Assembly: GCF_026107415.2 (NCBI RefSeq)
Contig: NZ_JAPCHX010000004.1
Location: forward strand, 248,001 to 312,000
Source of the DNA: Microbacterium sp. MPKO10
GTDB lineage: Bacteria > Actinomycetota > Actinomycetes > Actinomycetales > Microbacteriaceae
DNA: 64,000 nucleotides
Direction: 5' to 3'
In this document: in pieces, positions 1 to 64,000 of the stretch
Layout of the letters: each line of letters begins with the position of its first letter
Position numbering within the stretch: position 1 is the first letter of the stretch
Translations under genes and position numbers: made by a program
Notes under the pieces: model-generated
What the model was told of the DNA's origin: nothing
Databases searched by the model: none
The model's input: the letters and a program-made list of their open reading frames with translations, nothing else

Positions 1-153
1 GGGCAGGTCAGGACGTACGGCTTCGAAGATCGCCGCAGCATCGGCGTGCTGGTGGGTTTCCAGCACACGCAGCACGCTCCGCCTCGGGGCAGTGGCCTTC
101 AGCCCCGCGTCGCGCAGCGCTGTGCTGAACTCGGCGTCGGTGGTTGTCTGCAT
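1..153 (-). CDS. Fur-family metal/peroxide regulator, N-terminal fragment
   Basis: The first 51 codons of a gene that continues beyond the left edge of the window. The peptide starts MQTTTDAEF and contains LRDAGLKATAPRRSVLRVLE followed by HQHADAAAIFEAVR. This is the N-terminal winged-helix segment of the Fur family (FurA/CatR/Zur), in which the T-x-x-R-R motif opens the DNA-binding domain. The metal sites lie outside the window, so iron, zinc and peroxide sensing cannot be told apart. The ATG at 153 has no Shine-Dalgarno sequence but has a -10-like hexamer six bases upstream, so the transcript is probably leaderless. A perfect palindrome covering the -35 region suggests autoregulation. Confidence 0.85.
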   Translation of the reverse strand, partial: MQTTTDAEFSTALRDAGLKATAPRRSVLRVLETHQHADAAAIFEAVRPDLP

Positions 154-159
154 AACTTC

Positions 160-189
160 ACTGTATCATTTGTTTTGACTGAGTCAAAA
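160..189 (-). promoter_or_regulatory. Promoter and palindromic operator of the Fur-family gene
   Basis: On the minus strand a -35 hexamer TTGACT (182-187) and a -10 hexamer TACAGT (160-165) are 16 bases apart. The start codon follows six bases after the -10. The -35 lies inside a perfect 17-base palindrome, TTTTGACT-G-AGTCAAAA on the plus strand (173-189). A palindrome over the -35 box of a Fur-family gene is the expected place for an autorepression site. That the regulator binds here is an inference. Confidence 0.65.
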
Positions 190-216
190 GAACCGGATGC
201 TGTGCGACACAGCGCG

Positions 217-1236
217 TCACGCGGCTGTGAGTTCCGTCGCTCCCGATTCGAAGGCGTCGAGGTCTCCGGTCTCTCCCCGGCGCGCGGCTCGGCGGCCCAC
301 GACGAGCATGTAGGCGAGGAACGCGGCAAGGGCGACTGACCCGATGCCGATCTTGATCGTCCACCCGAGAGCTGGTGCGAGCTGTTCCTGCAGCGGCCAC
401 GGTGTGACGAATCCCTCGATGATGCCGGAGATGAAGAGCGCGATGATCAGCCCAACCACGACGGTGATGAGGCTGCGGCCCTCGTGGGCAATGGAGTCGA
501 GTCTCGTGCGCCGACCTGGAGCCACCCAAGACCAGAAGATGCGCAGGCCTGCGGCGGCAGCGACGAAGATGCAGGTCATCTCGAGCTGTCCGTGCGGGGC
601 GATGAAGAGGAAGAACACGTCGCCCTTGTCGTAGGCGAACATCACGGCACCCGTAATTCCCAGATTCTGCGCGTTCTGCAGCACGACGTAGGGAACCCAG
701 ACCCCGGTGATTCCAAATGCAATGCACTGGGCGGCGATCCAGGCGTTGTTCGTCCACACGCGCCCGGCGAACGACGCGGCTGGATTCTCGGAGTAGTACG
801 ACACGAATTGATCGTGTGCGAGGTTCGAGAGCTCGGAGTCGCTGCCCAGGTTCGCGAGCACGCGGGGGTCCTGGGACGCCCACACGCCGAAGGCCAGCGC
901 AATCAACACGGTGGCGATCGTCACGGCGAGCGTGAGCCAGCGCAGTCGGTACAGCGCCGCAGGCAGCTGCAGCACAAAGAAGCGCGGCAGCTGCGCCAGC
1001 ACGTTCCCCGACGCCGCCGTGAATCGCTGGCGAACCCGAGAGAGCAGAACACTGAGTCGATCGCCGACGACGGTCGAGCCCGCCGTCGTCTTGATCGCCG
1101 AGAGCTGGCTGGCTGCAGCCTGGTACCGGGTGATCAGCTCGTCAGACTGCTCACCCGTCAGCCGAGGCGTCCGGGCCAGCTCGTCGAGCCGCTCCCATTC
1201 GTCACGGTGAGCTGCGGTGTAGGCATCAAGGTCCAT
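217..1236 (-). CDS. Stage II sporulation protein M (SpoIIM/DUF95) family membrane protein
   Basis: The protein has 339 residues. A soluble charged N-terminus (about 1-85) is followed by several hydrophobic helices separated by polar loops. The GxWVPYVVLQNAQNLGITGA and FIAPHGQLEM stretches are typical of the SpoIIM/DUF95 family, and the PHG-x-LE motif is well preserved. In non-sporulating actinobacteria this membrane protein is commonly paired with a divergent RDD-domain protein, as it is here. Its function there is not established and may involve membrane organisation or transport. The ATG at 1236 is only 17 bases from the divergent RDD start at 1254, so its promoter must lie in or beside the RDD coding sequence. 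TATCAT at 1245-1250 on the minus strand could be the -10 of a leaderless transcript. Confidence 0.85.
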   Translation of the reverse strand: MDLDAYTAAHRDEWERLDELARTPRLTGEQSDELITRYQAAASQLSAIKTTAGSTVVGDRLSVLLSRVRQRFTAASGNVLAQLPRFFVLQLPAALYRLRWLTLAVTIATVLIALAFGVWASQDPRVLANLGSDSELSNLAHDQFVSYYSENPAASFAGRVWTNNAWIAAQCIAFGITGVWVPYVVLQNAQNLGITGAVMFAYDKGDVFFLFIAPHGQLEMTCIFVAAAAGLRIFWSWVAPGRRTRLDSIAHEGRSLITVVVGLIIALFISGIIEGFVTPWPLQEQLAPALGWTIKIGIGSVALAAFLAYMLVVGRRAARRGETGDLDAFESGATELTAA

Positions 1237-1253
1237 CTGATTAGATGATACCC

Positions 1254-2147
1254 ATGACCGAAGCCGTCACCTTCTCGCGCGACACCGAGGAGTTCATCAC
1301 GGGCGAAGCCGTCGCCCTTGACGTGCGCTCCACGAGCTTCCTTCTGCGCGCGGCCGGTGCGCTGATCGATGCACTCGTATCGGTCATCGCCGCGGGTCTC
1401 CTCGCGCTGCTCCTCGTCGCGGCAGCGGCGCAGACCGGAATGGATCAGGCGGCGATACAGGCGTTTCTGATCACGATCATCGTCGTGTCGACGATCGTCA
1501 TCCCCACGGCCGTGGAACTGTTGACCCGAGGCCGCTCACTCGGGAAGCTCGCAGTCGGCGCCCGAGTCGTTCGTGACGACGGCGGCGCCATCGGGTTCAG
1601 ACACGCGTTCATTCGCGCCCTCGTCGGCTTCTTCGAGATCTATATGACGCTGGGCGGAGGGGCAGCGCTCGTCGGCCTTCTGAACACACGCGCCAAACGA
1701 ATCGGCGATATGCTCGCGGGTACCTACTCGCAGCACGAGCGCGTTCCCCGTCTCACGTCAACGACCTACCCACTCCCGCCCCAGTTGTCCGGATGGGCGC
1801 AGATCGCTGATGTCGGCCGCCTCCCTGATCGCCTGGCCCGCCGCGTCGCCCACTTCGTCGGGCAGGCGGGCAGCATGACGCCAGAGTCACGCATGCGCCT
1901 GGCCACCGAGCTGGCCGCCGAGACCGCGCAGCACGTGTCTCCGCTCCCACCCGTCGATGCGCTGACATTCCTCTACGCCGTTGCCGCGCTGAGGCGCGAC
2001 CGCAGCTACCGAGCGCTGATGATCGAACGGGAGCGCCTCGCCGCGCTGAAGCCGCTTCTCACCGGGCAGCCGCACGCGTTCCCGCGCGGCGACGCGCAAC
2101 AGCATCCGGTCTCGCCTGAGGACGAAATCACTCGTCAGTACCGGTAG
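1254..2147 (+). CDS. RDD family membrane protein
   Basis: The protein has 297 residues from the ATG at 1254; a second ATG lies in frame at 1245. Near residue 25 the sequence [20 protein letters not shown] carries the R...D pattern of the RDD domain. Three hydrophobic segments follow, and [21 protein letters not shown] is the family hallmark. The C-terminal half (about 180-297) is soluble and alpha-helical, with no motif I recognise. The gene is divergent from the SpoIIM-like gene and convergent with ahcY, and its last 13 bases overlap the 3' end of ahcY. RDD proteins are thought to be transport-related, but no substrate can be assigned. Confidence 0.85.
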
Positions 2148-3607
2148 TGGTCGAGCTTGAACGGTCCGTCCACAGGGACGCCGATGTACGACGCCTGCTC
2201 TGCTGAGAGCGTCGTGAGCTCCACGCCCAGCGCGTCGAGGTGAAGGCGAGCCACCTTCTCGTCAAGCCGCTTCGGAAGAACATGCACGTCCGTCGCGTAC
2301 TCATCGCCGCGGGTGTGCAGCTCGATCTGCGCGAGAACCTGATTCGCGAATGAGTTGCTCATCACGAACGAGGGGTGCCCCGTCGCATTGCCGAGGTTCA
2401 TCAACCGCCCCTCGCTGAGCACGAGGATGGACCGGCCGGTCGGCAGGCGCCACTCATGCACCTGCGGCTTGATCTCGATCTTCTCGACGCCGTCGATCGC
2501 AGCGAGCCCGGCCATATCGATCTCGTTGTCGAAGTGTCCGACGTTCGCAACAATCGCGAGGTGCTTGAGAGCGAGCATGTGCTCGGCGCGGACGACCGAG
2601 GCATTCCCCGTGCAGGTGACGACGATGTCCACCTGGTCGATGACGGACTCGAGGCGCGCCACCTGGTAGCCGTCCATCGCGGCCTGCAGCGCGCAGATGG
2701 GGTCGACTTCCGAGACGATCACACGGGCGCCCTGGCCGCGCAGGGCCTCGGCGGCTCCCTTGCCGACATCGCCGTAGCCGACGACGAACGCGACCTTGCC
2801 CCCGATGAGCACGTCAGTGGCGCGGTTGAGGCCGTCGGGCAGCGAATGCCGGATGCCGTAGCGGTTGTCGAACTTCGACTTCGTCACCGAGTCGTTGACG
2901 TTGATTGCCGGGAAGAGCAGATCGCCCGTGCGCGCCAGCTCGTACAGCCGGTGCACGCCTGTCGTGGTCTCCTCCGTCACCCCTTCAAGCTCGGCGGCGA
3001 TGCGTGTCCAGCGGTCGCCGGATGCTGCGAGAGAACGACGCAGCACGTCGAGGATGCACGCGTATTCGGCACTGTCGTCCGCCGTGGCATCGGGCACGGT
3101 GCCCGCCGCCTCGAAGTCACGTCCCGTGTGAACGAGCAGCGTCGCATCTCCGCCGTCATCGAGAATGAGGTTCGGGCCGATCCACTCGGCGCCAGCGGCC
3201 TCCGCTTCGCTGCTCCAGTCGAAGATGCGGTCAGTGCACGACCAGTATTCGGCGAGCGTCTCACCCTTCCACGCGAAGACCGGGACGCCGGCGGGCGCGT
3301 CGACGGTGCCCTGCGGGCCCACGACGACGGCCGCCGCTGCCTCGTTCTGGGTCGAGTAGATGTTGCAGCTCGCCCAGCGCACCTGCGCGCCGAGCGTCAC
3401 GAGCGTCTCGATCAGCACCGCTGTCTGCACGGTCATATGCAGCGACCCGGCGATACGGGCGCCGGCGAGGGGCTGCGTCTCTCCATACTCTTCGCGCAGA
3501 GCCATGAGGCCCGGCATCTCGTTCTCGGCGAGGCGGAGCTGGTGGCGGCCGGCCTCGGCTAGCGTGATGTCGGCGATCTGGTAGTCGAACGGTGCAGGCG
3601 TTGTCAT
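2135..3607 (-). CDS. ahcY: Adenosylhomocysteinase (S-adenosyl-L-homocysteine hydrolase)
   Basis: The protein has 490 residues, the length of actinobacterial SahH. It reversibly hydrolyses S-adenosylhomocysteine to adenosine and homocysteine, which relieves product inhibition of methyltransferases. Visible signatures are [19 protein letters not shown] and the SSCNIYSTQ-like [16 protein letters not shown] near the N-terminus. The NAD-binding loop [19 protein letters not shown] lies near residue 270, and the C-terminus is KLDHYRY with the K...Y residues that contact NAD in the tetramer. The start ATG at 3607 follows GGTGAC. The gene is convergent with the RDD gene and lies 21 bases downstream of manB on the same strand, so it may be the last gene of the DUF3499-manB-ahcY transcript. 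Confidence 0.97.
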
Positions 3608-3628
3608 GTCACCATTCTTTCACGCGCA

Positions 3629-5065
3629 TTAGGCCCGGATCAGCGCGAGGACCTCATCGCGGACGGCCTCCATGGTCACGGCGTCCTCCCCTTCGACGTT
3701 CAGGCGCAGCAGGGGTTCTGTGTTCGAGGGGCGCACATTGAACCACCAGAACGGCTCACCGGCCGGAGTGATCCCGGTCGCCGTCAGGCCGTCCATCTCG
3801 TCGAATTCGGCACGCGTCTGGAATGCGTCGACGATGCGCGCGAGCGCGAGGGGCACATCATCGACGCTTGAGTTGATCTCCCCCGACTGCATGTAGGGGC
3901 TGAACTCGGCGGCGAACTCAGACAGCGTGAGCGGTTGGGAGCCGAGCTCGGCGAGAACATGCATCGCAGCGAGCATTCCGTTGTCGGCGCTCCAGAAGTC
4001 GCGGAAGTAATAGTGCGCCGAGTGCTCGCCACCGAAGATCGCCCCGGTCTGCCGCATCTCTGCCTTGATGAGGGAGTGCCCGACGCGGGTGCGCACCGGC
4101 ACAGCGCCGTGATCCGCAATCACCTCGGGGACGAACCGTGATGTGATGAGGTTGTGCAGCACCTGGATTTGAGAATCGTCACCGTTCTCGCGTTCACGGG
4201 CGATCTCGCGCACCGCAACGATCGCGGTGACGGCTGACGGGCTGACCGGGTTGCCGTTCTCGTCGACGACGAAGCAGCGGTCAGCGTCGCCGTCGAATGC
4301 CAGACCGGCATCCGCACCGTGCTCGACGACTGCCCGGGTGAGATCAACAAGATTGGCCGGATCCAGCGGATTCGCCTCGTGGTTCGGGAACGTGCCATCG
4401 AGTTCGAAGTACATCGGGATGATCTCGACGGGCAGCTTCTCGAGGCCCGCAGCGTCTCCCAGCACCGCGGGAACCGTCATGCCGCCCATACCGTTTCCCG
4501 CATCCACGACGATGCGCAGCGGCCTGATCTGCTCAAGAGGGACGAATCCGCGCAGCGCACGCGCGTAGTCGGCGAGAACGTCGACGGTTCTCTCGGTACC
4601 GCCTGCCTCAGCCGCGGGGATCCCCGCCGTCAGGAAGGCGATCGCGCGGTCCCTGATGGCTCCGAGACCGGTGTCGAACGACAGCGACTGCGCACCGGGG
4701 CGCGAGAGTTTGATGCCGTTGTACGCCGACGGGTTGTGGCTTGCCGTGAACATGGCGGCGGCAGCATCCATCGATCCTGAGGCGAAGTAACTTTCATCCG
4801 TCGAGCAGAGCCCGATCGAGATGACATTCCCTCCGCGTGCTCGCACGCCCGCTCCGAATGCCGCGGCGAAGCGCGGCGATGAGTCGCGCATATCGTGGCC
4901 GACGACGACGTCGGCGCCGGCTGCGCCGAGCTCGTCAACGAATGCCGCGCCGATCGCTTCAACGATCTGATCCGTCAGGTCGACGTCGACGAGCCCTCGG
5001 ATGTCATAGGACTTGACGGCCGCTGTCAGCCGGTCTGCGGCAGAACGCCCGTGCTTCGAATCCAC
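3629..5065 (-). CDS. manB: Phosphomannomutase/phosphoglucomutase
   Basis: The protein has 478 residues and belongs to the alpha-D-phosphohexomutase superfamily. It converts mannose-6-phosphate to mannose-1-phosphate for GDP-mannose and envelope mannans. SYDIRG is near the N-terminus. The phosphoserine loop is TASHNPSAYNGIKL, the metal-binding loop DGDADR is in LAFDGDADRCFV, the sugar loop is GGEHSAHYYFRD, and the C-terminal phosphate loop is RPSNTEPLLRLNVE. I chose the GTG at 5065 because it overlaps the stop of DUF3499 as TAGTG and lies four bases after GGAGG (5070-5074), which implies translational coupling. An in-frame ATG at 5104 would add 13 residues but has no ribosome binding site. The DUF3499-manB pairing is conserved in mycobacteria. 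Confidence 0.93.
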   Translation of the reverse strand: MDSKHGRSAADRLTAAVKSYDIRGLVDVDLTDQIVEAIGAAFVDELGAAGADVVVGHDMRDSSPRFAAAFGAGVRARGGNVISIGLCSTDESYFASGSMDAAAAMFTASHNPSAYNGIKLSRPGAQSLSFDTGLGAIRDRAIAFLTAGIPAAEAGGTERTVDVLADYARALRGFVPLEQIRPLRIVVDAGNGMGGMTVPAVLGDAAGLEKLPVEIIPMYFELDGTFPNHEANPLDPANLVDLTRAVVEHGADAGLAFDGDADRCFVVDENGNPVSPSAVTAIVAVREIARERENGDDSQIQVLHNLITSRFVPEVIADHGAVPVRTRVGHSLIKAEMRQTGAIFGGEHSAHYYFRDFWSADNGMLAAMHVLAELGSQPLTLSEFAAEFSPYMQSGEINSSVDDVPLALARIVDAFQTRAEFDEMDGLTATGITPAGEPFWWFNVRPSNTEPLLRLNVEGEDAVTMEAVRDEVLALIRA

Positions 5066-5274
5066 TATGCCTCCGTCTGGCTCACGTGTCTGATGATCTG
5101 CCATCCCTGTGGCGTCGAGAGTCGCTCAGCGTGCAGAGCGCACAGGTCATAGCTGTGCGGCTCGCGGGACAGCCCCAGGGGGCCGAGCACGGCCATCTGG
5201 TCTGCGTAGTCGTATGTGAGCGTTGACACAGCCTCGCGGCTGCACCCGACGCGGGTACAGATTCTCTCATCCAT
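5065..5274 (-). CDS. DUF3499 family small protein
   Basis: A 69-residue protein starting MDERICTRVGCSREAVSTLTY. It has two Cys near the N-terminus (C-x4-C) and a later C-x2-H within YDLCALHAERL, and could bind a metal such as zinc. This matches the DUF3499 family, found next to phosphomannomutase and whiB2 in many actinobacteria. Function is unknown. The stop is translationally coupled to the manB start. Longer in-frame starts exist up to 5421 but they run into the divergent gene and add non-conserved sequence. Confidence 0.85.
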   Translation of the reverse strand: MDERICTRVGCSREAVSTLTYDYADQMAVLGPLGLSREPHSYDLCALHAERLSTPQGWQIIRHVSQTEA

Positions 5275-5349
5275 CGTGACCAGTTTACGGCGACTTCTCT
5301 CGCCCGCTCGACACCCCGTGCGAGGCACGTCGTGGCCTACGATGGAGCC

Positions 5350-5802
5350 ATGGGCAGACGCATCTCGGGGAGAGGACGACGCGAGATGTTCGTCCGCCGC
5401 GCCGATCGTCATGATCGCCACGGCCGCGCGGGGCGCAGTTCGGTTCTGCGCCCGCCGCTGCGACCCCTGTCTGCCCGCGCGGATCTATTCTCAGTCTCCG
5501 TCGCCGCCGCCGCCGACTACCTGCGCGGAGCGTACCCGCACGAGCTCGGGGATGTCTCGTTCCTGCTGGCGTCAATGCCGGTGGACATGCAGCACGGCGA
5601 CGGTATCGACCGCTGGAGCATTGACCGGTCCGCACGCACGATCGTGATCTATCGCGTTCCCGTGCAACGGTTAACCTCGCTGCACATCAACGACGACCTC
5701 CACCGGCGCATGGCGGCAGAGAGTTGCACGTTCCAGGCCGCCGCCGAGTATCTCGGCATGGATCCCTGGGACCTCGACCTCGGCGGACACTCGCCGTACT
5801 GA
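5350..5802 (+). CDS. Metallopeptidase-family-like protein (Rv3259-type) lacking HExxH
   Basis: A 150-residue protein starting MGRRISGRGRRE. It has an Arg-rich N-terminus, a central DVSFLLASMPVDM strand-helix, then RTIVIYRVPVQRL and a C-terminal AAEYLGMDPWDLD. The layout matches the small actinobacterial proteins often labelled zincin-like metallopeptidase, which are divergent from DUF3499 in mycobacteria. There is no HExxH motif: the equivalent segment reads HINDDLHRRMA, so peptidase activity is unlikely. The ATG at 5350 is preceded by TACGAT (5338-5343) and a six-base gap, which suggests a leaderless transcript. The stop codon lies in the first unit of a 16-bp tandem repeat. Confidence 0.75.
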   Translation: MGRRISGRGRREMFVRRADRHDRHGRAGRSSVLRPPLRPLSARADLFSVSVAAAADYLRGAYPHELGDVSFLLASMPVDMQHGDGIDRWSIDRSARTIVIYRVPVQRLTSLHINDDLHRRMAAESCTFQAAAEYLGMDPWDLDLGGHSPY

Positions 5803-5843
5803 CTCAGCGAAGTACTGACTCAGCGAAGTACTGACTCAGCGAA
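5796..5843. repeat. Three perfect 16-bp tandem repeats across a convergent stop junction
   Basis: The unit GTACTGACTCAGCGAA occurs three times without change at 5796-5811, 5812-5827 and 5828-5843. Each unit contains TGACTCA, which reads TGA on both strands. The first unit supplies the stop of the plus-strand gene (5800-5802). The third supplies the stop of the minus-strand DUF5719 gene (5836-5838). The array therefore fills the whole gap between two convergent genes. Confidence 0.95.
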
Positions 5844-7212
5844 CAGTGACGTCAATCGGCTCGGAGGCAGGCTTCGGAGCGGTCACAACGTATGCCGACA
5901 CCGCGCTCGAGCCCGTATAGTTCACAGCCGCCGTCACGGGCGCATCGGGAGTGACAGTCACGGGTCCCTTCAGCTGGTGCGTCTTGGAGGCGCCCGGGTC
6001 GATCGTCACCTCGTCGTCTCCGATGGTCACCGTCGCGGCGTCCGTACCGGGATTGTGCACGACAAGCGTGCGGCCGGGGCCGGATGCCGCGTCGACGACG
6101 AATGGCGCGTCGAGTGTGTCGGCGGCGGCGAACCAAGCGAAGTCACCGCTCTTGTCAGCGGCGACGCTCGTGCGAGCAGCGGCGACGACGGGGCCAGAGG
6201 CCTCAATCTGGATGCTGTAGCGGCCGGGCTTCACGTCGGCCAGCGGATATTCTCCGACCGCTCCGGCGGCAACGTCGACGACGATCGTCGAGACCTCATC
6301 GCCCGCCTCGTCTCTCACTGTCGCAGTCACGTGTGTGGCGGTGTCTCCGGGCGCGTAGAGGCGCAGCGACGGCCGTCTGTCGTCGTATTCTTGGGTGTCG
6401 ATCTCGGGCTGACCCTTGTAAACCTGAACACCGGGGATCGTGACGTTCTCAGACGGCGCGGCGCTTCGGCCAGCCACCTCGACGCCTGCCGGCACCAGTC
6501 CCCGGATCGACGACTGCTGCACCCACGCCTGAATGTCAGTTCCCGTGCTCGTGACGTGAACGACGGGCGTGACGGTGTTTGGCGCGATCCCGGCGAGCGA
6601 GACGGCCTTCTGCGTGCCGGCCTCGACAAGGACGTCGAGCCCCGTCTGACTGTCGACGGCACCGTTCTCACCGGCGACCTCGATGTCGACCGTCGCATCG
6701 ACACCTGTCGGGTTGTTGAGCATGACGAGGCTCGTACGCCCGACGTCCGTCGATCCCGCGACAAACCACATGTCCGAGCTCGATTCCTGGCATTCCGCGG
6801 CGGCGAGACCGGCAATGGTGTCGGTGCCGACGGACTGGATCTGGCTCGCTCCCATCGTGCCGGTGCCTGCCGGAAGCGTGAGCACGGTGGGGCCCGACGC
6901 ATCCGGTCCGACATCGGGTGCCGTCAGCGAGGTGTCCTCGATCGATTCGCCATCTGAGGTCGAGGAAGCGATGGTCGCCGTTCCCAGCTCAGTGAGCGCC
7001 GTCGCGGCGCTGGCATCCTGCCCGACCTCGAGCAGGCTTCCGGGACACACCCGCACCTGATCAGCGGCCTCGGGCGTGACAGAGACCGGATCGGCAATGG
7101 CTCGATAGCTCGGCGGCTCGACGAGCAGCGCGGCGGACACGACAGCGGCGAGACCCACAACGGTCACGCCACCCGCCGCCATTCGGATGCCGAATCGCAT
7201 CTGCCTATTCAC
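5836..7212 (-). CDS. DUF5719 family secreted or membrane-anchored protein
   Basis: The protein has 458 residues. One N-terminal hydrophobic segment (about residues 11-35, VTVVGLAAVVSAALLVEPP) can serve as a signal anchor. The rest is extracytoplasmic, Thr/Val/Asp-rich and looks beta-rich, with several repeated immunoglobulin-like strands such as SLVMLNNPTGVDATVDI and RTLVVHNPGTDAATVTI. I assign it to DUF5719 from overall character and from its place after the GT2 gene, where this family usually lies. The GTG at 7212 is chosen because AGGAGG (7219-7224) is six bases upstream. It overlaps the end of the glycosyltransferase gene by eight bases, so the two are probably translated in tandem. A role in envelope polysaccharide assembly is inferred from context only. 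Confidence 0.75.
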   Translation of the reverse strand: MNRQMRFGIRMAAGGVTVVGLAAVVSAALLVEPPSYRAIADPVSVTPEAADQVRVCPGSLLEVGQDASAATALTELGTATIASSTSDGESIEDTSLTAPDVGPDASGPTVLTLPAGTGTMGASQIQSVGTDTIAGLAAAECQESSSDMWFVAGSTDVGRTSLVMLNNPTGVDATVDIEVAGENGAVDSQTGLDVLVEAGTQKAVSLAGIAPNTVTPVVHVTSTGTDIQAWVQQSSIRGLVPAGVEVAGRSAAPSENVTIPGVQVYKGQPEIDTQEYDDRRPSLRLYAPGDTATHVTATVRDEAGDEVSTIVVDVAAGAVGEYPLADVKPGRYSIQIEASGPVVAAARTSVAADKSGDFAWFAAADTLDAPFVVDAASGPGRTLVVHNPGTDAATVTIGDDEVTIDPGASKTHQLKGPVTVTPDAPVTAAVNYTGSSAVSAYVVTAPKPASEPIDVTVR

Positions 7213-10201
7213 GGGCGTCCTCCTCACGATCGGCGGTGTCTTCGGGCTCGCTGCTCGGAACCTCGCTCACGGGATCGACGCCCGGCAACGAGACCACGTC
7301 TGCCCACTCCGGCTCCGCCTCGGCATCGGGGTCCGCAAGGAACCCGTGGTCATCGGGGACGTCCCGCACGACCATCCCCTCGCGCGCATAGCGGCTCCCC
7401 ACCGTGCGCGGACTCATGCGGGCCGCTTCACGCGAACTCGTCGTGGGAATCGCGACGAGAAGCGCGATCAACGTCATGAGGATCAGCGCGGCAAGCGAGA
7501 GCACGGTGCCTGCGGAACGCACGTCCCCCGGCTCACGGCCATCGACAGCATCCGCCGTCCGCCACAGGGTACCGACATCGGTGACGCCGACGTTTTCAAG
7601 CTCGTCGTTGGCGTCCAGCGCCGTCTCTGCGCGCGCGGCTACCGCTTTTGCCTCATCGCTCGCCGAGTCCGGCGTGGGCGCGAGAAGAACGAATTCGATC
7701 CCCTGCTTCTGCAAGTCGGGCGCGAATGCGTGCCCGCTCACCGAAACGATATTGCCTGTGAGCTGCGCAAGGTCGCCATTTTCGTCCGCCAGAAGCGAGC
7801 CGGTATTCACGAGTGTCGACTGACGGTCGAGAAACTCCCCATCCCCGCGGATGACGGTGGCGACGATCGCTCCGTCGTCTCCCGGAGTGATGCGCAGGGT
7901 GCCCAGTCCCGGTTCATCGGCCGCGGCGGCTGTGACGTAGGCGGGCAGCGTGCGGCCGTCGCTCGAGGTCACCGCACCATGACCCAGCGGAACCATCAGC
8001 ACGGCGGGTGCAGCGACGACAGCGACGGCAACACCGGCGACGATCGCGGGGATCCAGCCGCGCGTACGCAGGCTGTCACACGCCGACACAGCTGCCCCGA
8101 CGAGGCCGAGCCAGACGAGGCTGAGTGCCGTCCCCGGCCAGACCGTCGTCGCCTCAGCGCCGACAAATGTCACGGCGATATGCGTGTCGACCACTGCCGT
8201 CGCAAAGCCGAGTGCGGCGATCGCCCACAGCCCAATGCCGCGCCGCGCTCCAGGCAGGAAGAGCCCGACAAGCCCCACAAGGGCGACGAGCCCGACGAGA
8301 ACGGGAACGCCGTTCGTCACCCACAGGGACGCCAGCCCCAGATCCGACGCGGTCTCCTGCCAACCGCCGTAACCCGACTGCGGAAGACCAAGCAGCAGGT
8401 CGGTCACGGTGACGTCGGGCGATGCAAGCGGTTTACCCGGGTCAGCGAGGAGCGCAAACCAGCGTCCGCCCTCCACGCCCTGCTGCCAGACGAGCGGTCC
8501 GAAGAGCGCGATTAACGGCGCAGGAATGAACAGCACACGACCGAACCGCGCCCGGGAAGCCACGAGTGCGACGAGCCAGAGCACGAGGAGTGCCGGCACA
8601 AGGGACGGCGCGCAGGCTGCGACCAGGGCAAGCAACAGGGATGCTGCGGCGGCAGCGCCCCATGAGCGAGACGCCACGACGCCCGCCGAGAAGAGCAGGG
8701 GCAGCAGAATATGGGCGATCACTGCGGCGGGCCGTCCCTCAGCAAGAGCGATGAGGAACGTCGGCGAGAGAGTCCACGCGATAGCTGCGAGATTGCGGTA
8801 GCCACTGCGTTCTGTGAGCCGCGTCGCCGCGAACCAGCCGGTCAAGGCTGCGAAAGGAAGCGCCAGAATCCAGAGAATGACGATTGCGGACGAGGGGTGC
8901 CAGAACGTGAGGGTTCCCATCAGAGCCAGCACGACGGCAAACGGGTCGGCCGCCCCCACGAACCCGTCCCCGACGCTGCGCCAGCCATAGCCGATGTTCT
9001 GCCACAGCTCCCGCACGTCGCCGCTCAACGGGAGGAGTCCGCCACCGGCGAGCGTCGAAGCGGGAACGAACTTCACGAAGAGGATGCCGCCAACGACGAG
9101 GGCGGCGAGGATGATCCATGCTCCTCCCCCGGTAAAGAAGCGCAGATCGCCGCGCTCGACGGATCCGATGGGCACGCCATCTTCGCGCTCCAGGCGCTTG
9201 CGCCGCGCGAGTTCGCGCCCGGACATCTTGAGGTTCGCTAGAGACGACCAGCCCACCTCCTTCGCTGCTGCTAACCGGCGTCGTGCGGTGACGACCCGGG
9301 TACCGCCGAAAGCCACCCAGGCGGCTGCACGAAACTCTGCAGCGATCAGCTCGGGCTGCTTGCGGATGAGCAGGCCCACCGAGCGGACGATCGCGAGCGG
9401 CACCAGAAGCAGCCAGTGCAGAACCATCCATACACGCGGGGCATAGACGAGTCGGCGATGCAGCTCCGCCGTTCTCGCGAGTCGAGCGCGGCGCTGTTTG
9501 ACTCTCCAGCGCCGGGAGCGAGGGGCACCAGCGATGCCGTCCCCGGACACCGCGACAACAGCACCCGGTGCGAGCACAACGCGTTTTCCCGTGAGGCGGG
9601 CGCGGATGCAGAAGTCGAGGCCGTCGTCGATCGGGCCGAGCGCCGGGTCAAAGCCTCCCACGTCACGCCACACGGTGCGGCGCACGAGCATGCCAGGCGA
9701 GCCGACGGCCAGAACATCGCTCAACGTGTCATATTGCCCCTGGTCCAGCTGGTCTTCGACGAACGGAACAGTCGTGCCCCGCGTCGTCACGGTCTCGCCG
9801 ATCCCCCTCAGCCGCGAGTCATCGTTCCAATCGACGAGTTTGGGGCCGGCGACGGCAGCCGAGGGAGCTGTCTCGAACCGCGCGAGCAACAGGCCAAGAG
9901 CGTCCTCGCGGGGTGCGTTGTCTTGGGCCAGGAGCCAGAGGAAGTCGTCGTCGCCCCGGGGATCATCGAGCGTGCGCTCACCCTCGGCGAGCGCACCGCC
10001 GAACGTCAGTTGCTCTCTCGTCGTCACGAGCCGGTCAACGTGTCGCTCCTCAAAGAGCTGCCTGACCTCGTCTGAGGCATCGAACGCTATCGCGACGACA
10101 GCGTCAGCACGACGGGTCTGCGCGTCGAGCGCGTCGAGCGTGCGTCGCAGGTGCTCGACGTCACGATGTGCGACGACGAGTGCAGTGACTCGTGTATCCA
10201 T
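7205..10201 (-). CDS. Large membrane-bound family 2 glycosyltransferase
   Basis: The protein has 998 residues. Residues 1-230 form a GT-A glycosyltransferase domain: TRVTALVVAHRD at the start, WLLAQDNAPR as the acidic nucleotide-sugar site, and PIDDGLDFCIRARLTG as the family 2 D-D-x-x-F-x-x-R acceptor/catalytic motif. The remaining 700 residues contain a dozen or more hydrophobic helices with extracytoplasmic loops, so this is a polytopic enzyme that probably builds or exports an envelope polysaccharide using a polyprenyl-linked or nucleotide sugar donor. It lies between whiB and DUF5719 on one strand, an arrangement shared by many Micrococcales. Donor, acceptor and linkage cannot be deduced. 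Confidence 0.88.
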   Translation of the reverse strand: MDTRVTALVVAHRDVEHLRRTLDALDAQTRRADAVVAIAFDASDEVRQLFEERHVDRLVTTREQLTFGGALAEGERTLDDPRGDDDFLWLLAQDNAPREDALGLLLARFETAPSAAVAGPKLVDWNDDSRLRGIGETVTTRGTTVPFVEDQLDQGQYDTLSDVLAVGSPGMLVRRTVWRDVGGFDPALGPIDDGLDFCIRARLTGKRVVLAPGAVVAVSGDGIAGAPRSRRWRVKQRRARLARTAELHRRLVYAPRVWMVLHWLLLVPLAIVRSVGLLIRKQPELIAAEFRAAAWVAFGGTRVVTARRRLAAAKEVGWSSLANLKMSGRELARRKRLEREDGVPIGSVERGDLRFFTGGGAWIILAALVVGGILFVKFVPASTLAGGGLLPLSGDVRELWQNIGYGWRSVGDGFVGAADPFAVVLALMGTLTFWHPSSAIVILWILALPFAALTGWFAATRLTERSGYRNLAAIAWTLSPTFLIALAEGRPAAVIAHILLPLLFSAGVVASRSWGAAAAASLLLALVAACAPSLVPALLVLWLVALVASRARFGRVLFIPAPLIALFGPLVWQQGVEGGRWFALLADPGKPLASPDVTVTDLLLGLPQSGYGGWQETASDLGLASLWVTNGVPVLVGLVALVGLVGLFLPGARRGIGLWAIAALGFATAVVDTHIAVTFVGAEATTVWPGTALSLVWLGLVGAAVSACDSLRTRGWIPAIVAGVAVAVVAAPAVLMVPLGHGAVTSSDGRTLPAYVTAAAADEPGLGTLRITPGDDGAIVATVIRGDGEFLDRQSTLVNTGSLLADENGDLAQLTGNIVSVSGHAFAPDLQKQGIEFVLLAPTPDSASDEAKAVAARAETALDANDELENVGVTDVGTLWRTADAVDGREPGDVRSAGTVLSLAALILMTLIALLVAIPTTSSREAARMSPRTVGSRYAREGMVVRDVPDDHGFLADPDAEAEPEWADVVSLPGVDPVSEVPSSEPEDTADREEDARE

Positions 10202-10319
10202 ATGGGCTCAGCTTATGTTGCCCGGTGCGCGAGACCGGTGCGGCACGCCCACGCGCAGATGCGAAACGCCGACGAGCACTGTGCAACGTCGGCGTCACGC
10301 TCCGCAATGGCCGAACGTG

Positions 10320-10640
10320 TCAGCTTGCCCGCTTCTTCAGCCGTCGGCGTTCGCGTTCGGACAGACCGCCCCAGATGCCGAAGCGCTCGTCGTTCATGAG
10401 CGCATACTCAAGACACTGTGACCGCACCTCGCAGCTGTCGCAGATGCGCTTCGCGTCGCGCGTTGAGCCGCCCTTTTCAGGAAAGAACGCCTCTGGATCT
10501 GTCTGCGCGCACAGCGCATCTGCCTGCCATGCCAACGGATTGTCATCATCGACGTCCCGTCGAACTCCAGGGACCCCCAACTGAATCGGGTCAACGAACC
10601 AGTCATCGGGAACTCCGGAACGATATTCTGGCATTGCCAT
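10320..10640 (-). CDS. whiB: WhiB-family iron-sulfur transcription factor (WhiB2/WhmD type)
   Basis: The protein has 106 residues. The four cluster ligands are Cys44, Cys67, Cys70 and Cys76 (C-x22-C-x2-C-x5-C). They are followed by the G-I-W-G-G turn near residues 88-92 and a basic C-terminus (ERERRRLKKRAS). The family binds a [4Fe-4S] cluster and the primary sigma factor. Its position upstream of the GT2, DUF5719, DUF3499 and manB genes matches whiB2/whmD, which governs septation in mycobacteria and streptomycetes. The ATG at 10640 has GGGGAG five bases upstream. A sigma-70-type promoter with an inverted repeat across its -10 lies just upstream. Confidence 0.93.
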   Translation of the reverse strand: MAMPEYRSGVPDDWFVDPIQLGVPGVRRDVDDDNPLAWQADALCAQTDPEAFFPEKGGSTRDAKRICDSCEVRSQCLEYALMNDERFGIWGGLSERERRRLKKRAS

Positions 10641-10692
10641 ATCGTCTCCCCACCTTGTGTTACCCGCAACACGCCGTTTGGCGCGTTCAATA

Positions 10693-10722
10693 AATTACAC
10701 CCCTGTAATTCGATTCGGTCAA
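10693..10722 (-). promoter_or_regulatory. whiB promoter with a perfect inverted repeat over the -10
   Basis: On the minus strand -35 TTGACC (10717-10722) and -10 TGTAAT (10694-10699) are separated by exactly 17 bases. A perfect inverted repeat AATTACA-CCCC-TGTAATT (10693-10710) spans the -10 and half of the spacer, an ideal place for a repressor or a redox- or cluster-dependent factor. Between it and the gene, AACACGCC-GTTT-GGCGCGTT (10668-10687) is a second hairpin with one mismatch, which would lie in the 5' leader. Confidence 0.7.
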
Positions 10723-10732
10723 GTCGCAGATG

Positions 10733-10763
10733 GTAAACCCTCAACCCTCCCTCGAGGGTTTAC
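10733..10763. repeat. 10-bp perfect inverted repeat between galE and whiB
   Basis: GTAAACCCTC (10733-10742) and GAGGGTTTAC (10754-10763) form a perfect 10-bp stem with an 11-base loop, 19 bases after the galE stop and just upstream of the whiB -35. There is no T-run on either side, so it is a weak candidate for an intrinsic terminator of galE. It could equally be a regulatory site for whiB. Confidence 0.6.
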
Positions 10764-10781
10764 GACTCACCGCGAGTTCTC

Positions 10782-11744
10782 TCACTGCGCTGTACGGCGG
10801 GCACTCCAGGCGCTCTCGACCATCTCGGCGAGGCTGTGCCGCATGACCCAGTCGAGGTCACGGGCCGCGCGCTCGCCCGTCGAAACGATCCGTGCGGGGT
10901 CTCCTGCGCGACGGGGAGCGATCTCCGGGGTGAAGTCGATGCCCGTCACCTCGGCGACTGTCGACATGATCTCGCCGACGGAGACGCCGTCCCCCGATCC
11001 GAGATTGTACACGGGCTCAATCGTGTCACCGGCGTCGAGCCGTGCGGCGGCGGCCACGTGGGAGGTCGCCAGGTCGGCGACGTGGATGTAGTCGCGCACG
11101 CACGTGCCATCAGGCGTCGGGTAGTCGTCGCCGTTGATGCGCGGGGTCTGCTCGCCGAGCAGCGCATCGAAGACCAGAGGGAACAGATTGTGCGGGCTGG
11201 TGTCATACACGTCGTCGTAGCCGGAGCCGACAACGTTGAAGTAGCGCAGTGACGTGTGGGCGAGGCCTGTCGCGATCGCCTGGTCTCGCAGCATCCATTC
11301 ACCGATGAGCTTGGATTCCCCGTAGGGCGACTCGGGTGCCTTGGGCGTGTCTTCGGTCACGATGTCGACGTCGGGAGTGCCGTAGACGGCGGCGCTCGAT
11401 GAGAAGACGATCTTGCCGACGCCGGCATTCTGCATGGCCTGGAGGAGGACGGCTGTGCCCGTCACGTTCTGCTCGTACGTGTGCAGCGGCTTCTGCACCG
11501 ACACCCCGGCATACTTGAAGCCGGCAACGTGCACAACGCCGGTGATGCCATGCGTGGCGAACGTGCCCTCGAGAAGGTCCTGGTCGAGAATGGACCCGTT
11601 CACGAATGGCACGTCGTCGGGGACGAACGTGTCTCGGCCGCTGGAGAGATTGTCGAGAACCACAACGTCGATTCCCTCGGCGATGAACGCCCGCACGACG
11701 TGCGCCCCGATATATCCGGCGCCTCCAGTGACCAGCCAGGCCAT
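10782..11744 (-). CDS. galE: UDP-glucose 4-epimerase
   Basis: The protein has 320 residues and is an extended short-chain dehydrogenase. It interconverts UDP-glucose and UDP-galactose, giving galactosyl donors for envelope glycans. VTGGAGYIGAHVVRAF is the NAD-binding Rossmann loop. The catalytic Ser is in FSSSAAVYG and the Tyr-x-x-x-Lys is PYGESKLIGE. The substrate-binding RYFNVVGSGYDD and the C-terminal VYNLGSGDGVSVGEI are also present. The ATG at 11744 has AGGAGG at 11749-11754. A longer frame to 11816 has no ribosome site and would enter the hrpA promoter. The neighbouring GT2 and manB genes fit a sugar-nucleotide supply role. Confidence 0.93.
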   Translation of the reverse strand: MAWLVTGGAGYIGAHVVRAFIAEGIDVVVLDNLSSGRDTFVPDDVPFVNGSILDQDLLEGTFATHGITGVVHVAGFKYAGVSVQKPLHTYEQNVTGTAVLLQAMQNAGVGKIVFSSSAAVYGTPDVDIVTEDTPKAPESPYGESKLIGEWMLRDQAIATGLAHTSLRYFNVVGSGYDDVYDTSPHNLFPLVFDALLGEQTPRINGDDYPTPDGTCVRDYIHVADLATSHVAAAARLDAGDTIEPVYNLGSGDGVSVGEIMSTVAEVTGIDFTPEIAPRRAGDPARIVSTGERAARDLDWVMRHSLAEMVESAWSARRTAQ

Positions 11745-11836
11745 ATGTCCTCCTTCGAATTCGTCCGGGGCCGATGCCCCGCAACGAGCATAGCGACGTC
11801 GGGGTTCCGCAGCCACACGCCGTAGACTGGAGAGCT

Positions 11837-14800
11837 ATGTCGTTTTCGATCTCGTACCCGCCCGAGCTGCCCGTCAGCCAGATGCGCGACGACATTCAGG
11901 CAGCGATCAGGGATCACCAGGTGGTGATCGTCGCCGGAGCGACGGGATCGGGCAAGACCACCCAGCTTCCCAAGATCTGCCTCGAGCTCGGCCGCACGTC
12001 GATCGGCCACACCCAACCGCGTCGGCTGGCCGCACGCACGATCGCCGAGCGAGTCGCCGACGAGCTCGGCACCGACATCGGGCAAACCGTCGGCTACCAG
12101 GTGCGGTTCACCGACCGGGTCTCGAAGGACACGCGCATCAAACTGATGACGGACGGCATCCTGCTCAATGAGATCCACCGCGACCGGATGCTGCGTGGCT
12201 ACGACACGATCATCATCGACGAGGCGCACGAGCGCAGTCTCAACATCGACTTCCTGCTCGGCTATCTGAAACGGCTCCTCCCGAAGCGCCCCGACCTCAA
12301 GCTCATCATCACCTCGGCGACCATCGATCCGGAGAGCTTCTCACGGCACTTCGATGACGCACCGATCATCGAGGTCTCGGGGCGCACCTACCCCGTCGAG
12401 ATCCGGTATCGCCCGCTCGTCGCGGATGGCGACGGCGAAGACGAGGCAGAGGATGAGGACGACGATGACGCACACTCATCGACAGACGAGCGGACCGTCG
12501 TCGACGGCATCACTGATGCCCTCGACGAGTTGTCCCGCGAGTCGAACGGCGATGTTCTGGTCTTCCTCAGTGGCGAAGCCGAGATCCGGGATGCTGCTGA
12601 CGCGCTGCGCTCCCGGTATGCGGACGAACGCGGCGGCACCACCGAGGTGCTCCCCCTGTACGGGCGGTTGAGCTCGGCCGACCAGCACAAGGTCTTCCAG
12701 CCCTCGCAGCTCGCGGGCGTGAAGCGGCGGATCGTCCTCGCCACGAACGTCGCCGAGACGAGTCTGACCGTCCCCGGCATCCGCTATGTCATCGACGCCG
12801 GGACCGCCCGCATCTCCCGCTACAGCGTCCGGTCGAAAGTCCAGCGGCTGCCCATCGAGGCAATCTCGCAGGCCTCGGCCAATCAGCGCTCCGGACGTTC
12901 GGGCCGCACGAGCCCCGGCATCGCGATCCGCCTGTATTCCGAGACCGATTTCGACAGGCGCCCGGAGTTCACGGAACCCGAGATCCTGCGCACGAACCTC
13001 GCCGCGGTCATTCTGCAGATGGTCTCGCTCGGGCTCGGTGAGATTACCGCGTTCCCGTTCCTCCAACCGCCGGATTCGCGCGGCATCAAGGACGGCACCG
13101 ACCTGCTGACCGAGCTGGGCGCGCTGAAGCGCGCTTCCGGCGATGACCTGACGCTCACCAAGATCGGTCGTGATCTCGCGCGGCTGCCGATCGACCCACG
13201 ATTCGCTCGTATGGTCGTCGAGTCGAAGCGGTGGAGCACGTCACGCGAGGTTCTGGCGATCGTCGCAGCACTCACGATTCAAGACCCACGCGAGCGCCCG
13301 CTCGAGAAACGCCAACAGGCCGACGAGCTGCACGCGCGGTTCACTGACTCGACGAGCGACTTTCTCACCCTGCTCAACCTCTGGAACTATCTCGAGGGCA
13401 CGCAGCGAGAGCTCTCGTCGAGCGCATTCCGGCGCATGTGCAAACGGGAGTTCCTGAACTATCTGCGCGTGCGAGAGTGGCAGGACGTGTATCGCCAGCT
13501 GAAGCGCATGGCCCGGCCTCTGGGCCTCACGATCGGCGAGCCGGCTGTGAATCCTGACGGCATCCACCGGTCGCTTCTGGCGGGACTGCTCTCGCACATC
13601 GGCCTGAAGGATGCCGCGGCAGCTTCCGCGCGGGCGTCGAAATCGAAGAAGAGCACGCAGGGTCCGCCCAAGAAAGGCGATTACATCGGTGCGCGAGGCA
13701 CCCGTTTCGTGATCTTCCCCGGTTCCGCGCTTGTCAAGAAGCAGCCCACCGCCATCATGAGCGCCGAACTCGTCGAGACGAGCAGGCTCTTCGCACGCAC
13801 GAACGCGGCGATCGACCCGGCCTGGGCTGAGAAGATCGCGGGGGACCTTTGCAAACGCACTTATTCCGAACCGCACTGGGAGAAGAAGCAGGGTGCCGTC
13901 GTCGCGTACGAGAAGGTGACGCTTTTCGGCGTGCCCATCGTGCCGAGGCGCCGGATGCAGTATGCCCGCGTCGACGCGGCGCTCTGCCGTGAACTGTTCA
14001 TCAGGCACGCGCTCGTCGAGGGCGAGTGGGACTCCCCGCAGCGTTTCGACGAGGCGAACACGGCGCTGCGTCACGAGCTCGCGCAGGTCGAGGAACGCAC
14101 ACGCCGGCGCGACATCCTGTTCGACGATGAGGCGGTCTTCGAGTTCTACGACGCCCGCATCCCGTCAGATGTCGTGTCGACGCGCACGTTCGAAGGCTGG
14201 TGGCGGAAGACCAGGCAGAGCACACCGGATCTGCTGACGATGAGGCCGGACGACCTGCTTCCGCAGGACGTCGCGACGGTTGACGAGACGGCATTTCCCC
14301 CGACGTGGCGGCAGGGCGACCAGACGCTGTCGCTCAGCTACCGATTCGAACCAGGCAGCGACGACGACGGCGTCACCGTGACCGTTCCGCTCGCGCTCCT
14401 CCCCCGGCTCTCACCCGCTGGCTTCGACTGGCAGGTGCCCGGCCTGCGCCACGAGCTCGTGACGGCGCTGATCAAGTCGCTCCCCAAGGCGCTGCGGCGC
14501 AACATTGTGCCGGCAGCCGATTGGGCGTCGAAGCTTCTCGACGAACTCCCCGAGGCTCCGCCCGAACCCGAGTCGACGGATGCTGACACGCTCACCGCAT
14601 CGCTCGCGATCGCCGTGAAGCGTCTGGCGTACATGCCGATCGAGGCGAGCGACTTCGATATCGATCGGGTGCCAGCGCACCTGACGATGACGTTCCGCGT
14701 CGTCGACGAGAAGGGACGGCATGTCGCATCGTCGAAAGATCTTCGCCGGTTGCAGAAGCGGCTCGGCTCGCGCATGCGCGCCAGCGTCGCCCGGGCGGCG

Positions 14801-15688
14801 ACGACGCACGCACCGAACCGCATGGAACGGTCGGGACTGACCACCTGGGATCTCGACGAGCTGCCACGCTACATCGACACCACGCAGCCGGCCGGCGTGA
14901 TCCGCGGGTATCCGGCGCTCGTTGACGACGGCAACAGCGTCTCGATTCGCATCCATGCGTCCGAGACCGACCAGCGCAGGGCGATGCCGGGCGGAATCCG
15001 AAGGCTACTCACGTTGGCCACGCCCAACCCGGCGTCCTACGTGCAGTCGCACCTGACGGCCGCCGAAAAGCTCACCTTGGGCGCGAGCCCGTATCCGTCG
15101 ACGCAGAAGCTCTTCGATGACTGCCTGCTCGCGGTGATCGACGATGTGCTCGTGCGCATGCATCCAGACCGCATGATGTTCTCGAAGGCGCAGTTCGAGG
15201 CCGTGCGCGATCGCGTGTCTGCCTCGGTGATGGACGCCATGTTCGACACCGTCTCGTTGACGGCGCGCACGCTTGCCGCCGCGCGCGACGCTCAGAAGGC
15301 GCTTTCGCGGGCGACAAGCATGACGGTTCTGCCGGCGATCAGCGATGCCAAGGCGCAGCTTGACGGTCTGGTCTTCGACGGGTTCGTCTCCCGGACGGGC
15401 CGGGAGCAGCTGCAGCATCTGCCGCGCTATCTCGCGGCGATCGCGTATCGCGCGCAGAAACTGCCGGACAGCCCGAACCGCGATCGCACCTGGATGCTCG
15501 ACGTGCAGAGAGCAGCCGAGAAGTTCGAGAAGGCCGGCGGCAGCATCCCGCTCTCCCCTGATGCCCCGGCCCGGATCGTTCAGGCCCGATGGATGCTGGA
15601 GGAGCTGCGTGTCAGCATGTTCGCACAGCACCTCGGCACGGCGTATACGGTGTCACCTCAGCGCATCCAGAAGGTTCTTGCGGGCTAG
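11837..15688 (+). CDS. hrpA: ATP-dependent RNA helicase HrpA
   Basis: The protein has 1283 residues, the usual HrpA length. Motif I is GATGSGKTT (about residue 34), motif II is DEAHERS, motif III is SAT, and motif VI is QRSGRSGRTSPG. These are followed by helicase-associated and OB-fold regions and a long HrpA-specific C-terminal part. It is a DEAH-box helicase; in E. coli HrpA helps rescue stalled or collided ribosomes. An acidic low-complexity insert (Asp/Glu-rich, about residues 200-220) interrupts the core. There is no Shine-Dalgarno sequence: TAGACT (11823-11828) ends eight bases before the ATG, so translation may start on a leaderless mRNA. The stop codon overlaps that of the convergent rhodanese gene. 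Confidence 0.95.
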   Translation: MSFSISYPPELPVSQMRDDIQAAIRDHQVVIVAGATGSGKTTQLPKICLELGRTSIGHTQPRRLAARTIAERVADELGTDIGQTVGYQVRFTDRVSKDTRIKLMTDGILLNEIHRDRMLRGYDTIIIDEAHERSLNIDFLLGYLKRLLPKRPDLKLIITSATIDPESFSRHFDDAPIIEVSGRTYPVEIRYRPLVADGDGEDEAEDEDDDDAHSSTDERTVVDGITDALDELSRESNGDVLVFLSGEAEIRDAADALRSRYADERGGTTEVLPLYGRLSSADQHKVFQPSQLAGVKRRIVLATNVAETSLTVPGIRYVIDAGTARISRYSVRSKVQRLPIEAISQASANQRSGRSGRTSPGIAIRLYSETDFDRRPEFTEPEILRTNLAAVILQMVSLGLGEITAFPFLQPPDSRGIKDGTDLLTELGALKRASGDDLTLTKIGRDLARLPIDPRFARMVVESKRWSTSREVLAIVAALTIQDPRERPLEKRQQADELHARFTDSTSDFLTLLNLWNYLEGTQRELSSSAFRRMCKREFLNYLRVREWQDVYRQLKRMARPLGLTIGEPAVNPDGIHRSLLAGLLSHIGLKDAAAASARASKSKKSTQGPPKKGDYIGARGTRFVIFPGSALVKKQPTAIMSAELVETSRLFARTNAAIDPAWAEKIAGDLCKRTYSEPHWEKKQGAVVAYEKVTLFGVPIVPRRRMQYARVDAALCRELFIRHALVEGEWDSPQRFDEANTALRHELAQVEERTRRRDILFDDEAVFEFYDARIPSDVVSTRTFEGWWRKTRQSTPDLLTMRPDDLLPQDVATVDETAFPPTWRQGDQTLSLSYRFEPGSDDDGVTVTVPLALLPRLSPAGFDWQVPGLRHELVTALIKSLPKALRRNIVPAADWASKLLDELPEAPPEPESTDADTLTASLAIAVKRLAYMPIEASDFDIDRVPAHLTMTFRVVDEKGRHVASSKDLRRLQKRLGSRMRASVARAATTHAPNRMERSGLTTWDLDELPRYIDTTQPAGVIRGYPALVDDGNSVSIRIHASETDQRRAMPGGIRRLLTLATPNPASYVQSHLTAAEKLTLGASPYPSTQKLFDDCLLAVIDDVLVRMHPDRMMFSKAQFEAVRDRVSASVMDAMFDTVSLTARTLAAARDAQKALSRATSMTVLPAISDAKAQLDGLVFDGFVSRTGREQLQHLPRYLAAIAYRAQKLPDSPNRDRTWMLDVQRAAEKFEKAGGSIPLSPDAPARIVQARWMLEELRVSMFAQHLGTAYTVSPQRIQKVLAG

Positions 15689-16518
15689 TCCCCCGTGGCG
15701 ACCGGGCGATCCGCGTGGTTCGACCACTGGCTCCAGGATCCGGGATAGACAGCGGCCGGCACACCGATCTCGTGTAGCGCCAGCGCCGTGTGTGCCGCTG
15801 TCACCCCCGAGCCGCAGTAGGTGCCCACCTCGGCACCGGGTTCGACGCCAGAGCGGTGGAACACGTTCTTCAGCTCGTCCACGTCTGCAATGCGTCCGTC
15901 CCGAAGGTAGGCGGCGGCGGGAATGTTGCGGGCGCCGGGGATGTGCCCGGCCCGCGGGTCGAGGGGCTCGGTCTCGCCGCGAAAGCGCTCGGGTGCTCGT
16001 GAGTCGATCAGCATCCCGTCGGCGCCGAGGGCTGCCGCGTCCGCCATCGTCAGGGTCGGACGATGCCCCGCGCTGAGAGTCACATCGCCCGCTTCGACGG
16101 TCACCGTGCCGGTCTCGAGCGGGTAGCCAGCCGCCTGCCAGGCATCGAGGCCACCGTTCAGCACCCGTACATCACCGAGCCCTGCCCAGCCGAGCACCCA
16201 CCAGGCGCGAGCAGCCCCCATGGTGTTCCACGCGTCATACGCGACGACGGTGTCTCCCGAATGGATTCCCAGGCGTCGCGCCGTGCGCTGCAGGTCGTCA
16301 ATGTCTGGCAGCGGGTGCCGTCCCTCTGTCGCAGGGCGTCCGGAAGCGGCCAGATCCGTGTCGAGGTCGACGTACACCGCTCCGGGCAGGTGACCGCGCA
16401 GATAATCGTCCCGTCCATCGGGCTTCGCCAGACTCCAGCGCACATCGAGCAGCCTGACGGGGCTCTCGCCCGCACAAAGCCCTTGCAACTCGTCAGCATT
16501 CAGAAGTGCCGAAGTCAT
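15685..16518 (-). CDS. Tandem-rhodanese sulfurtransferase
   Basis: The protein has 277 residues with two rhodanese domains. In the N-terminal domain (about 1-135) the loop is YDAWNTMG and lacks cysteine, so it is structural. The C-terminal domain has TYCGSGVTAAHTALAL, whose Cys carries the persulfide. The CGSGVTA loop resembles mercaptopyruvate or thiosulfate sulfurtransferases (SseA/CysA type). It likely transfers sulfane sulfur to cyanide, thioredoxin or other acceptors in the cytoplasm. The donor is uncertain because CGSGVTA occurs in both subgroups. It overlaps the hrpA stop by four bases. Confidence 0.88.
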   Translation of the reverse strand: MTSALLNADELQGLCAGESPVRLLDVRWSLAKPDGRDDYLRGHLPGAVYVDLDTDLAASGRPATEGRHPLPDIDDLQRTARRLGIHSGDTVVAYDAWNTMGAARAWWVLGWAGLGDVRVLNGGLDAWQAAGYPLETGTVTVEAGDVTLSAGHRPTLTMADAAALGADGMLIDSRAPERFRGETEPLDPRAGHIPGARNIPAAAYLRDGRIADVDELKNVFHRSGVEPGAEVGTYCGSGVTAAHTALALHEIGVPAAVYPGSWSQWSNHADRPVATGD

Positions 16519-16553
16519 TCGTGCCTGCCTTTCACGTGCCGTTCGTGCGGCCC

Positions 16554-17324
16554 TCAGCGCCGCCGCAACGTCAGAATCTGCTCGGCTCTCGCGAACGGCC
16601 CGGCCTCATCGTTCAGAATGCTCGAGGTGAGCCCGACCCCGTCTGGACCGTACTGCTGCACACCGTCGATGCCGAGCCAATCGCCCCGCGGCAGCCGGTG
16701 CACGTGGATCTGCAGGTCCACGTTGGGAAACAGGACAGTCTGCGGATCCGCGCGTGCCGAGAGCCCGTTCGCGGAATCCGTGAGACGCACGAGGTGAGCC
16801 AATGGTGACACCTCACCCGAATCGACAAGCGGATGCTGCGACCGCAGCCAGGCCTGCCGCGCACCGGGCCGCGGCTCACCTACCGTGTAAAACTCGAGGG
16901 ACGCAATATACCCGCCCGGCCACGGCGCCATGCCGTCCCACGCAGAGGCCTCGGCGACGGGAGGCAGCGGAGCATCCTCCGTCCCGGCGATGTCCGCGGT
17001 GTCTGATGTCGCGAGCAACCACGCCCGCGCTGAGATCGCTGTGCGATCGCCGCAGAACATGTCCGCCTGCACGAGCTCGATGGTGCGTCCGGGCCGCAGC
17101 ACTTGCGTGCGCACCTCGAACGCCCCGCCGTGGATGATGCCGTAGATCTCGAAGCTCAGGCGTGCGATGCGCATGCCCTCACGTCCGAACTCCCTGTCGA
17201 TCACGTGGGTGAGCAGCGCAGACGCCGGTGCCATGTGCTGCTCGTGCTCGTTCCAGGCACCTTGCGCGTGGATCGTCGATTCGAATGTCAACCCGCCGAG
17301 GTCGCGGTAGTACGGCTCTGTCAT
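16554..17324 (-). CDS. Acyl-CoA thioesterase family protein (double hotdog)
   Basis: The protein has 256 residues from MTEPYYRDLGG. It resembles the acyl-CoA thioesterase-like double-hotdog family: RIARLSFEIYGIIHGGAFEVRTQVLRPGRTIE in the first repeat, and PNVDLQIHVHRLPRGDWLGIDGVQQYGPDGVGL in the second, with the Asp-x-x-x-Gly spacing of TesB-like enzymes. It probably hydrolyses fatty acyl-CoA thioesters, but the substrate cannot be read from sequence. The ATG at 17324 is chosen because upstream in-frame sequence loses family character. It lies downstream of nrdHIEF on the same strand, after a strong hairpin, so it is likely transcribed separately. Confidence 0.78.
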   Translation of the reverse strand: MTEPYYRDLGGLTFESTIHAQGAWNEHEQHMAPASALLTHVIDREFGREGMRIARLSFEIYGIIHGGAFEVRTQVLRPGRTIELVQADMFCGDRTAISARAWLLATSDTADIAGTEDAPLPPVAEASAWDGMAPWPGGYIASLEFYTVGEPRPGARQAWLRSQHPLVDSGEVSPLAHLVRLTDSANGLSARADPQTVLFPNVDLQIHVHRLPRGDWLGIDGVQQYGPDGVGLTSSILNDEAGPFARAEQILTLRRR

Positions 17325-17357
17325 CGGTGTCAGTCTGCCACGTTCCCCGCATGACGC

Positions 17358-17393
17358 GGGCGGATGCTGTCGTGCATGCGACAGCATCCGCCC
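17358..17393. terminator. 15-bp perfect hairpin after nrdF
   Basis: GGGCGGATGCTGTCG (17358-17372) and its exact complement (17379-17393) enclose a six-base loop TGCATG. It lies 27 bases downstream of the nrdF stop and before the thioesterase gene. The flanking bases lack a clear T-run, so it may act as a Rho-assisted or hairpin-only terminator. Both arms contain the GGATGCTG octamer that is over-represented across the window. Confidence 0.65.
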
Positions 17394-17419
17394 ATATTCG
17401 CTCCTGGCGTCCTGGTCTC

Positions 17420-18406
<987 letters not shown>

Positions 18407-18434
18407 TTACTACCTTTCAGAGATAACGGGCTGA

Positions 18435-20534
18435 TCACAACATGCAGGAGACGCACTCGGAAACGTCGGTGCCCTCCAGAGCCAGCTGACGCAGGCGGAT
18501 GTAGTAGATCGTCTTGATGCCCTTGCGCCATGCGTAGATCTGCGCGCGGTTGATGTCGCGGGTCGTCGCCGTGTCCTTGAAGAACAGCGTCAGGGACAGC
18601 CCCTGGTCTACGTGCTGGGTCGCGGCGGCATACGTGTCGATGATCTTCTCGTAGCCGATCTCGTACGCGTCGGTGTAGTACTCCAGGTTGTCGTTCGTCA
18701 TGAACGGAGCCGGGTAGTACACGCGGCCGATCTTGCCTTCCTTGCGGATCTCAATCTTCGAAGCGATTGGGTGGATGGATGATGTGGAGTTGTTGATGTA
18801 CGAGATTGACCCCGTCGGCGGGACCGCCTGGAGGTTCTGGTTGTAGATCCCGTGCTCCTGCACGTCAGCCTTGAGTGAGAGCCAGTCTTCCTGCGTGGGA
18901 ATGTGCACGTCGGCGAAGAGCTCGCGCACGCGCTCGGTCTGAGGCTCCCACACATGCTCGGTGTACTTGTCGAAGAACTCGCCCGAGGCGTATGTCGAGT
19001 CGGCGAATCCGTCGAATGTCTCGCCGCGCTCCTTCGCGATCGCGTTCGATGCGCGGAGCGCGTGGAACAGGACCGTGTAGAAGTAGATGTTTGTGAAGTC
19101 GATGCCCTCGTCGCTGCCGTAGTGCACGTGCTCGCGGGCAAGGTAGCCGTGCAGGTTCATCTGGCCGAGGCCGATGGCGTGCGAGCGGTCGTTGCCGTCT
19201 TCGATGGAACGCACAGAGCTGATGTGGCTCTGGTCAGACACAGACGTGAGCCCGCGGATCGCCGTCTCGATGCTCTTGCCGAAGTCAGGCGAGTCCATCG
19301 TGAGCGCAATGTTCTGCGACCCGAGGTTGCACGAGATGTCTTTTCCGATCTGGTTGTACGACAGATCGCTGTTGTACGTCGTCGGCGTGTTGACCTGCAG
19401 GATCTCCGAGCACAGGTTCGACATGTTGATGCGGCCCTTGATGGGGTTCGCCTTGTTCACCGTGTCTTCGAAAACGACGTACGGGTAGCCCGACTCGAAC
19501 TGAATCTCGGCGATGGTCTGGAAGAACTCGCGCGCATTGATCTTCGTCTTCTTGATGCGCGAGTCGTCGACCATCTCCTGGTACTTCTCACTCACCGAGA
19601 TATCGCCGAACGGCACACCGTATACCCGCTCGACGTCGTACGGCGAGAACAGGTACATGTCCTCACCCTTCTTCGCGAGATCGAATGTGATGTCGGGGAT
19701 CACGACGCCGAGGGAAAGAGTCTTGATCCGGATCTTCTCGTCAGCGTTCTCGCGCTTGGTGTCGAGGAAGCGCAGGATGTCCGGGTGATGCGCGTTGAGA
19801 TACACGGCGCCGGCACCCTGACGAGCGCCAAGCTGGTTCGCGTAGCTGAACGAGTCCTCGAGGAGCTTCATCACGGGGATGATGCCGGACGACTGGTTTT
19901 CGATCTGCTTGATCGGCGCGCCAGACTCGCGGATGTTCGACAGCAGTAGAGCAACGCCTCCACCACGCTTCGACAGCTGCAGTGACGAGTTGATGCCGCG
20001 CGAGATCGACTCCATGTTGTCTTCGATGCGCAGCAGGAAGCACGACACGAGTTCGCCGCGCTGGGCCTTACCCGTGTTGAGGAATGTCGGCGTCGCGGGC
20101 TGGAACCGGCCGGAGATGATCTCTTCGACCAGGTCGATGGCCAACTTCTCGTCGCCCTGGGCGAGACCGAGCGCCGTCATCACGACGCGGTCCTCGAAAC
20201 GTTCGAGGTAACGCTTGCCGTCGAAGGTTTTGAGCGTGTACGAGGTGTAGTACTTGAACGCGCCGAGGAAGGTCTGGAACCGGAACTTCTTCGAGTAGGC
20301 GAGGTCGTTGAGCTTCTGGATGAACTCAAATGAGTACTGGTCCAGAACCGCCTTCTCGTAGTATTCCTTCTCGACCAGGTAGTCGAGCCGTTCTTTCAGC
20401 GAGTGGAAGAAGACGGTGTTCTGGTTGACATGCTGCAGGAAGAACTCGCGGGCGGCTTCTTTGTCCTTGTCGAACTGAATCTCACCGTCCGGCCCGTACA
20501 GGTTGAGCATGGCGTTGAGCGCGTGGTAGTCCAT
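18435..20534 (-). CDS. nrdE: Class Ib ribonucleotide reductase large (alpha) subunit
   Basis: The protein has 699 residues starting [13 protein letters not shown]. It is the catalytic subunit that reduces ribonucleoside diphosphates. The substrate-site Cys is in [18 protein letters not shown]. The radical Cys lies in the finger-loop region SNLCSEILQ, and the C-terminal redox pair is CVSCML at the very end. There is no N-terminal ATP-cone, as expected for class Ib. The ATG at 20534 has GGAGAG at a suitable distance. Upstream in-frame sequence to 20660 overlaps nrdI and is not conserved, although a start a little upstream cannot be excluded. Confidence 0.96.
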
Positions 20535-20560
20535 TCCGCTCTCCGTCGGGATCGCGTCGG

Positions 20561-20962
20561 TCAGTGTGCTTTCCAAAATTGGTCCAATCCATCGTGAACG
20601 ACGTTCACGTCGTCCTGTGTTCCGAAGAGTTCGAAGCGATACAGCGTCGGCACTTTGCATTTGGCCGAGATGATGTCGCCGGCCAGGCAGTACGCCTCGC
20701 CGAAATTCGTGTTTCCCGCCGCGATGACGCCCCGGAGAAGGCCCCGATTCTCCTCGTCGTTGAGGAATCGGATGACCTGCTTCGGAACGGCGCCTCGGCC
20801 GTTTCCTCCGCCGTAGGTCGGCGTCACGAGCACGAAAGGCTCGTCAGCGTTCAGCGCGGGTTCCTTCGCGTACAGCGGTATGCGTGCGGCGGGTGCCCCG
20901 AGCTTCTCGACAAAGCGGTGCGTATTCCCCGAGATGCTTGAGAAATAGACCAGCCGAGTCAT
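20561..20962 (-). CDS. nrdI: Flavodoxin-like ribonucleotide reductase activator
   Basis: The protein has 133 residues. [15 protein letters not shown] is the FMN-phosphate loop, followed by VTPTYGGG and [18 protein letters not shown], all typical of NrdI. The protein supplies oxidant to the manganese site of NrdF during cofactor assembly. The ATG at 20962 follows GGGAGG. The stop is 26 bases before nrdE in the order nrdH-nrdI-nrdE-nrdF. Confidence 0.96.
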
Positions 20963-21040
20963 TGTGCGTCACCTCCCATGACGATGTGGGCGCGACGGCC
21001 GTCTGGTGCCGCCACGCGATGCACGGCACCGACGGGACGA

Positions 21041-21274
21041 TTAGCCGAGGCGCTCGGCGAGCTCGCTGATCTTGTCGGGGCGAAACCCTGACCAGTGCTC
21101 GTCATCGGCGATCACGACGGGTGCCTGAAGGTAGCCGAGAGCCTTGACCTGCTCAAGAGCCGATTCGTCTTCGGAGAGGTCGTGAACCTCGTACTCGAGG
21201 CCCTTGCTGTCGAGCGCTCGGTAGGTTGCCGTGCACTGAACGCATGAAGGCTTGGTGTAGACCGTGATTGCCAT
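21041..21274 (-). CDS. nrdH: Glutaredoxin-like NrdH redoxin
   Basis: The protein has 77 residues and a thioredoxin fold. The redox motif is C-V-Q-C in TKPSCVQCTATYRALD, and the conserved WSGFRPDKI near the C-terminus is diagnostic of NrdH. It delivers electrons from thioredoxin reductase to the NrdE C-terminal cysteines. It is the first gene of nrdHIEF. The start ATG at 21274 has GGAAAGG upstream, and a leader of roughly 60-70 bases carries a CCCGGC/GCCGGG hairpin (21313-21332). Confidence 0.96.
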   Translation of the reverse strand: MAITVYTKPSCVQCTATYRALDSKGLEYEVHDLSEDESALEQVKALGYLQAPVVIADDEHWSGFRPDKISELAERLG

Positions 21275-21340
21275 GTTTGAAGACCTTTCCCTACCTAAAA
21301 ATCTCGTTGTTTCCCGGCATTCCCCCGCCGGGCTTCCAAT

Positions 21341-21352
21341 ACTACATATAGT
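21341..21352 (-). promoter_or_regulatory. NrdR-box-like sequence upstream of nrdHIEF
   Basis: ACTACATATAGT matches the core of the NrdR box (consensus around ACTATATATAGT). It lies 67 bases upstream of the nrdH start and overlaps a possible -10 TAGTAT on the minus strand. NrdR boxes usually occur as a pair about 30 bases apart. The only candidate partner is the weakly related CCCCTAGGGC at 21371-21380, so pairing is uncertain. The nrdR gene is not in the window. Confidence 0.6.
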
Positions 21353-21400
21353 TCTCTGTTTTGAGCAGAACCCCTAGGGCTAGTAGTTACAGGTGTGTAG

Positions 21401-21542
21401 TTTTCCACCGAACTTTCCACCGATTTCGACGAGTTATCCACCGTTTATCCACGGATCGTCCCTCACCGAATACAACGCTGAAATGCGCGAATACCTGCCC
21501 TTTCTCCCCTGGGAATCTGCTCACCATCCACAAGTTAAAAAT
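21401..21542 (+). promoter_or_regulatory. Cluster of DnaA-box-like sequences upstream of nrdHIEF
   Basis: Five sequences related to the DnaA box TTATCCACA lie in the same orientation: TTTTCCACC (21401), CTTTCCACC (21413), TTATCCACC (21434), TTATCCACG (21445) and CCATCCACA (21534). The first four start 12, 21 and 11 bases apart, close to whole helical turns. The region is also less GC-rich than its surroundings. In E. coli DnaA regulates nrdAB from such boxes, so a replication link is plausible. It is not an oriC by context. Confidence 0.55.
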
Positions 21543-21978
21543 TAAGCCCACCCACTGACATTCTTTGGGCGTGTCGGCGTGTCGCGAGACACCACCATGT
21601 GTCGCTCGCAATCAACTTCCGAGCCGCTGAAACACCGTGGCGCGGGGTGCCTCATCGGCTCACCGCTGGTCGCGCGATTCTGAGGCGGGATGCTGCCGCT
21701 GGAGCTGACCTCTCTTGAGCACCAGACGCAGCGTCACGCAAACACGGGGCACACCTTCGCCACGTCACGTATCGGCCGGAGACGCATTCCTCCACGCCAC
21801 GACACCTTCGGGGGCGCCGGGACACAGCCGAGGGGATCGCGACTCAGGACAGGGTCGCGACTGCACACCCGTGAACCACTCGCGCCCTGCGCCCTCCGGT
21901 TGCTGCTGCCAGGCTTTCGCGGGTGTGATGCGTTCTCAATACCCGACACAGAGCAGGTACGGATTCTCTGGCTTCAGA
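21543..21978. other. Gene-free stretch between the nrd control region and the FMN reductase gene
   Basis: No reading frame here shows the codon bias of the neighbours, a plausible start site or a recognisable family. Frames that cross it end inside the FMN reductase gene and are shadows. It contains TGTCGCGAGACA (21580-21591), the same core that forms the long palindrome beside tRNA-Ala at 41.4 kb, and one GGATGCTG octamer at 21688. It may hold a decayed gene or mobile-element remnant, but I see nothing firm. Confidence 0.5.
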
Positions 21979-22575
21979 TCAGGCGACGCCTTCGACGGCG
22001 AGCCGCGATGGCGCAGCCCCGCGGGCCGGACGCAGCTCGCTGATCATCCGTTCGCATGCCCTGCTGCTCTGTTGGTCTTCGGAGAAATCGAAGCCGTGAA
22101 CTCGAGCGTCGGCATCCTCGATGGCAAGGAGCGGGTGCACGACGTCCATTCCTCGAGCGTGTAACGAGCGACGAAGCCGCCGGGTGAGCCTCTTGGCCTG
22201 CCTGCCGTATGTCACGAGGCCTGTGCGCTTGCCGTTCCACTCGCTGCTGAGGTAGTCGATGGCATTCCGCACGACGGGCGAAAACCCGTCGCCGTACGCA
22301 GGGGCTACGAAGATGACAGCGTCCGCGGCAATGACGCGCTCGCTCCATGCCCGAGAATGCGCATGAACGTAACCTTGACGGGGATGCGGCTCGTTCATGA
22401 ACGGCAGAGCCTCTTCCATCAGATCGACGAAGTCGACGGTGACATCGGGAGCGTCCGAGAGGACGTCATTTACCCAGAGGGTGATCGGGAGGGCGACACG
22501 GCCCGGCCGTGCGCTACCAAGGATGAGCATGATGCGGCGGGAGCGCTCGCGGGGGTATTCGGATGGGGTCGACAT
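21979..22575 (-). CDS. NADPH-dependent FMN reductase family flavoprotein
   Basis: The protein has 198 residues and a flavodoxin-like fold. MLILGSARPGRVALPI carries the GS-x-R-x-x-R phosphate loop of the FMN-reductase family, and APAYGDGFSPVVRNAIDYLSSEWNGK matches the E/D-Y-N-x-x-x-P-x-x-L-K-N-A-I-D region. It reduces flavin or quinone-like substrates with NAD(P)H. It is divergent from an acyl-CoA-dehydrogenase-like gene, so it could feed reduced flavin to that protein as in two-component monooxygenases. That pairing is inference. The ATG at 22575 follows AGAGTGAG. Confidence 0.82.
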   Translation of the reverse strand: MSTPSEYPRERSRRIMLILGSARPGRVALPITLWVNDVLSDAPDVTVDFVDLMEEALPFMNEPHPRQGYVHAHSRAWSERVIAADAVIFVAPAYGDGFSPVVRNAIDYLSSEWNGKRTGLVTYGRQAKRLTRRLRRSLHARGMDVVHPLLAIEDADARVHGFDFSEDQQSSRACERMISELRPARGAAPSRLAVEGVA

Positions 22576-22811
22576 TGTCTCACTCTTCTGAAGAGATGAT
22601 GTGGGAAGGAACTGGGGCTACCGGCTAGGGACCGGCATCTACCATTCTGGGATGATCGCCGTCAAATTTCTCACCCCAGTAATGGGGGAAACTGAGCTTT
22701 CTTCAGGTATATGACGGAGAAGCTCCCACTCCGGATGCTGTCCCCGAGTGCGAGCATGGGACTGTGGTGTCGGTGCCACCATCTCGCCCATCACGACCGA
22801 GGAGGTTCCCT

Positions 22812-23966
22812 ATGAATGATCTGCTGCCCGATGCACTGCTTGAGCGCGTCCGATCACGTGCGGCCGACTATGACAGAAACAACGAGTTTTTCGACGACGA
22901 CCTGGTCGACCTGGTCGATGCGGGATACCTGAAAGCCTTCGTACCGCACGAGTACGGCGGGCCAGGCCTCACGCTCGTCGAGGTGTCACGGCTGCAACGC
23001 CGCCTGGCCGCCGCCGCACCGGCCACGGCACTTGCCGTCAACATGCATCTCATCTGGACAGGCGTCGCCCGCCAGCTCCATGACAGCGGCGATGCTTCTC
23101 TCGACTTCGTCCTCGAGGGAGCCGCGCACGGTGAGATCTACGCGTTCGGCATCAGCGAGGCGGGGAACGATCTTGTCCTCGTCGGATCCAGCTCCGACGC
23201 CAGGCCGGACGGTGACGGCGGCTATGCGTTCTACGGCACGAAGATCTTCACTTCACTAGCACCCGCCTGGACGGTTCTGGGAACGATGGGTCTCGACACG
23301 ACATCGGCAGACGCGCCCAAGGTCGTCTACGGCTTCGTCCGCCGCGAGAACGGCGGTTTCACGATCAAGGACGATTGGGACACGGTCGGCATGCGGGCGT
23401 CGCAGAGCCGCACGACAGTGCTGGAGGGTGCGCACGCACCAGCGGATCGCATCGTTCGTCGTCTCACCCCGGGCCCGAACCCGGATCCGCTCATCTTCGG
23501 AATCTCGTCGAACTTCCAGCTCCTCGTCGCCAGTGTGTACACGGGCATCGCCGAGCGCGCCCTCGAACTCGCCATCGAGACGGCGCAAAAACGCACATCA
23601 CGGCAGGCCGGCGGAGCCGCCTACTCGGACGATCCGGTCATTCGCTGGCGCGTCGCCGACGCATGGATGGCCATCGACGCCATTCCCGCGCAGATCGAAC
23701 GTGCCGCAACGGATATCGCCGAGGGCGTCGACCACGGAGCGTTCTGGTCTCCCAAGCTCTCGGCGGTCAAGGTGCGCGCGACAACCATGGCACGGGAGGT
23801 CGTCGACCAGGCGATCACAATATCCGGAGGGGGAAGCTACTTCTCACGGAGCGAACTCGGTCGCCTGTACCGGGACGTGCTGGCAGGAATCTTCCACCCG
23901 TCGAACTCGGATGCCGCCCACAAGGCGGCTGCGGGTGCGCTGCTCGGCCCCGTCTCGGACGGGTGA
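22812..23966 (+). CDS. Acyl-CoA dehydrogenase-fold flavoprotein
   Basis: The protein has 384 residues with the helix-beta-helix plan of the acyl-CoA dehydrogenase superfamily. The FAD-loop region is FGISEAGNDLVLVGSSSD, the middle domain has YAFYGTKIFTSLAPAW, and the C-terminal helices include GGGSYFSRSELGRLYRDVLAGIFHPSN. The C-terminus lacks the YEGT catalytic segment of typical dehydrogenases and instead resembles DszC-like flavin monooxygenases and related sulfur-acquisition proteins. Together with the divergent FMN reductase this makes a flavin-dependent monooxygenase possible, though a dehydrogenase role is not excluded. The ATG at 22812 has GGAGG at 22801-22805. Confidence 0.75.
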   Translation: MNDLLPDALLERVRSRAADYDRNNEFFDDDLVDLVDAGYLKAFVPHEYGGPGLTLVEVSRLQRRLAAAAPATALAVNMHLIWTGVARQLHDSGDASLDFVLEGAAHGEIYAFGISEAGNDLVLVGSSSDARPDGDGGYAFYGTKIFTSLAPAWTVLGTMGLDTTSADAPKVVYGFVRRENGGFTIKDDWDTVGMRASQSRTTVLEGAHAPADRIVRRLTPGPNPDPLIFGISSNFQLLVASVYTGIAERALELAIETAQKRTSRQAGGAAYSDDPVIRWRVADAWMAIDAIPAQIERAATDIAEGVDHGAFWSPKLSAVKVRATTMAREVVDQAITISGGGSYFSRSELGRLYRDVLAGIFHPSNSDAAHKAAAGALLGPVSDG

Positions 23967-24019
23967 GTCCGTCGGCCCACCATCTTGACCAGCGCCTCGC
24001 GCAATCGCACGATAGAGCT

Positions 24020-24151
24020 ATGGGCGACGAAGAGCAGACGGGCGGCGACCCGGCATGCTGGCTGAGCAATGTATGCACCGAGTGCGGCGCGTTCAACGAC
24101 GACGAGTCAGAGACGTGCTGGCGCTGCGGCGCTGAACGCCTGGACGCCTGA
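24020..24151 (+). CDS. Small zinc-ribbon protein
   Basis: A 43-residue protein, MGDEEQTGGDPACWLSN and onward, ending with CWRCGAERLDA. Two C-x2-C pairs (CTEC and CWRC) are spaced as in a zinc ribbon, with another Cys in DPACWL. The composition matches the GC-rich codon bias of the neighbours. The start is an ATG preceded by CGATAGAGCT, without Shine-Dalgarno. It lies 53 bases after the acyl-CoA-dehydrogenase-like gene. The function is unknown; such proteins often bind nucleic acid or a partner protein. Confidence 0.6.
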   Translation: MGDEEQTGGDPACWLSNVCTECGAFNDDESETCWRCGAERLDA

Positions 24152-24166
24152 CAAGACGACGATCCG

Positions 24167-24325
24167 TCAGCGCTTGGAGAGGATGTGCGCCGGGATGCCG
24201 AACGAGAGGCAGACCAGCAAGATGCCCGCAAAGAAGATCGCTGCTTGGAACGCAGCGGCGTTGAAGGCCACACCGAAGAGGAAGAGCCCGACGACGAAGA
24301 GCAGGAACGAAATGATGAAGCCCAT
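24167..24325 (-). CDS. Small two-helix membrane protein
   Basis: A 52-residue protein starting MGFIISFLLFVVGLF. Two hydrophobic helices (about 3-22 and 26-46) are separated by a short FNAAAFQAA turn, and the C-terminus is basic (HILSKR). The ATG at 24325 is chosen because TATGAT (24333-24338) ends seven bases upstream, giving a leaderless start. Further in-frame ATGs lie at 24331-24337 but overlap that hexamer. It is convergent with the zinc-ribbon gene. No family recognised. Confidence 0.6.
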   Translation of the reverse strand: MGFIISFLLFVVGLFLFGVAFNAAAFQAAIFFAGILLVCLSFGIPAHILSKR

Positions 24326-24464
24326 ATGCATCATCATATCGGAGCACGGTCGCCCTCGAAGCCACAGCGGGGCGCGGAAGCATTTTCTCGACGCAAATGA
24401 GTGACAAATAGCTCTGATCGGAGCAAGATGGGCCCACTGCCACTCATATGCAGAGGGGGGACGC

Positions 24465-25859
24465 ATGTCAACGTCATCGAATGCCGGGGAAAACAGCGAA
24501 CCAGCCGCCGAGTACGCCGCACCAAGCGTCGAGTCGCCCGAGGGCCGCAAGACGATCAGGCGGGCCATCGCGGCATCCGCCATTGGAAACGCCACTGAAT
24601 GGTATGACTACGGTGTCTATGCGGTCGCCGTCACGTACATCACGGCGAACTTCTTTACGGGCGGAACTGTCTGGGCACTGGCGACGTTCGCGATCTCATT
24701 CCTGGTCAGACCTCTCGGGGGCCTGGTCTGGGGTCCCCTCGGTGACCGCCTCGGGCGCAAGGCCGTTCTCGCACTCACCATCATCATGATGGCCGGTTCG
24801 ACGACAGTGATCGGCCTGCTGCCGAACGTCGATACGATCGGCATGTGGGCACCGGGGCTGCTGATCTTCCTGCGCATGGTTCAAGGGTTCTCCACGGGCG
24901 GCGAATACGGAGGCGCCGCAACGTTCATGGCCGAGTACTCGCCAGACAAAAAGCGGGGATTCTTCGGCAGCTTCCTCGAGTTCGGCACCCTCTTCGGGTA
25001 CGCGCTCGGATCTGCGTTCGTCCTGGTGCTGAGCCTCATCGTCGGCGAAGACGCGATGATGGAATGGGGCTGGCGCATCCCCTTCCTCCTAGCTGCGCCC
25101 ATGGGACTCATCGGCGTGTATCTGCGCAGCAAGATGGAAGACACCCCTGTGTTCCGGGAGATGGAGAACGCTGAGCAGCTCGAAGGTTCTGCGATGCGCG
25201 ACCTCAAGGCGCTCGTCCTCGATTACTGGCGTCCGCTCCTGACGATGGGTGGCCTGGTCATCGCCCTCAACGTCACAAACTACACGCTGCTCACCTACAT
25301 GCCGACGTACCTCGAGACGCAGATCGATATGAGCAAGGATGGTTCGCTCATCCTGATCATCATTGGCGAGGTGTGCATGATGGCGATCATTCCGTTCTCC
25401 GGCCGAATCTCCGACACCGTCGGTCGACGACCGATGTGGGCGGTGTCGCTCATCGGGCTCATCGTCGCTGCCATACCGATGTACATGCTCATGGGGACCG
25501 GGTTCGCGGGCGCACTCGTCGGCTTCGGCGTCCTCGGCATCCTGTACGTGATCCAGTTGTCGACGATTTCGGCAACGTTCCCGGCGATGTTCCCCACACA
25601 GGTGCGCTATGCGGGCTTCGCCATCACCTACAACGTGGCGACGGCTCTCTTCGGTGGCACCGCCCCCGCCGTCAATGAGGCGCTCATCGATTCGACGGGC
25701 AACCTACTCGTTCCCGCGTTCTACATGATGGCGGCGTGTGCTGTTGGATTGGTCGCCCTGAAGTTCGTGCCCGAGACGGCCGGGGCGTCGATCAGAGGTA
25801 CTGAGATTCCGACCACAGAGGTTACGGTGATCAACGACTCGGGGTCCTCGACCTCCTGA
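24465..25859 (+). CDS. MHS-family major facilitator (proline/betaine/carboxylate type)
   Basis: The protein has 464 residues and 12 membrane helices. IGNATEWYDYGVYAVAV near residue 40 and the loop RPLGGLVWGPLGDRLGRKAVL are the signatures of the metabolite:H+ symporter branch (ProP/ShiA/KgtP). FMAEYSPDKKRGFFGSFLEFGTLFGYALG is the second. It takes up a small compatible solute or organic acid with protons. The substrate cannot be told from sequence. It has a charged N-terminal tail of about 30 residues. The ATG at 24465 follows AGGGGGG. Confidence 0.9.
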   Translation: MSTSSNAGENSEPAAEYAAPSVESPEGRKTIRRAIAASAIGNATEWYDYGVYAVAVTYITANFFTGGTVWALATFAISFLVRPLGGLVWGPLGDRLGRKAVLALTIIMMAGSTTVIGLLPNVDTIGMWAPGLLIFLRMVQGFSTGGEYGGAATFMAEYSPDKKRGFFGSFLEFGTLFGYALGSAFVLVLSLIVGEDAMMEWGWRIPFLLAAPMGLIGVYLRSKMEDTPVFREMENAEQLEGSAMRDLKALVLDYWRPLLTMGGLVIALNVTNYTLLTYMPTYLETQIDMSKDGSLILIIIGEVCMMAIIPFSGRISDTVGRRPMWAVSLIGLIVAAIPMYMLMGTGFAGALVGFGVLGILYVIQLSTISATFPAMFPTQVRYAGFAITYNVATALFGGTAPAVNEALIDSTGNLLVPAFYMMAACAVGLVALKFVPETAGASIRGTEIPTTEVTVINDSGSSTS

Positions 25860-25866
25860 CGGCGTC

Positions 25867-25898
25867 AGCGGCGGCACCCGGGCTCGGGGGCCGCCGCT
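25867..25898. terminator. Bidirectional terminator between convergent genes
   Basis: AGCGGCGGC (25867-25875) pairs with GCCGCCGCT (25890-25898), with further CCCGGG/CGGGG pairing inside the loop. It lies between the stops of the MHS transporter gene and the Hsp100 gene, and a moderately T-rich stretch (GTCCGTTCCTTC) follows on the plus strand. Confidence 0.65.
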
Positions 25899-25913
25899 GT
25901 CCGTTCCTTCAGG

Positions 25914-28424
<2,511 letters not shown>

Positions 28425-28446
28425 TGTGCTGACCTCCAGGTTGAAA

Positions 28447-28467
28447 CTTGAGTGCCTTTGACTCAAT
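28447..28467 (-). promoter_or_regulatory. HAIR-type HspR operator upstream of the Hsp100 gene
   Basis: On the plus strand CTTGAGT (28447-28453), seven bases, and ACTCAAT (28461-28467) match the HAIR consensus CTTGAGT-N7-ACTCAAG at 13 of 14 positions. This is the binding site of the HspR repressor in actinobacteria. It lies 23-43 bases upstream of the TTG start. Confidence 0.85.
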
Positions 28468-28605
28468 TTAACGCGTCGGCATCCGATTCATTCCCGCTCC
28501 CGGAACCTTTTTCCCGACTCGGCGTGACAACGATAAACTGGACGCTCATTCGTGCCCAGCATCCGGGCCCCGACTCCCCGCACACGCAGTCCCACAAGGA
28601 GGACG

Positions 28606-29547
28606 GTGACGACCACGCACGCCTCAGACCGATTGGGAACGGACGCCCGAATCGCCGCGCGCGCCGCTGAGCGTGACGGGGCACGCGCGTCGATCGCCCG
28701 CTATTACTCGCTCACCAAGCCGCGAGTCCTCTTTGCGAATGCTCTGACGGCTGTCGCCGGGTACTTCCTCGCATCGGCGGGTCGATTCGATCTCTGGGTG
28801 TTCGCCAGCGTGACGGTCGGGAGCACACTAATGATCGCCTCCGCCTGCGTTCTCAACAATGTTCTCGATCGCGACATTGACGCGATCATGCAGCGCACTC
28901 GAGCGCGGGCAACGGTCAGCGGAAGCGTGAGTGCTGTGCGCGCCGTCGTCTTCTCGGTCGTTCTCGGTGCTCTCGGCATGGCCGCACTCGCGATCGGCAC
29001 AAACGGCGCCGTCATGCTGGCCGGCGCCATCGGCTTCGTCACATACGTGGTTCTTTACGGGATGCTGTCGAAGAGGCTGTCCGTCCACGGCACCCTCGTC
29101 GGCAGCGTTTCCGGGGCGATTCCGATCCTCTCCGGATATCTCGCGGCGTCCGGGCGTCTCGATGTCGGAGCGGTCATCGCCTTCGCAATTCTCTTCCTCT
29201 GGCAGATGCCGGCCTTCTACTCGATCTCGGTCTACCGGCGCGATGAATATGCCCGCGCGGGAATACCCGTGATCTCGGTGGCGAGGGGCATCCGCGCCAC
29301 GATCTTTCAGATTCTGATCTACACTGTGGCGTTCGTCGTCGTCACCCTGCTTCTGCCACTGTCCGGCCTGGTCGGCATCGTCTACTCGGCGGTGATGGGT
29401 GTGCTCGGACTCGGGTGGATCTGGCTGGGCATTCGAGGCCTGCGCGCCCGCACACCCGAGGTCTGGGCGCGTCAGATGTTCCGCTTCTCGATGATCATGG
29501 TGTTGGCGATCTGTCTCATGGTTTCGGTCGGCCCGCTCCTCCCCTAA
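28606..29547 (+). CDS. ctaB: Protoheme IX farnesyltransferase (heme O synthase)
   Basis: The protein has 313 residues with about nine membrane helices, in the UbiA prenyltransferase superfamily. YYSLTKPRVLFANALTAVAGYFLA contains the T-K-P-R motif. The first Asp-rich motif is NNVLDRDIDAIMQRTRARA and the second region is YSISVYRRDEYARAGIPVI. It attaches a farnesyl group to heme B for cytochrome oxidase. The start is probably the GTG at 28606, preceded by AAGGAGG (28596-28602). Its stop overlaps that of the convergent glycosylase gene. Confidence 0.93.
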   Translation: MTTTHASDRLGTDARIAARAAERDGARASIARYYSLTKPRVLFANALTAVAGYFLASAGRFDLWVFASVTVGSTLMIASACVLNNVLDRDIDAIMQRTRARATVSGSVSAVRAVVFSVVLGALGMAALAIGTNGAVMLAGAIGFVTYVVLYGMLSKRLSVHGTLVGSVSGAIPILSGYLAASGRLDVGAVIAFAILFLWQMPAFYSISVYRRDEYARAGIPVISVARGIRATIFQILIYTVAFVVVTLLLPLSGLVGIVYSAVMGVLGLGWIWLGIRGLRARTPEVWARQMFRFSMIMVLAICLMVSVGPLLP

Positions 29548-30110
29548 GAGATGATGCCGGCAGCCCGCGCCGGTTCTGCGTAGGCCCGGGCAAGACTCGC
29601 GACGGTCTCGTGCGCATTGAGTCCGCTCGGGTTGGGAAGCACCCACAGCTCCGCCCCCGCAATCGTCTCATCCTGCTTGCCCGCCCGCGCCTTCGGGCGC
29701 GCGAAGCCCTGCCGATACGCCGTAAGGCCGACGATCGCCACGACACGGGGACTCCACCCCAAGACCCGCTTCTCCAGTGCTCGTGCGCCGTCGCGCAGTT
29801 CGGCGCGTGAGAGCTCATCCGCTCGGATCGTCGCGCGATTGACGAGATTGGAGACTCCAAGCCCGGCCTGCGTGAAGCGCCTCCGATCGCCGGCATCGAA
29901 ACCGTCTGAAAATGTTGGGCACGCGTCGAAGATCCCCGCTTCGCGGAGGGCGGGATAGAACCGATTGCCGGGGTGCGCGAATGGCGTCTGCGTTGCCGCC
30001 GTCCACAGTCCGGGGTTGATGCCGACGAAAAGCAGCCGGATGCTGTCGCCGACGAGATCGGGGACGGCGGCGTCCCGGAAAGATTCGAGCGTGTCGCGAT
30101 CAATCCCCAT
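29544..30110 (-). CDS. Mismatch-specific uracil/thymine-DNA glycosylase (MUG family)
   Basis: The protein has 188 residues. LLFVGINPGLWTAATQTPFAHPGNRFYPAL is close to the MUG family motif G-I-N-P-G-L with the following aromatic residue, and VLPNPSGLNAH is the DNA-intercalating loop motif. It removes uracil or ethenocytosine from mismatched pairs during base excision repair. The ATG at 30110 has GGGAG and GAGG upstream. The longer frame to 30197 has unlike composition and would reach into the promoter of the divergent ABC locus. Confidence 0.88.
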   Translation of the reverse strand: MGIDRDTLESFRDAAVPDLVGDSIRLLFVGINPGLWTAATQTPFAHPGNRFYPALREAGIFDACPTFSDGFDAGDRRRFTQAGLGVSNLVNRATIRADELSRAELRDGARALEKRVLGWSPRVVAIVGLTAYRQGFARPKARAGKQDETIAGAELWVLPNPSGLNAHETVASLARAYAEPARAAGIIS

Positions 30111-30201
30111 CCTCGTATTCTCCCGTACTCCGTCAACGTGCCAGCACGAGATGCGCGGGGCCCTGCCGCGCGCAAAGAACACGGCGCTCACATTCACTAT
30201 T

Positions 30202-30230
30202 GGTATTGATTCTCATTTTCAGTATAGAAT
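30202..30230 (+). promoter_or_regulatory. Fur-box-like operator and -10 of the ABC uptake locus
   Basis: Read on the minus strand, 30202-30220 is GAAAATGAGAATCAATACC, which matches the E. coli Fur consensus GATAATGATAATCATTATC at 15 of 19 positions. The -10 TAGAAT (30225-30230) follows at once and the ATG is six bases further, so bound protein would cover the -35 region. The stretch is strikingly AT-rich against its surroundings. It also resembles Zur boxes. No DtxR-type box is seen. Confidence 0.65.
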
Positions 30231-30236
30231 CGCGTC

Positions 30237-31313
30237 ATGCTCCTGCACGACCGAGAGATCGCGACAGCACAGTGGCCGGCCGAGCCACCGGCGACTGCAC
30301 GGATCCTTCGCATCGGCTCCCCCATCGCCGCGTCACTCGGCCTGATGCTGATCGTGCTTCTCGCCGTGTCGATCGGCCCGGTTTCGCTCTCGCCCGGCAC
30401 CGTTCTTCACGCGCTCGGCGGGCTCGTTGTGCCGTCAGCATCCGCGCCCGCGGCATCCGACCTTCTGGTCAGCGAGGTGCGGCTACCCCGCGTCGTTCTT
30501 GCGGGGCTCGTGGGTGCCGGTCTGTCTGTCGCCGGGGTCGTCATGCAGGCGCTCTTCCGTAATCCCCTTGCAGAACCAGGCATCACCGGGGTCTCCAGCG
30601 GTGCCGCGGCCGCAGCCGTCATCGCTATCGTCACGGGGATCAGCGCTCTTGCCTGGTGGATGCTGCCTCTCGCGGCTTTCGTCGGGGCCCTCGTCTGCAC
30701 AGCCATTGTCCACGCAATCAGCAGTGTCAGCAGAGGGCGCAGCTCCACGATCATTCTCGTGGGCATTGCGGCAAATGCCTTTCTCGGCGCTCTCGTCTCC
30801 GCCGTCCTCGCAAACGCACCAGATGCCGCTGACGTGCAACGCGTCACGTTCTGGCTGAACGGCGATTTGACGGCAGCGACCTGGAGCGACGTGGCCATCG
30901 CCGCGATCGGGATTCCCCTCGGCGCGATCATTCTGCTCGCTCTTGCACGCTCTTTCGACCTCATGAGCCTTTCGGATGCCCAAGCGGCCAGCACCGGAGT
31001 GAATGTCGGTCTCGTGCGGCAGTCGGCCCTCGCCCTCGCCGCGCTGGTCACCGCCGCGGCTGTCTGCGTCACCGGCGTCATTTCGTTCGTCGGGCTCGTC
31101 GTGCCACACCTCGTGCGGCTGCTCGTCGGACCTCGGCACACGCGTCTGATGTGGCTCTCCGCACTGAGCGGAGCGGCATTCCTGATCATCGCCGATCTCG
31201 TCGCCCGGATGCTGTTCACACCCGTCGTGCTGCAGACGGGCACCGTCACTGCGTTCGTGGGCGCTCCCGCACTTCTGCTGCTTGTGCTGCGATCACGGAG
31301 GAGTCTGCAATGA
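30237..31313 (+). CDS. FecCD/BtuC-type ABC importer permease
   Basis: The protein has 358 residues with about nine to ten membrane helices. LPRVVLAGLVGAGLSVAGVVMQALFRNPLAEPGITGVSSGAAAAAV is the FecCD hallmark region (L-P-R-x-x-x-A and N-P-L-A-x-P-x-x-x-G). VISFVGLVVPHLVRLLVGPRH is the cytoplasmic coupling motif for the ATPase. It forms the channel for iron siderophore, heme or cobalamin. The leaderless start at 30237 follows a Fur-box-like site. Its stop overlaps the ATPase start as ATGA. Confidence 0.93.
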   Translation: MLLHDREIATAQWPAEPPATARILRIGSPIAASLGLMLIVLLAVSIGPVSLSPGTVLHALGGLVVPSASAPAASDLLVSEVRLPRVVLAGLVGAGLSVAGVVMQALFRNPLAEPGITGVSSGAAAAAVIAIVTGISALAWWMLPLAAFVGALVCTAIVHAISSVSRGRSSTIILVGIAANAFLGALVSAVLANAPDAADVQRVTFWLNGDLTAATWSDVAIAAIGIPLGAIILLALARSFDLMSLSDAQAASTGVNVGLVRQSALALAALVTAAAVCVTGVISFVGLVVPHLVRLLVGPRHTRLMWLSALSGAAFLIIADLVARMLFTPVVLQTGTVTAFVGAPALLLLVLRSRRSLQ

Positions 31314-32137
31314 CGACGCTCGACATGGCTGTCGCGTCTGCGATGAGGACTCGTCGCGACCTGCGCGGCACCGACCTCACCGCCCAGTATGCGAAGCATC
31401 CGGTGTTCTCAGACGTCTCCATCCGGCTGAAGCCTGCTGCCATTCACGCTGTCATCGGGCCGAACGGAGCGGGAAAGACGACTCTTCTCGCCACACTCGC
31501 GGTGCTGCACCGGGGCGCATCAGGCACAGTCATGATCGGCGATGAGCGGGTGGCCGACAGCTCCCCGCGTGACCGTGCGCACATCCGTGCACTCGTGCCG
31601 CAGGATCACGATCGCCACTCGGGGTTCACCGTGCGCGAGCTCGTTGAGCTGGGACGATTCGCTCACAGGCGCCCGTTCTCCGCCCTCACTGACGACGACC
31701 GCGACGCCGTTGACACGGCGCTCGCGCAGACCCGCCTCTCACCACTCGCTCACCGATCGCTCGACACGCTCTCCGGCGGGCAACGTCAGCTCGCGTTCAT
31801 CGCGAAAGCCTTAGCCCAGCGTTCCGAATATCTGCTGCTCGACGAGCCGCTCTCCGCCCTCGACCCGCGGCACCAGCTCGACGTGATCTCGACGCTCCAG
31901 ACCTGTGCCGCAGACGGAATCGGCATCGCAGTCGTCCTCCATGACCTCACACTGGCTGCGCGCATCAGTGACACGCTCACCGTCGTCGCCGGCGGACGCG
32001 TCTATGACAGCGGTGACCCGGCAGAGGTCCTCACGCCCGACATGCTCGCGGACGTTTATGGCGTCCGCGCCGCCGTGCACATCGACCCAGACACGGGGAC
32101 GCCCAGCGTCACACTCCTCGGCGCAATATCGAGCTGA
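31310..32137 (+). CDS. FecE/HmuV-type ABC importer ATPase
   Basis: The protein has 275 residues. Walker A is GPNGAGKTT, the Q-loop is VPQDHD, the signature is LSGGQRQ, Walker B is YLLLDEPLSALD, and the H-loop is VLHDLTLAARI. The ABC signature and the DPRHQLDV region are typical of the siderophore/heme/B12 subfamily. It powers the FecCD-type permease encoded just upstream. The ATG at 31310 has GGAGGAG upstream and overlaps the previous stop. Translation is therefore likely coupled. Confidence 0.93.
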   Translation: MTTLDMAVASAMRTRRDLRGTDLTAQYAKHPVFSDVSIRLKPAAIHAVIGPNGAGKTTLLATLAVLHRGASGTVMIGDERVADSSPRDRAHIRALVPQDHDRHSGFTVRELVELGRFAHRRPFSALTDDDRDAVDTALAQTRLSPLAHRSLDTLSGGQRQLAFIAKALAQRSEYLLLDEPLSALDPRHQLDVISTLQTCAADGIGIAVVLHDLTLAARISDTLTVVAGGRVYDSGDPAEVLTPDMLADVYGVRAAVHIDPDTGTPSVTLLGAISS

Positions 32138-32196
32138 CTCAGCATCCGATTTCAGCCGTTTCAACCCATCACCCGCAATAGACAAGGAATCACACT

Positions 32197-33174
32197 GTGA
32201 ATCACCGGCTCACTCGAGCGGGCGTCGCTCTCTGCGCTCTCGCCGCACTCACGCTCTCCGCCTGCAGCGCTCCCACGGAAGCCACGCCCGCGCCAACATC
32301 AGCGACGGGCTCATGGCCGCGCACCGTCACGGTGGACGACCAGACGGTCACGATCGATGAGGCGCCGCAGCGCATCGTCGCTCTGTCAACGGAGACCGGG
32401 GATATCGCTCTCGAGCTCGTCGGCCACGAACGTGTCGCCGCGGTATCGCACGGCAGCGTCACCGAGGGCGCCGGAAACCAGATCGCCGAAGCGGAACTCG
32501 TCGACACCGCGCTCCCGGCGGGGACGAATCCGGATCCCGAGCAGATTCTCGCACTCGACCCGGATCTGGTGCTCATGACAAGTCGACACGAGGGCGAGCA
32601 GGATGCCGCCGATGTGCTGTCGAAGGCGGGAGTCCCGTCACTCATCTTCGATTCGTCAAACTTTGAGAGCATCGACACGGTCATGACCGCTGTCGAGACG
32701 ATCGGACAGGCCATCGGCGCCGAGTCGACCGCCGCAGACATCGTCACGTCGATGACGGAACAGCAGGCGCGGGTTCTCGCTGCGATCAGCGACGACCCGA
32801 TCGACACGACGGTGCTGCTGCTGATGTCGCGAGGCGGGCGACAGTTTGTCCAGTCCGCGTCGTCAGCCATGTCGACGCTGGTCGAGCAAGCCGGTGGAAC
32901 CGTCGTCGGGGCATCCGAGGGCGCCGTGCCCGCGGGGCCCGAGGCGATCATCGCGGCGAACCCCGACGTCATCATCGTCGAAGACTTTCAGGGCGAGGGC
33001 ATCACGCCGTTTACGGACCTGCTCGACGCGGGCGCCCTCGCGGACGTCCCCGCGATCGCCAGCGAGCAGACGGCCACGGTGAGCGCTTCGATCGCCTCGG
33101 GAACGTCAGGCACTCGCACCGTCGAAGGGCTCACGGCCATCGCGTCGATCTTGCATCCCGATGCAGATCTCTAG
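32197..33174 (+). CDS. Substrate-binding lipoprotein of the iron/heme ABC system
   Basis: The protein has 325 residues. A lipoprotein signal with lipobox L-S-A-C at residues 20-23 is followed by a Pro/Thr linker. The two-lobed body has APQRIVALSTETGDIALELVG and DPEQILALDPDLVLM in lobe one, and AGPEAIIAANPDVIIVEDFQG in lobe two, as in the BtuF/FhuD/HmuT fold. It captures the metal complex outside the membrane. The ligand is unknown. The GTG start at 32197 follows AAGGA. Its 3' end overlaps the next ABC gene by 14 bases. Confidence 0.9.
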   Translation: MNHRLTRAGVALCALAALTLSACSAPTEATPAPTSATGSWPRTVTVDDQTVTIDEAPQRIVALSTETGDIALELVGHERVAAVSHGSVTEGAGNQIAEAELVDTALPAGTNPDPEQILALDPDLVLMTSRHEGEQDAADVLSKAGVPSLIFDSSNFESIDTVMTAVETIGQAIGAESTAADIVTSMTEQQARVLAAISDDPIDTTVLLLMSRGGRQFVQSASSAMSTLVEQAGGTVVGASEGAVPAGPEAIIAANPDVIIVEDFQGEGITPFTDLLDAGALADVPAIASEQTATVSASIASGTSGTRTVEGLTAIASILHPDADL

Positions 33175-34813
33175 ACTCCGGCGTCTCGCGCGCGACACCC
33201 CGCCGCGCGGATGGGGCATCGTCGCGGCCAGCGCAGTGCGCGCCGTGCTCTCGGCGAGCGCATTCCTCGCGATCGGAGCTGTGGTCGACACGATCCTCTC
33301 CGGCGGCGACGCTCAACCGTTTCTCCTTGTCGCTGGAGCCTGCGCAATTGGAGCCGCGGTGTGCGCTGGCGTCGAATCGCTGCTGCCGTCACATCAGCAG
33401 CCGGTTGAAGAACAATTCTGGCGCGGCAGGCTCGCCACTCGAATGTTGACGACGCCGATAGACGGACGTGAAGAGCCGGGTGACACGGTGAGCGGGCTCA
33501 CGGATGCTGTCGAGCGCATTGCCGCTTACCGGTCGACGTTTGTCGGCCGCTTTCTCGGGGCGCTGATCGTACCGGTCGCCGTCCTGGCGGTGATTGCGGT
33601 CTCGCACGGCGTGTTCGTTTCGGCGGTGCTTGCCGTGTGCATTGCGCTGGCCCCGCCGCTGCTTGGTGCCGCCATGGCCAGGGTCCGCAGGCCCACCCGC
33701 GCTCACAGCGCCGCGTCGGCGTCGCTCGCAGCAGAATTCACCGAGACCGTGCGCGCACTCGGAACGATCGCGATGCTCGGAGCCGGGCCGCAACGTCGGG
33801 AGCGGTTTGCGCGCCGTGCCGAGACGGCTCGTGTCGAGGTGATGAGGATGCTGCGGCGCAACCAGCTGGTACTGCTCGCGACCGACGGCTTCTTTGGGCT
33901 TCTCGTGACCGCCGCGAGTGGCGTCGCCGCGATGATCGGCCTCGCCGCCGGTGCGTTCACGGCGGGCCAGGCTCTCGCGCTGGTGCTGTTGGGTCGGCTC
34001 CTTCTCGAGCCCGTCGACCATGTGGGCCGCGAGTTCTATGTCGGCATGGCCGGGCAGGCACGGCAGGATGCCGCACACCGCGCCCTGTCCACGGCGTCCT
34101 CGCGCGATCTCCCGTCTCCGACGGTCAGCACGCAGGCATCAGCTCTGCCTACGTGTGTCCGGCTGGAGCAGGTGAGCATCGTCCGTGGATGCCGCGCAAC
34201 TGTCAGGGAGGTGACCCTCGATCTTCCGTCGAGAACGATCACGGCGCTGATCGGCCCGAGCGGATCGGGGAAGACAAGCCTCGCCCTGGCCCTCGCGGGG
34301 CTGCTCCCCACAGCATCCGGCACCATCACGATCAACGGCACCGCGTGCGATGCATCGGCGCGCACTGCAGCAGTCGCCTTCGTTCCCCAGCGCACGACAC
34401 TGTTCACCGGAACCGTCGCCGACAACCTGCGCCTGGGCGCGCCGGGGGCGTCAGACGACCGACTCGTCTGGGCGCTCGACTGCGTCGGACTCACCTGCGA
34501 ACTCTCCAACGGCGGCAGTGCGCTGAATCGCCCTCTCACCACCGACGGCGCGACGATCTCGGGCGGGCAGGCTCAGCGCCTCAGCATTGCCCGTGCACTC
34601 GTCTGCGGGTCGCCGATTCTGGTGCTCGACGAGCCGACGTCGAATCTCGACCAGGAATCGGCCGAGCGAGTGCTGCGCGCCGTGTCCGAGGTGGTTCAGA
34701 TCTCCACGGTTCTGCTGATCACACATCGGCATGACGAACTCGCTTGGGCTGACCGCATTGCCGTCATGACCGACGGCGTGCTTTCGACTACGACCAGAGA
34801 GGCACTTGCGTGA
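33161..34813 (+). CDS. ABC exporter-fold half-transporter, first of a heterodimer
   Basis: The protein has 550 residues with six membrane helices (about 20-300) and a C-terminal nucleotide-binding domain. Walker A is GPSGSGKTS, the signature is ISGGQAQ, Walker B is ILVLDEPTSNLD and the H-loop is LLITHRHDE. The general layout is CydD/CydC-like. Such pairs that adjoin FecCD uptake genes can be siderophore importers of the IrtAB type or peptide/thiol/heme exporters. No siderophore-interacting (SIP) domain is present. The ATG at 33161 lies inside the 3' end of the lipoprotein gene. Confidence 0.85.
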   Translation: MQISRLRRLARDTPPRGWGIVAASAVRAVLSASAFLAIGAVVDTILSGGDAQPFLLVAGACAIGAAVCAGVESLLPSHQQPVEEQFWRGRLATRMLTTPIDGREEPGDTVSGLTDAVERIAAYRSTFVGRFLGALIVPVAVLAVIAVSHGVFVSAVLAVCIALAPPLLGAAMARVRRPTRAHSAASASLAAEFTETVRALGTIAMLGAGPQRRERFARRAETARVEVMRMLRRNQLVLLATDGFFGLLVTAASGVAAMIGLAAGAFTAGQALALVLLGRLLLEPVDHVGREFYVGMAGQARQDAAHRALSTASSRDLPSPTVSTQASALPTCVRLEQVSIVRGCRATVREVTLDLPSRTITALIGPSGSGKTSLALALAGLLPTASGTITINGTACDASARTAAVAFVPQRTTLFTGTVADNLRLGAPGASDDRLVWALDCVGLTCELSNGGSALNRPLTTDGATISGGQAQRLSIARALVCGSPILVLDEPTSNLDQESAERVLRAVSEVVQISTVLLITHRHDELAWADRIAVMTDGVLSTTTREALA

Positions 34814-36438
34814 TCACTCGTCTTCTGCGGACCGCCGCGCCGAGCAGCGGGTGGCTCGCCGCGTCCCTCGTCTTCCGCCTGGCGGGAGCGGCCTGCGGCA
34901 TCGGTCTCATCGCGCTGCCCGCGTTCTGGATCATGTCGTCAGATGTGCCAGTTCGCCCCGGCATCGGAACGGTCGCGACAGTTCTCGTCGCCCTCGCGCT
35001 CATCAAGGCGCTGGCCCGATACCTCGAGCAGTACACGGGCCACCACGCGGCGTTCGACCTGCTGAAGGCGATGCGCCTGCGCCTTCTCGATGCCCTCCTC
35101 CCGCAGGCCCCCGGCGTCGTCACGCACGTCGGAGCCGGACGGCTGCTTCAGGTGGCCACGCGCGATATCGACCGCATTGAAGTGTTCTTCGCTCACACGA
35201 TCGTTCCGACTCTTGCCGGGATTCTCGTTCCGACCGGCGCCGCGACAGCTATCGTGATGATCGCGGGACCGTCAGCGCTGCTCGTCGCCAGCGTGGGATT
35301 CCTCGTCGGCACCCTCGTCGTCCCGCTCATCGCCCGCCGCACATCGTCGCAGAGCGCCCGAGACACGTCGAGACTCCGCACATCGCTTACGCAGCACATC
35401 ACCGAGAGCGTCGTCGGTCTGCTTGAGATTCGCTCTCTCCGGGCTGAGGCTCAGCGCCTCGACACGATGCGAACGCTCGAGGGTTCCGTTGCCCACCAGC
35501 TGCGACGCGCCGGCACGGCATTCGCCTCACGCACAATAGCCGGCACACTGTGGCCTGCGTTCACCATTCTGGGGCTTCTCGCTCTCGCAGCATCCGGCGT
35601 CAGCGACCTGCCGGGCGCCGTTGCGTCGTGTGCGATCGTGTGGGCGGTAGTGCCCCAGCTCGAGTCGATCCAACGTTTCACACGAAGCCTGCCCGCAGCC
35701 GTCGCCGCGGCCGAGCGCTACTTCGCTCTGCTGGAGCGCCGACCGGCTGTCGAGGATGTCGAATCAACCGAGGCAGTCGTGCCCGCGGCCGCTCCCGCCG
35801 TCAGGCTCGAGGCTGTGTCCGTGGTGTTTCCGGGTGGTGATGCTCCCGTACTCGACAAGCTCGACCAGGTGTTTCCCGCCGGTGCCCATACCGCGCTCAT
35901 CGGGCCGAGCGGAGCCGGAAAGTCGACGATCGCACGGCTCCTCGTCCGTGAGCTCGATCCGGAGGAGGGTCGCGTGCTGCTGGGAGACGTCGATGTGCGC
36001 AGCATCCCACTCGCACGCCTGCGTGCCCTGGTGACGATCGTCGAGCAGAAAGCGACGCTGCTGTCGGGGAGCGTCTTCGAGAATCTGCGACTGGGGCGAC
36101 CAGAGCTGACGCAAGGCGACGCGTGGCGCGCTCTGCGCATGGCGCACCTCGATCGAGAGATTCGAGCGCTGGATGAAGGCATCGACACGCAGATCGGAAC
36201 AGACGGCGACACGCTCTCGGGTGGTCAGCGGCAGCGTCTCGCTCTCGCACGTGCACTCGCCCGGCGCCCGCGCGTACTCGTCCTCGATGAGGCCACGTCA
36301 CATCAGGACCCGCAGACGCAGATCGCTATTCGCGACGCCGTCGCCGACGTGACGGAGTGCACGGTCATCGTGATCGCTCATCGCTCCGACGCGATCAGTG
36401 GCATCGACAACCACGTCGTCCTGTCTAAACCACAGTGA
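34810..36438 (+). CDS. ABC exporter-fold half-transporter, second of a heterodimer
   Basis: The protein has 542 residues with the same plan as its neighbour: six membrane helices, then Walker A GPSGAGKST, signature LSGGQRQ, Walker B VLVLDEATSHQD and H-loop VIVIAHRSD. Both partners keep the catalytic Glu after Walker B, so neither site is obviously dead. The GTG at 34810 overlaps the TGA of the preceding gene (GTGA), so the two are translationally coupled and should form one complex. Transport direction and substrate are not shown by sequence; the context suggests iron, heme or siderophore handling. Confidence 0.87.
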   Translation: MITRLLRTAAPSSGWLAASLVFRLAGAACGIGLIALPAFWIMSSDVPVRPGIGTVATVLVALALIKALARYLEQYTGHHAAFDLLKAMRLRLLDALLPQAPGVVTHVGAGRLLQVATRDIDRIEVFFAHTIVPTLAGILVPTGAATAIVMIAGPSALLVASVGFLVGTLVVPLIARRTSSQSARDTSRLRTSLTQHITESVVGLLEIRSLRAEAQRLDTMRTLEGSVAHQLRRAGTAFASRTIAGTLWPAFTILGLLALAASGVSDLPGAVASCAIVWAVVPQLESIQRFTRSLPAAVAAAERYFALLERRPAVEDVESTEAVVPAAAPAVRLEAVSVVFPGGDAPVLDKLDQVFPAGAHTALIGPSGAGKSTIARLLVRELDPEEGRVLLGDVDVRSIPLARLRALVTIVEQKATLLSGSVFENLRLGRPELTQGDAWRALRMAHLDREIRALDEGIDTQIGTDGDTLSGGQRQRLALARALARRPRVLVLDEATSHQDPQTQIAIRDAVADVTECTVIVIAHRSDAISGIDNHVVLSKPQ

Positions 36439-36536
36439 CGGACGATCTCTCTATAACACCGTCTCCGTGTTTCCCCCACAGCGTGCTTTCCGGACTCAGT
36501 CAGAGAACACACGAGCTTGCGGCATAGCGTGGCGAC

Positions 36537-38096
36537 GTGACGTTGAAAAAGAGTCTTCTCTGGTCTTCCCTCACTGGAATCGCGAGTGCCGCCGCAGGCC
36601 TTGCCATCGCGGAAGTCATTGCAGTTTTCGTTGCGCCGCCCAGCAGTCCCCTCGTCGCCACCGGATCGCTCGTGATCGACCTGGCCCCGTCATGGGCGAA
36701 GGACTTCGCGATCGCCGTGTTCGGCACGAATGACAAGCTCTTCCTCCTGACGCTTCTGGGCATTCTGCTGGCGATTCTCGCCGCGAGCGCTGGCATTCTC
36801 GAGTTGCGAAAAGCACCGTGGGGAATCGTCATTTTCGCTCTCATCGCCGGTGTGGCGACGCTCGCCGTGACGACGCGGGAACAGTCAACCGGCTCCTGGG
36901 CTATCCCCAGCGTCGTCGGGATGCTGGGAGCCGTACTCATGCTCTACCGAATCACACGGCAGCTGAAGCTCTGGGCCGAGAACTCAGCAACGCCCCGGGG
37001 CGCCGTCGAACAGCGCGCCATCGGACTCTCGCGACGCGACTTCTTCATCTACATCGCGAGCACTGCTGTCGGAGCCGCGGTCATCGGCATCGGAGCGCGC
37101 GCCATCAACGCCGGAGCCCAGGCCGCGTCAGCCGTCCGCAAGGCGCTCACATTGCCAGAGCCCGCGATCGCGGCCCCGCCAATCCCTGAGGGAGCCGCCC
37201 TCGACGTCAACGGCATCACCCCGCTCGTCACGCCGAACGCCGACTTCTACCGCATTGACACTGCCCTCCAGGTCCCCGTTGTCGACCCGTCGAACTGGAG
37301 CCTACGCATCACGGGCATGGTCGACAATCCTGTCACAATCACCTTCGATGAGCTCCTCGATCTGCCGTTGACCGAGCGCAATATCACGCTCATGTGCGTC
37401 TCCAACGAGATCGGCGGCAACCTTACGGGAAACGCCACCTGGCTCGGATACCCCATCCATAAGCTCCTCAAGAAGGCACGGCCTCAGGCGGGCGCCGACA
37501 TGGTGCTGTCGCGCAGTATCGATGGTTTCACGGCGGGCACTCCCCTGGAGGTCCTTCAGGAGGAGGATCGTGACTGTCTGCTGGCCGTCGGGATGAACGG
37601 CGAACCGCTCCCTCAGGAACACGGCTTCCCTGTGCGCATGGTCGTTCCCGGGCTGTACGGTTACGTCTCTGCCACCAAATGGGTGGTCGAGATGGAGGTG
37701 ACGACGTACGACCGTTCGAGCGCGTACTGGACCGACCGTGGCTGGTCGGCGAAAGGTCCCGTCAAAACCTGCTCCCGCATTGACGTGCCAACGGGTCTCG
37801 AGACGCTTCAACCTGGCACGGTGCCTATCGCCGGCATTGCCTGGGCCCAGCACACGGGAATCGAGAGTGTCGAGGTGCGCGTTGATGAGGGCGAATGGAT
37901 GCCGGCGCGCCTCGCTGCGCCGATTTCAGCCGACACCTGGGTGCAGTGGGTCTTCGAGTGGGATGCCCCCTCGGGAACGCACGTCATCGAGGCGCGAGCC
38001 ATCGACGAATCCGGAACGGTGCAGAGTGGCGAATACGCACCGGTCGTTCCCAACGGCGCCGAGGGCTGGCACGCGATCCGCGTCGAGGTCGCGTAG
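36537..38096 (+). CDS. Membrane-anchored molybdopterin oxidoreductase (sulfite-oxidase family)
   Basis: The protein has 519 residues. Four or five helices (about 8-31, 67-87, 96-113, 122-137 and 171-191) precede a sulfite-oxidase-like domain. Cys287 in the TLMCVSNEIGG motif is the molybdenum ligand, and the VPVVDPSNWSLRITGMV and YGYVSATKWVVEM stretches are family-typical. The C-terminal 100 residues match the Mo-co dimerisation domain. A twin-arginine-like SRRDFF occurs at residues 165-170 just before the last helix. The start is a GTG; TAGCGT ends six bases upstream, suggesting a leaderless mRNA. The electron partner is not encoded here, and the substrate is unknown. Confidence 0.9.
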   Translation: MTLKKSLLWSSLTGIASAAAGLAIAEVIAVFVAPPSSPLVATGSLVIDLAPSWAKDFAIAVFGTNDKLFLLTLLGILLAILAASAGILELRKAPWGIVIFALIAGVATLAVTTREQSTGSWAIPSVVGMLGAVLMLYRITRQLKLWAENSATPRGAVEQRAIGLSRRDFFIYIASTAVGAAVIGIGARAINAGAQAASAVRKALTLPEPAIAAPPIPEGAALDVNGITPLVTPNADFYRIDTALQVPVVDPSNWSLRITGMVDNPVTITFDELLDLPLTERNITLMCVSNEIGGNLTGNATWLGYPIHKLLKKARPQAGADMVLSRSIDGFTAGTPLEVLQEEDRDCLLAVGMNGEPLPQEHGFPVRMVVPGLYGYVSATKWVVEMEVTTYDRSSAYWTDRGWSAKGPVKTCSRIDVPTGLETLQPGTVPIAGIAWAQHTGIESVEVRVDEGEWMPARLAAPISADTWVQWVFEWDAPSGTHVIEARAIDESGTVQSGEYAPVVPNGAEGWHAIRVEVA

Positions 38097-38104
38097 GGCT
38101 TCAG

Positions 38105-38572
38105 TCAATCGATTGAGCGCCGCCGAAGCTGGTCGCTGAGACCGTCGATGAGCACGCGCAATGAGTCCGTGAATGCTTGTCGCTGATCGTCACCCCAATC
38201 ACCGATCACGTCGTCGAGGAGCCCAAATAGTGCTTCCTGATACTTCTCGGCAACCACCGTGCCTTCGTCGGTCAGATCCACCAAACGCGCTCGCGCGTCC
38301 GAGGAATCGACGACTCGCTCAACCAAGCCACGCTGCAGAAGATTGTTGACGTGTCGCGTGACGTGGGGGCCCTCGACCCCCATCTGATGGGCAATATCGC
38401 CGACACGCATCGCCTGCCCTCCCCGACTGAGCGTCACGAGGATGGTCATGGCCGGTCGCTCGAGCGTTACCCCCGATTGAGCTAAGCCCCATTCATAGAG
38501 CTGTGTCTTGCCGAGCAGCGAAGCGAGTCTCTGCAGCAAGGGCAAGACGTCTCGCTCAAACGATCGCGGCAT
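38105..38572 (-). CDS. MarR-family transcriptional repressor
   Basis: The protein has 155 residues. A winged helix-turn-helix is visible in MRVGDIAHQMGVEGPHVTRHVNNLLQRGLVERVVDSSDARARLVDLTDEG, where the DxRxR wing is conserved. It is divergent from an MFS exporter gene with a 15-base palindrome between them, the usual layout for a ligand-relieved repressor of a drug exporter. The ATG at 38572 has AGAGG five bases upstream, which is better placed than the GTG at 38578. The ligand is unknown. Confidence 0.88.
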   Translation of the reverse strand: MPRSFERDVLPLLQRLASLLGKTQLYEWGLAQSGVTLERPAMTILVTLSRGGQAMRVGDIAHQMGVEGPHVTRHVNNLLQRGLVERVVDSSDARARLVDLTDEGTVVAEKYQEALFGLLDDVIGDWGDDQRQAFTDSLRVLIDGLSDQLRRRSID

Positions 38573-38595
38573 GCGCACCTCTCACATTGCTTATT

Positions 38596-38610
38596 TACCT
38601 AAGTTAGGTA
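38596..38610. promoter_or_regulatory. MarR operator palindrome
   Basis: TACCTAA-G-TTAGGTA is a perfect 15-base palindrome, 24 bases upstream of the marR start and 67 bases upstream of the MFS start. A likely -10 TATAGT (38611-38616) for the transporter follows immediately. Binding would block both divergent promoters. The half-site TTAGGT also resembles part of a DtxR box, but the full DtxR consensus is absent. Confidence 0.75.
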
Positions 38611-38677
38611 TATAGTCTTCCGTGTTCACCAACCCACCATTTCCATCGTACGTCTCCGGAAGGGAGAACCACGCGCC

Positions 38678-40111
38678 ATGACAAGACCTGTCGCGTCATC
38701 GCAGACCGGACGGCGCTCCGGACTGCTGGTGACCGTGCTTTCCCTCGCATCTGCCGTCGCTGCCCTGCAGCAAGCGGTTGTGATCCCCATTCTTCCGCGG
38801 CTCGTTATTGCATTCGACTCAACGCTGACATCCGTCTCATGGGCTCTGACCGTGAGTCTCCTCGTCGGCGCAATTGCCACCCCCATAGCCGGACGCCTCG
38901 GCGACATCGTCGGGCATAAACCCGTTCTCCTCGTTGTCATCGCTCTCTTGACCGCCGGATCCATCGTTGGCGCTCTGTCATCGTCGCTCCCGGTATTCAT
39001 CGTCGCGAGAGTTCTCCAAGGCTTCGCTGCCGCTGTGATTCCCCTCGCAATTGGTCTTCTCCGAGATCATCTTCCTGCGCACCGCGCGCGCTCGGGAATC
39101 GGCATCGTCTCAGCGACACTCGGCGCAGGCAACGGCGTCGGAATGCTGCTTGCCGGCATCATCTCCGCCCTTATTCCCGGGTACGTGCCCTTGTTCTGGA
39201 TCATCACCGGGCTCTCGGGAGTCGCTCTCGTTCTCAGTCTGGCTTGCATACCGTCGACTCGAGTCAGACGTTCTGGGCGACTCGACATTCCCGGTGCCCT
39301 TTTACTTAGCGGGACGCTCGTCACACTGTTGCTCGCCATTAGCCAGGGTCCGGATTGGGGCTGGGGTTCGGCAGCCACACTGAGCATGTTCGTCGCGTCC
39401 GCCGTGCTCGGCACCTTCTGGGTCCTGATCGAGCGTCGCGTTACCGATCCGATCGTCGACATATCTATGCTGATCGATCCTCGTACCATCAGTGCGACAC
39501 TCGCTTCGCTCTTCCTGGGGTTCGGGCTCTTTGGCGCCTTTGTGCTTATTCCTGCCCTCGTGCAGACGCCGGTCAGCGCCGGATATGGGTTCGGCGCGAC
39601 GGTTCTGGGCGCCGCAATATTCCTGATGCCCACAACGATTCTTATGCTCGCAATCTCCCTCGTGTCGGGCCGACTCACACAACGTTTCTCCGCCTCCGCG
39701 GCAGTCGGCATGGGCGGCTTCTTCACGGCCGGCGCCCTCGTCTTCGTCGCTGTGTTCCACGAGAACCCGGCGAGTATCTACGTCGGCACGACCATCCTTG
39801 GGATCGGGATTGGCTTGGCCTTTGCCGCTCTTGGCATCATGGCTGTCGAGCATGTGCGACCAGAGCAGACGGCGAGTGCCAGTGGCATCAACAGTCTCGC
39901 GAGGCTTGTCGGTGGATCCATTGCGTCTCCGACGATCTCGGCGGTGCTCGTTGCCACGATCCCACCCGGCTCATCAACGCCTACGAGCGATGGCTACGTT
40001 GCGGGCTTCCTCATTGCCGCGATCGGGGCCGCGGTCGCAGCAGTGATCGCGACCATTGCGGCACGCTCACGCCACCGAGCTGCACGCCAGCCCGAGAATG
40101 CCAATGCGTGA
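38678..40111 (+). CDS. DHA2-type MFS drug exporter
   Basis: The protein has 477 residues and roughly 14 membrane helices. GAIATPIAGRLGDIVGHKPVLLVVI is motif A and RVLQGFAAAVIPLAIGLLRDHLP is motif B of the drug:H+ antiporter family; motif C is GIGIVSATLGAGNGVGMLLAGI. The length and helix number place it in the DHA2 (EmrB/QacA) branch. It is presumably controlled by the divergent MarR. The substrate is unknown. The ATG at 38678 has GGGAG some 12 bases upstream. Confidence 0.9.
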   Translation: MTRPVASSQTGRRSGLLVTVLSLASAVAALQQAVVIPILPRLVIAFDSTLTSVSWALTVSLLVGAIATPIAGRLGDIVGHKPVLLVVIALLTAGSIVGALSSSLPVFIVARVLQGFAAAVIPLAIGLLRDHLPAHRARSGIGIVSATLGAGNGVGMLLAGIISALIPGYVPLFWIITGLSGVALVLSLACIPSTRVRRSGRLDIPGALLLSGTLVTLLLAISQGPDWGWGSAATLSMFVASAVLGTFWVLIERRVTDPIVDISMLIDPRTISATLASLFLGFGLFGAFVLIPALVQTPVSAGYGFGATVLGAAIFLMPTTILMLAISLVSGRLTQRFSASAAVGMGGFFTAGALVFVAVFHENPASIYVGTTILGIGIGLAFAALGIMAVEHVRPEQTASASGINSLARLVGGSIASPTISAVLVATIPPGSSTPTSDGYVAGFLIAAIGAAVAAVIATIAARSRHRAARQPENANA

Positions 40112-40203
40112 GTCTAAGCCGCGTCAGTCTGAGCCGCTCGGGCGTGAGGAGCCTTCGCTCTCGGGGTGACGCGACCAATGCCGAAGAACGCTCGATAACG
40201 CAC

Positions 40204-40252
40204 GCAGCGAGGTCTCTCACCAAAGCACAGCTTCGGAGAAAGACCTCGCTGC
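40204..40252. terminator. Convergent terminator hairpin with a 12-bp stem
   Basis: GCAGCGAGGTCT (40204-40215) pairs perfectly with AGACCTCGCTGC (40241-40252) across a 25-base loop that has some further pairing. It lies between the convergent MFS and VOC genes and can stop transcription from either side. A short AGCTTTCG follows on the plus strand. Confidence 0.65.
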
Positions 40253-40277
40253 AGCTTTCGTGCGGCGAAGCTCGCCG

Positions 40278-40673
40278 TCAGAGCCCGAGCTCGTCTAGCT
40301 GCGGCTGCCCGGTGAGGATGCAGAATTCGTTGCCTTCTCGGTCGGCGAGCACGATCCAGCCGGTTCCGTCGTTGCGGACAAAGTCAGCCAATCGGGTCGC
40401 TCCAAGCGAGATGACCCGCTCCACCTCGTCTTCGCGACTGACATCCGTCGGTCGCAGATCGAAGTGCAGCCGGTTTTTCACCGATTTGTCTTCGGGAACC
40501 TCGATGAACAGAATCCGGATGCTGCCATCAGGCGAGATGATGAGGCATTCTTCGTGTCCCGGACGATTCGGGTCGTCAGGGTCCTCGCTGTAGCCGAGAA
40601 CCTCACCCCACCACCGCGACTGTGCGTAGGCATCGTGGGCATCAATTGAGGTGTGCGAGAGTCGAAGTGTCAT
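40278..40673 (-). CDS. VOC-fold glyoxalase-like protein
   Basis: The protein has 131 residues. SHTSIDAHDAYAQSRWWGEVLGYSED and RLHFDLRPTDVSREDEVERVISLGATRL are the two beta-alpha-beta-beta modules of the vicinal oxygen chelate fold, and GTGWIVLADREGNEFCIL is the metal-site strand, with Glu in its usual place. It matches the glyoxalase-like domain group common in actinobacteria. The reaction is unknown. The ATG at 40673 is chosen because the preceding in-frame codons (to 40691) have no ribosome site. Confidence 0.8.
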   Translation of the reverse strand: MTLRLSHTSIDAHDAYAQSRWWGEVLGYSEDPDDPNRPGHEECLIISPDGSIRILFIEVPEDKSVKNRLHFDLRPTDVSREDEVERVISLGATRLADFVRNDGTGWIVLADREGNEFCILTGQPQLDELGL

Positions 40674-40747
40674 GTCTCGACACATTGCCACACGTTTCCC
40701 ACGAAGGCGAGTACCAGCTCACACCCGATGCTGCGTGGGTCTGCTCG

Positions 40748-41182
40748 TCATTTTCCCGGGTTCTGGCGCTCCGGTTGGCGTCGTTCCCCGGCACTGGCCG
40801 CGGAATTTCCTGCCTCTCCGAGATCGGTGTGCCCGAAAGCATCCGGTATCTTCACGCCAAAGCCGAGGGCACGGTCAACGCCCACGTGGAAGGCCCAGGC
40901 ACAGGCAAGAACTCCCGTGATCGTTGAGACGGCGGGCGCCAACTGCTGCGTCACGAGCGCGGTCGCTGCCAAGACAAGTGCCCACGCGTAGTTGTGAATC
41001 AGGTTGTATGTCGTTGCACCTGCGGCAGCCGACCACGCGTATCCGAGCATCGAAAGATCGAAAACGACGAATGCGGCGAGGATGACCCACCACCAGGCCG
41101 GGTAGAGAGCGACCACTGCGACGACGGCGAGTAAGGCAATGGCTCCCGCCTCGATCCGATGAACCATGCGGACCTGTTTCAT
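40748..41182 (-). CDS. DUF4260 family membrane protein
   Basis: The protein has 144 residues with about four hydrophobic helices. ALYPAWWWVILAAFVVFDLSMLGYAW is characteristic of DUF4260, followed by YNLIHNYAW and AWAFHVGVDRALGFG. The function is unknown. The C-terminal 20 residues are polar. The ATG at 41182 has GGAGG four bases upstream. The upstream intergenic region (41183-41477) holds hairpins and no gene. Confidence 0.82.
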   Translation of the reverse strand: MKQVRMVHRIEAGAIALLAVVAVVALYPAWWWVILAAFVVFDLSMLGYAWSAAAGATTYNLIHNYAWALVLAATALVTQQLAPAVSTITGVLACAWAFHVGVDRALGFGVKIPDAFGHTDLGEAGNSAASAGERRQPERQNPGK

Positions 41183-41316
41183 GACGCCTCCACCATTCCC
41201 GGCGAAATTGTGTCGCTCTGCCAAGGATGCCCATAGTGAAAGACACGCCTTCTGCCCGAGAGTACGCCTGTGTTCATGACCGAGCCAGCACCACTCTAAT
41301 GAGGGGCGCGAGGTGC

Positions 41317-41343
41317 GACGTCAGCAGCGCCGATGCTGACGTC
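41317..41343. repeat. 10-bp perfect inverted repeat upstream of the DUF4260 gene
   Basis: GACGTCAGCA (41317-41326) and TGCTGACGTC (41334-41343) pair perfectly around a seven-base loop. It lies about 135 bases upstream of the DUF4260 start, within a 295-base stretch that holds no gene. No T-run follows, so it may be a regulatory palindrome. Confidence 0.5.
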
Positions 41344-41431
41344 AACTCGGCTACCTCGCTGGAGGGCAAGCACCCAGGCAGGACCCTCCGGAAGTGCCCT
41401 GACGCCACACAAGAAACACAATTAAGTGAAC

Positions 41432-41470
41432 GATGTCTCGCGACATATAGGAACTATGTCGCGAGACATC
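41432..41470. repeat. 16-bp perfect inverted repeat next to tRNA-Ala
   Basis: GATGTCTCGCGACATA (41432-41447) and TATGTCGCGAGACATC (41455-41470) are exact complements separated by TAGGAAC. It lies eight bases downstream of the tRNA-Ala 3' end (minus strand). The core TGTCGCGAGACA also occurs alone at 21580-21591. The arms resemble, from memory, terminal repeats of IS481-type elements of Micrococcales. It could instead serve as the tRNA terminator, although no T-run follows. Confidence 0.75.
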
Positions 41471-41477
41471 ACAATTG

Positions 41478-41550
41478 TGGACCTAGGGGGATTCGAACCC
41501 CCGACCTCTTCATTGCGAACGAAGCGCGCTACCAACTGCGCCATAGGCCC
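41478..41550 (-). tRNA. tRNA-Ala (anticodon CGC)
   Basis: The 73-base gene folds as a standard cloverleaf. The acceptor stem GGGCCTA pairs with TAGGTCC and includes the G3-U70 wobble that specifies alanine. The anticodon loop TTCGCAA gives CGC, which reads GCG. The T-loop is TTCGAAT. The discriminator base is A73 and CCA is not encoded. Confidence 0.95.
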
Positions 41551-41610
41551 GTAGACGCATACGAGATTATCACGTCACAGGACTCGCCACGGACACGACG
41601 CCGTCGAAAC

Positions 41611-42633
41611 CTACCCCGCGGCCATCCGGCGGCGCAGCAGATCGGCTGCTAGGATCTCGCCCTCGTCGACGATCCCCATGGACGCGTACGGGGATGCTTC
41701 TGCGGGCTGTTGCACGGCACGCTGCTCGTCTCGTGCCGCACGGCGCTCATCGATCGAGGCCGCCTGCGGCTGGCGCTCGGTGGCCTTCTGCGCCATGGCC
41801 TCCGCCATCGCAGCTTCTCGCAAGCGAACTCGGGATGCTTCGGCGGCAATCGTCGCCGCTGCCACCGATCCCTGCGAGAGGTGAAGAGGTTTCGGAAGCG
41901 ACGTCGGCGTCCACGTCCGTTCGATGATCTCCTGCTCCTCTGTCGACAGGTCGGCATCGAAGATCTCGCGCTCGATCGGTCGCACCATCTGCGGAACGTT
42001 AACCGTGCGGGTCACTCGAGAGCCGACGGCGGCCATGCGCGACAGCAGGGCAATCGCCAGTGCCACTCCGCCCGTGGCAAGGGCAGGCAGTAGCCACGCG
42101 CCACTCGACAACGCTGCGATTCCCGTACCGACCGCCGTGCCGGCGCTCGCGACAAGAAACAGCGTCGTCGCAAGACGAGAGCGTCGCCGTGAGCGCTTGA
42201 AACGCGTCTGGGCGCGAGCGCGCGCTTGCTCGGCCGCGGCGCGTTCCTGAGCTTCAGCGGCCTCGGCTCGGGCACGCGCGGCCGCAGCGCGAGCATCCGC
42301 CTTCGCTCTGAGCGCAGCGGCCTGCGACTCGACCCGCGCGGCTTCGATGGCTGCCCGGCTCTCCGCTTTGCGCGCGGCGGCCCGCTCAGCTTCGATGCGC
42401 TTGAGGCGCTTCTGCTGCGCGGCGACTTCGCGCGCGGTGGCCTCGAAGCGGACTTCATCAGGCATCTCGGTGGTCTCGGCCAGAATGCGCAGTGTCTGCT
42501 GCAGCCGGACCGAGTTGCGCTCAGCTGTCATGTATTCGTGGCGACGCACCCACGTGGGAATCAGGTACACGAGCCAGAGCGCAGCGGCGATCGCGAAGAC
42601 GATACCTCCGCTGAGAACTCCACCCCCGACCAT
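41611..42633 (-). CDS. Membrane protein with coiled coil, GlpR-like by position
   Basis: The protein has 340 residues. One helix at the N-terminus (about 8-26, GIVFAIAAALWLVYLIPTW) precedes an Ala/Arg/Glu-rich coiled coil (about 60-150). Two helices (about 155-195) follow, then a polar C-terminus ending LLRRRMAAG. It stands where mycobacteria have Rv0996, next to rimJ and galU. The corynebacterial counterpart of that region is, as I recall, the receptor GlpR of the divisome-associated Glp protein; I could not confirm the identity. Its start at 42633 follows TACTCT (42641-42646) with a seven-base gap and looks leaderless. Confidence 0.7.
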   Translation of the reverse strand: MVGGGVLSGGIVFAIAAALWLVYLIPTWVRRHEYMTAERNSVRLQQTLRILAETTEMPDEVRFEATAREVAAQQKRLKRIEAERAAARKAESRAAIEAARVESQAAALRAKADARAAAARARAEAAEAQERAAAEQARARAQTRFKRSRRRSRLATTLFLVASAGTAVGTGIAALSSGAWLLPALATGGVALAIALLSRMAAVGSRVTRTVNVPQMVRPIEREIFDADLSTEEQEIIERTWTPTSLPKPLHLSQGSVAAATIAAEASRVRLREAAMAEAMAQKATERQPQAASIDERRAARDEQRAVQQPAEASPYASMGIVDEGEILAADLLRRRMAAG

Positions 42634-42702
42634 GCTCCCCAGAGTACGTGGCCGATCCGGCCGAGCCGCGACATTCGCTCGGTGTGTCCCCTGAGTATCA
42701 GC

Positions 42703-43365
42703 TCAGCGCTGGGGATACGTGCGCAACGGCTGAGACGCGGCGCGCCGATCAGCATCCGGAATCACGCACGCATCCGGGGGAACACGGTGCGACACCCATC
42801 GGTTGAGAATCGACTCGTTCAGCTCTTCGCGCACAAGAGCGAAGCAGAAGTGATCGGCCCAGTCGCCGTTGATGTGGATGTAACGCCGCCGCAGACCTTC
42901 GTAACGAAACCCGAGCTTCTCGACGACGCGCAGGCTCGGCCCGTTCGACGGTCGAATGCAGATCTCCATGCGGTGCAGACCGAGGCGTTCGAAGCAGTAG
43001 TCGGTGCTGAGGGCGACCCCGGTCGGGGTCAGGTCGCGCCCGGCGAAACGCTCCGCCACCCAATACCCGAGCGTCGCCGACGACACGGAACCATACGTGA
43101 TGGCGGAGACGTTGAGCTGCCCCGCGAAGACGCCGTCGTATTCCATGACGAGCGGCAGACCCGTGCCCTGCCGTGATTGCGCCAAGAGCGACCGGATGCT
43201 GCCACGCACATCGAAGTTTCCCGCACCGTACGGGTTCGTCGCCTCCCAGGTGCGCAACCAGGTGCGGTTTCCGAGCAACTCACGCTCGAGAACCTTCGAA
43301 TCACGCACCTTGATCGGCCGCAACGTGATCCGCCCGTGCTCAAGCGTCGGAAGCGGAGCCACCAT
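42703..43365 (-). CDS. GNAT-family N-acetyltransferase (RimJ-like)
   Basis: The protein has 220 residues. GRITLRPIKVRDSKVLEREL is the N-terminal strand-helix, YWVAERFAGRDLTPTGVALSTDYCFERLGLHRMEICIRPSN contains the acetyl-CoA loop and helix, and NGPSLRVVEKLGFRYEGLRRRYIHINGDWADHFCFALVREEL is the conserved C-terminal end. It is a RimJ/RimL-type protein N-terminal acetyltransferase. The ATG at 43365 has AGGAGG eight bases upstream. It sits immediately downstream of galU, with no gene between them. Confidence 0.87.
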   Translation of the reverse strand: MVAPLPTLEHGRITLRPIKVRDSKVLERELLGNRTWLRTWEATNPYGAGNFDVRGSIRSLLAQSRQGTGLPLVMEYDGVFAGQLNVSAITYGSVSSATLGYWVAERFAGRDLTPTGVALSTDYCFERLGLHRMEICIRPSNGPSLRVVEKLGFRYEGLRRRYIHINGDWADHFCFALVREELNESILNRWVSHRVPPDACVIPDADRRAASQPLRTYPQR

Positions 43366-43406
43366 CGGTCATTCCTCCTGCCGGCACCCAGGCGCCCAGG
43401 TGCTCG

Positions 43407-44300
43407 TCAGTCGATATTGTCCGTGAAGTCCTTGAGCCACGGTTTCAGTGCCGGGCCGAGGTCGTCGCGGTCCATCGCGAGCTGAACGATGGCTTTGATG
43501 TAGTCGAGCCGGTCGCCGGTGTCGTAGCGGCGCCCGCGGAAGATCACCCCGTAGACTCCCCCGGCGACGTCATCATCGGCGGCCATCTCCTGCAACGCAT
43601 CGGTGAGCTGGATCTCTCCACCCTTGCCCGGCTCGGTGTGCTCGAGAATGTCGAACACCTCAGGCTTCAGCACGTATCGACCGATGATCGCGAGATTCGA
43701 CGGGGCGTCCTCAGTCGCGGGCTTCTCGACAAGACCGGTGACCTTGACGACATCCTCAGAGTCGGTTGCCTCCACCTCGGCAGCACCGTAGAGGTGGATC
43801 TGGTCGGGCTCGACCTCCATCAGCGCAATGATCGTGGCGTCACGCTTCTCCTGTTCCGCGATCATCGTGCTCAGCAGCGGGTCGCGCGCATCGATGAGGT
43901 CATCACCGAGCAGCACAGCGAACGGTTCATTGTTCACGTGCGCCCGGGCACGCGCCACAGCATGGCCCAGGCCCTTCGGGTCACCCTGCCGCAGGTAATA
44001 GATATCCGCGAGCTCCTGCGACTTGACGACACGCTCAAGCTTCTGCGTGTCCCCCTTCTTCTGCAGGTTCAGCTCCAACTCGGTGACCCGGTCGAAGTGA
44101 TTGCTGATCGCATTCTTGTTGCGGCCGATGATCATCAGCACATCCGTGAGGTCAGCACTGACCGACTCTTCGACGACGTACTGGATCGCCGGCTTGTCAA
44201 CGACCGGGAGCATCTCTTTCGGAAGAGCCTTCGTCGCCGGCAGAAAACGGGTGCCCAAACCGGCGGCAGGAATCACGGCTTTACGAACTCTGGCTGTCAT
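43407..44300 (-). CDS. galU: UTP-glucose-1-phosphate uridylyltransferase
   Basis: The protein has 297 residues starting MTARVRKAVIPAAGLGTRFLPATKALPKEMLPVVDKP, the nucleotide-binding and catalytic loop of GalU. LLGDDLID contains the metal-binding Asp pair, and VEKPATEDAPSNLAIIGRYVL is also typical. It makes UDP-glucose, the substrate of galE here and of envelope glycan synthesis. The start at 44300 has TACGCT (44307-44312) ending six bases upstream, so it is likely leaderless. The nearest upstream gene is the divergent 5-FCL gene. The longer in-frame start at 44387 would cross that gene's promoter. Confidence 0.95.
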   Translation of the reverse strand: MTARVRKAVIPAAGLGTRFLPATKALPKEMLPVVDKPAIQYVVEESVSADLTDVLMIIGRNKNAISNHFDRVTELELNLQKKGDTQKLERVVKSQELADIYYLRQGDPKGLGHAVARARAHVNNEPFAVLLGDDLIDARDPLLSTMIAEQEKRDATIIALMEVEPDQIHLYGAAEVEATDSEDVVKVTGLVEKPATEDAPSNLAIIGRYVLKPEVFDILEHTEPGKGGEIQLTDALQEMAADDDVAGGVYGVIFRGRRYDTGDRLDYIKAIVQLAMDRDDLGPALKPWLKDFTDNID

Positions 44301-44380
44301 ACCCATAGCGTAACCGTCCGCGCCCCTCCGGTGGACTCCATGACGCCTTCGACACGCGAGGCGACACCTAGAATGGGGCC

Positions 44381-44959
44381 ATGCCACGCACCTCTGACGC
44401 CGAGAAGCGGGCGCTGCGTGCCGAACTCCGCGAACGCCGACGGAACCTCACGCCGACGGAGCAGGACAAGGCCGGTGCCGGTATTCTGCAGAATCTGCAG
44501 TCGCTCGTGACCGCTCTGGGAGCCCGCTCAGTGTCGTGCTATCTGTCGACAGCGACGGAGCCCAACACCCGCCCGTTCATCGACTGGGCGCTGGGCGCCA
44601 GCATCCGCGTTCTCTTTCCCATCAGCCGGGAAGATGGTCTTCTCGATTGGACAGCCGGCGAGCAGGACATCGAGAAGGCCGGGCTCTGGGGTATACCCGA
44701 AGCCGTGGGCGACCTGCTCGGACCGAGCGCGATCAACGACGTCGACCTGATGATCGTGCCCGCGTGCGCTGTCGACGTACAGGGAACCCGGCTAGGATGG
44801 GGCCGCGGCTATTTCGACAAGACCCTGGGTTCCCTGGAGAATCGTCCCCCTGTGTACGCAGTGGTCTTCGACAACGAGGTACTGCCTAAGGTACCGAAGG
44901 AAGCTCACGATCAACCCGTCAACGGTGTCGTGACTCCGGGCCGCATCCTGGATTTCTGA
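44381..44959 (+). CDS. 5-formyltetrahydrofolate cyclo-ligase
   Basis: The protein has 192 residues. KRALRAELRERRRNLTP is at the N-terminus, and VPACAVDVQGTRLGWGRGYFDKTLGSL is the ATP-binding G-x-G-R-G-Y-Y-D signature. It converts 5-formyl-THF to 5,10-methenyl-THF with ATP. It starts the 5-FCL-fmdB-mscL operon, conserved opposite galU in mycobacteria. The start at 44381 follows TAGAAT (44369-44374) by six bases, without a Shine-Dalgarno sequence, so it is probably leaderless. Confidence 0.92.
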   Translation: MPRTSDAEKRALRAELRERRRNLTPTEQDKAGAGILQNLQSLVTALGARSVSCYLSTATEPNTRPFIDWALGASIRVLFPISREDGLLDWTAGEQDIEKAGLWGIPEAVGDLLGPSAINDVDLMIVPACAVDVQGTRLGWGRGYFDKTLGSLENRPPVYAVVFDNEVLPKVPKEAHDQPVNGVVTPGRILDF

Positions 44960-44974
44960 TTCGACTGAAAGACC

Positions 44975-45214
44975 ATGCCCACGTATTCCTATCGTTGCAC
45001 CGCGTGCGACAACGCTTTCGATATTCACCAGCAGTTCTCTGACGCCTCGCTGACGGAATGCCCGTCGTGCGGTGGTGCCCTGCGCAAGGTCTTCGGTAAC
45101 CTCGGCGTCACGTTCAACGGCACGGGTTTTTATCGAAATGACTCCCGAGCGGCGTCCAAACCGGTATCGTCTTCCTCAGCATCGGATTCCGGGGGAAGCT
45201 CCTCCGGCTCATAG
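44975..45214 (+). CDS. FmdB-type zinc-ribbon protein
   Basis: The protein has 79 residues. MPTYSYRCTACDNAFDIHQ and CPSCGGALRKVFGN supply two C-x2-C pairs of the FmdB (CxxC_CxxC_SSSS) zinc ribbon. The tail is a Ser/Gly-rich low-complexity stretch, as in the family. The function is unknown, although the mycobacterial homologue has been linked to protein folding or stress. It lies 16 bases after the 5-FCL gene in the same operon. Confidence 0.88.
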   Translation: MPTYSYRCTACDNAFDIHQQFSDASLTECPSCGGALRKVFGNLGVTFNGTGFYRNDSRAASKPVSSSSASDSGGSSSGS

Positions 45215-45228
45215 CGAGGGGGAAAACC

Positions 45229-45645
45229 GTGCTCAAGGGGTTCAAAGAATTCATCATGCGCGGCAATGTCATGGACCTTGCCGTCGCGGTCGTTGTCGGC
45301 GCTGCGTTCACAGCCGTCGTCACGGCGCTCGTCGACAATCTGATCAATCCGCTCGTCGGATTGCTGTTCAACGCCGAGAGCCTGAACGAGGCACTGGTCG
45401 TCACCCTCGCCGGTGCTCAGTTCAAGTTCGGCGCCGTCATCGCTGCGGTCATCAGCTTCCTGATCGTCGCGGCCGTCGTGTACTTCGTCTTCGTGCTGCC
45501 GGTCAACACCATGCGCGACCGGGCAGAGGCGCGGCGCAATGCCGGCGTCGTCGACGAGGATGCTCCCGTCACCGAGCTCGATCTTCTCACGGAGATTCGC
45601 GACCTTCTGAAAGACACAGACAAAGAGTCGGGCAAGCACGTCTGA
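45229..45645 (+). CDS. mscL: Large-conductance mechanosensitive channel
   Basis: The protein has 138 residues. GFKEFIMRGNVMDLAVAVVVGAAFTAVVTALVDN is the N-terminal amphipathic helix and first membrane helix of MscL. The second helix is at about residues 68-92, and the C-terminal LTEIRDLL helix forms the cytoplasmic bundle. It opens under membrane tension during osmotic downshock. The GTG at 45229 has GAGGGGG upstream. It is the last gene of its operon and is followed by a strong hairpin. Confidence 0.96.
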   Translation: MLKGFKEFIMRGNVMDLAVAVVVGAAFTAVVTALVDNLINPLVGLLFNAESLNEALVVTLAGAQFKFGAVIAAVISFLIVAAVVYFVFVLPVNTMRDRAEARRNAGVVDEDAPVTELDLLTEIRDLLKDTDKESGKHV

Positions 45646-45653
45646 CGCTACCC

Positions 45654-45693
45654 ACGGATGCCGCGGTCTCTCACAGAGAGCCGCGGCATCCGT
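45654..45693 (+). terminator. Terminator after mscL
   Basis: ACGGATGCCGCGG (45654-45666) pairs exactly with CCGCGGCATCCGT (45681-45693), and CTCTC/GAGAG pairs inside the loop. It starts eight bases after the mscL stop and is followed by CGTCGTTTAAG. Confidence 0.8.
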
Positions 45694-45757
45694 CGTTTAA
45701 GCGCATGGACGTGGAGGAACGCTCGGCCGCTCGGTGCTTGGTCGACGTCTGCGTACG

Positions 45758-45964
45758 CTATCCCCAGTGCGGCGGTTTGTCAGCTCGGAGCCGACGGTCG
45801 TTGCCTGCAGGGTCGTCGCCCCAGGCCTCATCCGTCTCGCTCTCGGGCCGTGCACGACCGCTCTCCGGCTCCGGATCCGTTCCCGGAACCGCCGGCAGCG
45901 TCGCACGCCGACCGCCGCGAGAACGCACGATACGGCGCGGCGCCGGCTCAGGTCGTTCTGCCAT
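45758..45964 (-). CDS. Small protein downstream of the DUF4011 gene
   Basis: A 68-residue polar protein. It starts MAERPEPAPRRIVRSRGG and ends NDRRLRADKPPHWG. The N-terminal half is basic and Pro/Arg-rich, the middle is acidic (PESETDEAWGDD), and the end has the N-D-x-R-L-x-x-x-x-P-P-H-W motif, which I recall from other actinobacteria in this position. The ATG at 45964 is two bases after the stop of the DUF4011 gene, so it is almost certainly co-translated. No enzymatic motif or domain is recognisable. It may be a partner of the DUF4011 protein; no function is known. Confidence 0.7.
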   Translation of the reverse strand: MAERPEPAPRRIVRSRGGRRATLPAVPGTDPEPESGRARPESETDEAWGDDPAGNDRRLRADKPPHWG

Positions 45965-45966
45965 GC

Positions 45967-48900
45967 TCACTGATCGAGAGTCGGCTGCGGAGCTGTGTCG
46001 AGGAGTGCCGCTGCACGGTCGCTCGCCGGCTCGGCTCGCTCTGTCTCGGGAGCGCCGACGATGGACATCACCGTGCTCGCGACGGCGACTGGATCGCTGA
46101 AGAGATCGAAACCGTGAACACGCAGGTAGTGCCATCCGAGCCGGCGCAGCACCTCGGGACGCAGTCGCAGCGACTCACGCAACGACTCGGCAGCCACCTC
46201 GACGTCTGATTCGACGACGATGGCGCGGTCGCGATAGCTGGCCACAAGAGCCAGCTTTCCGCGATACCCGATCTCCACGGACAGCCCGTTGCGATACAGC
46301 CGCTCGGCGAGGTCGAGCATCATCGGTTCGGCACCATCGATGACGGGCGGGCGGGGCGACCAGCGCGGCGGTTCGCGCAGAAGCTGCGCGAGCGCGGCGA
46401 TGCCGTGCTGCATGCGCTCCGGGTCGATATCTTCGGGGCGAATGCACGTCACGATCACCATGGAGCGTCGTGCGCGTGTCATCCCGACGGCAAGTAAACG
46501 GTCTCCCCCTGGTTCACCGAGCGTGCCAAAGGTCGAGAGGACGCGTCCGTGCGGGGTGACACCATAGCCGAGCGAGAAGATCACACGGTCACGGCTCTCG
46601 GCCACAGACTGCTCGAGGGTGAGCACCGTGAACGGCTCGGACCTCTCGCGCAGAATGAAGTCGGCCAGGTCGGATCGCCGGGCGAACGCGGCGAGCACGG
46701 ACTGCTGAACACGCGTCGCGTGACGCTGGCTCGCCGTGATCACCATGAGAGACTCACGCGGCCGGTTCGTGGCGTGCTCAAGCACGAGATTCACCACGCG
46801 GACAACTTCTGGATCGACCGACTCGACGGTTCCCGTGTCGGGGTCCGGCATTCCGTGGCCGTTCGACACGTAATCGAGAGTCAGGCTGCCGTGCCCGAGG
46901 AACGAACCGGCCCACGGCAGTGAATCGATCTCACCGCCGTAGAAGCGCTGGTTCACGAGCTCGGCCAGGTCCTCCCCGCCAGCACGGTAACTGCGCGTGA
47001 GCGTCAGCCCGGGCAGCAGATCGGAGAGTCGGGCCAGAGCAGAGTCGGCGTGACGGGTTTCGACGTCTTCGGCGAGAGCGGCGTCGGATGCCGAATCCGA
47101 TACCGCCGTGTGGAAGGGAGTCGGGCTTTGCGTCACAGTGTCGCCGAAGGCCACAACCTGCTTCGCCCGCCTGATCGCGCCCACGTTCTCGGCAATCGTT
47201 GACGCGCCCGCATCCACGAGGAAGACGGCGTCAAAGCGGATGCTGTCGGGAATCTGCGGCACCTCGTAGGGCGAGGTGAGCCAGACGGGCGACAGCGCAC
47301 GCGAGAGATGCGGAGCCACGCTCTCGAGCTCACGCGGGGTCACACGCGGCACCGTCTTCAGCAGTGATCGCAAGTCGCGTGCTTCCTCCGGCCAGTCGAC
47401 GAGTCCGATCCGCCAGGTCTCCGCGAGCATGGCGGCGAGCAGCGGACCTGACGCCGAGGCGTGTGCTTCGTCGACAAGTCGGAAGTCGGATTCGAGCCGG
47501 TCGATGACCTTGGTATTGGCTCCCAGCAGCGACTTGTCGTTCGCGAGCGAGTATTCAAGAGCGGACTGCCACCACGCGAGCTCCAGCTCGTCGGCAACGC
47601 GGTCGGCGGGAACGTGCCGGTTCGACAGGTCGGTGAGCAGCGGGGTGAGTCCGAGTTCGCGCAGCTCTGTGATCAGCGTGGTGCGCTCCTGCAGGTTCTC
47701 CATCACTGTCGACTCAGCAGCCAAACCGGACATGACCCGCACAAGGGAACGGATCGGCAGAGCAGAGAGGCTGTTGTCGTGGTCCGTGCGCCCCAGCGGA
47801 GCATCGAGCTCGGCCAGGTCGGCGACGACCTTCTGGTGAGCTACGTGAACGTCGGCGATTCCCAACGGCACCTCGGGCGCGATGCCGGAGTCGACGTAGC
47901 GCTGCAGGAGAATCCGTTGCTGTTGGATGCGGCGCAGCGACGCGTTCATGTCGGCGATGTGCACGCCGGGGCGCACATACTCACGTGCCAGCTTGCGCAG
48001 ACGACGGCGGTTTCCGCTCGACATGCTTCCGGATTCGCGGCGGCCGCCCGTCGCGGCGATCAGCTCGGAGAGCGACCTGTCGAAGACGGCGGGGACGAAC
48101 TTATCGAGAGTCTCGCGGATGTCGAGCATGAGGCGCAGGTAGACGCCGAGCTCGTCGATGCTCTCGAACGGGCGCATCCGCGTCTGACCCACCAGCTCGT
48201 ATGCGCGTTCGAGGAGTCGCGGCAGATCCGTGTGGTTGATGCGCTTGGCGAGTTCGTGCGCCTTTTTGGCTTCGGGCGTTGTCGAAAAGTTTGCACCGTA
48301 CCAGGGCGAATCATCGGGACCGTATTGGAACTCACCGAGGGAGGCGGCCTGCGCGAGCGACTCGGCGACGGCGGTGCGGTCGGTCGATAGTTTCGCGAGA
48401 GATTCGTAGCTGAGGCGCGCCGTTGTCGATGGCGGCGTTGGCCGGTTTGACAGCGCCGTCAGGGCGCTCAGCATGTCAGAGACGGTGACACCGAGCGCCG
48501 GGTCCCGCTTGGCGAGCCCGGACCGATAGTCGAGAAGCACCTTCCGCAACCGCACGAGAGCGTCGTCGATCTCGGTGACCTTTGGGTTCTCTGCTTTCTC
48601 ATTGCGCGAGATCGCCTGAATGAGATCGCGCCTGAGTGTTCGCGGGTGCGCGGCGACTCCGTGCAGCCCGACTCCGCCGAGTCGATGCCGGATGCCGTCA
48701 AGCGTCGACGTGCGCGGGCCGACGACGAGCACGCGTTTGTGATTCGAGACGAGCGCACCGATCGCGTTGACGATCGTCTGCGTGCCTCCGGTACCAGGGA
48801 GCGTGGAGACGACGACCGACTGTCCCTCCGTGATCTGTGCGATCACGTTCTCCTGCTCGGAATCCGAGTCGAGCAGCAGGGTGTCCGTGGACGGGCTGCG

Positions 48901-49731
48901 CTCGTCAGATCCAATCGCGTCGACGAACGCTGTTCCCGACTCGAGAAGTCGGCGGGCGCTGGCGTTGCCGGCGAGAGCGTCGAGAACCGGGTGGTCGAGC
49001 TCTGCGGCATCCCGCTCCATGGCGGCGCCGACGGCGCAGAACGATGACACGACGAGGCGCGGCTGAACGTTGAACCAGTCGAGGTGGCCGGTGAGGTTGC
49101 GCAGGCTGTCGATGACCGGCTGCGGCTTGAAGACGCCTTCAGACATGGCCAGCGCTTCAAAGGCACGGGCATCCAGGTGAATGTCGAACTGGTCCTCGAG
49201 TGCGCGCGCCAACTCAGGATTGAGCTCGATCGATCCGGTGAGCTTGAGTTCGTAGTCGTTGCCATAGCGACGAATCGCGAGTGGGCGCAGCAGAACAGGT
49301 GCGCAGAAGTTCTCGCCGCCGTGGCGCCAGTGGGCCAGTCCGACCGCGAGATGCACAGCCTCGAGGCCGCGAACCGTGCGCAGCTCGATGCCCTTCGTGG
49401 TGATGAGGTCGGCGGCGGCGCGAGCCGATCGCAGAGCGACATCGTCACGGATCAGGTTGGACAACAACGTGGAGTTACCTGTGATGAACTGCGGAAGGCT
49501 GCCGGGGTGCGCGGCGCTCAGTTCAATGCGGTATTCGCGCTCGTCGTCGAAGTGCAGAAGCGGCGAAGTTCCGCCCGTCTCAGCGAGATCCTCACGCCAA
49601 CGCTGCCACTCGTCGTCTGCCACGTTTCCCATTTCGACTGAGGGATCTCCCATGGAAATCTGCTGCGGCTGCGTCACGTTCGGAGCGAGCTCAAGCGACG
49701 GGTTGTCGCCCGACACTGCTCTCTCAGTCAT
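45967..49731 (-). CDS. DUF4011-type SF1 helicase-like protein with degenerate motifs
   Basis: The protein has 1254 residues. The middle and C-terminal thirds have the order of an AAA_11/AAA_12 superfamily 1 helicase. The motif I region (313-317) reads GTGGT, with Gly where the Walker A Lys belongs. The motif II region near residue 840 reads LVDAGAS, without the DE pair. GDTVTQSPTP replaces motif III. Motif VI (VGMTRARRSMVIV, about 1085) is kept. The last 100 residues (EIGYRGKLALVASYRD, then LRRLGWHYLRVHGFDLFSDP) resemble the REase_MTES_1575 nuclease fold but lack an obvious PD-D/ExK triad. The ATG at 49731 has GGAGG nine bases upstream. A 68-residue gene follows at two bases. Confidence 0.78.
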   Translation of the reverse strand: MTERAVSGDNPSLELAPNVTQPQQISMGDPSVEMGNVADDEWQRWREDLAETGGTSPLLHFDDEREYRIELSAAHPGSLPQFITGNSTLLSNLIRDDVALRSARAAADLITTKGIELRTVRGLEAVHLAVGLAHWRHGGENFCAPVLLRPLAIRRYGNDYELKLTGSIELNPELARALEDQFDIHLDARAFEALAMSEGVFKPQPVIDSLRNLTGHLDWFNVQPRLVVSSFCAVGAAMERDAAELDHPVLDALAGNASARRLLESGTAFVDAIGSDERSPSTDTLLLDSDSEQENVIAQITEGQSVVVSTLPGTGGTQTIVNAIGALVSNHKRVLVVGPRTSTLDGIRHRLGGVGLHGVAAHPRTLRRDLIQAISRNEKAENPKVTEIDDALVRLRKVLLDYRSGLAKRDPALGVTVSDMLSALTALSNRPTPPSTTARLSYESLAKLSTDRTAVAESLAQAASLGEFQYGPDDSPWYGANFSTTPEAKKAHELAKRINHTDLPRLLERAYELVGQTRMRPFESIDELGVYLRLMLDIRETLDKFVPAVFDRSLSELIAATGGRRESGSMSSGNRRRLRKLAREYVRPGVHIADMNASLRRIQQQRILLQRYVDSGIAPEVPLGIADVHVAHQKVVADLAELDAPLGRTDHDNSLSALPIRSLVRVMSGLAAESTVMENLQERTTLITELRELGLTPLLTDLSNRHVPADRVADELELAWWQSALEYSLANDKSLLGANTKVIDRLESDFRLVDEAHASASGPLLAAMLAETWRIGLVDWPEEARDLRSLLKTVPRVTPRELESVAPHLSRALSPVWLTSPYEVPQIPDSIRFDAVFLVDAGASTIAENVGAIRRAKQVVAFGDTVTQSPTPFHTAVSDSASDAALAEDVETRHADSALARLSDLLPGLTLTRSYRAGGEDLAELVNQRFYGGEIDSLPWAGSFLGHGSLTLDYVSNGHGMPDPDTGTVESVDPEVVRVVNLVLEHATNRPRESLMVITASQRHATRVQQSVLAAFARRSDLADFILRERSEPFTVLTLEQSVAESRDRVIFSLGYGVTPHGRVLSTFGTLGEPGGDRLLAVGMTRARRSMVIVTCIRPEDIDPERMQHGIAALAQLLREPPRWSPRPPVIDGAEPMMLDLAERLYRNGLSVEIGYRGKLALVASYRDRAIVVESDVEVAAESLRESLRLRPEVLRRLGWHYLRVHGFDLFSDPVAVASTVMSIVGAPETERAEPASDRAAALLDTAPQPTLDQ

Positions 49732-49903
49732 CTTGTCACGCCTCCACACACCGCCACACTATGCGTAAGAACCGTGAAATTCCGGTAATGTCGGCGAGTT
49801 TCGCGCAGTTTTGTGCCTGATCGCAGGTTGCCGCAGCGAATTCTGCCCTCGCGCCCTGGTTGAGCATCTCCGGAACCTGACCCATTCTGCCAGACTGAGA
49901 CGC

Positions 49904-50893
49904 ATGGCTTCTCTTCGCATTGGCGTGCTCGGCGCCGCCGATATCGCTCCTCGCGCGCTCATCGCTCCCGCTCGGGACAACCCCGACACGGTCGTGGCGG
50001 CCGTCGCGGCGCGTGACCTGAGCCGCGCGCGATCCTATGCACACGAGCACGGAATCCCAACAGCCTTCGGCTCGTACGACGATCTGCTCGCATCAGACGA
50101 TGTTGACGCCATCTACGTCCCGACACCGAACGGGCTTCATGGGCGGTGGACTCGGGCGGCCATCGCCGCGGGCAAGCACGTCCTGTGCGAGAAGCCATTC
50201 GCCGCCAATGCCGACGAGGCGCGCGAAGTCGCCGCTGTCGCTGCCGGTTCCGGTCTCGTGGTCATGGAGGCGTTCCACAATCTCTACCACCCGGTCACGC
50301 GCTTCATGCAGGACGTCATCTCCAGCGGAGAGCTCGGCAGCATCCGGTCTGTCGAATCGGACTTCGCGTTCTCGATCCCGGATCAGCCAGACAATGTGCG
50401 CTGGAGTCTTGCGCTTGCCGGCGGCGCGCTCATGGACGTCGGGTGCTATCCACTGCGTCTCATGCGCGCGCTGGGGCTGGGCGAGCCCCGCGTCCTGTCG
50501 GCAAGCGCTACGGAGTTCGCTCCCGGCGTCGACGGGTCGATGGTGGTCTCGGTTCAGTTCCCGGGCGGGGCGACCGGCACAGCATCCAGCTCGATGATGC
50601 GTGAGGCACATATGTCAGCGACGATCACTGGCGAGCGCGGCACTCTCGTGTCAACGCATCCGTTCCTCCCGCACGAGGGAAACGAGTTCACCGTGACGAC
50701 GACGGAGGGCGCTCGCGTCGAGAAGGTCACGAACGAGACGACGTATGCGTACCAGCTGCGGGCATTTGTTGCCGCCATTCGTGACGGCTCCCCCGTCGTC
50801 TCCGATGCCCAGGATGCTGTCGCGACGATGAGCCTCATCGACGATGCGTATCGGACTGCAGGGATGCCGTTGCGGCAGCCCCGCCTCGATTGA
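49904..50893 (+). CDS. Gfo/Idh/MocA-family NAD(P)-dependent oxidoreductase
   Basis: The protein has 329 residues. LRIGVLGAADIAPRALI is the Rossmann loop, and AGKHVLCEKPFAANADEAR carries the E-K-P motif with its conserved Lys. GGGALMDVGCYPLRLMRAL-type sequence (AGGALMDVGCYPLR) closes the active site. It oxidises a sugar or cyclitol, or a diol-like compound; the substrate is unknown. The ATG at 49904 is preceded by CAGACT and a seven-base gap, so it may be leaderless. It is divergent from the DUF4011 gene and convergent with the phosphatase gene, with six bases between their ends. Confidence 0.9.
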   Translation: MASLRIGVLGAADIAPRALIAPARDNPDTVVAAVAARDLSRARSYAHEHGIPTAFGSYDDLLASDDVDAIYVPTPNGLHGRWTRAAIAAGKHVLCEKPFAANADEAREVAAVAAGSGLVVMEAFHNLYHPVTRFMQDVISSGELGSIRSVESDFAFSIPDQPDNVRWSLALAGGALMDVGCYPLRLMRALGLGEPRVLSASATEFAPGVDGSMVVSVQFPGGATGTASSSMMREAHMSATITGERGTLVSTHPFLPHEGNEFTVTTTEGARVEKVTNETTYAYQLRAFVAAIRDGSPVVSDAQDAVATMSLIDDAYRTAGMPLRQPRLD

Positions 50894-50899
50894 CGCTCG

Positions 50900-51559
50900 T
50901 CAGCGCACGCCTGCGGTGGTCCCGCCCGGGCCGCCGCTGATGCCGACGTCGAGGTTCTCGCCGCCGAGCGGTTCGCTGCGCCAGTCGACGAGCGACCATT
51001 GACCGGCGGTGCCGTTGAGCACGATCATGCCGGTATTGTGCAGCGGGTTCTCTGAGGCAAATCGCTGTGTCGCCTGCGCCTGGGCGGCTGCCCATACGCG
51101 CAGCACCTGTCCGTGAGCGATGATCGCAACGGTCTCATCCCCTGTGGCCGATGCTTCATCGACGACGGCGTCGAAACGCCCGAAGACATCGTGCCCGCTT
51201 TCGCCGCCGGGAACCCGCTCGTTCAGGTCGCCATCGATCCAGGAAAACGAGGCGCTGTGGTATTCGGCCACAGCATCCTGGTCATTGCGCATCTCGAGGT
51301 CGCCCGCGTAGATCTCGCGGATGCCGTCGCGCACCGTGAGCCGTCGGTCGAGGGTCTCGGCCAGAGGCGTGGCGGTCAGCTGTGCCCGCACCTGCGTCGA
51401 GGCGAAGATCGTGCCGATTCGCTCCCCCTCGAGAGCGCGCGGGATCGCCGCCGCCTGCGCGAGGCCCAGCTCCGTCAGTCCGGGCCCGGGAACCGCCGTG
51501 TCGAGACGTCCGGCGACATTCGACGGGGTCTGTCCGTGACGGATCAACAGCAGTCTCAT
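50900..51559 (-). CDS. Histidine phosphatase family protein
   Basis: The protein has 219 residues. MRLLLIRHGQTPSNVAGRLD has the catalytic R-H-G, and the second half has VAIIAHGQVLRVWAA with the second His. IYAGDLEM and GESGHDVFGRF are family-typical (phosphoglycerate-mutase-like fold). It hydrolyses a phosphomonoester; the substrate is not evident. The ATG at 51559 has AAGGAG upstream. Confidence 0.88.
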   Translation of the reverse strand: MRLLLIRHGQTPSNVAGRLDTAVPGPGLTELGLAQAAAIPRALEGERIGTIFASTQVRAQLTATPLAETLDRRLTVRDGIREIYAGDLEMRNDQDAVAEYHSASFSWIDGDLNERVPGGESGHDVFGRFDAVVDEASATGDETVAIIAHGQVLRVWAAAQAQATQRFASENPLHNTGMIVLNGTAGQWSLVDWRSEPLGGENLDVGISGGPGGTTAGVR

Positions 51560-51642
51560 GCGGGGCTCCTTGCAGGCTCTCAGTCTCTCTCGATCCTATG
51601 ACGGACCGCCTGAAGAACCTGTGGGCGCCGACGGCGCAACGG

Positions 51643-51714
51643 TGCCCCTGGAGGGACTCGAACCCCCAACCGTTTGCTTAGGACGCAACTGCTCTTCCAT
51701 TGAGCTACAGAGGC
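51643..51714 (-). tRNA. tRNA-Arg (anticodon CCT)
   Basis: The 72-base gene folds as a cloverleaf. The acceptor stem is GCCTCTG/CAGGGGC, the D-stem is GCTC/GAGC, the anticodon loop GTCCTAA gives CCT and reads AGG, and the T-loop is TTCGAGT. The outermost pair of the anticodon stem (G27-A43) is a mismatch. The discriminator is A73 and CCA is not encoded in full. Confidence 0.9.
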
Positions 51715-51745
51715 AAACGACAGACAGTCTACCGTCTCGAGCACC

Positions 51746-52249
51746 TCACGCGGCGACGGCAGGAGCGAGATACTGCTCCCACTGCGGCGCAGCCCCTTCG
51801 GCACCGCGCACAGCCCAACCCGGGCCGTAGGGCATCCGCGGCGTGACGCGCAACTGCCAGCCCATCTCTGCCGGTGTGCGGTTGCCCTTCGTGCTGTTGC
51901 AGCGCAGGCAGCAGGCGACGAGGTTCTGCCAGCTGTCCTCTCCCCCGCGCGACCGTGGCACGACGTGGTCGATGGTCGTGGCGTTGGTGCCGCAATAGGC
52001 GCAGCGATGCAGATCTCGTTTCAGCACGCCACGGCGCGTGACGGGAATCCGGCGGCCGTAGGGAACCTTGACGTATCGCGTGAGCACGATGACGCTGGGT
52101 CTGTCGTAGCGCACGGACACTCCCCACACCGGATTGTCCTCGACGATCTCGACGACAGCTGCCTTCCCGCAGAGCACGAGCGCGAGGGCTCGGCGGAATG
52201 ACACCACTGCGAGTGGCTCGAAACCAGCGTTCAGTACCAACGTGCGCAT
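51746..52249 (-). CDS. HNH endonuclease family protein
   Basis: The protein has 167 residues. MRTLVLNAGFEPLAVVSFRRALALVL is the conserved N-terminus of this actinobacterial family. CAYCG and CLRCN bind a structural zinc, and TTIDHVVPRSRGGEDSWQNLVACC is the HNH catalytic region with its Asp-His. It cuts DNA or acts in an unknown nucleic-acid process; it is widespread and chromosomal rather than phage-borne. The ATG at 52249 follows GAGAGGAAGCG. A structured leader with an intrinsic terminator lies immediately upstream (52332-52480). Confidence 0.88.
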   Translation of the reverse strand: MRTLVLNAGFEPLAVVSFRRALALVLCGKAAVVEIVEDNPVWGVSVRYDRPSVIVLTRYVKVPYGRRIPVTRRGVLKRDLHRCAYCGTNATTIDHVVPRSRGGEDSWQNLVACCLRCNSTKGNRTPAEMGWQLRVTPRMPYGPGWAVRGAEGAAPQWEQYLAPAVAA

Positions 52250-52331
52250 TGCGCTTCCTCTCGAATGGCCGTGACGGCTTCCCGGTAATTCGACACATCA
52301 GCGACGCGCGGCAGGGGAGGGACGGAAACAC

Positions 52332-52360
52332 AAAAGGCACTGCCCGCTGGGCAGTGCCTT
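52332..52360 (-). terminator. Intrinsic terminator between the structured leader and the HNH gene
   Basis: AAGGCACTGCCC (52334-52345) and GGGCAGTGCCTT (52349-52360) form a perfect 12-bp stem with a three-base loop. On the minus strand it is followed by TTTT (52332-52335). It is a textbook intrinsic terminator 83 bases upstream of the HNH start, so it would end or attenuate transcription that starts further upstream. Confidence 0.85.
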
Positions 52361-52480
52361 CCTCGAGCCGCAGTGCGGCCTATCTCTCCGACAGGGCGGT
52401 GAGCAGAGAAGTCTCGTATGTCCATGGGATGGACACCGGGTATTCCGCTCATCGCTTCACTCACCTCCAGCGAGTCGTCT
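52361..52480 (-). ncRNA. Possible structured small RNA or attenuator leader
   Basis: Between the nlpC terminator and the terminator at 52332-52360, minus-strand RNA could fold TGTCCA/TGGACA (52419-52435), TCTCT/AGAGA (52383-52410) and GCCGC/GCGGC (52367-52379) before ending at the intrinsic terminator. There is no convincing protein: a 74-codon frame from 52452 has poor codon bias. It could be a free-standing RNA of about 120-150 bases or a regulated leader of the HNH gene. No known family was recognised. The 5' end is a guess. Confidence 0.35.
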
Positions 52481-52499
52481 GAGCCTTAGATTAACCCAC

Positions 52500-52533
52500 G
52501 AACGACACGCCCGAGTAATCGGGCGCGCCGTTC
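52500..52533 (-). terminator. Terminator after the NlpC/P60 gene
   Basis: On the minus strand GAACGGCGCGCCCGA and TCGGGCGTGTCGTTC form a 15-bp stem with two G-U pairs and a TTAC loop, 41 bases after the stop. The next bases, GTGGGTTAATCT, are only weakly T-rich. Confidence 0.7.
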
Positions 52534-52573
52534 GTCAGGTCACCGCCGAGATTTCGCTCGGCGTTTACCGTCC

Positions 52574-53509
52574 TCAGATGCGGACGATGTAGTAGTTGCT
52601 GGTCCAGATCGGGCGGATGCTGACATGCCCGCCCGGCTTCGGGGCATCCAGGATCATCCCGTTGCCGGCGTAGAAGCCGTCGTGCCCGTTCATGATGACA
52701 AGGTCACCAGGCTGAGCCTGCGATGTCGGGATGCGCGTGCCCGCCGCAGCCTGGCCGGAGACTCCATGCGGAAGCGAGATGCCGTACTGGCCGAAGACGT
52801 ACATGACGAAGCCGGAGCAGTCGAATCCGGCCGGGGTGGCGCCGCCGTACACGTACGGCGTTCCGATGTACTGCTTCGCTGTGTTGAATACGGCTGAGAG
52901 GCTGTACGAGGTCGAGGGCGGGGCGACAGGACCGGGAGCGCTGGTTCCGCCCGAGTCCTGCGATGACGAATTCTTCGCCGCCTCTTCGGCGCGCTTGGCC
53001 CGCTCAGCTGCGGCTTTCGCCTCAGCCGCGGCATCGAGCTCGTCTTGGGTCGTCGCCGAGTACGTGTCGCGCGCGATCGAGGTGATGCTTGCTGCCGTAC
53101 TCACGTTCAGCTCTTGTGCTCCGACCGTGCGGTCGCTCTCTGTGGTCAGCGGTGCGGCCTGGCTGGCGGGCGCGAACGTTCCGGGGAGCGCGAATGCGGC
53201 GCACAGTCCGGGCACAACGATCATCATGACGAGTGTCGAGCGCCAGCGCTGCCAGGCTGTCGGGCGAGTGCTCGGTGCCGCTGAGGCGGGGGCTGTTCTC
53301 GCCGCGGGACGGTCGAGGGGCGTTCGTGCGGAACTGGAACCCGTGCGCGGGGCGCTCACCGGGGTGCGGACGATGGCCGACTTCGCCTCGGCGGCGCGGC
53401 GTTCACGGCGGGTGAGGGGTCGAGTGTTCGAGGGGGCTGCGAGATCAGAGTCGGTGGATAGGGCCACGGGTTCCTCCGGCGCCCTTTCAGCTTTCACTGA
53501 CTCGTCCAC
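52574..53509 (-). CDS. NlpC/P60 (C40) family peptidoglycan hydrolase
   Basis: The protein has 311 residues. A 90-residue charged cytoplasmic N-terminus precedes one hydrophobic anchor (about 91-113, TLVMMIVVPGLCAAFALPG). A coiled Ala/Glu/Lys-rich stretch follows (about 155-185). The C-terminal 110 residues are the catalytic domain: FDCSGFVMYVFGQYG (Cys), NGHDGFYAG (His) and the preceding VYGG. It cleaves D-glutamyl-diaminopimelate-type bonds or equivalent, as in cell separation. The start is a GTG at 53509. Its promoter is 90-120 bases upstream, so it has an unusually long leader. Confidence 0.92.
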   Translation of the reverse strand: MDESVKAERAPEEPVALSTDSDLAAPSNTRPLTRRERRAAEAKSAIVRTPVSAPRTGSSSARTPLDRPAARTAPASAAPSTRPTAWQRWRSTLVMMIVVPGLCAAFALPGTFAPASQAAPLTTESDRTVGAQELNVSTAASITSIARDTYSATTQDELDAAAEAKAAAERAKRAEEAAKNSSSQDSGGTSAPGPVAPPSTSYSLSAVFNTAKQYIGTPYVYGGATPAGFDCSGFVMYVFGQYGISLPHGVSGQAAAGTRIPTSQAQPGDLVIMNGHDGFYAGNGMILDAPKPGGHVSIRPIWTSNYYIVRI

Positions 53510-53599
53510 GCATTGTTATCGCGGGTTTCGGCACCGGGGACGAGTTTCAGCAGGGCGCCCGGTGACGTTCCTCAGGACGTACGCCTCAGGACCTACCCG

Positions 53600-53628
53600 A
53601 GATTACGGCATCCGCCGCGAATTGTCAC
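53600..53628 (-). promoter_or_regulatory. Promoter of the NlpC/P60 gene
   Basis: On the minus strand -35 GTGACA (53623-53628) and -10 TAATCT (53600-53605) are 17 bases apart. The 5' leader of about 85-90 bases has GTCCTGAGG twice, 14 bases apart, and an ACCGGG/CCCGGT stem. It does not fit the c-di-AMP riboswitch consensus known before many wall-hydrolase genes of actinobacteria. Confidence 0.6.
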
Positions 53629-53678
53629 GTTTGTGCAACGTTTTCCCGAATTTTCCCGCCTTCAGTCGGCGAGCGTCG

Positions 53679-54374
53679 TTACGGAGCCGTCACGTAGATG
53701 TGCGTCGCCACCTCGGGCGGAAGCTCAATGCCCTCATCGACTCCGTCGATGGTGACGACGATATACGAGCCGTTCTTCGAGAATTCCCCGGCGTTTCCCG
53801 GGACGACACCCGCGTGCTTCAGCTGAGCGAGCAGCTCGGGTTCCAGCTGAGCCGGCTCTGCGAGGCGGCGGATGCTGGCACGGCGCGGTTCATCGGCATC
53901 GCGCACAAGGGTGACGAGGTTCACCACGCCCTGAGAAAACGCGATTCCAGGGCTCTCTCCGAATTCGTCGAGTCCAGGGATGGGCGTTCCATAGGGAGAC
54001 TCCGTGGGGTGGTTCAGCATGTCGAGCAGTTTGCGCTCGACCTGCTCGCTCATCACGTGCTCCCAGCGGCATGCTTCTTCGTGTACGTACTCCCATTCGA
54101 GTCCGATCACATCGTTGAGAAGACGTTCGGCGAGACGGTGCTTGCGCATCACGTGGACGGCCTTTCGCCGACCGTCATCGGTCAGCTCAAGGTGACGATC
54201 GTCGGAGACGACGATGAGTCCATCGCGCTCCATGCGCCCGACAGTCTGGGACACCGTCGGCCCAGAATGTCCGAGGCGCTCGGAGATGCGCGCACGCAGC
54301 GGGACGATACCTTCTTCCTCCAGTTCGAGGACAGTACGCAGGTACATCTCGGTCGTGTCAATAAGGTCGGTCAT
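53679..54374 (-). CDS. dtxR: DtxR/IdeR-family iron-dependent regulator
   Basis: The protein has 231 residues, the length of DtxR/IdeR. MTDLIDTTEMYLRTVLELEEEG opens the winged helix and the recognition helix is GHSGPTVSQTVGRMERDGL. All metal ligands are present: Met10, Cys102, Glu105 and His106 (site 2), and His79, Glu83 and His98 (site 1). Cys102 marks an iron-type rather than a manganese-type (MntR) sensor. The C-terminal SH3-like domain is complete. It represses iron uptake and activates storage when Fe(II) is bound. The ATG at 54374 has GGGGGAGG five bases upstream. Confidence 0.95.
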   Translation of the reverse strand: MTDLIDTTEMYLRTVLELEEEGIVPLRARISERLGHSGPTVSQTVGRMERDGLIVVSDDRHLELTDDGRRKAVHVMRKHRLAERLLNDVIGLEWEYVHEEACRWEHVMSEQVERKLLDMLNHPTESPYGTPIPGLDEFGESPGIAFSQGVVNLVTLVRDADEPRRASIRRLAEPAQLEPELLAQLKHAGVVPGNAGEFSKNGSYIVVTIDGVDEGIELPPEVATHIYVTAP

Positions 54375-54474
54375 CAATGCCTCCCCCGGCAATGCTCTTG
54401 TATTCGTCAAGCCTACCGGGAAACACAGTGAGTCTTGAATCCGTCAAATAAACTCCGCGAGCTCGCGTGCGTAG

Positions 54475-55596
<1,122 letters not shown>

Positions 55597-55621
55597 CTGC
55601 CGGGGCCAAGCGCCCGGGCAG
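55597..55621 (+). terminator. Hairpin after serC
   Basis: CTGCC...GGCAG with an inner GGGC/GCCC stem and one G-G mismatch begins at the base after the serC stop. There is no T-run, so it is a weak candidate. Confidence 0.45.
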
Positions 55622-55733
55622 TGAGTGGCCACCTCAGCAGCTCGAAACCGAGGACAACCGTGCGCACCGGGGGCCACCGAGCACGAGGTGACGCCTTGAG
55701 GCCCTGAGGCGACGCTCTCACCTGCTAGCGCTA

Positions 55734-55784
55734 CGTCGTCAGGGTCGTCCAGCTTGCGCTGCGTCGTGCGTCGTCAGGGTCGTC
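55734..55784. repeat. 16-bp direct repeat downstream of the DUF3027 gene
   Basis: CGTCGTCAGGGTCGTC occurs at 55734-55749 and 55769-55784, both perfect, 35 bases apart from start to start. It lies in the 250-base gene-free region between serC and the DUF3027 gene. Function unknown. Confidence 0.85.
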
Positions 55785-55849
55785 GGGCGCGATGCGGCTC
55801 GACCGCATCATCGCGAATGCCGCGGTGTTGCGTGTGCTCTCGGTAGCCC

Positions 55850-57007
55850 TCAGGAGCGGCGTCGGCCACGTGACCGTCGCCGACCACGACCACCGCCGCC
55901 ACGACGTGAGCCTCGTCGTCCGCCACGGCTCGATCCGCTGTCGCTGTCAGAGCTGTCGCTGTCAGAGTTGTCGTTGTCAGAACCGTCACCGTTGTCTGAA
56001 CCATCGTCGTCCGGCCCGTCGTCATCTGAGCTGTCGCCCGAGTCGTCGCCGTGGGAGTCGCTGTCCTCGGCGTCATCATCCGTGTCGCTCTGGTCATGGT
56101 CGGAGTCTCGGGCGGGCTCGTCGAACTCGTCAACGTCCACGCCGTCGAGGTCTCCCGCGTGGAGACGTGAGCGGTGTTCGGCCACGTCGTCATCATCGTC
56201 GTCATCGTCGTCGTCGGAATCCTGGTCGTCAGCCTCCGCCTCTGCTGCCTCACGCGCGGCTTCTTCCTGCTGCGCTCGATACTCGGCGAGCCGCTCAGAC
56301 CAGGGCACCCAATCGGGTGCGAGCAGTGACGAGTCGCCCGGCATCAATTCAGACTCGACAACAGTCGGCTCACCGTCGTCGACGCGTGTCAGCGTCACGG
56401 TCCAGAACCATCCCGGGTAACCGTCAAGGCGATTCTCGAAGAGCAGCGAGAGCGTGTGCTCGTCTTCCACGGTGTGTCCGGCAAAATCACCGACATCCTC
56501 GGCGTCGACGACATCGAGGAGCGCACGGCGCGCCGTGTCCACCGCGTCAAGCAACACGGGATCTGGCTCGATCACGGCAGACTCAGCAGCATCCGCGTTC
56601 TCGCCCTGTTCAGCGCTGTCACCCGACTCGATGCCGTCTGCCGGTGCAACCCTCTTAGTCCCGTCCGCGCTCTCGAGTGGCGTGGCATCGTCGTCCGCCG
56701 ACGCGGCGCTTACCGTCGGCTCGGCCGCCTGTGCAGATGTGACATCCGCTGCCCCTGCAGTGCTGCCTTCCAGCCCTGCACTGTCTGACGGTTCCGCGGT
56801 CGCAACCGAGTCCGTGGTCTCACCCGCACCCGTGCGTTCACCCGGTTCCGTGGTCTCCGCCGGCCCCGTGCCCTCTGAGGACTCCGAGTGCGCTGGTGGC
56901 TGGGCGCTGGCCGACGGATTCGTTGCCTCCGCAGCCTGGAGATTCTCCGTCCCCTGCGCGCTCGAGCGCTGCTCGTCGTTCGTCGTCTCGTCGTTCGTGT
57001 CAGGCAT
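55850..57007 (-). CDS. DUF3027 family protein with long disordered tails
   Basis: The protein has 385 residues. The conserved core (about 150-250) has VDTARRALLDVVD, HTLSLLFENRLDGYPGWFWTVTLTRVDDG and SSLLAPDWVPWSERL, which match DUF3027. It is flanked by two low-complexity regions: an acidic Ser/Thr/Ala/Glu-rich N-terminal tail of about 145 residues, and a C-terminal Asp/Ser run with ten consecutive Asp and many Ser-Asp repeats. That run ends in a basic Arg/Gly-rich segment (GGRRGSRRGGGG and on). Its start overlaps the cold-shock gene stop by eight bases, so the two are co-translated. RNA binding is suggested by the RG tail and context only. Confidence 0.85.
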   Translation of the reverse strand: MPDTNDETTNDEQRSSAQGTENLQAAEATNPSASAQPPAHSESSEGTGPAETTEPGERTGAGETTDSVATAEPSDSAGLEGSTAGAADVTSAQAAEPTVSAASADDDATPLESADGTKRVAPADGIESGDSAEQGENADAAESAVIEPDPVLLDAVDTARRALLDVVDAEDVGDFAGHTVEDEHTLSLLFENRLDGYPGWFWTVTLTRVDDGEPTVVESELMPGDSSLLAPDWVPWSERLAEYRAQQEEAAREAAEAEADDQDSDDDDDDDDDDVAEHRSRLHAGDLDGVDVDEFDEPARDSDHDQSDTDDDAEDSDSHGDDSGDSSDDDGPDDDGSDNGDGSDNDNSDSDSSDSDSGSSRGGRRGSRRGGGGRGRRRSRGRRRS

Positions 57008-57383
57008 CAAGTTCGTCCGCTACGCGGCGCAGTACGGCCGCGACCTTTCGTGAGTGTGCGTTGTCAGGGTAGTGCCCCTTGCGAAGTGTTCCGCTGACTC
57101 CATCGAGAATCTTCATGAGGTCCTCGACGATCACCACCATGTCATCGGCGGGTTTGCGGTTCATGCGAACCACGCTGTGCGGCTGGTCGAGAAGGCGCAC
57201 CGAGAGCGCCTGTGCGCCGCGCTTGCCTTGCGCGACACCGAACTCGAGACGGGTTCCGGCCCGCAGACTCGTGACGCCCTCGGGAAGCGCGGAGGCATGG
57301 AGGAAGACCTGTTCACCGTCTTCACTCGTGATGAAGCCGAAGCCCTTGTCTTCGTCGTAGAACTTGACCTTGCCGGTGGGCAT
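57000..57383 (-). CDS. Cold-shock domain protein with a helical C-terminal extension
   Basis: The protein has 127 residues. MPTGKVKFYDEDKGFGFITSEDGEQVFLHASAL carries RNP1 (K-G-F-G-F-I) and RNP2 (V-F-L-H) of the cold-shock fold. The remaining 60 residues (PADDMVVIVEDLMKIL and onward) are a helical extension seen in larger actinobacterial cold-shock proteins. It binds single-stranded nucleic acid. The ATG at 57383 has GAGG six bases upstream. It is the first gene of a pair with DUF3027. Confidence 0.92.
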   Translation of the reverse strand: MPTGKVKFYDEDKGFGFITSEDGEQVFLHASALPEGVTSLRAGTRLEFGVAQGKRGAQALSVRLLDQPHSVVRMNRKPADDMVVIVEDLMKILDGVSGTLRKGHYPDNAHSRKVAAVLRRVADELDA

Positions 57384-57518
57384 GGAGAACCTCACTGTGG
57401 AAAAGAGGCGCTGAGTGCGCCTGGTGTGCGCCGGCGGAGTGTCACCGTCGGCGAGCAGGGGCACCCTGCTCTTCTCCATCGTATTCGCTACGGGCGCGTG
57501 GGGCCTATCCTGGAGAGC

Positions 57519-57788
57519 GTGGCTTCCTCTGATTCTGAACCGTCGACCGGCACAGCACAGCGCGTTCTCGCGTACGTCCTCGTGAGTGTCGTGATTCTCT
57601 CGGTTGCCAGCTTCTTCGCAATCATGATCGGAACGTGGAGCGGCATGGCGCAATCCGACTTCGGAACGGGGTTCTGGCCCGTCGTCGCGATGACGCCGTA
57701 CATTGGCCTGCCGCTGGCAATGCTCGTGTTGATTGCGTTGTTGATCTCCGGCGCCGTCAGCCGCAGTCGGCAGGCGCGCCGCCGATGA
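57519..57788 (+). CDS. Small two-helix membrane protein
   Basis: The protein has 89 residues with helices at about 15-37 and 56-77. The C-terminus is basic (SRSRQARRR). GTW and FGTGFWPVVAMTPYIGLP are the most distinctive parts. The GTG at 57519 is preceded by TATCCT (57506-57511) and a seven-base gap, so it may be leaderless. It is upstream of the helicase-associated gene and co-directional. I recognise no family. Confidence 0.6.
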   Translation: MASSDSEPSTGTAQRVLAYVLVSVVILSVASFFAIMIGTWSGMAQSDFGTGFWPVVAMTPYIGLPLAMLVLIALLISGAVSRSRQARRR

Positions 57789-57801
57789 CGGGAGTCCAGG
57801 C

Positions 57802-59652
57802 ATGACAGACGCTCTGACCGTCGCCACGCACCTGCGGGCGGCGAGCGATGACGATCTTATTCGTCTCTGCCTGGCTCGCGGCATCACCGATGGAACACGA
57901 ATCAACGACTTTTTCGACCTCGCGGAACGCCTGCTCGAGCGTCAGCGAGTGGAGCGCACGATGCGCACATGCGACAGGCGGATGCTGCTGGCGCTTTCAG
58001 CTGCCGCCGAGATCGGTGCCCCACACTCCGTGAGCGAGCTGACCACCCGCATAGAATCGCTGGGCGAGGGCACCGATGCCGCGGCCGAGGCTGCGGACGG
58101 TCTCGCCCGTGCGGCGCTGCTGTGTCTCGTTGTGATCGATGACCGAGTGCACCCACTCGATATCGTCGGCACCGTCCTCGGTGATCTGCGGGGGCGCGGG
58201 CTCCCGGCGACGCATGACCTCGCCGATCACCCGCCGACCGTGCTGAATCCTGTCGGAGAGTCCGATCGCGTCGATGCTCTTGCAGGCGAGCGTGCGTTCA
58301 CGACGACGACAGCTGCGGGAGAGATCATCGCCGAGGTGCGTCGAGCACCGGCGAAGGAACTCGGCCGCGGCGGTCTCGCCCTTCCAGACACACGACGGCT
58401 CGCGTCAGCGACGGGCATCGACTTCGACGACGTCGGCCCTGTGCTGGCCATTGCGGAAGCGGCGGGTCTCGTCGCCCTGGAGGACAGGTATTGGGCGCCC
58501 ACACCCGCGGGCATCGACTGGCTTGAGCTCACGACAACGGAACGCTGGGTGCGCCTCGCCGACGCTTGGCGCGACGGCATTCCCGACGATGCGAAGCCAC
58601 TCCTGACGACGCGCCACGACACCCGATGGGCTAGCACGGCTCGTGCGCAGGCGCTGTGGCTCTATCCCATTGGCGGAGACGTGGTCAGGGCCCGCGTGGA
58701 ACGCCTCATCGCCCACGCCGAAGCGCTCGGCATCATTGCTGATGACACGCTGTCGCGTGCCGGACGGGAACTTTTGGCGGGCCACTCCGGTGACGCCGTT
58801 GAATACGTGCGCGCGGTGCTGCCGCACGAGGTCAGCCAGGTTTACATTCAAGACGATCTGAGCGTCATCTCCCCCGGCCCGCTCCTGCCGTCACGCGACA
58901 CGCGACTCCGTGCCATGGCCGACATCGAATCCCGTTCCCAAGCCACGACGTACCGGTTCAGTCGCGCGAGCATCGATCGCGCACTCGGAATGGGCGAAGA
59001 CGAGGCGAGCATTTTCGCATTCCTCACCGAGCTGTCACTCACGGGCATCCCTCAGCCTCTGCACTACCTCGTCACCGATGTCTCCGCGCGCCACGGGCTC
59101 TTGCGGGTTCGTGAGAATCCGCACGGCAGTCCGGCGCGCAGCAGCATCCGGTCCACAGACGACGATCTGCTCGAGACCCTCACGGTCGATCAAAACCTCG
59201 CGCCGCTGGGTTTGCGCCGTGCGGCACCGGGCACACTGGAGAGCCGGTTTTCGCGCGACGTCGTCTTCTGGGCACTGCAGGATGCCCGCTACGCAGTGTC
59301 GGCCGAAGACACCGCCGGTCGACTGGTGCGCGTCACCCGGCACCATATCGCCGCTGCCCCCGTCGACGACGAACCCGACCTCACCGAGCTGGTGGAGCGT
59401 CTGCGTGCCTCGGTCAAAGGCACGAGCGCCCATCCAGACGATGCGTGGATCGTCCGGCAGCTCGAACTGGCCGTGCGCAGCCGCACGACTGTCGTCGTGT
59501 CAGTCGCAATGCCGGACGGATCGACTGTTGATCTGCCCCTGGAGCCGACCGGGATCGGCGGCGGACGGCTGCGCGGCCGGGACAACGCGGCGGATGTCGA
59601 GCGGACACTTCCGCTCTCCAGCATCCGCTCGGTGTCGCGAGCCGACGGCTGA
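57802..59652 (+). CDS. Helicase-associated protein (XPB/Ssl2-like N-terminal domain), Rv0862c type
   Basis: The protein has 616 residues. It starts MTDALTVATHLRAASDDDLIRLCLARG. A region of repeated winged-helix-like modules follows, and around residues 330-450 SQVYIQDDLSVISPGPLLPS matches the Helicase_C_3 (XPB/Ssl2 N-terminal) domain. It contains no helicase ATPase motif. It is encoded 37 bases upstream of the XPB helicase gene and has the same pairing in mycobacteria, so it is likely a partner or regulator of XPB. The ATG at 57802 has GGAG seven bases upstream. Confidence 0.85.
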   Translation: MTDALTVATHLRAASDDDLIRLCLARGITDGTRINDFFDLAERLLERQRVERTMRTCDRRMLLALSAAAEIGAPHSVSELTTRIESLGEGTDAAAEAADGLARAALLCLVVIDDRVHPLDIVGTVLGDLRGRGLPATHDLADHPPTVLNPVGESDRVDALAGERAFTTTTAAGEIIAEVRRAPAKELGRGGLALPDTRRLASATGIDFDDVGPVLAIAEAAGLVALEDRYWAPTPAGIDWLELTTTERWVRLADAWRDGIPDDAKPLLTTRHDTRWASTARAQALWLYPIGGDVVRARVERLIAHAEALGIIADDTLSRAGRELLAGHSGDAVEYVRAVLPHEVSQVYIQDDLSVISPGPLLPSRDTRLRAMADIESRSQATTYRFSRASIDRALGMGEDEASIFAFLTELSLTGIPQPLHYLVTDVSARHGLLRVRENPHGSPARSSIRSTDDDLLETLTVDQNLAPLGLRRAAPGTLESRFSRDVVFWALQDARYAVSAEDTAGRLVRVTRHHIAAAPVDDEPDLTELVERLRASVKGTSAHPDDAWIVRQLELAVRSRTTVVVSVAMPDGSTVDLPLEPTGIGGGRLRGRDNAADVERTLPLSSIRSVSRADG

Positions 59653-59689
59653 ATGCTCTTCTCAGCGTGCGGCGCTAAGCTAGAACGCT

Positions 59690-61330
59690 ATGTCTGACGG
59701 CCCCCTTATCGTTCAAAGCGACCGCACGGTGCTCCTCGAAGTCGCGCATCCCGACGCAGAGGACGCGCGGCACGCTCTCGCCGTTTTTGCCGAGCTCGAG
59801 CGCGCCCCTGAGCATGTGCACACCTACCGCATCACACGGCTCGGTCTGTGGAACGCACGAGCTGCGGGCCACCGGGCACACGAGATGCTCGCCACGCTGA
59901 ACGAATACTCGAAGTTTCCGGTGCCCCAGACGGTGTCGACAGACATCGAAGACACCGTGTCGCGGTACGGCCGCCTTGTGATCGAACGCGACGGCGACGG
60001 TGAGCTCGTGCTCTCGAGTCAGGATGCCGCCGTGCTCACCGAGGTGTCACGGTCGAAGCGCATCAGCCCGCTGCTCATCGGGCAGCCGACCGAGACAAGC
60101 TATCTCATCGAACCATGGGCGCGCGGCCAGGTGAAGCAGGAGCTCGTGAAGCTCGGCTGGCCCGCTGAGGATCTCGCCGGCTATACCCCGGGAACGCCCT
60201 TTGAGATCGACCTGCACGAGGACGGCTGGGCGCTTCGCGACTATCAGCACAAGGCGATCGACAACTTCTTCGACGGTGGCTCCGGCGTCGTGGTGCTGCC
60301 GTGCGGCGCGGGGAAGACGCTTGTGGGCGCCGGCGCAATGGCAACGGCAGGCACGACCACATTGATTCTCGTGACGAATACGGTGGCCGCACGGCAATGG
60401 CGAGACGAGCTGCTGCGCCGCACGAGCCTCACCGAAGACGACATCGGCGAGTACTCGGGCGATGTCAAAGAGGTCAAGCCCGTCACGATCGCGACGTATC
60501 AGATCCTCACCTCGCGGCGGAAGGGCCAGTACACTCACCTCTCGCTGCTCGATGCCCTCGACTGGGGGCTCGTCGTCTACGACGAGGTGCATCTGCTCCC
60601 TGCCCCTGTCTTCAAGCTCACTGCCGATCTGCAGGCCCGGCGGCGCCTCGGTCTCACGGCGACGCTGGTCCGCGAAGACGGCCGAGCAGGCGACGTCTTC
60701 AGCCTGATCGGCCCCAAACGGTTCGACGCGCCATGGAAAGAAATCGAGTCGCAGGGCTACATCTCGCCCGCCGAATGCTTCGAGGTGCGCGTCGATATGC
60801 CGAAGGCCGATCGTCTCGAATACGCGGCCTCCGCCGACAACGAGCGGTATCGTCTCGCCGCGACGACCCCGGCGAAGATCAGTATTGTGAAGCGACTGAT
60901 CGACAAGCATCCGGATGAGCGCATCCTCGTGATCGGCCAGTATCTCGACCAGCTTGAGGAGCTCTCGGATGTTCTGGGCGCGCCGAAGCTCACCGGCGAG
61001 ACGCCGAACGATGAACGCGAACGCCTCTATCAGCAGTTCCGCGACGGTATCGAACCGGTGCTCGTGGTCTCGAAGGTGGCAAACTTCTCGATCGACCTGC
61101 CCGAGGCGACTGTCGCTATCCAGGTCTCCGGTTCGTACGGGTCACGGCAAGAGGAAGCACAGCGCCTTGGCCGTCTGCTGCGCCCCAAGACGTCAGGTCT
61201 CACCGCGAACTTCTACACGCTCGTCTCGCGTGACACGCTTGACCAGGACTTCGCGCAGAACCGTCAGCGTTTCCTCTCGGAACAGGGCTACAGCTACTCG
61301 ATTCTCGACGCCAGCAGCATCGCCGCGTAG
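59690..61330 (+). CDS. DNA repair helicase XPB
   Basis: The protein has 546 residues. Motif I is LPCGAGKT, motif II is DEVHLLPA in the DEVH form, and the XPB-specific RED motif is in LVREDGRAGD. Motif VI is EAQRLGRLLRPK. The N-terminal 190 residues form the DRD-like region. It is a 3'-5' superfamily 2 helicase found in mycobacteria and other actinobacteria. TAAGCT (59676-59681) ends eight bases before the ATG, suggesting a leaderless start. Its stop lies next to that of the convergent reductase gene. Confidence 0.95.
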   Translation: MSDGPLIVQSDRTVLLEVAHPDAEDARHALAVFAELERAPEHVHTYRITRLGLWNARAAGHRAHEMLATLNEYSKFPVPQTVSTDIEDTVSRYGRLVIERDGDGELVLSSQDAAVLTEVSRSKRISPLLIGQPTETSYLIEPWARGQVKQELVKLGWPAEDLAGYTPGTPFEIDLHEDGWALRDYQHKAIDNFFDGGSGVVVLPCGAGKTLVGAGAMATAGTTTLILVTNTVAARQWRDELLRRTSLTEDDIGEYSGDVKEVKPVTIATYQILTSRRKGQYTHLSLLDALDWGLVVYDEVHLLPAPVFKLTADLQARRRLGLTATLVREDGRAGDVFSLIGPKRFDAPWKEIESQGYISPAECFEVRVDMPKADRLEYAASADNERYRLAATTPAKISIVKRLIDKHPDERILVIGQYLDQLEELSDVLGAPKLTGETPNDERERLYQQFRDGIEPVLVVSKVANFSIDLPEATVAIQVSGSYGSRQEEAQRLGRLLRPKTSGLTANFYTLVSRDTLDQDFAQNRQRFLSEQGYSYSILDASSIAA

Positions 61331-61331
61331 C

Positions 61332-62075
61332 TTACGCCCGCACGTAGCGCAGCAGCAGCGTGCCGTCGCCGGCAGCGACGACATGGGCAAGCGACAGCGA
61401 GCGCAGCGTCTGGTCGTCGCCCGCGAGAATCCGGGTCGCTGCTCCCCCGACGAGTGTGGGGCTCACGGTGAGACACAGTTCGTCGACCGCGTCATCGCGC
61501 ACGAGGTCGCCAAAGAGATGCGGCCCTCCTTCGCTGTGCATCTGCGGCAGGCCTCTGGCCGCGAGCGCCGCTCGCATCGCTGCCCCTTCCACGCGCTCGG
61601 CGCCGCACTCCAGCACATCAGCGACGTCTGAGAGTCGGGCACGACGCCCCGCATCAGCCGCGTCGCACGTCAACACGATTGGGCGTACCGGGGCCTCCGT
61701 AAAGATCGCGCTCTCCGGGTCCAGATCGAGACGGTGCGAGACAATGGCGAACACCGGCTGCTCGGGCAGCCCGCGCGCGATCCTCTCCTCGACAGCATCC
61801 ACCCGCATGGGGCCATACCCTTCCGCGCGAATCGTTCCCGCGCCCACGATGATCACGTCGGCGAGAGTCCGGAGTGCGTCGAACACTGTGTGGTCGGCGT
61901 CCGTGCCGAGCCCTCCCGAGAGCCCATCGACGGTCACCCCACCGTCGGCGCTCGTGACGAAGTTCATGCGCAGCCACGGCTGGGATCGATCCTCGACCGC
62001 ATACCAGTCGGCAATCGCCATCGAGTCGGAAGACGATTCTCCGGGCATCGGCCAGACACGCGTCAGTTCACTCAT
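61332..62075 (-). CDS. Pyrimidine/dihydrofolate reductase family protein (RibD C-terminal like)
   Basis: The protein has 247 residues. RMNFVTSADGGVTVDGLSGGLGTDADHTVFDALRTLADVIIVGAGTIRAEGYGP is the classic reductase fold of RibD C-terminal/DHFR-like enzymes, and MHSEGGPHLFGDLV is the second family motif. It uses NADPH on a pyrimidine or pteridine-like substrate. The ATG at 62075 overlaps the stop of the FolP-like gene (ATGAGTGA), so the two are coupled. That association hints at folate or pterin metabolism. GGGGAG lies four bases upstream. Confidence 0.85.
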   Translation of the reverse strand: MSELTRVWPMPGESSSDSMAIADWYAVEDRSQPWLRMNFVTSADGGVTVDGLSGGLGTDADHTVFDALRTLADVIIVGAGTIRAEGYGPMRVDAVEERIARGLPEQPVFAIVSHRLDLDPESAIFTEAPVRPIVLTCDAADAGRRARLSDVADVLECGAERVEGAAMRAALAARGLPQMHSEGGPHLFGDLVRDDAVDELCLTVSPTLVGGAATRILAGDDQTLRSLSLAHVVAAGDGTLLLRYVRA

Positions 62076-62991
62076 TGCGCTCCCCCATGTTGTGCCGCAG
62101 GTACGCGGGTTCGCGCATCCCGAGGATCGCCTCGGCCATGCGCACGGCGGCGACGGATTCCCGCACATTGTGCATCCGAACGATCCGCGCGCCCTGCGCG
62201 ATGCAGAGGGCGGCAGCCACCAGCGATCCCTCCACCCGGTTGTCCCGCTCCGCGTCGAGACTCTCGCCGATGAAGTCCTTGTTCGACACGGCGACGAGCG
62301 TCGGATACCCGAGATCGACGATCGGGCCGAGCCGTCGCGTGATCTCTAAGCTGTGCAGCGTGTTCTTGTTGAGGTCGTGCCCCGGATCGACGATGATTCG
62401 CTCGGGCGGAATTCCCGCGTCGAGCGCGCGCTGAACGCGGCTCTCCAGGGCGTGGGCGACCTCGGCCGAGACGTCTGCGTACTGAGGCGTCGCGTACGGA
62501 GTGCGCGGTGCGGCGCGACTGTGCGTGATCACGATGCTCGCGGCACTGTCCGCGACGACGTGTGCCAGCTCGGGATCCGACAGCCCGGTCGTGTCGTTGA
62601 TGACGTCGGCACCGGCCCGGATGCTGCGGCGTGCCACCTCCGCGCGAAATGTGTCGACGGAGATCACGATGCCGGATGCTGCGCGCACAGCCTCCACGAC
62701 CGGCACCACACGTTCTGCCTCCTCTACCGCCGGAATCTCCGGACCCGGCGCGAACGGTGCACCGCCGATATCGACCCAGTCGGCGCCGGCGCGCTCCGCG
62801 TCACGGCAGGCGGCCACGGCGCTGTCGAGCTCGAACGTGCGCCCTTGGTCATAGAACGAATCGGGTGTTCGGTTCACGACGGCCATGACGGCGACCTCGC
62901 GCGAGAAATCAAAGAGGCGCCCTCCGATCTGCCGCCGGGCATTCATGATCGCGGGAAGTGCGGGCAGATCATGCGGGGAAGGCTCGGTCAT
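62068..62991 (-). CDS. Dihydropteroate synthase-like protein (FolP2 type)
   Basis: The protein has 307 residues. The TIM-barrel motifs are VMAVVNRTPDSFYDQGRTF, ADWVDIGGAPFAPG, VISVDTFRAEVARRSIRAGADVINDTTG and IIVDPGHDLNKNTLHS. The N-R-T-P-D-S-F-Y-D variant matches mycobacterial FolP2 rather than FolP1 (N-V-T-P-D-S-F-S-D); FolP2 of M. leprae lacks dihydropteroate synthase activity as far as I recall. So a related but distinct role is likely. It has the DxD and substrate-Lys regions of the barrel but its function is unproven. The ATG at 62991 follows CACGAT by six bases. Confidence 0.85.
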   Translation of the reverse strand: MTEPSPHDLPALPAIMNARRQIGGRLFDFSREVAVMAVVNRTPDSFYDQGRTFELDSAVAACRDAERAGADWVDIGGAPFAPGPEIPAVEEAERVVPVVEAVRAASGIVISVDTFRAEVARRSIRAGADVINDTTGLSDPELAHVVADSAASIVITHSRAAPRTPYATPQYADVSAEVAHALESRVQRALDAGIPPERIIVDPGHDLNKNTLHSLEITRRLGPIVDLGYPTLVAVSNKDFIGESLDAERDNRVEGSLVAAALCIAQGARIVRMHNVRESVAAVRMAEAILGMREPAYLRHNMGERNE

Positions 62992-63090
62992 GCTTCCATC
63001 GTGCCGCATCCAGGGATTCCCGGGGACATCGTCGTCAACGAATGGAAAACTACCCAGCCCGCTCACAGAAACCTTGCAGATACTGGGGAC

Positions 63091-63780
63091 ATGACAGGAC
63101 CACGCATCCTCATCGTCGATGACGAGCCCAACATCCGCGACCTCCTGACGACCAGCCTGCGCTTTGCCGGGTTCGCCGTCAGAGCCGTCGGCAACGGCGC
63201 GCAGGCCATCTCAGCCGTCCTTGAAGAAGAACCGGACCTGATTATTCTCGACGTCATGCTTCCGGACATGAACGGCTTCGGCGTCACTAAGCGTCTCCGT
63301 GCTTCCGGCTACACGGCACCGATTCTCTTCCTGACGGCGAAGGACGACACCGAAGACAAGATCACCGGTCTCACCGTGGGCGGCGACGACTACGTCACCA
63401 AGCCGTTCAGCCTCGATGAGATCGTCGCGCGCATCAAGGCAATTCTGCGCCGCACCATGCAGGCGGACGAAGACGCCATCATCCGCGCCGGCGAGCTCAC
63501 CATGGATCAGGACACCCACGAGGTCTTCGTCGGCGACACCGCCGTCGAACTCAGCCCCACCGAGTTCAAGCTGCTGCGCTACCTGATGCTGAACCCCAAC
63601 CGCGTTCTCAGCAAGGCGCAGATCCTCGACCACGTGTGGGAATACGACTTCAACGGCGACGCTGGCATTGTCGAGAGCTACATCTCGTATCTGCGCCGCA
63701 AGCTTGACCAGTACTCATCCGAGCCTCTGATCCACACGAAGCGCGGATTCGGGTACATGCTGAAGACGAGCAAGCAATAG
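63091..63780 (+). CDS. OmpR-type response regulator
   Basis: The protein has 229 residues. A receiver domain with the phospho-accepting Asp in LIILDVMLPDMNGFGV is followed by a winged-helix DNA-binding domain (ELSPTEFKLLRYLMLNPNRVLSKAQILDHVW and SYISYLRRKLD). The receiver resembles the PhoP/TcrX branch: LTVGGDDYVTKPFSLDEIVARIKAILRR. It pairs with the histidine kinase that follows ten bases later. The start at 63091 is preceded by GATACT and a six-base gap, so it may be leaderless. The regulon cannot be inferred. Confidence 0.93.
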   Translation: MTGPRILIVDDEPNIRDLLTTSLRFAGFAVRAVGNGAQAISAVLEEEPDLIILDVMLPDMNGFGVTKRLRASGYTAPILFLTAKDDTEDKITGLTVGGDDYVTKPFSLDEIVARIKAILRRTMQADEDAIIRAGELTMDQDTHEVFVGDTAVELSPTEFKLLRYLMLNPNRVLSKAQILDHVWEYDFNGDAGIVESYISYLRRKLDQYSSEPLIHTKRGFGYMLKTSKQ

Positions 63781-63789
63781 CCTCAGGGT

Positions 63790-64000
63790 ATGAAGGCATT
63801 AGCCGACTGGTGGAACTCGATAACACTGCGCAGCAAGATCACCGGTGTCACGGTGATCGTGCTCACATTCGGGTTGCTTGTCACCGGCGCCGGCACGGTC
63901 ATCATCCTGAAGCAGGCGCTCATCGAGCAGGCCAAGGCTGAACTCGTCGCGTTCGCCGCAGGCGACATCTCGCGCTACATCGATGTCGACGATGAAGGCG
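63790..64000 (+). CDS. Sensor histidine kinase, N-terminal part
   Basis: The gene runs off the right edge. The visible 70 residues (MKALADWWNSITLRSKITG) have one membrane helix at about 18-38 (ITGVTVIVLTFGLLVTGAG), followed by the start of an extracytoplasmic sensor (DISRYIDVDDEG). Its position just after the response regulator and the LRSKITG membrane-entry motif identify the cognate kinase. Confidence 0.85.
   Translation, partial: MKALADWWNSITLRSKITGVTVIVLTFGLLVTGAGTVIILKQALIEQAKAELVAFAAGDISRYIDVDDEG

Follow-up and report, generated by a model that had tools for sequence, protein, structure and literature searches.

An apparently dead Upf1-like helicase-nuclease and a small PPH[W/Y/F]-tail protein share a conserved locus across the Actinomycetales

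What keeps a very large protein in a genome when the chemistry of both of its enzyme-like domains appears to have been removed? The question is raised by a locus of Microbacterium sp. MPKO10, within a window of 64,000 nucleotides (the whole stretch of DNA analysed, positions 248,001 to 312,000 of contig NZ_JAPCHX010000004.1). A large ORF on the minus strand (45967..49731, including the stop) encodes a 1254-residue pseudo-helicase/pseudo-nuclease made up of DUF4011, an SF1 helicase fold, and a Vsr-like REase fold; the length is counted from an ATG, and a protein starting instead at the GTG at 49749 would have 1260 residues. Two nucleotides past its stop, on the same strand, begins the ORF of a 68-residue protein (45758..45964, including the stop), the junction reading TGA-GC-ATG. 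A preliminary description of this DNA had placed both ORFs and their junction correctly. It had also read degenerate motifs I, II, and III beside an intact motif VI in the large protein, and all four are there as described. A search of the same genome with the large protein as query returned one copy of the gene and no paralogue.

The fold and motif order of a Upf1-like SF1 helicase are preserved in the large protein, and the losses fall on individual motifs, all of them given here on the minus strand. In place of the GxGK[ST] of an SF1 Walker A motif stands PGTGGTQT (residues 312-319, 48775..48798), with Gly316 (48784-48786) at the position of the Walker Lys. Walker B, where SF1 helicases have the pair DE, reads VDAGAS (residues 839-844, 47200..47217) against FDEASQ in active relatives; the Asp is kept as Asp840, and the catalytic Glu has become Ala841. 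A motif-by-motif comparison with active relatives extends the pattern to motif Ia (GPRTST vs AEKRAA), to motif III (VAFGDTVTQSP, residues 860-870, 47122..47154, within which GDTVTQSPT is aligned with GDERQLPPT), and to motif V (VAES vs QGDE). The Gln of the Q-motif and the arginines of motif VI (TRARRS, residues 1085-1090, 46462..46479) are retained. The Vsr-like (MTES_1575) nuclease fold at residues ~1137-1226 (46054..46323) has lost the Asp of its ID(L/V) motif, the strand reading LALVA where active relatives have IDLAV. This catalytic Asp is missing in the Microbacteriaceae rows examined, and an E-x-D pair is still present. Enzyme death of the large protein in the Microbacteriaceae, as judged from these motifs, is well supported.

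Pfam matches of the large protein (DUF4011, AAA_11, AAA_12, and MTES_1575, the Vsr-like REase) are all sub-threshold. The DUF4011-like segment (residues 121-175, 49207..49371, minus strand) scores 16.5 vs 22.2 bits, and the MTES_1575 profile gives 20.5 bits, below its curated cut-off of 38.2, compared with 73.7 for a canonical orthologue, which lies above the Pfam cut-offs for each of these families. A sequence search of solved structures with the large protein found no relative. An AlphaFold2 model of residues 41-1240 (pLDDT 87, pTM 0.76) contains a tandem RecA-like helicase fold, and its top structural matches are Upf1 (Z 19.8, rmsd 4.7, 511 residues aligned), Dna2 (Z 19.5), and IGHMBP2 (Z 19.4); the alignments behind the two structure predictions reported here are modest, at 37 and 43 rows. 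With these SF1B helicases the large protein shares the fold of the helicase core, and it differs from them in the absence of the Walker A Lys, the Walker B Glu, and the residues of motifs III and V. The AddAB chain 4cej_A appears weakly among the structural matches, and a match to RecC/AddB by fold was not established.

The distribution of the gene is that of a core gene of the order. The large protein as query found a match in 59 of 59 relatives, representing 53 genera, and every Microbacteriaceae genome, those of 0.9-1.4 Mb included, carries a single full-length orthologue, the copy in one genome (G025) being split over contig ends. With the family profile, matches were obtained in 146 of the 149 Actinomycetales genomes, some of them weak, and in 31 of the 248 genomes of a sample drawn across the phylum and including members of the order; the remaining matches in that sample are for the most part weak or belong to the longer type of paralogue. 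Across the Actinomycetales the gene is syntenic with galU/5-FCL/fmdB/mscL. At the present locus, the genes for the 5-FTHF cyclo-ligase, the FmdB-type Zn ribbon, and MscL (44381..45645, plus strand) are conserved convergent neighbors, which serve as a synteny marker and lie outside the system.

Within the Microbacteriaceae, the Walker Lys is present in 0 of ~120 orthologues read, its position being taken by G, A, S, R, L, V, I, or Y, and in 23 rows a PG[TS]GxTQT loop is conserved around this variable position. The statement in the preliminary description that a degenerate motif I is kept in other Microbacteriaceae is borne out, as far as absence of the Lys is concerned; a fixed Gly, which it had raised as a question, is not what the alignment contains. 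Identity of the large protein across the family ranges from 47 to 92%, and within the genus dN/dS (by Nei-Gojobori, with synonymous sites close to saturation, so that the values are rough) is 0.03-0.12 for the large gene and 0.035-0.24 for the small one. Because the same losses recur in every Microbacteriaceae orthologue examined, and because coding selection is strong, the losses are not due to chance. A conserved function without enzyme activity is well supported, and the observations as a whole point to an undescribed core function of the cell that is independent of such activity.

The other families of the order bear on when the chemistry was lost. Families f5 and f18 have GKS or GKT together with DEAS at the same locus, beside mscL and with the same partner tail, and at the other extreme the whole P-loop is destroyed (PGVDVPAT, PGSSSIET, SGRNGVSS) in several families that share the locus and the partner. 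A normal GKT in sister genera, which the preliminary description had named as evidence against degeneration, was found in none of the Microbacteriaceae genera examined, and the canonical orthologues of f5 and f18 date the loss rather than refute the degeneration. In a careful tree, from which the motif columns had been removed and to which canonical outgroups had been added, f5 and f18 together (99/96) are sister to the degenerate clade (100/99), and the tree has two changes of the Lys state, one at the ancestor of the degenerate clade and one within f18; a quick tree of 111 rows was also built. A tree of RpoB+RpoC places f5 and f18 in the unresolved base of the order and does not reject a single degenerate clade (p-AU 0.15). 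Given the motif-stripped tree and the RpoB/RpoC result, the simplest account, although it is not proven, has the ATPase disappear once, anciently, in a common ancestor of most families and a second time later on. Comparison across the families shows that the protein descends from a helicase-nuclease that looked active and occupied this same locus. The Asp of the Vsr-like domain follows a different pattern, being lost in the Microbacteriaceae and in the f3/f9/f14/f20/f4/f10 group and kept in f5, f18, f6, f7, f12, and partly f16, so that nuclease residues are apparently intact in several families other than the Microbacteriaceae. It follows that the ATPase and the nuclease were lost in separate events, apparently the ATPase before the nuclease.

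The small protein has no match in Pfam, NCBIfam, or PADLOC, and what identifies it is its C-terminal tail, NDRRLRADKPPHWG (residues 55-68, 45761..45802, minus strand). The tail has the consensus D-x-[RW]-[LI]-x-x-[DQE]-[RKV]-P-P-H-[WYF]-(G), and in 38 of 86 it is preceded by an ED..WG motif. Scored as PPH[WYFN] followed by no more than six further residues, and lying no more than 800 nt downstream or at the C terminus of the large protein, it is adjacent or fused in 86 of the 96 evaluable loci (72 downstream, 14 fused, the latter from seven families and including Rhodoluna and Aquiluna), compared with 1 of 172 control stretches, taken two per locus. Among the 10 loci outside this definition, four (in f4 and f7) have the motif but continue further past it at the C terminus, and in six no tail was found. 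The conserved adjacency and the repeated gene fusions make it very probable that the 68-residue protein is a true partner of the large one, as had been suggested from the present locus. Canonical families also carry the tail, as does the lineage of the second loss, and it is the presence of the tail in canonical versions that makes it older than the loss of the ATPase. In the present genome, no other gene ending in PPHW was recognized, the other 15 codon matches being judged internal or in chance frames; one such match, L153, is separated from a stop by five residues, but its frame was not taken as a gene.

What the pair does may be approached through proteins in a similar state. The inactivated helicase domains of RecC/AddB recognize Chi (PMC4824097), and PriA of D. 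radiodurans is a DNA-binding pseudohelicase (PMC4504706). With RecC/AddB the large protein shares an SF1-type fold that has lost helicase motifs and is retained as a core protein, a likeness of state and not homology. In RecC/AddB the helicase fold has been reused for nucleic acid recognition (PMC4824097), and by analogy the same might hold here. The differences are considerable: the large protein is of the Upf1-like SF1B type, with DUF4011, a Vsr-like nuclease domain, and a small PPHW partner; no RecB/AddA-like operon mate (an active SF1A motor) was recognized at the locus, UvrD-type helicase genes lying elsewhere in the genome; and Chi recognition is a feature of RecC/AddB. D. radiodurans PriA likewise offers a lineage-wide loss of helicase motifs from an otherwise conserved protein, with DNA binding retained (PMC4504706), but it is unrelated and has neither the degenerate nuclease domain nor the dedicated small partner.

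From these analogies we infer a scaffold mechanism. The dead Upf1-like SF1 helicase-nuclease and the small PPH[W/Y/F]-tail protein would together constitute a core module of the Actinomycetales, in which the large protein would act as a nucleic acid-binding scaffold or sensor without ATP, much as the inactivated helicase domains of RecC/AddB do, and the tail as a docking peptide; the chances that this reading is right seem to us about even. The tail would connect the large protein with another component or, with lower probability, bind back to the large protein itself. In families with intact-looking nuclease residues the scaffold may position the nuclease, and in the Microbacteriaceae version the nuclease would be dead as well as the ATPase. 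A broader formulation, which we advance tentatively and with some doubt, is that this is an undescribed core nucleic acid-handling module in which the dead scaffold arose a single time, in an ancestor common to most families, and the PPH[W/Y/F] tail moves freely between trans and cis, read by a receptor found throughout the order.

Several other readings of the pair have to be weighed. Concerning the tail, the small protein could act on the large protein itself, as an intramolecular plug or stabilizer, instead of connecting it with a third factor. In most loci the tail is indeed adjacent or fused to the large protein, and to no other gene recognized in the genome; in a model of the natural fusion from Aquiluna (pLDDT 86.8 overall), however, the fused tail has a pLDDT of 40-50 and forms no ordered docked element, and we regard a plug as rather unlikely. 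With the tail modeled at such low confidence, no docked position is claimed for it. For the large protein, the preliminary description had offered an "ATP-independent or nucleotide-sensing scaffold," of which the lineage-wide loss of catalysis is upheld and the scaffold is our own reading also. The P-loop without its Lys might still bind ATP or another nucleotide and switch conformation without hydrolysis, and conservation in the Microbacteriaceae of the loop glycines, of Thr317/Gln318/Thr319, of the Q-motif Gln, and of the motif VI arginines is what one would expect of such a sensor. Nucleotide sensing as a property of the whole family is nevertheless unlikely, because several families that keep the module have a destroyed P-loop, so that the function they share cannot depend on nucleotide binding, and the idea as a whole appears improbable to us. 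Far less credible is an active NTPase with an unconventional catalytic Lys or Glu supplied from elsewhere: several Arg near the core are invariant, but motifs I, Ia, II, III, and V are all affected rather than one residue, and the alignment beside the loop contains no conserved Lys that could replace the lost one. A relic decaying under neutral drift, which the loss of multiple catalytic motifs could bring to mind, is contradicted by the low dN/dS, by the identity maintained across the Microbacteriaceae, and by retention in reduced genomes, and can scarcely be entertained.

A defense function deserves separate consideration. The best named profiles for the large protein are PADLOC PDC-S37 (1.6e-93) and, in NCBIfam, ProA (2.5e-87) and Hhe (2.8e-42), and a canonical orthologue matches ProA at 2.7e-241; a domesticated anti-phage protein, kin to these systems and perhaps still acting as an inactive-looking sensor in immunity, would account for the resemblance. 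The architecture of DUF4011, helicase, and Vsr-like nuclease is homologous, but the profiles span ~1550-1900 positions and the long paralogues that were read have canonical motifs, whereas the large protein has ~1250 residues, is dead, and is syntenic throughout the order. Its NCBIfam scores are far under the cut-offs (293.8 vs 1500 bits for ProA, 144.3 vs 2000 for Hhe). In place of a patchy spread and placement in defense islands, we find a single-copy gene, order-wide synteny with 5-FCL/fmdB/mscL, and retention in genomes of 0.9-1.4 Mb. Defense ancestry is plausible, but the gene is now distributed as a core gene is, and a surviving role in immunity seems unlikely to us. Profile matches alone are a poor ground for naming such loci anti-phage systems.

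In the literature searched on DUF4011 and PPHWG, the family of the large protein is not described; a search on PDC-S37 found nothing, and a Bifidobacterium Tn-seq paper held no usable mention. A pair of genes that is nearly universal in a large bacterial order appears to be undescribed, with a body of ~1250 residues kept long after its chemistry was removed. The canonical and dead versions, at the same locus and with the same partner, amount to a natural experiment on the work that the body of a helicase can do in the absence of ATP, and the conserved tail offers a direct handle for finding the pathway. The Vsr-like REase domain type was itself first described in a Microbacterium, as MTES_1575 of M. 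testaceum, a different protein of ~2160 residues that belongs to the longer kind (PMC3710099).

The loss of the Walker Lys in three orthologues of the large protein from family f18 (loci L081, L239, and L240), in which the corresponding motifs read PGTGVTQV and ILEAS, is a second, independent event within a family that is otherwise canonical. Despite this loss, the small partner protein, with its PPHWE tail, is still found downstream. In families f6, f7, and f12 (L036, L038, L046, and relatives), the helicase is dead and the residues of the Vsr-like nuclease, an ID strand bearing the Asp together with an E/D-x-DG pair, appear intact; judged from these residues, the nuclease would have been retained in families that have lost the ATPase.

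The canonical orthologues L039 and L040 carry an additional helical segment at the C terminus, beyond the nuclease, that is DUF3320/wHTH-like in appearance and is absent from the Microbacteriaceae form, as represented by the window.

The small protein is enlarged at two loci by low-complexity repeats inserted between its basic N terminus and conserved tail, GSGGVGSGS in Compostimonas (L207) and HAGHAG in L051. In the Microbacteriaceae small ORFs (L181–L238), conservation extends to two more elements upstream of the tail: a run of basic character, RRRVTT, and the motif PG[ST]DPxP.

Adjoining the locus (window 43407–45645) are genes for a galU-type NTP transferase, 5-formyltetrahydrofolate cyclo-ligase, an FmdB-type zinc ribbon, and MscL, and parts of this neighborhood are found again in most sampled families of the order.
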